A stretch of DNA of 24,243 bases from an uncultured bacterium (GTDB taxonomy: Bacteria > Patescibacteriota > CALEFQ01), in contig CALEFQ010000059.1 of NCBI GenBank assembly GCA_937877125.1, forward strand, positions 1 through 24,243, written 5' to 3'. Each line of letters starts with the position of its first letter. Position 1 is the stretch's first letter. Positions 1 to 24,243 of this stretch are shown here, in pieces. Under the pieces are notes generated by a model. That model was not told where the DNA came from. It searched no databases and saw nothing but the letters and a program-made list of their open reading frames with translations. A program made the translations under genes and the position numbers.

Positions 1-399
1 TACGACCGCCCGCTGAGCGAAGCCGTTATTTTATTGGTGCTTTTTGTCTTTTTGCGCTGGCTGGTCAATACGACCGTTTTTGACGTCAAAGATATCAAGG
101 ATGATTCCCGAAAAAAAATTGCCACCTGGCCGGTGCTGATCGGTCCGGGACGGCTGATTTTCTGGCTTAAACTAATTACCCTAGCGTCCGTCATCCCGAT
201 ATTAATAGGGGTTTATTATGAGGTTTTGCCGCCACCGGCTATCTGGCTGATCGGGACCGTGCCTTATACCTTTTATTATTTGGACCGGATCGGTCAAAAA
301 AAGAATGAATCTTTTACTTATAATGTTATAATTGACGGCGAGTTTGTCCTTTGGGCTGTTTTCGCGAACGTGGGATATTATTTTTATGGAAACACTTAA
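1..399 (+). CDS. UbiA-family prenyltransferase, C-terminal part (5' end outside window)
   Basis: The frame is open from base 1 to TAA at 397-399, about 132 residues. UbiA-type enzymes are membrane proteins that transfer a polyprenyl group to an aromatic or other acceptor. The visible part begins just before the second Asp-rich motif: DVKDIKDD about 26 residues in, followed by a Lys/Arg-rich stretch and TWPVLIG, the usual layout of the second Mg-diphosphate site. Three hydrophobic segments follow. The first Asp motif lies upstream of the window, so substrate and exact subfamily cannot be given. The last 14 bases overlap the start of the histidine kinase, which suggests co-transcription and translational coupling. 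The family call is fairly firm; the specific reaction is unknown. Confidence 0.75.
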   Translation, partial: YDRPLSEAVILLVLFVFLRWLVNTTVFDVKDIKDDSRKKIATWPVLIGPGRLIFWLKLITLASVIPILIGVYYEVLPPPAIWLIGTVPYTFYYLDRIGQKKNESFTYNVIIDGEFVLWAVFANVGYYFYGNT

Positions 400-1987
400 T
401 CTCGTCAACCAATTATTCGTGATTCTCATCAGTCTGCTATGCTTATGGCTTGGTTTTTGGGTTTTCTGGGCCGGTCGGCGTAACCGTGTTAATCAGGTTT
501 TTCTAGCCATGACTTGGGCGTTCCTGGGCTGGATAATTTTTGCTTATTTATCGGATCTAGCCGGATCGCCGCTAGCTGTCTTGTGGCTGATACGCCTTTC
601 TTTCGCGGCCATCGCCGCCTCACTGGTGTTCACCTATATTTTTTCGGTTTATTTCCCGGTGGAATCTGCTCACACCCGCTATTTAAAAATAGCTAATTGG
701 GTGGCTGTGATTCTGGGCTCCTCTCTCTTTGCTCTGGCGTTGTTTTCTAATCTATTGGTGGCCGATGTCTATCGCGAGGACTGGGGGACCGGTCCGGTTC
801 TGGGGCCGCTGGGAAATTTTTTCTACGGCGGAGTGGTGGTTTTGGCAGTTTTGCTTCTGGTAAACTTTGTAAAAAAATATTTTACCCTGTCGCGCCAGGA
901 AAAAACTAAGACCTTGTATTTTTTGATCGGCCTTGGAATTATGGTGGCCGCTAATGTTGTTTTTAATGTGATTCTCCCGCTGATCCAGGGCCAGATACAA
1001 TTTTACCAAGTTGGTAATTACTCGGTTATTTTCTTGCTGGGATTCACGGCTTACGCCATGGTGCGTAAAAACCTCTTCGGTATCCGGGTGGTTTTGACCA
1101 CATTGCTGGTCGCTTTGATGGCGATTTTTCTGCTGTTGGACATGATTGTTTTAACCGAAGCTATTTCGGTGATGATTCTAAAGGGCGTGATTCTGGCGGT
1201 TTTTATTTTTTTCGGATACTCCCTGGTAAAAAGCGTTTCCCGCGAAATTCAGTTACGGGAAAAATTAGAAGAAGCCAATCATAAATTGACCAAGCTTGAT
1301 CAGGCTAAATCGGAATTTATCTCGATCGCTTCGCATCAATTGCGCACTCCGCTCAGCGCGATCAAGGGTTATTTGTCGATGGTGATTGGCCGGGATTACG
1401 GACCTGTTCCCGAACCGGTCGCCCGTGTTTTGACCCGCGTTTATAACAGCAATGAGCGTTTGATCTCTTTAGTTAACAATATGCTTAATATTTCCCGGAT
1501 TGAAAGCGGACGGATTCAGTTTGAGCCCCGTCCTCTGCAACTTGAGCCTGTTATCTCTGATGTTTTAACCGAGATCACTCCCGAAGCGCAGGCGCGCCGG
1601 ATCAAGGTAGTTTTTGACCAGTCTCAATCATCAAGCCCGAAAGTCCGGGCTGATGAAAAAATTCTCCACGAAGTTTTGAACAATTTGGTGGATAACGCCG
1701 TCAAATATACTCCGCACGGGCAGGTCACTATTTCCCTAAAACCGGGTCATTCATTTTTGGAAGTCCGTGTCCGGGATACCGGAGTCGGGATCGCGTCGGA
1801 AGACATTCCTCGTCTGTTTAAGAAATTTTCCCGCGGCCATGACGTTTATAACGCTTATACTTCCGGATCCGGTCTGGGCCTCTATGTCGTGAAGCAACTA
1901 ATTGAAATGCATCAAGGTCAGGTTGGTGTGGTCAGCGCCGGGACGGGGCGGGGGAGCACGTTCTGGTTTACCTTGCCATATGCGTGA
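386..1987 (+). CDS. membrane sensor histidine kinase (N-terminal multi-TM region)
   Basis: 533 residues. An in-frame start at 332 would overlap the upstream gene by 68 bases; ATG 386 gives a 14-base overlap and begins just before the first membrane helix. Residues 1 to about 290 hold roughly seven to eight hydrophobic helices, like the 7TM sensor region of some kinases. A short coiled linker leads to the HisKA domain with phospho-acceptor His317 in SHQLRTP. The ATPase domain follows, with N-box around Asn437 (LVDNAVKYTP), G1 box from Asp464 (DTGVGI) and a GSGLGLYVVK G2 box. All catalytic motifs are intact. The ligand is unknown. The receiver-only regulator 63 bp downstream is the likely phosphorylation partner; that pairing is inferred from position. 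Confidence 0.9.
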   Translation: METLNLVNQLFVILISLLCLWLGFWVFWAGRRNRVNQVFLAMTWAFLGWIIFAYLSDLAGSPLAVLWLIRLSFAAIAASLVFTYIFSVYFPVESAHTRYLKIANWVAVILGSSLFALALFSNLLVADVYREDWGTGPVLGPLGNFFYGGVVVLAVLLLVNFVKKYFTLSRQEKTKTLYFLIGLGIMVAANVVFNVILPLIQGQIQFYQVGNYSVIFLLGFTAYAMVRKNLFGIRVVLTTLLVALMAIFLLLDMIVLTEAISVMILKGVILAVFIFFGYSLVKSVSREIQLREKLEEANHKLTKLDQAKSEFISIASHQLRTPLSAIKGYLSMVIGRDYGPVPEPVARVLTRVYNSNERLISLVNNMLNISRIESGRIQFEPRPLQLEPVISDVLTEITPEAQARRIKVVFDQSQSSSPKVRADEKILHEVLNNLVDNAVKYTPHGQVTISLKPGHSFLEVRVRDTGVGIASEDIPRLFKKFSRGHDVYNAYTSGSGLGLYVVKQLIEMHQGQVGVVSAGTGRGSTFWFTLPYA

Positions 1988-1993
1988 TATAAT
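1985..1993 (+). promoter_or_regulatory. possible extended -10 promoter of the response regulator
   Basis: TG-A-TATAAT with the TG at 1985-1986 and TATAAT at 1988-1993, overlapping the stop codon of the kinase. No good -35 is present. It would give the regulator its own transcript starting near 2000. A perfect 6-bp hairpin (GCCTCG 2021-2026, CGAGGC 2033-2038) follows in the leader, 12 bases before the ATG. Confidence 0.4.
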
Positions 1994-2050
1994 GAAGTAA
2001 TGTCACCTTGATAAGTAACCGCCTCGGGGCAACGAGGCTTTAAATTATTT

Positions 2051-2428
2051 ATGAACACGCCCAAATTACTTCTGGTTGAAGATGATCGTGATTTGATTGA
2101 GATGTATGAAACTAAGTTTAAAATGGAGGGTTTTGCCGTGGTGAAGGCGGAAAATGGCCTGGGGGTGCTGGATCTCGTGAAAAAAGAAAAGCCGGTAATT
2201 GTTTTGCTGGACATTGTCATGCCGGAACTGGATGGTTTTCAGGTATTAAAGTCGCTCAAAGCCGACGCGGAAACCAAAGCGGTCCCAGTGATTTTACTCA
2301 CTAATCTCAGCCAAGAAGCGGATATCAAGAAGAGTGCGGAATTAGGCGCGGCGGATTACCTGGTCAAAGCCAATTTCACCCCGAATGAAGTGGCCGCCAA
2401 AGTCAGAAAAATTTTGGACCGAAAATAA
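2051..2428 (+). CDS. single-domain response regulator (CheY-like receiver)
   Basis: 125 residues, the length of one receiver domain with no output domain. The phosphorylation chemistry is complete: acidic pair Asp11/Asp12, phospho-acceptor Asp54 in LLDIVMPELDG, Thr84 in the LLTN strand, and Lys106 in YLVKAN. It should accept phosphate from a histidine kinase, most simply the one ending 63 bp upstream, and act by protein contact rather than by binding DNA. There is no Shine-Dalgarno sequence before the ATG. A small hairpin sits just upstream of the start. The downstream target is not visible in the window. The PrsW-like gene 52 bp later may be in the same transcript. Confidence 0.92.
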   Translation: MNTPKLLLVEDDRDLIEMYETKFKMEGFAVVKAENGLGVLDLVKKEKPVIVLLDIVMPELDGFQVLKSLKADAETKAVPVILLTNLSQEADIKKSAELGAADYLVKANFTPNEVAAKVRKILDRK

Positions 2429-2480
2429 AAACCTGGCCAAAAGGATCTGGCTAGTGACGCTTGGTTTTTAATCAGTAGTT

Positions 2481-3161
2481 ATGCCTTTTATCAATATAAT
2501 CTGGTATATTTTTATTGGTTTTCTCCCGGGGCTGTTCTGGCTCTGGTTTTATTATAAAAAAGACCTGCATCCCGAACCACTGAAATGGTTATTTAAGGTT
2601 TTTGTCTGGGGGATTATGGCGGCAGTTCCGGCGGTGGTTATTGAATTGCTGGCTGACGCCCTCCTGCTTAATTATGTAGATGAAGCCTCTTTGGTTTATA
2701 TCTGCCTGTCGACTTTTTTGGTAGTGGCGCCGGCGGAAGAAGTTATGAAATTTTTGGTGGTTCGGCGCACAGTTTTTAATGAGCCTGTTTTTGACGAAAA
2801 AATTGACGGGGTCATTTACGCCATTGCGGCCGGCTTAGGTTTTGCCACTTTTGAAAACATCTTAGCCGCCATCGGCTCTGGGGAAAATATCGTTATTGCT
2901 CGCGGGATCACGGCCACTTTACTGCACGCCACGGCCGCTGGTTTGATGGGCTATTTTCTAGGCTTGGCGAAATTCCAGCCGAAGCGACGGGGCTGGCTGA
3001 TGGCCGCGGGGTTATTGTCCGCAATTATTGTTCATGGTCTTTATAATTTTGTGATCACCTTGGACTCGGAATTAACCATCCCTTTAATTATCGTCTTGCT
3101 GACCATTGTATATGTGATTCTAGCGATTGGTATCAGAAAAATGAGACGTTTGGAAGTTTGA
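2481..3161 (+). CDS. PrsW-family intramembrane protease-like protein
   Basis: 226 residues with about seven hydrophobic helices. PrsW proteins are membrane metalloprotease-like enzymes; Bacillus PrsW cleaves the anti-sigma factor RsiW. The family marks are present in order: Asp28-x-His-Pro-Glu-Pro (DLHPEP) after the first helix, Glu86-Glu87-x-x-Lys90 (EEVMK), Phe121-x3-Glu125 (GFATFE), His149 in LLHATAAG and a late VHGLYN His. All candidate metal ligands are kept, so it may be active. No sigma or anti-sigma factor is in the window, so the substrate is unknown. No Shine-Dalgarno sequence precedes the ATG. The gene ends with TGA, which shows that UGA is a stop in this genome. Confidence 0.85.
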   Translation: MPFINIIWYIFIGFLPGLFWLWFYYKKDLHPEPLKWLFKVFVWGIMAAVPAVVIELLADALLLNYVDEASLVYICLSTFLVVAPAEEVMKFLVVRRTVFNEPVFDEKIDGVIYAIAAGLGFATFENILAAIGSGENIVIARGITATLLHATAAGLMGYFLGLAKFQPKRRGWLMAAGLLSAIIVHGLYNFVITLDSELTIPLIIVLLTIVYVILAIGIRKMRRLEV

Positions 3162-3207
3162 AGAGGCGATTGTTAATAACCTTTTGGAATCATCCACATT
3201 TTCAGCG

Positions 3208-3235
3208 TTGAAAAATACGCCCCCCCGTGTATAAT
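3208..3235 (+). promoter_or_regulatory. sigma70-type promoter of the Hsp20 gene with a C7 spacer tract
   Basis: -35 TTGAAA at 3208-3213, -10 TATAAT at 3230-3235, spacer 16 bp. The spacer contains seven consecutive C residues (3220-3226). The predicted start near 3242 leaves a leader of about 83 nt. It contains a small GATCC/GGATC hairpin (3257-3261 and 3270-3274). Confidence 0.7.
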
Positions 3236-3324
3236 AAAGGCAAAACTTGTTATGGCGATCCAGGCGACCGGATCCTCGAAACAAATCAAAAATTTAATTT
3301 AGCGCTAACTTTTACCTTAAAACT

Positions 3325-3774
3325 ATGTTTGGTAAAAAAACAAAGGAACAAAACAATATGACCGAAGAAAAAAAGATTATTCCGAAAGCCGCCGGCACTG
3401 ATGAAAAAAAAGAGGAATGGCTAGAGACTCAGGAAGAAACAGAAGGACAGTTGACCCTAGATGTCTTCCAAGACGCCGATAATATTGTTATCAAGTCGAC
3501 GATTGCCGGGGTGCGCCCGGAGGACTTGGATATCTCGATTAATAATGACATGCTGACGATCAAGGGAGAGCGGCGCAAAGAAGAAACCGTAAAAGAAGAC
3601 GATTATTTTTACCAGGAGTGTTACTGGGGCGCTTTTTCCCGGTCGGTGATTTTGCCGATGGAAGTGGAAGCCGACAAAATTGAAGCCCTGCTGAAAGACG
3701 GTGTCTTGACGATAAAGTTGCCGAAATCGCGCAAAGCCAAGGCGCGGAAAATCCAGGTTAAGGCTGGCATGTAA
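3325..3774 (+). CDS. small heat-shock protein, Hsp20/alpha-crystallin family
   Basis: 149 residues, typical for the family. Hsp20 proteins are ATP-independent chaperones that hold unfolding proteins in the cytoplasm. A Lys/Glu-rich N-terminal arm of about 40 residues precedes the alpha-crystallin domain (about 43-140). Recognisable elements are LTLDVFQD, the GVRPEDLDISI strand, LTIKGER, the aromatic YWGAFSRSVILP segment and the hallmark GVLTIKLPK. A short C-terminal tail carries an I-x-V motif (IQV), the usual oligomer contact. ATG 3325 lacks a Shine-Dalgarno sequence. The in-frame ATG at 3358 has AAGGA about 10 bases upstream and is a possible alternative start. The gene has its own promoter and terminator and sits directly before clpC, forming a heat-shock pair. 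Confidence 0.93.
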   Translation: MFGKKTKEQNNMTEEKKIIPKAAGTDEKKEEWLETQEETEGQLTLDVFQDADNIVIKSTIAGVRPEDLDISINNDMLTIKGERRKEETVKEDDYFYQECYWGAFSRSVILPMEVEADKIEALLKDGVLTIKLPKSRKAKARKIQVKAGM

Positions 3775-3793
3775 TTCCTGTAATTTTCGCCTC

Positions 3794-3825
3794 AGGGAGC
3801 TGGGTTATCGCTCGGCTCCCTTTTT
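3794..3825 (+). terminator. intrinsic terminator after Hsp20
   Basis: 11-bp stem (AGGGAGCTGGG 3794-3804 with CTCGGCTCCCT 3811-3821, two G-U pairs), 6-nt loop, then T5 at 3821-3825. Confidence 0.85.
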
Positions 3826-3922
3826 GATGGTTCTAAAAACCTGGTTGGTAGTATGATCCTGAATCAAGATTAAAGCAGCTAACAGCGCAAGGACAGGCTT
3901 AAAAAGGAGTTTTTCTAGCTAT
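3826..3922. other. gap between the Hsp20 terminator and the clpC promoter
   Basis: No ORF with a credible start, no tRNA-like fold and no clear repeat seen. An AAAAAGGAG at about 3901-3909 resembles a Shine-Dalgarno sequence but no start codon follows at a usable distance. Confidence 0.5.
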
Positions 3923-3951
3923 TTGACAAAAAATAAAAAGCGCTTTATATT
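3923..3951 (+). promoter_or_regulatory. clpC promoter
   Basis: -35 TTGACA (3923-3928), 17-bp spacer, -10 TATATT (3946-3951). An overlapping TATAAT at 3951-3956 has a 22-bp spacer and is less likely. The CIRCE operator starts right after the -10, so a bound repressor would cover the transcription start. Confidence 0.75.
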
Positions 3952-3955
3952 ATAA

Positions 3956-3982
3956 TTAGCACTCACGTATCGAGAGTGCTAA
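3956..3982 (+). promoter_or_regulatory. CIRCE operator (HrcA-binding site)
   Basis: TTAGCACTC-N9-GAGTGCTAA, a full match to the CIRCE consensus with a 9-base spacer (3965-3973). Known from the family: HrcA binds CIRCE and represses heat-shock genes, classically groESL and dnaK and in some bacteria clp genes. Its position over the clpC start region indicates HrcA repression of clpC. No hrcA gene is in the window. Confidence 0.95.
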
Positions 3983-3999
3983 TAACCTCAAGCGGCAAC

Positions 4000-4061
4000 A
4001 AATAAGATTTAAGACTGAAGAAATAATCTTAAATCTTAAATCTTATTTCTTATATCTTAGT
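4000..4061 (+). repeat. heptamer array and 15-bp inverted repeat in the clpC leader
   Basis: Five tandem 7-mers of form TCTTANN run from 4027 to 4061 (TCTTAAA twice, then TCTTATT, TCTTATA, TCTTAGT). An oppositely oriented pair lies at 4000-4014. The 15 bases at 4000-4014 are perfectly complementary to 4034-4048, so the transcript leader can form a long A/U hairpin just upstream of the start codon at 4074. Confidence 0.85.
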
Positions 4062-4073
4062 TTTTACTTTCTT

Positions 4074-6785
4074 ATGTTATGCCAATCTTGCGGGTCTAGG
4101 CCCGCGACGGTCAAAATCAGGCAAACTATCAACGGGCGTCCCAGCGAGGTCCATTTATGCTACACCTGCGCCCAGCAACATAATGTTTTCGGTGGCGGCG
4201 CTCGTTCGCTATTTGATAATTTTTTCGGCGGCTCCACCGGCGGTGATCCTTTTTTTGGCGACGCTATCGGGCGCAGTTATCGTCCGCGCCAGGAGATAAA
4301 CCTGGTTGATTACTTTTCGGAGCGAGCCAAAAAAGTCGTTTCCAGCGCCGCGCAAAAAGCAAATGAGATCGGAGCCAAGACGGTCGACACCGAGCATTTG
4401 CTTTGGGGTGTCAGTGAAGAGGAAGAGATGGGCCAAAAGTTATTGTCCAAGCTGGGCATCAAGACAAACGAACTGCAAGGCTATCTGGATGAGAACATGC
4501 CGTCTTCGGAAAAAGAAGAGGAAGACGAACCGGTCGAGGAAAAAATGCAAATGGTTGATTTTACCCCGCGTGCCAAAAAAGTTTTTGAATTGGCTTTTCG
4601 GCTCTCCCGCGAGCTGGGGCACCAATATATCGGCTCGGAACACATCTTATTGGGCTTGATCGCCGAGGGAGAAGGCATGGCCGCGCAGACGCTTCAAAAA
4701 TACGGCATTACCTTGGAAAAAGCCCAAAAGGCCGTGGCCGGCGCCGTCGGCTTAGGTAAAAAAGAGGCGGGTGGCCCTAAAACGGAAAGCCAGACCCCGA
4801 CTCTCGACAAGTACAGCCGCGATTTGACCGACATGGCCAAGGAAGGCAAGCTCGATCCGGTGATTGGGCGGGCCAAAGAAGTCGCCCGGGTCATTCAGGT
4901 TTTATCGCGACGGACAAAAAATAACCCGGTTCTGATCGGGGAGCCGGGGGTCGGCAAGACCGCGATTGCCGAAGGTTTGGCCCAGCGCATCATAGCCAAT
5001 AATATTCCCGAGACCCTCAAAGACAAGCGGGTGGTGGCCTTGGATATTTCCGGGATGGTAGCCGGCACCAAATACCGCGGTGAATTCGAAAAACGGCTGA
5101 AAAAGTCTTTGGAAGAAATCGAAGCGACCAAAGGCAAGATAGTTCTATTTATCGACGAACTTCATACCCTGGTCGGAGCAGGCGGTTCAGAAGGGGCTAT
5201 CGACGCTTCGAATATCCTGAAACCGGCTTTAGCGCGGGGACAATTGCAGGCCATCGGGGCGACGACCCTGAATGAATACAAAAAATATATCGAAAAGGAT
5301 GCGGCCTTTGAGCGCCGTTTCCAGCCGGTTCTAGTCGACGAGCCGACGGTCAACGACACCATTGCCATTCTTCGAGGATTACGTGATAAGTACGAAGCCC
5401 ACCACAAAACAACTATTTCCGATGAGGCAATCGTGGCCGCGGCTTCTCTGTCGGCCCGATATATTAAAGACCGTTTTCTACCCGATAAGGCGATTGATCT
5501 AATTGACGAGGCGGCTTCCAAAATCAGGATCCAATCGCTGGAAGCGCCGGTGGAACTCAAGAAACTGGAAAAGCAGATCCGAGATGCGGAAAAAGAACGG
5601 CAAGCGGCCCAACGCAACCGCCGAAAAGTAGCCGAGCTGACCAAAAGCATCAAAAAAATGGCCGAGCGTCGGAAAGAGCTGGATGTGACTTGGCGCAAGG
5701 ACAAAGCGACCGGCCAGCCGACTGTTTTGGCTAGTGATATTGAAAAACTGGTTTCGGAATGGACCGGTATCCCGGTCGCCCAACTGGCTGAAGAAGAAGT
5801 CAATAAGCTTTTGAAATTGGAAGAGCGGTTGCACCAGCGGGTGATCGGGCAAAATGCCGCCGTCAAGGCGGTGGCGGAAGCGGTGCGCCGCGGTCGCGCC
5901 GGACTCAAAGATCCCGCCCGTCCCATCGGCTCGTTCATTTTCCTCGGTCCGACCGGAGTTGGCAAAACCGAGCTGGCCAAGGCACTGGCCGAACAGGTTT
6001 TCGGCAGCGAGGAAGCGATGATCCGGATTGATATGTCTGAATATATGGAGTCGCACTCGGTCGCCAAATTAACCGGTTCACCTCCCGGTTATGTCGGCCA
6101 TGAAGAAGGCGGCCAGCTGACGGAAAAGGTTCGCCGCAAGCCGTATAGCGTAATTTTACTGGACGAAATAGAAAAAGCCCATCCCGACGTTTTCAATATC
6201 TTGCTTCAGATACTTGATGACGGCCGGCTGACTGACGCCAAGGGGCGCACGGTGGATTTCAAAAACACGATTATCATCGCCACCAGCAATATCGGGTCGC
6301 AGAAAATTCAGGACGCAACTGGTAAAAAAATTGGCTTTGAAGACGGCACCAAGGGCAAGTCTTTGTCCAAAGAAGAACTGCGCGAAGAACTAATGGAAGA
6401 TTTGAAAAAAACTTTCCGGCCGGAGTTTCTTAACCGGGTGGACGAGGTGATTATTTTTGAGGCCCTGTCCCGGGCCGATATCCGGCGAATTGTCGACCTG
6501 TTGGTGGCGGAAGTCCAGCGCCTATTGCGCGGTCAGGATATCGGCTTGGAATTAAACGAAAAGGCCAAGGAAAAAATCGCCGCGGAAGGTTTTGACCCGA
6601 TGTTTGGCGCCCGGCCCCTCAAGCGCCTGATCCAAAAGAAAATCGAAAACCCATTGTCGTTACTTTTACTGGAAGGTAAATACCGGAGCGGGGATCGGGT
6701 TGAGGTCGCTGTCAAAAACAATGAATTCGTCTTTGAAAAGGGCAAGACAAAAAAGAAAGGAAAAGAGCAAGCGGTGACCGCCTAG
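4074..6785 (+). CDS. clpC: ClpC-type AAA+ unfoldase with an N-terminal McsA-like zinc finger
   Basis: 903 residues, about 80 longer than ordinary ClpC. The extra part is an N-terminal zinc finger with Cys3, Cys6, Cys29 and Cys32. It resembles the N-terminus of McsA, including the [10 protein letters not shown] segment. Then come two Clp_N repeats (about 79-145 and 163-225), AAA1 with Walker A GEPGVGKT (289-296) and Walker B Asp361-Glu362, a coiled M-domain (about 490-540), and AAA2 with Walker A GPTGVGKT (625-632) and Walker B Asp697-Glu698. An IGF loop at 753-755 matches the ClpP-docking loop, so it should feed unfolded proteins to ClpP in the cytoplasm. Expression is under CIRCE. There is no Shine-Dalgarno sequence; ATG 4074 is chosen because it begins the zinc finger. 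No ctsR, mcsA or mcsB genes are adjacent. Confidence 0.95.
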
Positions 6786-6786
6786 G

Positions 6787-6828
6787 AAGATCTAAGATCT
6801 AAGATCTAAGGTTTAAGAAATAAGAATA
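6787..6828 (+). repeat. heptamer array after clpC
   Basis: Six consecutive 7-mers beginning with AAG: AAGATCT three times (6787-6807), then AAGGTTT, AAGAAAT and AAGAATA. It starts one base after the clpC stop codon (6783-6785) and ends just before the terminator stem. Confidence 0.85.
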
Positions 6829-6830
6829 AA

Positions 6831-6860
6831 AAAAGTCCTCTGCGTTGGCAGGGGACTTTT
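6831..6860. terminator. bidirectional terminator between convergent clpC and the 82-aa gene
   Basis: 13-bp stem (6831-6843 with 6848-6860, one G-U pair) and GTTG loop. The stem ends in TTTT on the plus strand, and an A-run precedes it that reads as a T-run on the minus strand. It can end both clpC (+) and the gene at 6889-7137 (-). Confidence 0.85.
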
Positions 6861-6888
6861 GGGGTGGCGACGCGTAAGGCGAGTTTTC

Positions 6889-7137
6889 TTATTCCGTATC
6901 TTTCGGCGGGTCGACCAGTGGTCCTGGTTTCACTCCGTAAGCGGCGTCGGTGACCGGTTGGGCCCGCCGGGTTCCGATCTCGCCCCAGGTCACGTCAAAG
7001 GTGAGATGTCCGCATTCGGGGAATTCTTCAATCAACTGCTGGCAGGCGTTGGCGAGATTTACGGCCTCACGGATCAAATAGCCGTACTTTCCCGTGGTGG
7101 TCCCTAAATCAAGAAAAAAGTACCACTTAAGCGTCAT
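6889..7137 (-). CDS. small hypothetical protein, 82 aa
   Basis: I do not recognise this protein. The minus-strand reading is supported by a consensus Shine-Dalgarno AAGGAGG seven bases before the ATG at 7137 and by a promoter at 7180-7207 on the same strand. A plus-strand frame of the same length (6859-7107) has neither. The product has a hydrophobic/aromatic N-terminus (MTLKWYFFLDLG), a central helix-like region with two Cys, and a Pro-rich acidic tail (PGPLVDPPKDTE). There is no signal peptide and no clear domain. It lies downstream of the HTH-GHKL operon but is separated from it by a terminator, so it is a separate unit in the same Shine-Dalgarno-rich island. Function unknown. Confidence 0.65.
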   Translation of the reverse strand: MTLKWYFFLDLGTTTGKYGYLIREAVNLANACQQLIEEFPECGHLTFDVTWGEIGTRRAQPVTDAAYGVKPGPLVDPPKDTE

Positions 7138-7179
7138 GAGTGTTCCTCCTTTTTAAGTTATTTCTCAAACGGTCGTGTT

Positions 7180-7207
7180 ATTGTAATCAAGCTAGCTAAA
7201 AAGTCAA
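7180..7207 (-). promoter_or_regulatory. promoter of the 82-aa gene
   Basis: On the minus strand: -35 TTGACT (7207-7202), 16-bp spacer, -10 TACAAT (7185-7180). Predicted start near 7173, about 36 nt before the ATG. Confidence 0.6.
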
Positions 7208-7258
7208 GGCGGGGGACTCGCATTTACCAGGATCAAGCCAGCTTGTTGCTCAAAATTA

Positions 7259-7284
7259 AAACCCCAGTTTTTCAACTGGGGTTT
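7259..7284 (-). terminator. terminator of the HTH-GHKL operon
   Basis: Perfect 11-bp stem (AAACCCCAGTT 7259-7269 with AACTGGGGTTT 7274-7284), 4-base loop. On the minus strand it is followed by TTTTAATTTT. It lies 20 bp past the stop of the ATPase gene. Confidence 0.85.
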
Positions 7285-7303
7285 CAGAAGATTTAATTGA
7301 CGG

Positions 7304-8968
7304 CTAGGATGCCGTCCGGCCTCCTCCGGTGTTTAGCCAAATCACCATAACTTCCAGTAAATGATCGGCATAAAACCGTTGTTGCATGGCGAATGACTTA
7401 TCCGGCATCGTTTCCAGGACAATCGCCATCATGGCGATCGTTTCCATCAGCGCGCAGATTTGTCGATCGCTCTTGTCGCAGGCAACCCAATCCGGATGAG
7501 TGATGTTGAAGATCAGGATGCCATTCGTGCGATCCAGGTCCCATAACTTGTTTGATCCGCCGAGGTCGTCATAAGCGAATTGCAAGCCGATGGAATTGTG
7601 GCGAACCGTTTTTCTCGGTTTACCCCGAGGACCTTCGACCGAGAAGGGGACATGATTTTTCTTTTCCTTAGGGGGGCGATTACTTGGGGGCAAGACTTCT
7701 TCGGTTGTTTCTTTCGGTTTGCCGTTTCCTTTGGAAGTTGCCAAGGAAGATTGGTCTTGTTCATCCATTATGTCCTGATCGGACGGCTTGGCGTGTCCGG
7801 TGCCAATGGTGCCGAACTGGAACAGGTTTCGAAGGGAATTCCATAAGGCGTCCGAGTTCCGTAACACGCTAGCCAGATGCTCCAGGGTTTTAAGTCCCAG
7901 GTTCTGGTAGCGCAGGGCGCTGCGCTCTTCTTTTTCTTCTTTCAGATATTTTTTTCCCTGCTGCTGAAACCAGTCGTCGAGACAAGCGCACAGGCCGGCG
8001 ACGGCGTCTCCCTTTTGGAAGCAGTTTCGCTGCGGCGCCAGCCGGACTTTTTCCCCCAGGACTTCCCCTTCGAAAATCCCCGTTTTCAGGGCTTCGGTCA
8101 ATTCCCGAGGCATGATCTCGGCGGCGCTGGACCGGATGAAATTAGGGAACGAAAAACGAAACTTGTTGCCGATTTCGCCGAACTGGACGTTGACCGCTTT
8201 CTTTCTTTGGCTGGGCTTGGTTACGTACAGACGGATGATGACTTCTCCGGCGTCAGAATCAATTGTGCGGAACTCCGGCAGAGGGCGTCCTTGAAAACTG
8301 GAAGCACGTACGTCGCGGCTTTGCTTCTTTCCTTTCTCAATCATGGTGATTTCAATCAGGATTCCCTTTTCCGCCATGATCAGTCCGTATTTGGTTTTGA
8401 TTCCTTGAGAAAGGCTTTCGAAAGTGATTGAAGACAGCGATTGATCGGGCGTGTAGTTGAAGATCGCCACTTGAGTGCGCCACCAGACATTTTGTCCCGA
8501 ACGTGATTGAGAGTTTTCCGGATCAAACAAGAGATTCGTCGAAATCGTTTGCGGAATCTGGAGCTGGTGATGCTGTTGCTTGATCTCTTCCGTGACGAAA
8601 GTCCATTCCAGAAAAGGTTTTTTCCGCGGCGCGGCACATGAAGTGAAGGTGTGTTTCTCACATTTCCCCAGGGGGGAAATTAAGCCGAGTCCGAACCGGC
8701 CCATTTTGTCGGGCGTTTTGATGCCCTTGCCGACAGATTGCAGCGCCTGATGGAAGATCTTTTCCGGGGCGCCGTCGCCGTTATCGCGTACCGAGCAGTA
8801 GCGGGTATCTTTGTTGATCTTGATTTCTATCCGTTGGGCCCCGCAGTCGATCGAGTTCTGGACTTGCTCTTCCACGACATCCTGCAGTGAAGGATAGGCG
8901 CCCGCAAGATGCAAGAGAGCGGCGCCGCGGTGGAGGTCGACGTCCACCATTTGGGTTGGATTAGGCAT
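7304..8968 (-). CDS. GHKL (MutL/MORC/Hsp90-like) ATPase
   Basis: 554 residues. An upstream start at 9019 is possible, but ATG 8968 has a proper AGGAGG five bases before it and is preferred. The GHKL fold is clear: motif I VVEEQVQNSIDCGA with putative catalytic Glu34 and Mg-binding Asn38, in the same spacing as MutL; motif II Asp62-Asn-Gly64-Asp-Gly66; motif III GRFGLGLIS with Gly90, Gly93 and Gly95. There is no HisKA domain, so it is not a histidine kinase. A middle domain (about 200-330) could be the S5-like transducer. A low-complexity charged linker (about 410-465) precedes a C-terminal domain with NGILIFNITHPDW, similar in style to bacterial MORC-like ATPases. MORC/MutL-like bacterial homologs are known beside restriction-modification and conflict genes; that role here is inference. 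It starts two bases after the stop of the HTH gene. Confidence 0.8.
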   Translation of the reverse strand: MPNPTQMVDVDLHRGAALLHLAGAYPSLQDVVEEQVQNSIDCGAQRIEIKINKDTRYCSVRDNGDGAPEKIFHQALQSVGKGIKTPDKMGRFGLGLISPLGKCEKHTFTSCAAPRKKPFLEWTFVTEEIKQQHHQLQIPQTISTNLLFDPENSQSRSGQNVWWRTQVAIFNYTPDQSLSSITFESLSQGIKTKYGLIMAEKGILIEITMIEKGKKQSRDVRASSFQGRPLPEFRTIDSDAGEVIIRLYVTKPSQRKKAVNVQFGEIGNKFRFSFPNFIRSSAAEIMPRELTEALKTGIFEGEVLGEKVRLAPQRNCFQKGDAVAGLCACLDDWFQQQGKKYLKEEKEERSALRYQNLGLKTLEHLASVLRNSDALWNSLRNLFQFGTIGTGHAKPSDQDIMDEQDQSSLATSKGNGKPKETTEEVLPPSNRPPKEKKNHVPFSVEGPRGKPRKTVRHNSIGLQFAYDDLGGSNKLWDLDRTNGILIFNITHPDWVACDKSDRQICALMETIAMMAIVLETMPDKSFAMQQRFYADHLLEVMVIWLNTGGGRTAS

Positions 8969-8970
8969 GA

Positions 8971-9708
8971 TTATTCCTCCTGTTTCTGATTGGCGAGAGC
9001 GCGTGCCCTCTCGCCGCATAGACGCACTAGGGCGTTTTTCAATTCAAACACGGTTGAGCGACCCGATAATTCCCGTAGCAATTCTCGATCCTCCGGGAAA
9101 AAAGCTTCAGAGGCGACAAGTTTCGCCAGAGGCAAGGTCGCCTGGAAGAGATGAGCGAGAAGCGTTATCTGGGTGGGAGGGTCGAGCCTCGGCGCAACGG
9201 TCGACGGGATTCTTTCTGGTGACGGGAAAAAGTTTTCCGGCTTGTCGATCAAACGTGCGAAAGCCAATTTTTCCCGACACCGCCTTTCCCTGGTCTGTAT
9301 TTCTGGCAAATTTTTCTGAAACAAATTCTCGATGATCTGGTTTTTTTTGGCCGAGGTGCCGCCACGGGCGTTGACGAGATAGATGACTGAATCGTGAGTC
9401 AATCCGAGAATTTTGGCGATTTCCGCCACCGTCAACAGGCGAAAAGATAGAAGTGCGGAAATTTGCCGACAGGCTACCGGGGGATTATTTTCTCCGGCCA
9501 GTCGGTAACCAAGTAGTTCCAGCAGAGTATTCAATCTCGCCAGTCTTTCTCCTTTGGGTTGATGTTTTCCTCGGAACCATTCGGCCACTTGCTTCTCCGT
9601 CATGTTCATGAAGTCGGCCGTTTCTGCGCGCAGGCGCAAGAAAGATTTCGGATCAAGTCGTTTCTTGAGGTCCCCTAGGCATTCCAGGGGAGTCATGTTA
9701 TTTGGCAT
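8971..9708 (-). CDS. double helix-turn-helix DNA-binding protein
   Basis: 245 residues from ATG 9708, which has AGGAGGT five bases upstream; an earlier in-frame ATG at 9726 lacks this. Two helix-turn-helix segments are visible: residues about 36-66 (MTEKQVAEWFRGKHQPKGERL, XRE-like) and about 93-117 (LTVAEIAKILGLTHDSVIYLV). The C-terminal 120 residues are charged and helical, with no family I recognise. It is the first gene of a two-gene operon with the GHKL ATPase, whose Shine-Dalgarno lies inside this gene's last codons, so translation is probably coupled. The inverted repeat over the operon's own start site (9754-9772) suggests that this protein represses its own operon. That is inference. 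Confidence 0.75.
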   Translation of the reverse strand: MPNNMTPLECLGDLKKRLDPKSFLRLRAETADFMNMTEKQVAEWFRGKHQPKGERLARLNTLLELLGYRLAGENNPPVACRQISALLSFRLLTVAEIAKILGLTHDSVIYLVNARGGTSAKKNQIIENLFQKNLPEIQTRERRCREKLAFARLIDKPENFFPSPERIPSTVAPRLDPPTQITLLAHLFQATLPLAKLVASEAFFPEDRELLRELSGRSTVFELKNALVRLCGERARALANQKQEE

Positions 9709-9753
9709 ATTTACCTCCTGCTGCATCAGCAGCCGCCGTAAAGTTAAAGAACA

Positions 9754-9772
9754 TTCCTAGAATTATTAGGAA
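9754..9772 (-). promoter_or_regulatory. operator-like inverted repeat at the HTH-GHKL transcription start
   Basis: TTCCTA (9754-9759), 7-base spacer, TAGGAA (9767-9772). It begins about seven bases downstream of the minus-strand -10, over the predicted start site, where a bound repressor would block transcription. The HTH protein encoded by the operon is the obvious candidate ligand. Confidence 0.6.
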
Positions 9773-9778
9773 CTCATA

Positions 9779-9807
9779 AAAATAGTTAAAAATAACCAAT
9801 TTGTCAA
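9779..9807 (-). promoter_or_regulatory. promoter of the HTH-GHKL operon
   Basis: Minus strand -35 TTGACA (9807-9802), 17-bp spacer, -10 TATTTT (9784-9779). Its -35 lies only 6 bp from the -35 of the divergent plus-strand promoter. Confidence 0.7.
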
Positions 9808-9813
9808 GGGATA

Positions 9814-9842
9814 TTGACTTGCTTTTAAATATCTGCTATACT
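9814..9842 (+). promoter_or_regulatory. divergent promoter of the structured leader and 31-aa ORF
   Basis: -35 TTGACT (9814-9819), 17-bp spacer, -10 TATACT (9837-9842). Predicted start near 9849, immediately before the first hairpin. Confidence 0.65.
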
Positions 9843-9850
9843 TATATTAG

Positions 9851-9983
9851 CAAAACGGGTGAACAGCCCGTTTTGTATTTATTAGCCCAAAAAGCTGATA
9901 AAGCCTATTGGCTCGATAAAAATCGGTTAGTAGGTAAAAAAAGACGTCTTAACCACTTTATCTCCAGGATGGGGAGATAAGGT
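9851..9983 (+). other. structured 5' leader with three hairpins (possible regulatory RNA)
   Basis: Hairpin 1: perfect 9-bp stem CAAAACGGG/CCCGTTTTG (9851-9859, 9867-9875) followed by TATTTATT, which could act as an early terminator. Hairpin 2: about 13 bp with one bulge and several G-U pairs (9904-9917 with 9922-9934), AAAA loop. Hairpin 3: 11-bp stem (9955-9965 with 9973-9983). Its 3' arm contains the only purine-rich ribosome-site-like stretch before ATG 9997, so that stretch is paired. I do not recognise a known riboswitch class. Confidence 0.5.
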
Positions 9984-9996
9984 AAAAAAAAACACT

Positions 9997-10092
9997 ATGG
10001 AAAAGATGTATTTCTACAGCTTCCTGGCGTTTGGCGCGTATTGCGTGGGATTAGTCATGGTTAGCGCCATAAATTTTACTTACGGTTTTTAG
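9997..10092 (+). CDS. 31-aa hydrophobic (membrane) peptide
   Basis: ATG at 9997 and TAG at 10090-10092 give a 31-residue product that starts MEKMYFYSFLAFG and ends INFTYGF. Residues 5 to about 27 form one continuous hydrophobic, aromatic-rich stretch long enough to span a membrane. The ORF sits in a compact transcript: promoter at 9814-9842, hairpin-rich leader, ORF, then a terminator-like hairpin at 10114-10147. No strong Shine-Dalgarno sequence precedes it; an AAGG about 14 bases upstream is locked in hairpin 3. The size and structured mRNA resemble type I toxin genes or small membrane stress peptides. That is analogy only, and the ORF could be fortuitous within a non-coding RNA. Confidence 0.45.
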   Translation: MEKMYFYSFLAFGAYCVGLVMVSAINFTYGF

Positions 10093-10113
10093 AGTAGGAT
10101 AAGAATCAAGAAA

Positions 10114-10147
10114 GGCTCCCAGCACCGTGAGGTGTGAGGGGGTTTTT
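10114..10147 (+). terminator. terminator of the 31-aa ORF transcript
   Basis: Imperfect stem: CACC/GGTG around a GTGA loop, a 2x2 internal mismatch, then a C-rich arm pairing with a G-run, followed by TTTTT at 10143-10147. Confidence 0.6.
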
Positions 10148-10153
10148 CTTATT

Positions 10154-10228
10154 AAGGTAAAAGGCAAAGGGCAAAAAGCAAAATATTTTGAGAAAGTTCT
10201 TCTGTGGTTTTGCCTTTTGCCTTTTGCC
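10154..10228 (+). repeat. opposed heptamer arrays upstream of the SPFH gene
   Basis: Left array: AAGGTAA, AAGGCAA, AGGGCAA, AAAGCAA (10154-10181). Right array: TTTTGCC three times (10208-10228). The two are near-complementary and could form a hairpin of about 20 bp around a 26-base loop. The right array also provides the -35 box of the next promoter. Confidence 0.85.
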
Positions 10229-10238
10229 TTGCTATAAT
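10210..10238 (+). promoter_or_regulatory. promoter of the SPFH/Tim44-like operon
   Basis: -10 TATAAT (10233-10238). At the ideal 17-bp spacing lies TTGCCT (10210-10215), which is part of the heptamer array. Predicted start near 10245, giving a leader of about 45 nt. Confidence 0.55.
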
Positions 10239-10289
10239 ATCACTGGCAAACCGTCGTTTGTCGTTTAAACCAACTTAAAATCAAAAACC

Positions 10290-11285
10290 ATGGGTGAACT
10301 ACTACAAAATATAACCTGGACTACCCAGTCGCCGGACATTTTGGTCTGGCGTTTTCCCGATCCGGACCAGATTTTACAAACGCGCTCCTCGGTCATTATC
10401 GGTCCCGGCCAAGCGCTTCTATTTGTTAACGAGGGCGTGCCGCAGGGAATTTGGGACAAGCCCGGCCGGACGGACATCAAAACGGCCAATATTCCTCTGC
10501 TGACTTCCATGCTTTCTATTTTCCGGGGGTTTGAGAGCAAGCACAAAGGGAAGATTTTCTATTTCAATATGAATGACATCCCCAATATCAAGTGGGGGAC
10601 AAAAGCGCCGCTGAAATACGCCGACCCAATTTACAAATTTCCCGTCGGGATGCGTGCTTTCGGCAACTATACCTTGAAAATTACTGATCCGATGAAGTTC
10701 TTCACTGAATTTGTCGGCGATCGCGACGCGATGACGACTACGGAATTCAAGGAAGTCATCAATGGGCGCATTCACACTCCGATTACTGACGCTTTGGCCA
10801 CGGCTAAATACGGGTTTACCGAAATTGATTCCAAGCGGGACGAACTGACCAAGGAAATAAGCGTGAAGATTGCCCAAGAATTCGGCGCGTTCGGCTTCAC
10901 CATGAAAGATTTTCGGATTGAGAGTACTGATTTTGACGAAGCGACCCAAGCGCGGGTCAATACCATTGCTGATTCTCAAGCCAAAGCCCAAGCGATTGGT
11001 GCCTTAGGCGGAGTTGATCAGACCGCTATGAAGAATTACCAGACCGCCGAACAATTAGCCGCTCTCAATAAAGCTGCCGCCAACGAGGGCGGGGGCGCTG
11101 GTGGCGCGGTGGGCGCCGGAGTTGGCCTCGGTGCCGGCGTGGGGCTGGGGAGTATGATGGCCCAGGGAATGCAACAAAATCAGCGGACGCCCCAACAACC
11201 GGCGGTCAGCGCGATTTGTGCCGCATGTAAAAAACCAATGGCGGCCGGGAGCAAGTTTTGTCCGATCTGTGGGGCAAAGCAATAA
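10290..11285 (+). CDS. SPFH-domain protein with C-terminal zinc ribbon (YdjI / virion-core-like)
   Basis: 331 residues. The N-terminal 210 residues match the SPFH family annotated as virion core protein-like, with Bacillus YdjI as the known relative: PDILVWRFPDP near the start, SSVIIGPGQALLFVNEG, FPVGMRAFGNYTLKITDP and a late helix. A Gly/Ala-rich low-complexity linker (about 258-300) leads to a zinc ribbon at the C-terminus with two CxxC pairs (CAAC and CPIC). SPFH proteins form membrane-associated assemblies, and Bacillus ydj genes respond to membrane stress. There is no transmembrane helix, so membrane recruitment would need a partner, plausibly the Tim44-like membrane protein encoded 27 bp downstream. 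No Shine-Dalgarno sequence is visible. The family call is good; the role here is inferred. Confidence 0.85.
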   Translation: MGELLQNITWTTQSPDILVWRFPDPDQILQTRSSVIIGPGQALLFVNEGVPQGIWDKPGRTDIKTANIPLLTSMLSIFRGFESKHKGKIFYFNMNDIPNIKWGTKAPLKYADPIYKFPVGMRAFGNYTLKITDPMKFFTEFVGDRDAMTTTEFKEVINGRIHTPITDALATAKYGFTEIDSKRDELTKEISVKIAQEFGAFGFTMKDFRIESTDFDEATQARVNTIADSQAKAQAIGALGGVDQTAMKNYQTAEQLAALNKAAANEGGGAGGAVGAGVGLGAGVGLGSMMAQGMQQNQRTPQQPAVSAICAACKKPMAAGSKFCPICGAKQ

Positions 11286-11312
11286 GCAAGTAACAAATAA
11301 AGAGGAATAAAA

Positions 11313-12290
11313 ATGAAGAAAAAATATCTATTTACCATCCTGGTGGTTGCTTGTTTGGCGGTGGTCTTGTCTGGAAGCTTGATTGCGCAACAAGTCGGCG
11401 CGCGGGCCGGCGGCGGCCAAGATTACGTCCCGTCATCCGGGGGGTTTTCTTCCGGAAGTTCTGATTTTGATTTCGGTTCTTCCAGTTCCTCTAGCGGTTA
11501 TTCGAGCGGAGGTGGCTCATTCGGCTGGGGCGGAATTGTCGGTTTAATAGTTTTCATCGTCATTATTATCGTGATTTCGACAGTGGTTCGAAAAGCCCGC
11601 CGCGGCGGCGGGGGCGGAGCAGGTCGCCCGGCCGGCGGAGCCGGTCCCGGCATGACGATGTATATCGGCGGAGTACCGATTAACCTGGGCGGACAGGGAG
11701 GGACGCCGGTGCCGTCGATGCCGCTGGCCAATGTGCAGGCGGAACTGACGCGTCTTCAGCAAAAAGATCCGGCTTTCAACGAGCAAGCCTTTAAGGATTA
11801 CGCCCAAAACGCTTTCTACAAAATTCAGGAAGCTTGGGAAAGCCAGAATCTCCAGATTGGCCGTCCCTTCATGACCGATCAGCTGATGCAACGTTATGCC
11901 ACCCAAATTAGTGATATTCAGTCGCGCGGCGAGAAAAATATTTTGGAAAACATGGTGCTAGGGCATATGAACATCACTAATATCCGGACCGATAACGCCT
12001 ACGATTATATTACTCTGCAAATGGACGCTAGCGCGGCTGATTATACAGTTGATCGCAACGGTAAATTTATGCGCGGTAGCAAGACCCCGCAGCATTTTAC
12101 CGAATACTGGACTTTCCTGAGAAAAGTCACGGCCAAGACAAATGTGAAGAAAAGCGTCAAGGCGAATGTCTGTCCGAATTGCGGCGCCCCTTTGCAATTA
12201 TCGGCCACCGGGCAATGCCAATACTGCAATGCGGTCGTGACCAGTGGCGAATGGGACTGGGTCTTGAGCGAAATTACACAGGCGCGATAA
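11313..12290 (+). CDS. Tim44-like domain membrane protein with C-terminal zinc ribbon
   Basis: 325 residues. An N-terminal signal or anchor helix (about 5-27) is followed by a Gly/Ser-rich extracytoplasmic stretch (35-68), a second strong membrane helix (about 72-90, rich in Ile/Val) and a Gly-rich basic linker. A Tim44-like domain (about 130-280) then contains QNAFYKIQEAWESQN and ends in the EYWTFLRKV strand. The tail carries a zinc ribbon with CPNC and CQYC. Bacterial Tim44-like zinc-ribbon proteins are poorly characterised. By topology the domain and ribbon are probably cytoplasmic. It lies in an operon with the SPFH protein, with an AGAGGA ribosome site; both proteins end in zinc ribbons, suggesting a shared membrane-associated complex (inference). 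Confidence 0.8.
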   Translation: MKKKYLFTILVVACLAVVLSGSLIAQQVGARAGGGQDYVPSSGGFSSGSSDFDFGSSSSSSGYSSGGGSFGWGGIVGLIVFIVIIIVISTVVRKARRGGGGGAGRPAGGAGPGMTMYIGGVPINLGGQGGTPVPSMPLANVQAELTRLQQKDPAFNEQAFKDYAQNAFYKIQEAWESQNLQIGRPFMTDQLMQRYATQISDIQSRGEKNILENMVLGHMNITNIRTDNAYDYITLQMDASAADYTVDRNGKFMRGSKTPQHFTEYWTFLRKVTAKTNVKKSVKANVCPNCGAPLQLSATGQCQYCNAVVTSGEWDWVLSEITQAR

Positions 12291-12310
12291 ATTTCTAAAA
12301 TTTATTTTGA

Positions 12311-12348
12311 AAAAAAACGCAAAATATAAATTAATTTTGCGTTTTTTT
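12311..12348 (+). terminator. terminator after the SPFH/Tim44-like operon
   Basis: Perfect 15-bp stem (12311-12325 with 12334-12348), 8-base loop, ending in T7 and a further T-run. Confidence 0.9.
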
Positions 12349-12368
12349 GTTTTTTCTCTGTAAAAACC

Positions 12369-12396
12369 TTGACCTGATTTTTGGCTTTGCTATAAT
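12369..12396 (+). promoter_or_regulatory. promoter of the Gre-domain gene
   Basis: -35 TTGACC (12369-12374), 16-bp spacer, -10 TATAAT (12391-12396) preceded by TGC, making an extended -10. It is one of the strongest promoters in the window. The leader to the ORF would be about 130 nt. Confidence 0.7.
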
Positions 12397-12427
12397 GAAA
12401 TTGAGCAGATCGATGTTTTGGAAAACA

Positions 12428-12512
12428 GCGCCGTCGCTTTTCTCCCGGGTCGGAAAAATATCTCATAAAAAAAGCTTTTGACCGCGCCGTCGCTTTTCCG
12501 AGCCGTCGCTCG
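12428..12512 (+). repeat. direct repeats and hairpin in the Gre-domain leader
   Basis: GCGCCGTCGCTTTTC occurs twice (12428-12442 and 12484-12498) and its core GCCGTCGCT a third time (12502-12510). The third copy lies in a CGAGC/GCTCG hairpin with a CGTC loop (12499-12512). Other copies of the core can form smaller AGCG/CGCT hairpins. Confidence 0.75.
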
Positions 12513-12535
12513 AGGGGTGGATAAGCCGGTACCAA

Positions 12536-12775
12536 ATGACAAAGAATTCCGAAAAAATAGGATTGGGCTCCCGCGTCGAATTAGCGATTGCCGGCCAGCC
12601 TCATAATTATGTCATCGCCGAAGAAGAAGATCATGGTGATATTCCGACGCTCCTGGTCGCGTCGGCTCTCGGTCGCCGGCTGTTGGGACGTTCTTGCCCC
12701 GACCAGTTTCGCCACCGTCTTAATGACGGTCGAGTGGTGCCTGTCGAAATCCGGCGCGTGGCCAATGAAATCTAG
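12536..12775 (+). CDS. stand-alone Gre C-terminal (FKBP-like) domain protein
   Basis: 79 residues. The sequence aligns along its length with the C-terminal domain of the GreA encoded at 17118-17585: IGLGSRVEL against RVGSVVKV, YVIAEEEDHGD against FTIVGSREADP, ASALGRRLLGR against SPIGQALLNH, and a matching Val-rich end. The N-terminal coiled coil that carries the RNA-cleavage acidic tip in GreA/GreB is absent. It could bind RNA polymerase without stimulating cleavage, as Rnk does, or compete with GreA. That role is inference. It has a strong extended -10 promoter, a long repeat-rich leader and no Shine-Dalgarno sequence. It might instead be a remnant of a longer gre gene, but the upstream repeats do not encode a coiled coil in frame. 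Confidence 0.65.
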   Translation: MTKNSEKIGLGSRVELAIAGQPHNYVIAEEEDHGDIPTLLVASALGRRLLGRSCPDQFRHRLNDGRVVPVEIRRVANEI

Positions 12776-12906
12776 CTATTGTTGGTTCAGTTCCCCCAAT
12801 AGCTCCACAATCTTTTTCAGGTAACGTCGCTTTCTGGAGGGTTGGCGGCTGTCACCTGAGCGGGTTATTGCGGGGATTGAGTCAACAAGATTAAAATAAA
12901 AAATAT

Positions 12907-13515
12907 ATGAAAAAATTTTTCGTCATTTCGGGATTGGTTGTCGCGGCCCTGGTTGTTGTCTCTTTTACTTCCTGCGGAAACAATAATACCGTAACTACGG
13001 TAACTCCGCCCCAGACGGTTTCGGCGACGCCGATACCAAGTGAAAATCCCACACCGACACCGGCGGTTTCTGTCAGCACCACCGCCGCGGAAGTAAAAAG
13101 CCAGGTGTATACGAATACCAAATTCGGTTACCAAATAACTTTACCGGCTGGTTATAAAGCTCTGGTGGAATCCCGTCCCAGTCAGCCCTACCCACAAGAC
13201 AAAGTCGTCATTCGCGACGCCTCCGGCCAAGAATTCGCCACGATTTACACCCCGATGCTGGAAACCGGAGCGGAAGTTTGGGAACCGGTTGAAGAAAGAG
13301 ATATTTCCGTTCCGGGATCAGCGACGGTTTTACATACTTGGAAAGGCAAGCCTACGGCGGAAGCCCAGGTTGACGATTGGATTTATTGGGTGACTTGGCG
13401 AGGGGCCGACAACGATTTTCAAAAAACCGGCCTGATTATGTTCTCATACCTGCCTGAACAAACCGTCAAGCTAAAAAACTTTGAATCAATGATCAACTCT
13501 TTCCGTTTTCTATAA
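12907..13515 (+). CDS. secreted lipoprotein, unknown function
   Basis: 202 residues. A Lys-Lys N-terminus and a hydrophobic stretch end in a lipobox-like FTSC, so Cys23 is the likely lipidation site for membrane anchoring. The next 40 residues are a Thr/Pro/Ser-rich spacer (NPTPTPAV) of the kind seen in surface lipoproteins. The folded part (about 65-202) starts with YTNTKFGYQITLPAGYK, a beta-rich motif common in small secreted domains that follow such linkers, and ends in FESMINSFRFL. I cannot assign a function. No Shine-Dalgarno sequence is present; a weak -10 TAAAAT lies at 12892-12897. No clear terminator follows before the M23 gene. Confidence 0.75.
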   Translation: MKKFFVISGLVVAALVVVSFTSCGNNNTVTTVTPPQTVSATPIPSENPTPTPAVSVSTTAAEVKSQVYTNTKFGYQITLPAGYKALVESRPSQPYPQDKVVIRDASGQEFATIYTPMLETGAEVWEPVEERDISVPGSATVLHTWKGKPTAEAQVDDWIYWVTWRGADNDFQKTGLIMFSYLPEQTVKLKNFESMINSFRFL

Positions 13516-13729
13516 AACCAAAGAGGAGGGTTCTTTAACAATCTAAGCCGGACTTTGTCCGGTTCAAGGAGGACAAGAGCATCTTGAGATCTGGTTTGCT
13601 TTCGGCAAATTGTCCCAGAAACCCTCGGGGTGTTTTTTGTTTGCGGAAAATTACGCCACGGTGGCGTTTCAAAAAATCCGACAAATTTGTCGGGCAACAG
13701 CTCCGGTGACCGGGGCAAGGAGGTGTGCG
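13516..13729 (+). other. hairpin-rich leader of the M23 gene
   Basis: It contains several perfect or near-perfect hairpins: CCGGAC/GTCCGG around 13548-13562, GCCAC/GTGGC, and the palindrome CCGACAAATTTGTCGG. There are also three Shine-Dalgarno-like purine tracts. One (AAGGAGG 13567-13573) precedes a TTG at 13584 that opens a basic 41-codon frame ending at 13709. That frame is possible as a leader peptide but unproven. Confidence 0.4.
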
Positions 13730-16700
13730 GTGAAACAGGTTTATAGTTTCATGGTGCGGTTTATTTTCGGGCTGGTGTTGGCCGGATCAATTGTTCGGGC
13801 TGACCCGCCGTCTTTGCGCCTGCCTTTTTTCGAAGGCGAAGAATGGTGGTGCGCGCAGGGCAACAATCAGGGGCCGACGCATCGGGGCAGTTATGCCTAT
13901 GCCTGGGATTTCAATTGGGGTTCCGGGTACGATGACGAGGGCAAGCCGGTTTGCGCTCCGGCCGCGGGGACAATCGTCTATTCCGACTGGAACGGCGTTT
14001 TAGGAAACTTGGTCTTGATTGATTACGACAATAGCGATGCCTATGGGATGCTGGCTCATCTGGAAATGAGGCTGGTCAGCCAGGGCGAGCGGGTTAAAGC
14101 AAGCCAAGTGGTCGGACTCTGTGGCGGAACCGGCGGTTGGTCGCCCCATTTGCACTATCAAACTCAAAATGCGCAGGGAGTTTCTATTCCTTCTCATTTT
14201 GAAGAGTGCGGGGTGCCGGTGACCGGCGGAACCTATCTTTCTCAAAACTCTCATCTTTTCTACGAGGCCTATCAGCGCCAGGGGGGATCAAGCTACTTAG
14301 GCGAGCCGCTCAATGACATCCATTGGTACTATGCTTATGAGCCGCAGACTGAAGAGCTTAATTGCTACGTGCAGGATTATGACGGCGGAGCTTTCGGTCC
14401 CTGTGCCATCGTCTATGATTGTCTCGGCGGCGCTCATCGCGCGGTAGTGGTCCGTTCCGGATTCTGGGGTTACTGGAAATCTCTGGGCGAGGGCGGGCCG
14501 CGCTCGCCGTTGGGACCGGCTTTGACCGACGAGTATTCTTATCAGGGAACCGCCCGCCAAGATTTTCTCTTCGGCTATTTAGTCTGGCGCAATGGTCGGG
14601 CCCGGGCGACTTACTATGCCGACTTGGATTCCGCCTCGCCCGGATACGGATCGGAAGGCTATACCCATTCATTCCTTGATTATTACAATAATCACGGAGC
14701 GGGAGCCGCGTTTGGTCGGGCAACCGGCAAATTTGGAGGCGGGCCTGGCGTGCGCCGCTGGGGGAATATGGAAGTCCAATTTTTCACCGGCGGCAGCCAT
14801 GCCGACTGCGCGATTACCTACAATCGGACGTCCGGGGCGATGGCCTATGTGTTGCGAGGTCGCCATTTTGCCGAATATATGGCGCGGTGGTGTCCGGGGA
14901 AAAGCGGTCAGTTTATCGGCGCGCCTTTTTCCGATCCGTTTCAGGCCGCGAATACCGGAGAGGTGCGCCAAGATTTCGATGACGGTTACTACATGCTCGA
15001 ACAAAACGACCAGGTTTCGGTTTACGCTTCGAATAACCAGTTGCTTGACGCCGATGACCTCTATATTCCCGATACCGTTTCGGTTAGCGATGACGGGCCG
15101 TTTAGCTGTGATCCCACTTTTCACCTTTTCTGGCCGGTACCGGAAGGCAGTCGTGATTTCTATCTCCAGGTGGCCACGGACCAAAATTTTGCCAATGTGG
15201 AATGGGCAGGGTGGGTCAATTCGACGAGCGGCGACCAGACTTATGCCGGTCAGCCGGGAAAAACTTACTACGGTCGGGTGCGTTGTCAGGGGGAAAACGG
15301 AGTTTTGAGCGACTATGGGTCGTCTAATGCTGGAATCGTAGTCGGTTGCGGCGTTCCCTGTGTCGATGAGGGTGTCTTTTCCAACGATTCCGTCGTCCAT
15401 TTTTCGTATCAGGTGCCGGCCAATATCGATCAGGTCCATCTGCAAGTGGCCTCCCAGTCAGATTTTTCCCAGGTAGTCTGGGAAAGCGATTTGTCTCCGT
15501 CCGGCGATTTCGCTTTTAGTGGGAGCGAGGGGGTAACCTATTTTGCCCGAGTTCGGCTGCGGGAAAGCGGGGGACAGTGGGGAAGCTACGGCCAATCTTC
15601 AGACGGAATCACGATCGGCCTAACTTTTCCTTGTCGCGACGACGGCGATTTCTCGGCGGACCCTGTTTTCCACGTCTTTGTCGATTATCTGCCCGGGATG
15701 GTCCAGGCTTACTTCCAAGTCGGGACTGATCCGCTGTTTCCGCCTGGTTCTATCTACTGGGAGGGTTACGGCAGCGGTACCGACAAGGCAGTATCGGGTC
15801 AGTATGGAACTACTTACTACGCTCGGGCAAAAGTACTAGACGACGGAGGGCACTGGGGCGGCTACGGCCAGGTTTCCGATGGTATCGGTGTCGGCCGCGC
15901 CCCGCGGTGCTGGGATGAAGGAGAAGTTTCAGTCGATAACGTCATCTCTTTCAACTATGAAGGCATTCCCAACGCCACCACGGCTTATATGCAGATTGCC
16001 GTTGACCCGTCTTTCACGCCAATGTCGATCGGCTGGGAAGGAAACGTCCCCGTCGTCGGAACCAAGACAATTACCGGCGGGGCGGGGATTACCTACTACG
16101 CGCGGGTCCGCCTGGAAGAGGGTGGCCACTGGACCGGTTACGGAGAAGCGTCCGACGGCATCACTATCGGCTTCACGACCGCGACTTACGACAACGGCGA
16201 TTATTCATCTAATCAGGCGATCAAATTCACCTGGGATTATCCCGATGGCCTAGACGGAGTTCAGCTGCAAATCTCAAACGATGCCGCGTTTACTCAGGTG
16301 GTTTACACGGGAATGATGCATACCGACAGTTTTGTTTTCAGCGGAACGATTGATGAGACCTATTACGCTCGAGTGCGCGGGTACGAAGGAAGCTATGGCG
16401 CCTGGGGGAATGCCAGTGACGGCATTTTGGTGGCTTCGGAAAGCTGGACGGCTGATGAGGGGGAGGTTTCTCCTGACCGGCTGGTCAAGTTTACCTTTGA
16501 TGCTTATCCCGGCATTGCCAACGCTTATTGCCAGGTGGCGACCGATCCTGATTTTCTCGAGATCCTCTGGGAAGGCTGGACTAATACCGTCAAACACCAG
16601 TGGGTTTTCAGTGGCCAACCTGGCCAGCACCTTTATGCTCGGGTCGCTCTGAAAGATCCCCAGTCTTTCCTGACACCGATCGGCCGATCTTCAGACGGAA

Positions 16701-16822
16701 TTCTGATTCAGCCGTCAGGAATGCCGCCGTTGCAGCAATTACTTCAGGCTCCCGGCGCGAATGCCGATTCCCCGGAACGGTTGATCGACGATGAGGTTGA
16801 GTTCGGTCCGAGTGACGAATAA
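13730..16822 (+). CDS. secreted M23 peptidase with LGFP-like and Fn3-like repeats
   Basis: 1030 residues from GTG 13730, chosen because AAGGAGG lies six bases upstream and a signal peptide follows directly (predicted cut near ADPPS, residue about 25). An M23 (LytM-type) endopeptidase domain covers about 30-165. Its metal and catalytic residues are present: His51 and Asp60 in HRGSYAYAWD, His110, and His140-Leu-His142. M23 enzymes cut peptide bridges in peptidoglycan. Residues about 185-440 contain three to four LGFP-like repeats (SSYLGEPLND, RSPLGPALTDE, GQFIGAPFSDP), a type associated with cell-wall binding. Six Fn3-like repeats of 88-93 residues then start near 447, 540, 633, 725, 817 and 905, each ending in a S(S/E/V)DGI motif. 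An acidic tail ends the protein, with no membrane anchor. It probably acts on its own wall or on that of a neighbouring cell. Confidence 0.85.
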   Translation: MKQVYSFMVRFIFGLVLAGSIVRADPPSLRLPFFEGEEWWCAQGNNQGPTHRGSYAYAWDFNWGSGYDDEGKPVCAPAAGTIVYSDWNGVLGNLVLIDYDNSDAYGMLAHLEMRLVSQGERVKASQVVGLCGGTGGWSPHLHYQTQNAQGVSIPSHFEECGVPVTGGTYLSQNSHLFYEAYQRQGGSSYLGEPLNDIHWYYAYEPQTEELNCYVQDYDGGAFGPCAIVYDCLGGAHRAVVVRSGFWGYWKSLGEGGPRSPLGPALTDEYSYQGTARQDFLFGYLVWRNGRARATYYADLDSASPGYGSEGYTHSFLDYYNNHGAGAAFGRATGKFGGGPGVRRWGNMEVQFFTGGSHADCAITYNRTSGAMAYVLRGRHFAEYMARWCPGKSGQFIGAPFSDPFQAANTGEVRQDFDDGYYMLEQNDQVSVYASNNQLLDADDLYIPDTVSVSDDGPFSCDPTFHLFWPVPEGSRDFYLQVATDQNFANVEWAGWVNSTSGDQTYAGQPGKTYYGRVRCQGENGVLSDYGSSNAGIVVGCGVPCVDEGVFSNDSVVHFSYQVPANIDQVHLQVASQSDFSQVVWESDLSPSGDFAFSGSEGVTYFARVRLRESGGQWGSYGQSSDGITIGLTFPCRDDGDFSADPVFHVFVDYLPGMVQAYFQVGTDPLFPPGSIYWEGYGSGTDKAVSGQYGTTYYARAKVLDDGGHWGGYGQVSDGIGVGRAPRCWDEGEVSVDNVISFNYEGIPNATTAYMQIAVDPSFTPMSIGWEGNVPVVGTKTITGGAGITYYARVRLEEGGHWTGYGEASDGITIGFTTATYDNGDYSSNQAIKFTWDYPDGLDGVQLQISNDAAFTQVVYTGMMHTDSFVFSGTIDETYYARVRGYEGSYGAWGNASDGILVASESWTADEGEVSPDRLVKFTFDAYPGIANAYCQVATDPDFLEILWEGWTNTVKHQWVFSGQPGQHLYARVALKDPQSFLTPIGRSSDGILIQPSGMPPLQQLLQAPGANADSPERLIDDEVEFGPSDE

Positions 16823-16895
16823 GCGGCCACGGAACCGACATTTTCACTCTTCAGGTGGATCGTTTTGCCGCGAGACGAAATGATCCCGACAAAAT

Positions 16896-16924
16896 AAGCC
16901 GCCAATAAATATATTGGCGGCTTT
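16896..16924 (+). terminator. terminator of the M23 gene
   Basis: Perfect 12-bp stem (AAGCCGCCAATA 16896-16907 with TATTGGCGGCTT 16912-16923), AATA loop, short T tract. Confidence 0.85.
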
Positions 16925-16934
16925 AACTTAAACC

Positions 16935-17016
16935 AAAACCCCGCCTCGCCCTTCAGGAAACTTCAGGGCCTCGGTAAGTTTAGATTATTAATTTACTAGA
17001 AAACCCCGCCTCGCCC
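16935..17016. repeat. 17-bp direct repeat from a duplicated terminator arm
   Basis: AAAACCCCGCCTCGCCC occurs at 16935-16951 and again at 17000-17016. Only the second copy has its matching right arm. The first is followed by TTCAGG repeats and GGGCCTCGG and looks like a decayed duplicate. Confidence 0.75.
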
Positions 17017-17047
17017 GGCTTTTTAGGGCCGAGGACGGCGGGGTTTT
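17000..17047 (-). terminator. greA terminator
   Basis: Outer stem AAAACCCCGCC (17000-17010) with GGCGGGGTTTT (17037-17047), plus an inner CTCG/CGAG and CCC/GGG. It is symmetric, so it can end greA (-) and back up the M23 terminator on the plus strand. Confidence 0.8.
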
Positions 17048-17117
17048 AAAACGGATTGTTTAGATCCGTAAAACTCAAGAAAAAACAGAAACGATATCTG
17101 AAAAGATATGCCGAAGC

Positions 17118-17585
17118 CTATTGGATAGCACAGATTTCATATTCGGCTTGACCGTCGGGGAGCTTTACTTTAACTTTTTCTCCCAGCTGGTGGTTCAGTA
17201 ATGCCTGCCCGATCGGAGAAATGTGGGAAATTTTCCCTATTTTGGGGTCAGCTTCCCGGGAACCGACAATGGTAAATTGCCATTCGTCATTTTGTGAACG
17301 AACCTTGACCACAGAACCGACGCGGACAGCCCGAAGCGACCCGGGGCGCTTCGTGATTACCTGGGCATTATCTAAAGAAGCTTCTAATTCGGCGATTTCT
17401 TGTTCGACGTCATTTTGTTCTCGTCGTGCCATCTCCAGCTCTGGATTATCGCTCAGTTCGCCGGAAACCTCCCGGGCGTCTTCAATAGCCTCGGCGATTT
17501 CATAACGCTTGATTTTCTTCAAATATTCTAACCTTGCCTGTAGTTTGGCAAACCCGTCTTTGGTGATGAAGTTAGTCATAGCCAT
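17118..17585 (-). CDS. greA: transcription elongation factor GreA
   Basis: 155 residues from ATG 17585; a TTG at 17588 and an ATG at 17579 are close alternatives. GreA enters the RNA polymerase secondary channel and stimulates cleavage of backtracked RNA. The N-terminal antiparallel coiled coil (about 1-80) carries the tip segment GELSDNPEL. The acidic pair is Glu43 and Asp46, against Asp41 and Glu44 in E. coli GreA, a conservative swap of both residues. The FKBP-like C-terminal domain (about 85-155) has VGSREADPKIGKIS and SPIGQALL. No Shine-Dalgarno sequence is seen. Two GTTAA/TTAAC inverted repeats lie upstream. A separate lone Gre C-domain gene is at 12536-12775. Confidence 0.95.
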   Translation of the reverse strand: MAMTNFITKDGFAKLQARLEYLKKIKRYEIAEAIEDAREVSGELSDNPELEMARREQNDVEQEIAELEASLDNAQVITKRPGSLRAVRVGSVVKVRSQNDEWQFTIVGSREADPKIGKISHISPIGQALLNHQLGEKVKVKLPDGQAEYEICAIQ

Positions 17586-17596
17586 CAAAATATTAG

Positions 17597-17673
17597 GTTA
17601 ATTTTATGTTAAATTAACAGGAATTATCAGGGAAGGCAAATTTTTTTACCCAGAAATGTCAGTTAAAATTAAC
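17597..17673 (-). promoter_or_regulatory. greA upstream region with two GTTAA/TTAAC inverted repeats
   Basis: GTTAATTT (17597-17604) and AAATTAAC (17611-17618) form a perfect 8-bp inverted repeat with a 6-base spacer. A second palindrome, GTTAAAATTAAC, is at 17662-17673. A weak promoter (TTGCCT 17639-17634, 17-bp spacer, TAATTT) would overlap the first repeat. They are candidate operators, but A/T richness makes chance plausible. Confidence 0.4.
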
Positions 17674-17816
17674 ATATTGGTAATAATTATTTTTATGGCT
17701 ATGTTTAGCGTATTTTTTAGCACAAAATCAGTCTTTTGGCCAGTGAATGTGTCAGTAATTAATAACAATAATTGCTAGAAATAATTGATAACTGCCGGGA
17801 TATTCCCAGTTATAAT
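17674..17816. other. A/T-rich gap with an imperfect inverted repeat
   Basis: An interrupted inverted repeat lies at 17788-17813 (ATAACTG with CAGTTAT and an inner GGGA/TCCC), just upstream of the 2TM gene's terminator. A 27-codon plus-strand frame (17695-17778) has no ribosome site. No gene is supported. Confidence 0.4.
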
Positions 17817-17847
17817 AAAAAACCTCTTTTAGGAGCAAGAGGTTTTT
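17817..17847 (-). terminator. terminator of the 2TM gene
   Basis: Stem AAAAACCTCTT (17818-17828) with AAGAGGTTTTT (17837-17847), 8-base loop. On the minus strand it is followed by a further T-run (TTTTATTAT). Confidence 0.9.
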
Positions 17848-17853
17848 CCTGTC

Positions 17854-18144
17854 TTATTTTTTGTCTTTATCCAGCAGTTCTTTGATCTTTCGGTCTTCCC
17901 AATCTTTACTCATAATGCGATTCGTGCCGAAAGTACTGACGGCATGCATAATAACGGCGATACCCCAGAAAACAGTGACCCAATAAAACCACCAAACTCC
18001 CGGGGCGGTGATTAGATTTATCAGAAATAGCACCACATTGATTCCGATATAGGTCCAAAGGTGCTGATAGAATTCCCGAAGCTCATGAACTCTTTTTTTA
18101 GCGTCTTGGTAGCGGGGATCACTCTGGTTGATAGGTTCGGTCAT
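17854..18144 (-). CDS. 2TM-domain membrane protein
   Basis: 96 residues matching the 2TM domain family. A charged N-terminus has RYQDAKKRVHELREFYQHLWTY, the conserved R-x2-H-E-L-R-x-F-Y-x-H-L pattern before the first helix. Then comes helix 1 (IGINVVLFLINLI), a short Trp-rich turn (APGVWWFYW), helix 2 (VTVFWGIAVIMHAVSTF) and a charged tail with WEDRKIKELL. The domain occurs alone or fused to histidine kinases and other signalling proteins; its biochemical role is unknown. The gene lies 10 bp after the coiled-coil gene at 18155 in the same direction, so the two are probably co-transcribed. Confidence 0.85.
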   Translation of the reverse strand: MTEPINQSDPRYQDAKKRVHELREFYQHLWTYIGINVVLFLINLITAPGVWWFYWVTVFWGIAVIMHAVSTFGTNRIMSKDWEDRKIKELLDKDKK

Positions 18145-18154
18145 AGAGGATTAT

Positions 18155-18607
18155 TTAATATTGATATTTTGATGGCTTAGTCTTCGGTTTAGCCTTTTCC
18201 TCTTTCCCGCGAGCGTATGCGTTTTTATTAGCCCGACGAGCGGTTATCGGGTCAACTTGGTGGCGGATTTTCGGTTCCGGGTGATCGCGGTGGTTTGATA
18301 ATTCCTGTTGCAACCGGGTTATTTTTTCCAGGCGACTTTCTTCCTCAAGCGCCGATTCCGCCTGATCAGATTTTCCTTTTTTGGCGTCGTTATTAACCGA
18401 TTCTTTCTTTTTCAGCAAAGCTTCTAATTGGTCAGATATTCTTTTCCTCTCTGGTCCGGAGATATCGAGCTGTTCAATTTTAGTTTTCAATTCAGTCGCT
18501 TTATCAGGATTAATCTCCCCCCTTTTGTCCAGGAATTCATTTTTTGCTTCAGAAGGATAGCTCGGCGTGGCTCGCCAGATGCCGCCTTCCATGGTTCGTC
18601 GGGACAT
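18155..18607 (-). CDS. hypothetical charged coiled-coil protein
   Basis: 150 residues, unrecognised. The start at 18607 is chosen as the first ATG; a second at 18592 is possible, and neither has a Shine-Dalgarno sequence. The protein is rich in Glu, Lys, Arg and Gln, without Cys and without a membrane or signal segment. Helical, coiled-coil-prone stretches lie at about 35-70 and 85-108, and a strongly basic tail ends the protein (KAKPKTKPSKYQY). Such proteins are often nucleic-acid or ribosome associated, but nothing here proves it. It is followed after 10 bp by the 2TM gene. Confidence 0.55.
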   Translation of the reverse strand: MSRRTMEGGIWRATPSYPSEAKNEFLDKRGEINPDKATELKTKIEQLDISGPERKRISDQLEALLKKKESVNNDAKKGKSDQAESALEEESRLEKITRLQQELSNHRDHPEPKIRHQVDPITARRANKNAYARGKEEKAKPKTKPSKYQY

Positions 18608-18659
18608 ATTTTTGAGGTTAATTATTTCATTTTACCAAAAATTTATTGTTTCGTCGAGG

Positions 18660-18688
18660 TTTACAAAAACTGGCATCATTGCTATACT
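18660..18688 (+). promoter_or_regulatory. promoter of the MazG-like gene
   Basis: -35 TTTACA (18660-18665), 17-bp spacer, -10 TATACT (18683-18688) preceded by TGC (extended -10). Leader of about 30 nt. Confidence 0.75.
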
Positions 18689-18723
18689 GCATTGTTTCGC
18701 AACGCCATGAAAGGAGGTTCATG

Positions 18724-19434
18724 ATGAAATCTTTAGAGAGGTGGATGATATTCTTCTGGAATCTGTATGGACAGCGTAATCGCTTTTATCTGCCCAGTTT
18801 GGAAAAGCGTTTGGCTTTTCTGAACTTGGCGATTGGCGACTGGGAGACAGCTTGGCGGAAGGAAGTCGGCTCGTATCGGCAGGGGATTGCCTTAAGTCGG
18901 ATTTTTACTCGCATTTTCTGCCTGGCCGAGTTCCTTGATCTAAATTATTTGTCGGCGATGGCGCTCAAATATCCGCAGACCGGCTGCGCTTACTGTGGGC
19001 AGCTGCCGTGCGTTTGTCGGGAGAGGCGGGCTGACCCTCGGCTGGAAACGATCGCGGGATTGGTTCAAGCCAATTGGACGATCGGGGTCTGGGCGAATCA
19101 TCTGGCGGCGGTATATGGGCAAAAGAACGCGGCCCAGGGCATGAATTACCTGACCGGGCGTCTTTTCCGGGAATCTTGCGAAATCCAGTCGCTGTTCATG
19201 GACAATGAGGGCCTTGGCCGGCTGACTTTGCTCGAACAGCAACTAGCCGCGGCTCTTGAACTTTCCGATCTGACGGCCTGGTCATTGGGAATTATGACTT
19301 TGGCCAACATCGACTTGGAAGTAGTTTTTACAACGCGTTTCCGCGACGCCTGCTGGAAATGCGGCCAGAATCCCTGCCAATGCACGGTTTTCAACATGAA
19401 ACCGGTTGATTGGGAAAACTATTCCACTAATTGA
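18724..19434 (+). CDS. tandem MazG-like protein with two CxxC-x4-CxC zinc knuckles
   Basis: 236 residues. Shine-Dalgarno AAGGAGG (18711-18717) favours ATG 18724 over the adjacent ATG 18721. The all-helical protein has two similar halves. Each ends in a MazG-like helix (LAEFLDLNYLS, LANIDLEVV) and an identically spaced Cys cluster: Cys88, 91, 96, 98 and Cys210, 213, 218, 220, each with CGQ-x-PC. The same C-terminal knuckle is familiar from MazG-like proteins. MazG enzymes hydrolyse NTPs to NMP and pyrophosphate, using ExxE(12-28)ExxD. The second half has Glu150-x-x-Glu153 and Glu179-x-x-Asp182, which fit. The first half lacks a clear equivalent and may be a structural copy. Substrate and activity are unproven. 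Confidence 0.65.
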   Translation: MKSLERWMIFFWNLYGQRNRFYLPSLEKRLAFLNLAIGDWETAWRKEVGSYRQGIALSRIFTRIFCLAEFLDLNYLSAMALKYPQTGCAYCGQLPCVCRERRADPRLETIAGLVQANWTIGVWANHLAAVYGQKNAAQGMNYLTGRLFRESCEIQSLFMDNEGLGRLTLLEQQLAAALELSDLTAWSLGIMTLANIDLEVVFTTRFRDACWKCGQNPCQCTVFNMKPVDWENYSTN

Positions 19435-19443
19435 CGCGAAGTG

Positions 19444-19475
19444 CCCGGACAAAGTTTTTGCCCGGGTATTTTATT
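19444..19475 (+). terminator. terminator of the MazG-like gene
   Basis: 10-bp stem with one mismatch (CCCGGACAAA 19444-19453 with TTTGCCCGGG 19457-19466), 3-base loop, then TATTTTATTTT. Confidence 0.8.
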
Positions 19476-19481
19476 TTACCG

Positions 19482-19510
19482 TTGACGCCTTCGATTCCAG
19501 GTGTTACAAT
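19482..19510 (+). promoter_or_regulatory. tRNA-Glu promoter
   Basis: -35 TTGACG (19482-19487), 17-bp spacer, -10 TACAAT (19505-19510). Predicted start near 19517, about 108 nt upstream of the mature tRNA. Confidence 0.75.
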
Positions 19511-19529
19511 CGGCAATGATTTTCGGTCC

Positions 19530-19557
19530 AAGTAACAAGTAACGGGTAACAGGTAAC
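19530..19557 (+). repeat. heptamer array in the pre-tRNA leader
   Basis: AAGTAAC twice, then GGGTAAC and AGGTAAC, four perfect 7-base steps. They lie between the tRNA promoter and the tRNA. Confidence 0.85.
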
Positions 19558-19624
19558 AAAATCATATTTCAAGGTTAAGCGAGATCGTCTAATAATGACG
19601 GTTTAGAAACTGCGAACTAATTAA

Positions 19625-19702
19625 GCCGCTATCGTCTAGCCTGGTCCAGGACATCAGGTTTTCATCCTGAAAACCCGGGTTCAAATCCCGGTAGCGGTAC
19701 CA
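19625..19702 (+). tRNA. tRNA-Glu (anticodon UUC)
   Basis: 78 nt including an encoded CCA (19700-19702). Acceptor arm GCCGCTA pairs with TAGCGGT (G-U at 1-72), discriminator A. The D-arm has TCGTCTAG and CCAGGA as in other tRNA-Glu genes. The anticodon stem TCAGG/CCTGA encloses loop TTTTCAT, giving anticodon TTC. The T-arm is CCCGG/CCGGG with GTTCAAATC. It reads GAA and GAG glutamate codons and is the likely donor for tetrapyrrole synthesis if that pathway exists. It has its own promoter and terminator. Confidence 0.96.
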
Positions 19703-19705
19703 ATA

Positions 19706-19733
19706 AAAAATTCGCTTAAGGAAGCGAATTTTT
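19706..19733. terminator. terminator between tRNA-Glu and the antiporter gene
   Basis: 12-bp perfect stem (AAAAATTCGCTT 19706-19717 with AAGCGAATTTTT 19722-19733), AAGG loop. T-runs lie on both strands, so it can serve the convergent tRNA (+) and antiporter (-) genes. Confidence 0.9.
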
Positions 19734-19768
19734 GTTATTATCAAATTATCAGCAGTGTTTTTTGTTAA

Positions 19769-20734
19769 TTAGCCTCGAGTGATAATTAAAACCAGATACC
19801 CCACATAAAGCGCGACGAAAACTCCGCCTTGCCAGCGTTGCAGGGTGTGCCGCTTTCCAATAAACATAAAAAGAAACAGCAAAAAAGTCGTCCCGAGCAG
19901 AATAATCAAATCAAGGTTGACCATGTCAGGCAGGGGCAGGGGGCGGATAATGGCGGTCAGGCCGAGAATCCAGAAGATGTTAAAAATATTACTGCCAACC
20001 ACATTCCCGACCGCCAGGTCGACATTCCGCTTGCGGACGGCGACAACAGACGTAATCAGTTCCGGTAGGGAAGTGCCTACGGCGATGATCGTCGCCGAGA
20101 TCAAAAATTCACTTAGTCCCAAACTTCGGGCGATAGTGACGGCGCCGTCAACGGTCCAAACGCCTCCAAAATAAAGTCCGGCCAGTCCGGCCGCGATCAT
20201 CAGGAAAATAACAATTCCGGAGCGGTCTTTTATTTTATCATTCCCGTTTTCGGTCTCCGGTTTGTTTTGCTTGATCATCCCGAAGACGTAATAAAGGAAA
20301 ATGATGAAAAACAATATCAGTATAATGCCTTCGGTGCGGAGCAAGGCATTTACCTGAAGGTCATCCCAAAAACTGATGCTGGTGAAAACAATCAGGGCGA
20401 CGACGGCCAAAAAAGAAAAAGGAATTTCCTTCCAAACGGTCGATCTTTTTACCGCCAATGGGAAAATCAGGGCGGAAATTCCCAGGATCAACAAGATATT
20501 GGCCAGGTTGCTGCCGATGATATTACCGAAGGCGATATCGGCGGTGCCGTTCAGCGCGGCAATCACATTAACAACCAATTCCGGCATCGAGGTCCCGAAA
20601 GCGACAATAGTCAATCCAATTATCAGTGACGGCACGCCTAGTTTTTTAGCCAGCGAAGACGCGCCTTCTACTAAAAAATCAGCGCCCTTGATGAGGAAAG
20701 CTAACCCGGCGGCTAAAGCAAGGTATTCGATCAT
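19769..20734 (-). CDS. calcium/sodium antiporter (CaCA family, YrbG-like)
   Basis: 321 residues with about ten membrane helices in two inverted halves, the usual size for bacterial K+-independent Na+/Ca2+ exchangers. Both alpha repeats are intact: AFGTSMPELVVNV with Glu52 and GNIIGSNLANI in the first half, VGTSLPELITSV with Glu225 and GNVVGSNIFNI in the second. The acidic residues and Asn/Ser in these repeats form the ion-binding site in the family. The two halves are joined by a charged cytoplasmic loop (about 152-170). It is predicted to export Ca2+ in exchange for Na+ or H+. The gene lies 107 bp downstream of the sensor kinase in the same direction, with no terminator seen between them. 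No Shine-Dalgarno sequence is visible. Confidence 0.92.
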   Translation of the reverse strand: MIEYLALAAGLAFLIKGADFLVEGASSLAKKLGVPSLIIGLTIVAFGTSMPELVVNVIAALNGTADIAFGNIIGSNLANILLILGISALIFPLAVKRSTVWKEIPFSFLAVVALIVFTSISFWDDLQVNALLRTEGIILILFFIIFLYYVFGMIKQNKPETENGNDKIKDRSGIVIFLMIAAGLAGLYFGGVWTVDGAVTIARSLGLSEFLISATIIAVGTSLPELITSVVAVRKRNVDLAVGNVVGSNIFNIFWILGLTAIIRPLPLPDMVNLDLIILLGTTFLLFLFMFIGKRHTLQRWQGGVFVALYVGYLVLIITRG

Positions 20735-20841
20735 ATGGAAAATCCAGTGATTTAATAATTACGTTTTACTTATAAAAAAGCACCCTAACAATAAAATTCG
20801 CCGATTAACCTCTTCCTTAATACGTTAAGCCGGATAATTTC

Positions 20842-22872
20842 CTACGCGGCGGGGGGAATCTCAAACCAAAAGATACTGCCTCGGCCTTCCTCGCTGGTGA
20901 AACCAATTTTTCCGCCGTGCTGTTCGATGTAAAATTTGGCGATAGCGAGGCCGATCCCGGAGCGATCCGGCTCCCTTGAAGCGGCGTTGCTGGCCCGGAA
21001 AAACTTGGTGAAAATCCGCGGTTGTTCCACGGCGGGAATACCGATGCCGGAGTCAGCCACCTCAAAGCGAATCTGATTGTCTTTCTGGAACAGCCGGGTT
21101 TTGATCTGTCCGCCGGAAGGGGTGTAGTCGATCGCATTTCCGACAAGTTGGTTGAAGACTAGGCGTATCTTTTCCAGATCTAAGGAAGCTTTCGGCAAGA
21201 GCTGATCTGGTGGCTGATAGTGAAAATTAATTTTTTTCGCCTGGCAGCGTTTTTTGATGTCTTTCATTGCCGAACCCCACAGGCTTTCGAGGGAAGAAGT
21301 CTCAAACGACATGGCGGTGCGACCTTCCTCGATTTCCATGACGGTCAAGAGATCGCCCAGTCGGCTAATGATTGTTCCTTCGGCCCGATCCAGCGACCGC
21401 AAGACATGTTCTTGGTTCGGTTCCAGTTTTCCCATATCGCCGCCGAGCAGGGATTCGGTGCTCCAACGGATCGAGGTTAGGGGAGTGCGGAGCTGGTGCG
21501 AGACGATTTGCACGAATTTTTTACGCAATTCATTAAGCTCCTTGACCTTTGCCTCCGTTTTTTTCTGCTCGGACATGTCATGGATGATGACGATATCAGC
21601 CCGCCCGCCCTCAAAATCGCCGATCGCGGCATTCAGGAAGACTGGTATTTTTTGCCCATCTTTTTTCAGCAGCACCGTCTCGTAATCAGCGGCCACTTTT
21701 TCGCCCGCCAGGCGTTTTTGGTAGCGGGCGGCGACTTTGGGAATTTCTTCAGGAGCAATAAACTTGGTAAAATTTTGCCCGACGATATTTTCGAGCGGTT
21801 CGCCGCGCAGTCGGCTGACGGCCGGGTTGCCGTATTTGATGACATTATTTTGGATGATGATTAATCCGTCATTGGCCCGCTCGATCGTGGTGCGATATTT
21901 TTCTTCCGATTTTTTCAGTTCCGCCGTTCGTTTTTCCACGGTTTCTTCCAGCTTGGCCTGATAGCGGCGCGCGATTAAAGTAATGACGATGAAGGCAATA
22001 ATAATCCCGGCTCCGGTTAGCAGGGAGATTTGCGCCCAGCGCGGAAAAGTCTCCACTTTTTGATCGGCCTCAATGGCGGTCAAAAAGTCCTGCATATGCT
22101 TCTGGTAAATGTTGTCCTTGTTTTCTTTCAGTTTTTTGAGATTGGCATCCAATTTTTCTATCAGGTAGGGATTGTGCGGGTCGTCCTTGGTCAGGGCGAA
22201 ACGGAGTTCGCTCGGGTTGAAGACGATGTTGGTCCGGGTCACCTGATAATCTTTTTCGTTGGCATAGCCGTAGAAAGTGTTCACGACGCCGGCATCAACT
22301 TGTTTTTCGTCTAAAAGTGAAAAAACATCGTCGTAGACAGTAACATCGGTAAAGTTTGCCTTAACTCGTAATGATTCAAGTAAGTTTTTTATACCCCAGG
22401 GTCCGGTAAAAAGAATGCCGCTTTTCATCACGGCAATATTTTTCCCTTCCAGGTCGTAAATTGATTCAATTGCGACGCCGGGGCGGGTGTAGATGACTCC
22501 CCAGCTGAAGAGGGCGGTTTCATTATTAAAATCGTAATTTTTTTCCCGATCCTCGGAAAAGGCGACGTCCACGAAAATATCGATCTCGTTTTTGGCCAGG
22601 CGATCCAGGCCTTCTTCCCAGGTACCGTAGACATAATCGATTTTCCAATTTTCTTTTTCGGCGGTGTAATTGAGGATATCGGCAAAAAAGCCTTTGACGA
22701 TGCCGTCGGTATCACGGTAGATTTTTGGCTTGTTGTCATAAATTCCTACCCGGACTACTTCGGGAGGGGCGATTATCTCGGCTGCGGCCATGGCGAAACC
22801 AGGCGATAGGAACAAGGAAAACAGAACCAGCCCGATAGCGGCCGCCGAAAAAAACCGATTAAGTGAAGGCAT
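20842..22872 (-). CDS. sensor histidine kinase with extracellular solute-binding domain and PAS
   Basis: 676 residues. A signal/anchor segment (about 8-30) is followed by a family-3 solute-binding-like domain (about 38-265) with VRVGIYDNKPKIYRDTDG, the YGTWEEGLDRLAKNEIDI segment and a second lobe. A membrane helix follows (about 282-303), then a short coiled coil, a PAS domain (about 325-440), HisKA with His459 in SHQLRTP, and an ATPase domain with the N-box QLVGNAIDYTP, DSGIGI and GIGLAIAK. This is the BvgS/EvgS layout, but with one binding domain and no receiver or HPt. It probably senses a small extracellular molecule such as an amino acid. No partner regulator is adjacent. The only gene downstream on the strand is the antiporter. 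Confidence 0.92.
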   Translation of the reverse strand: MPSLNRFFSAAAIGLVLFSLFLSPGFAMAAAEIIAPPEVVRVGIYDNKPKIYRDTDGIVKGFFADILNYTAEKENWKIDYVYGTWEEGLDRLAKNEIDIFVDVAFSEDREKNYDFNNETALFSWGVIYTRPGVAIESIYDLEGKNIAVMKSGILFTGPWGIKNLLESLRVKANFTDVTVYDDVFSLLDEKQVDAGVVNTFYGYANEKDYQVTRTNIVFNPSELRFALTKDDPHNPYLIEKLDANLKKLKENKDNIYQKHMQDFLTAIEADQKVETFPRWAQISLLTGAGIIIAFIVITLIARRYQAKLEETVEKRTAELKKSEEKYRTTIERANDGLIIIQNNVIKYGNPAVSRLRGEPLENIVGQNFTKFIAPEEIPKVAARYQKRLAGEKVAADYETVLLKKDGQKIPVFLNAAIGDFEGGRADIVIIHDMSEQKKTEAKVKELNELRKKFVQIVSHQLRTPLTSIRWSTESLLGGDMGKLEPNQEHVLRSLDRAEGTIISRLGDLLTVMEIEEGRTAMSFETSSLESLWGSAMKDIKKRCQAKKINFHYQPPDQLLPKASLDLEKIRLVFNQLVGNAIDYTPSGGQIKTRLFQKDNQIRFEVADSGIGIPAVEQPRIFTKFFRASNAASREPDRSGIGLAIAKFYIEQHGGKIGFTSEEGRGSIFWFEIPPAA

Positions 22873-22897
22873 ATTTTTTGTTTTAGCTTACTAAATA

Positions 22898-22906
22898 ATT
22901 ATATCA
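22898..22906 (-). promoter_or_regulatory. extended -10 promoter of the solute-binding sensor kinase
   Basis: Minus strand TG-A-TATAAT (22906-22898). A poor -35 TTTATT lies 17 bp further upstream. The predicted start is only about 19 nt before the ATG, leaving a very short leader. Confidence 0.5.
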
Positions 22907-22961
22907 TTTTTCAGCCGAAAAATAAAGGGCGCTAGAGATTGCCGAGGTGATCAATTGATTT

Positions 22962-22990
22962 TTGCCAGAAACGGAAAAATCCGGTATAAT
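22962..22990 (+). promoter_or_regulatory. promoter of the 303-aa membrane protein gene
   Basis: -35 TTGCCA (22962-22967), 17-bp spacer, -10 TATAAT (22985-22990). Confidence 0.7.
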
Positions 22991-23021
22991 TGACCTAAAC
23001 ACAAATTTAAAACAAAAACAT

Positions 23022-23933
23022 ATGAGCAAGTTCTGGCAATATTTCAAGGTGGGTCGGAAAGATCGCCCCCTGTGGTTTATTGATGCCAAATGGATCTGCG
23101 GGATTTTTTTCGTGCTGGTTTTTTCGACGACCCTGGCGTTGTATAACGTGATGCAGCTGACTGATCGGGAGCGGGCGGTGGAAGTGATTACGGTAGCGAT
23201 CGAGAAATCATTGTCCAAGGCGGAAGGAAGTATCCAAAACTTGATTTCCGATTACAAGGATGAATTGGCGGCGCGATCCGAGGAACAAGACGTTGCCGAA
23301 CCGGCGGCCGAAACCCGGCCGATCGTTAAACTCTTAAATTCTTTTTTTCCGGAAACGGAAATTTTGACTTCATCGCCCGAACAACTCAAAACCAAACTAC
23401 TGCAAAATATTGCCGTGCCGGTCTACGAAAACGGCACCAGCGCGGTTTTTACGATGTTGCGCGGCCTGGATTACGCCAAGTATCTTGATGAGGGCCTGCA
23501 GTCTTTCAAAATCTATTCCGACGAGACTCACCAGCAATTACAGGCTAGTTTCGGCGTCAGCTTGGCTGTTTCTCTGATCTGTTTGCTGGGATTGATTTAT
23601 TTCAGCTGTGGTTGGGGCAAGCTCTTGTCGCCGGGACTGGTGATCCTCCTGGCTAGCACGCCCGGTTATTTTTCGTATAATGTCGCGCATAGTTTTGTCG
23701 TCGATTTGCTGCCGACCCTGGTCACCGAGGGCGCCAATATGTTTATGGATATTTTAGTGGTGGCCGTGATCCAAACCGTGGAGAGGAATATGGGCGCCGT
23801 GGCGACTTTCCATATCACGTTCTTTTATATCGGACTGGGTTTGGTTATCGCGGCTTTGTCTGGTCTTATTTACCAGCGGATCAAAAAGAAACAAGCCTTT
23901 TCCCAACCTGCTGTGCCGCCAGTTAAATCTTAA
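23022..23933 (+). CDS. hypothetical membrane protein, 303 aa
   Basis: I do not recognise the family. ATG 23022 is chosen because the earlier in-frame ATG at 22962 overlaps the promoter. A short basic N-terminus leads to one membrane helix (about 25-43). Next comes an acidic extracytoplasmic region of about 140 residues with helical stretches, then three more hydrophobic helices near 185-205, 212-235 and 275-295, and a basic Lys-rich end. This gives four helices with both ends probably inside. No catalytic motif is visible. It is a single-gene unit with its own promoter and terminator, divergent from the sensor kinase gene. No Shine-Dalgarno sequence is present. Confidence 0.7.
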   Translation: MSKFWQYFKVGRKDRPLWFIDAKWICGIFFVLVFSTTLALYNVMQLTDRERAVEVITVAIEKSLSKAEGSIQNLISDYKDELAARSEEQDVAEPAAETRPIVKLLNSFFPETEILTSSPEQLKTKLLQNIAVPVYENGTSAVFTMLRGLDYAKYLDEGLQSFKIYSDETHQQLQASFGVSLAVSLICLLGLIYFSCGWGKLLSPGLVILLASTPGYFSYNVAHSFVVDLLPTLVTEGANMFMDILVVAVIQTVERNMGAVATFHITFFYIGLGLVIAALSGLIYQRIKKKQAFSQPAVPPVKS

Positions 23934-23953
23934 GCTAACATCTGTGCCGAAAT

Positions 23954-23983
23954 AAACCCCGGTCGATCTGTCCGGGGTTTTTT
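23954..23983 (+). terminator. terminator after the 303-aa membrane protein gene
   Basis: AAACCCCGG (23954-23962) pairs with CCGGGGTTT (23972-23980), 9-base loop, then a T-run through 23983. Confidence 0.9.
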
Positions 23984-24065
23984 GACGGGAAGCCTTGGAT
24001 CCTGGTGTGTTTACTAAAGCTTGCCTGGTATCACGTCAGCGCCAGGTATGATGAGTCGGTTTAAG

Positions 24066-24094
24066 TGGACAGTTGCCCGGTTTGCGTTTAAACT
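24066..24094 (+). promoter_or_regulatory. possible tsaD promoter
   Basis: TGGACA (24066-24071), 17-bp spacer, TAAACT (24089-24094). Both boxes are imperfect. If real, transcription would start at or next to the ATG at 24102, giving a leaderless or nearly leaderless mRNA. Confidence 0.3.
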
Positions 24095-24101
24095 GTCTCG
24101 T

Positions 24102-24243
24102 ATGAATATCTTCGCTATTGAAACTTCCTGTGACGAGACTTCAGCCGCCGTCGTCAAAGACGGACGGGTCGTTTTGTCTAATATTGTCGCCTCGCAAATT
24201 GATCTCCATTGCCGCTATGGCGGCGTGTTGCCGGAAGTGGCGG
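24102..24243 (+). CDS. tsaD: TsaD, tRNA threonylcarbamoyladenosine synthase subunit (5' part; continues past window)
   Basis: The first 47 codons are present and the frame is open to the window end. The N-terminus [18 protein letters not shown] is the hallmark of TsaD (Gcp/Kae1), where this segment forms the first phosphate loop of the ASKHA fold. YGGVLPEVA follows, the usual run-up to the metal-binding His motif, which lies outside the window. TsaD transfers the threonylcarbamoyl group to A37 of ANN-decoding tRNAs together with TsaB and TsaE. There is no Shine-Dalgarno sequence, in line with the other core genes here. Confidence 0.95.

What the first reader, a model, noticed from the sequence alone, without database searches (positions are those of the whole stretch)
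7304..9708. Two-gene operon: double-HTH regulator plus MutL/MORC-type GHKL ATPase
The ATPase keeps Glu34, Asn38, the DNGDG motif and GRFGLG but has no kinase, gyrase or classical MutL tail. It has a charged linker and its own C-terminal domain. Its start is two bases from the stop of a two-HTH protein, and a terminator closes the unit. Bacterial MORC/MutL-like ATPases are known in conflict systems, but I do not know this pairing. It is the strongest candidate here for an undescribed defence or DNA-management system.
Basis: partly seen in the sequence, partly recalled or inferred. Interest (0 to 1): 0.7.

Follow-up and report, generated by a model that had tools for sequence, protein, structure and literature searches.

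The report
ATPase and DNA-binding protein gene pair
Two neighbouring genes, one for a DNA-binding protein and one for an ATP-driven protein of the kind that clamps or remodels DNA, form an apparently undescribed unit that also turns up, in swapped order, in a fragment of a bacterial virus genome; what it does is not yet known.

Summary
On the minus strand a two-HTH protein (9708-8971) and a GHKL ATPase (8968-7304) lie 2 nt apart, each with AGGAGG before its start, closed by a strong hairpin. The ATPase has 61 metagenomic relatives, intact catalytic residues in all 61 aligned rows, a GHKL+S5 module (structurally nearest MORC2, SMCHD1, Hsp90, MutL; tied) and a C-terminal domain with no significant match in Pfam or PDB sequence searches. 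New result: one phage contig encodes an ATPase only 29% identical, with a homolog of the HTH protein 4 nt downstream, so in swapped order. The HTH proteins' C-terminal domains are 48% identical, the N-terminal parts 22%. This argues for a real two-protein module. It is laid out like phage rIIA/rIIB (GHKL ATPase plus HTH protein), but beyond the GHKL domain is not homologous to it in profile comparison, and it fails tests for MutL, MORC proper, Shedu/paraMORC3, MZA and CapK/CapS. Defence is not shown: ten neighbours match defence models only through generic kinase, receiver and AAA+ domains. Against: the pair is seen in only two loci, and the HTH family found is much smaller (11) than the ATPase family (61). 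Most likely mechanism: the HTH protein recruits an ATP-operated DNA clamp to chosen sites.

The parts
9779..9807 (-). candidate sigma-70-type promoter of the operon (TTGACA-17-TATTTT)
   Evidence: consensus scan, 10 of 12 matches; 6 sites found in the region against 2.7 (sd 1.7) in shuffles, so weak
9714..9719 (-). ribosome-binding site AGGAGG of the HTH gene
   Evidence: sequence
8971..9708 (-). two-HTH protein, 245 aa (P0002), first gene of the operon
9511..9651 (-). first HTH region (about residues 20-66, Cro/CI-like)
   Evidence: HTH_3 E 1.9e-4; P22 c2 repressor sequence match E 0.003 with profile A4; model
9358..9477 (-). second HTH region (about residues 78-117)
8995..9186 (-). conserved C-terminal domain of the HTH protein (residues 175-238, ends ...LCGERAR); proposed ATPase-binding part
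   Evidence: most conserved part of the family: mean pairwise identity 0.61 against 0.48, 0.44 and 0.38 for the other segments; 48% identity, E 8e-14 to the phage homolog. Binding to the ATPase is inference
8976..8981 (-). ribosome-binding site AGGAGG of the ATPase gene, inside the end of the HTH gene
   Evidence: sequence
7304..8968 (-). GHKL ATPase, 554 aa (P0001), second gene
8564..8968 (-). GHKL ATP-binding domain (residues 1-135)
   Evidence: HATPase_c_3 42.9 bits; catalytic residues invariant in 61 of 61 rows
7925..8563 (-). S5-like transducer region and start of the long helix (residues 136-348)
7649..7786 (-). variable polar linker (residues 395-440)
   Evidence: mean pairwise identity 0.19; low pLDDT
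7307..7648 (-). conserved C-terminal domain (residues 441-554; W..D...G.L.FN..HP.W)
   Evidence: identity 0.46 in 441-500, N488 61 of 61, H491 58 of 61, P492 57 of 61; no PDB sequence relative
7257..7286 (-). intrinsic terminator hairpin

Best explanation
The two genes make one DNA-acting module. Shown: a conserved, tightly linked gene pair; an intact ATP-binding site; a GHKL+S5 fold of the MutL/MORC/Hsp90 type; a partner with two HTH regions and a conserved C-terminal domain. Inferred: the HTH protein reads DNA sites with its two HTHs and holds the ATPase with its C-terminal domain; ATP binding then closes an ATPase dimer into a clamp on the DNA, and hydrolysis reopens it. The effect would be local silencing or compaction of target DNA (its own promoter, incoming or replicating foreign DNA), with the phage copy used for the phage's own ends.
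Against: The nearest structures are tied, and Hsp90-like protein remodelling fits the fold as well. The MORC-defining S5 motif is absent in 61 of 61 rows. Only two loci show the pair; the database gave 61 ATPase relatives but 11 HTH relatives, none between 29% and 80% identity to the window's HTH protein although ATPases at 40-47% exist, so many ATPases may lack this partner or the partner may evolve faster. HTH matches are below Pfam cut-offs, and the HTH model is only fair.
Confidence: 0.4

Rival explanations
1. The HTH protein is only an autoregulator of the operon; the ATPase works alone, for example as a remodeller of proteins or DNA.
For: HTH gene is first, next to a candidate promoter; HTH-first operons with autorepressors are common (recalled); far fewer HTH relatives (11) than ATPase relatives (61).
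Against: In the phage contig the HTH gene is second; its C-terminal domain is better conserved than its HTHs, which points to a constrained partner or oligomer surface.
Confidence: 0.25
2. It is a host anti-phage defence system, with the HTH protein as sensor or regulator and the ATPase as effector.
For: GHKL ATPases occur in defence: VcSduA needs its GHKL glutamate for protection (PMC12137116, passages); MORC/paraMORC proteins sit in restriction-modification operons (PMC2292703, sections 4 and 5).
Against: No nuclease, helicase or methylase domain among the window proteins scanned with Pfam; PADLOC matches of ten neighbours are to shared histidine-kinase, receiver and AAA+ domains; the pair itself gives one PADLOC match, TmtA at E 0.016 to the GHKL part, and none for the HTH protein; the other located copy is in a phage.
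Confidence: 0.2
3. It is a functional counterpart of the phage rIIA/rIIB counter-defence module, taken up by a bacterial chromosome.
For: Same layout: rIIA has an N-terminal GHKL ATPase with a variable C-terminus, rIIB is listed as a transcription factor (PMC7824862, passages); T4 rIIB has an N-terminal HTH (best Pfam E 5.6e-5); RIIA+RIIB overcome RexAB (PMC11879866, passages). GHKL profiles match: hhalign probability 96 over columns 31-154. Several rIIA models are among viral structural matches.
Against: No similarity beyond the GHKL domain: rIIB against the HTH family, probability 3.3; rIIA against the ATPase C-terminal domain, 0.1.
Confidence: 0.1
4. It is a CapK/CapS-like kinase and repressor pair: the GHKL protein phosphorylates the HTH protein.
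For: CapK (HTH-STAS-GHKL) and CapS (STAS-wHTH) are a two-gene pair next to immune operons (PMC13373217, abstract and passages).
Against: No STAS domain match in either protein or in the 25 families listed for the 61 ATPases; the ATPase has the S5-type module of MutL/MORC/Hsp90; no immune operon follows it.
Confidence: 0.03

Closest known systems
MORC and paraMORC ATPases (Iyer et al. 2008)
   Same: [quoted passage not shown] MORC2/3/4 are among the top structural matches.
   Different: The motif that unifies MORCs is absent in 61 of 61 rows; no helicase, nuclease or methylase beside it; partner is a two-HTH protein.
Phage rIIA/rIIB module
   Same: GHKL ATPase gene next to a gene for an HTH-bearing protein; one of the two located copies is in a phage.
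   Different: Only the GHKL domain is alignable; different C-terminal domains in both proteins.
MutL
   Same: Best sequence relatives in PDB are MutL N-terminal domains (E 4.9e-8, residues 31-80).
   Different: 30.8 bits against a cut-off of 180 for TIGR00585, match limited to residues 29-75.
CapK/CapS regulators
   Same: Two-gene GHKL plus HTH pair.
   Different: Those are STAS-domain kinase and repressor; no STAS match here.
Shedu type with GHKL domain (paraMORC3, VcSduA)
   Same: N-terminal GHKL ATPase with own C-terminal domain.
   Different: No DUF4263 nuclease match in the 25 families listed for the 61 relatives.

Membership tests
GHKL ATPase superfamily | N-box E/N, DxGxG and GxxGxG-type motifs | tested here: met
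   invariant in 61 of 61 rows; HATPase_c_3 in 61 of 61
MutL | full-length MutL model above its cut-off | tested here: not met
   30.8 of 180 bits
MORC (prokaryotic and eukaryotic) | GhXhhpXXRhl motif in the S5 domain | tested here: not met
   0 of 61 sequences; chance rate in shuffles 0.0095; motif from PMC2292703 section 4
MORC/paraMORC radiation | GHKL domain plus S5-fold domain | tested here: met
   [not shown]
MORC/paraMORC radiation | restriction-modification gene neighbourhood | tested here: not met
   window proteins; phage contig proteins (20 and 10 ORFs by PHROGs and Pfam): one phage-type endonuclease, no methylase or helicase
rIIA | homology beyond the GHKL domain | tested here: not met
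   hhalign covers columns 31-154 only; C-terminal domain 0.1; rIIA C-termini are variable by publication, so this is a weak test
rIIB | rIIB conserved C-terminal domain | tested here: not met
   hhalign probability 3.3, 25 columns in the HTH only
Shedu/paraMORC3 | DUF4263/PD-(D/E)xK C-terminal nuclease | tested here: not met
   no such match for P0001 at E up to 10 nor among the 25 families listed for 61 rows
MZA (MzaB) | NF041932 above cut-off | tested here: not met
   18.1 of 850 bits
CapK/CapS | STAS domain in both proteins | tested here: not met
   no STAS match at E up to 10 in either protein
Histidine kinase of a two-component system | HisKA/DHp phospho-acceptor domain | tested here: not met
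   none in P0001 at E up to 10
Anti-phage defence system | protection against phage | not testable with these tools
   needs a plaque assay

The most novel reading that the evidence does not exclude
A stand-alone, sequence-targeted MORC-like machine of bacteria and phages: an HTH adaptor loads an ATP-gated clamp on chosen DNA, giving prokaryotic silencing or entrapment of DNA without histones, methylation or nucleases, and used on both sides of the phage-host conflict.
Probability: 0.25. Interest if true: 0.8.

Novelty: new variant of a known kind. Interest (0 to 1): 0.5.

Why it matters
Prokaryotic GHKL-S5 ATPases have been described mainly inside restriction-modification loci, with nucleases or helicases beside them. 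A minimal pair of ATPase and DNA-binding adaptor, shared by a bacterial chromosome-like locus and a phage, would be a simple system in which to test what such ATPases do to DNA by themselves, a question open for MORC proteins and for T4 rIIA.

Tried and rejected
Rejected readings: MutL, histidine kinase, MORC proper, Shedu/paraMORC3, MZA, CapK/CapS and rIIA/rIIB membership (see Membership tests). Chance operon: rejected by the second locus. Defence island: not supported (seven other window ORFs were not given to PADLOC, and the phage contig was not).

Searches that led nowhere. Plasmids: no match for P0001, P0070, P0061 (tblastn) or for 6500-10500 as DNA. Phage records: P0001 gave four Rhizobium phage records at rIIA, 16% covered, E 5e-3 or weaker; P0061 two short Listeria phage records, 15% covered, E 5e-3; P0070 one Klebsiella phage, 23%, E 0.1. 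IMG/VR: eight scans; four gave only the one contig and four gave nothing. Genomes of that phylum: 0 of 21, 0 of 40 relatives and 0 of 398 (overlapping sets) at E 1e-20, 1e-10 and 1e-20; no cellular genome known to carry the family could be used as a positive control, so these empties show little (the phage record itself rang at 3.8e-127). phrog_2, which I took from recall for the large terminase (the tool names it '-'), was not found in the contig. The C-terminal domain had no PDB sequence match better than E 0.37; it could not be folded and searched alone. The lineage of the window was not determined: no whole genome is held. Contig lengths gave no case of an ATPase and an HTH hit sharing a longest contig, so pairing in the other relatives is untested.

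Full report
What is there. The minus strand carries an HTH-protein gene (9708-8971) and an ATPase gene (8968-7304), 2 nt apart, each preceded by AGGAGG. A 13-bp hairpin at 7286-7257 ends the unit (not listed by the pattern scan). The genes on either side run on the plus strand: a ClpC-like AAA+ protein (4074-6785) and a Band-7 protein (10290-11285). A small minus-strand ORF of 82 aa (7137-6889) follows the hairpin and matches no family.

The HTH protein. A single-sequence search gave only two relatives (96% and 80%). A profile that included the phage homolog gave 11; P0066 is the phage gene itself from another assembly, identical from residue 2 on. Alignment A4 holds 12 rows (P0064, 96%, left out). 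The C-terminal part is the best conserved (0.61 against 0.48, 0.44 and 0.38) and ends in a near-invariant LCGE.AR.

The second locus. An IMG/VR contig of 32,125 bases encodes a 623-aa ATPase (L002 9866-11737), 29% identical to P0001 over residues 10-500, followed after 4 nt by a 224-aa HTH protein starting at a GTG at 11742. Whole-length BLASTP of the HTH proteins: 25% identity, E 6e-16. C-terminal domain alone: 48% over 56 residues, 50.1 bits, best of 200 shuffles 19.6 bits. The contig carries a head-tail adaptor (phrog_211, E 4.9e-16), a tail-fibre-like protein (E 7.8e-31, partly through collagen-like repeats), and phage-type metallophosphoesterase and endonuclease genes, so it is a tailed-phage or prophage fragment; phrog_2 was not found. 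Gene order is reversed relative to the window, yet the genes stay within a few bases of each other. Given how rare the HTH family is in the database, this is hard to explain unless the two proteins work together. It is still only two loci, and the database gives five to six times more ATPase than HTH relatives; ATPases at 40-47% identity to the window's exist with no HTH relative between 29% and 80% to match them. Either the HTH partner changes faster and escaped the word-based search, or many ATPases use another partner.

Comparison with known systems. Published accounts read here: rIIA is a GHKL ATPase with a variable C-terminus and rIIB a transcription factor (PMC7824862, passages); RIIA+RIIB counter RexAB in diverse phages (PMC11879866, passages); MORCs and paraMORC1-5 work mostly with restriction-modification genes (PMC2292703, abstract and sections 4 and 5); a GHKL-Shedu protein protects against phages (PMC12137116, passages); HEF_HK/Response_reg_2 pairs (PMC8011034, abstract and one section) and CapK/CapS (PMC13373217, abstract and passages) are other two-gene GHKL pairs. 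I fetched T4 rIIA/rIIB and those of nine further phages, plus one Rhizobium phage rIIA, and compared profiles: GHKL domain only (probability 96, columns 31-154), no match for rIIB (3.3) or for the ATPase C-terminal domain (0.1). The MORC motif is absent in 61 of 61 rows. No paper on this pair appeared in seven searches, each of which listed only the top papers.

Context and function. Ten window neighbours were scanned against PADLOC: matches (PDC-M43B, PDC-M37B, DolB, TRIP13, IetA, mad8, DrmD, SduA, PD-T4-6) fall on two histidine kinases, a response regulator and the ClpC-like AAA+ protein, i.e. on shared domains (that reading is mine). Pfam shows ordinary genes (histidine kinases, PrsW, Hsp20, ClpC, Band 7, Tim44-like, M23 peptidase, GreA, sodium/calcium exchanger). 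So defence is neither supported nor excluded. The best-supported mechanism is an HTH adaptor that directs an ATP-gated clamp to DNA; the gene pairing, intact active site and folds are shown, the interaction, DNA clamping and biological outcome are inferred.

Verdict. A real two-gene module, apparently undescribed, of a known general kind (GHKL ATPase plus DNA-binding partner), interest 0.5.

Noticed in passing
L002 and L013 (IMG/VR 3300037264_009892), e.g. L002 758-1036, 3437-3736, 5141-5692, 9025-9426, 13114-13605 and L013 7899-8378 (minus): Many small, otherwise dissimilar phage ORFs end in a shared tail motif like LDxLAxI: 11 of 21 chosen ORFs have it in their last 30 residues, against 0.27% in shuffled proteins. 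I picked the ORFs and the pattern after seeing the motif, so the count is not a blind test. It might be a shared docking or sorting tag.
   Followed up: partly
window 6889-7137 (minus): 82-aa ORF after the operon's terminator, same strand, no family match; whether it is a gene is open.
   Followed up: partly
window 9779-9842: Candidate promoters on both strands with overlapping -35 boxes (minus 9807-9779, plus 9814-9842), around GTCAA/TTGAC half-sites: a possible operator for the HTH protein.
   Followed up: no
window 18155-18607, 18646-19434, 22962-23933: ORFs of 150, 262 and 323 aa without a significant Pfam family.
   Followed up: no
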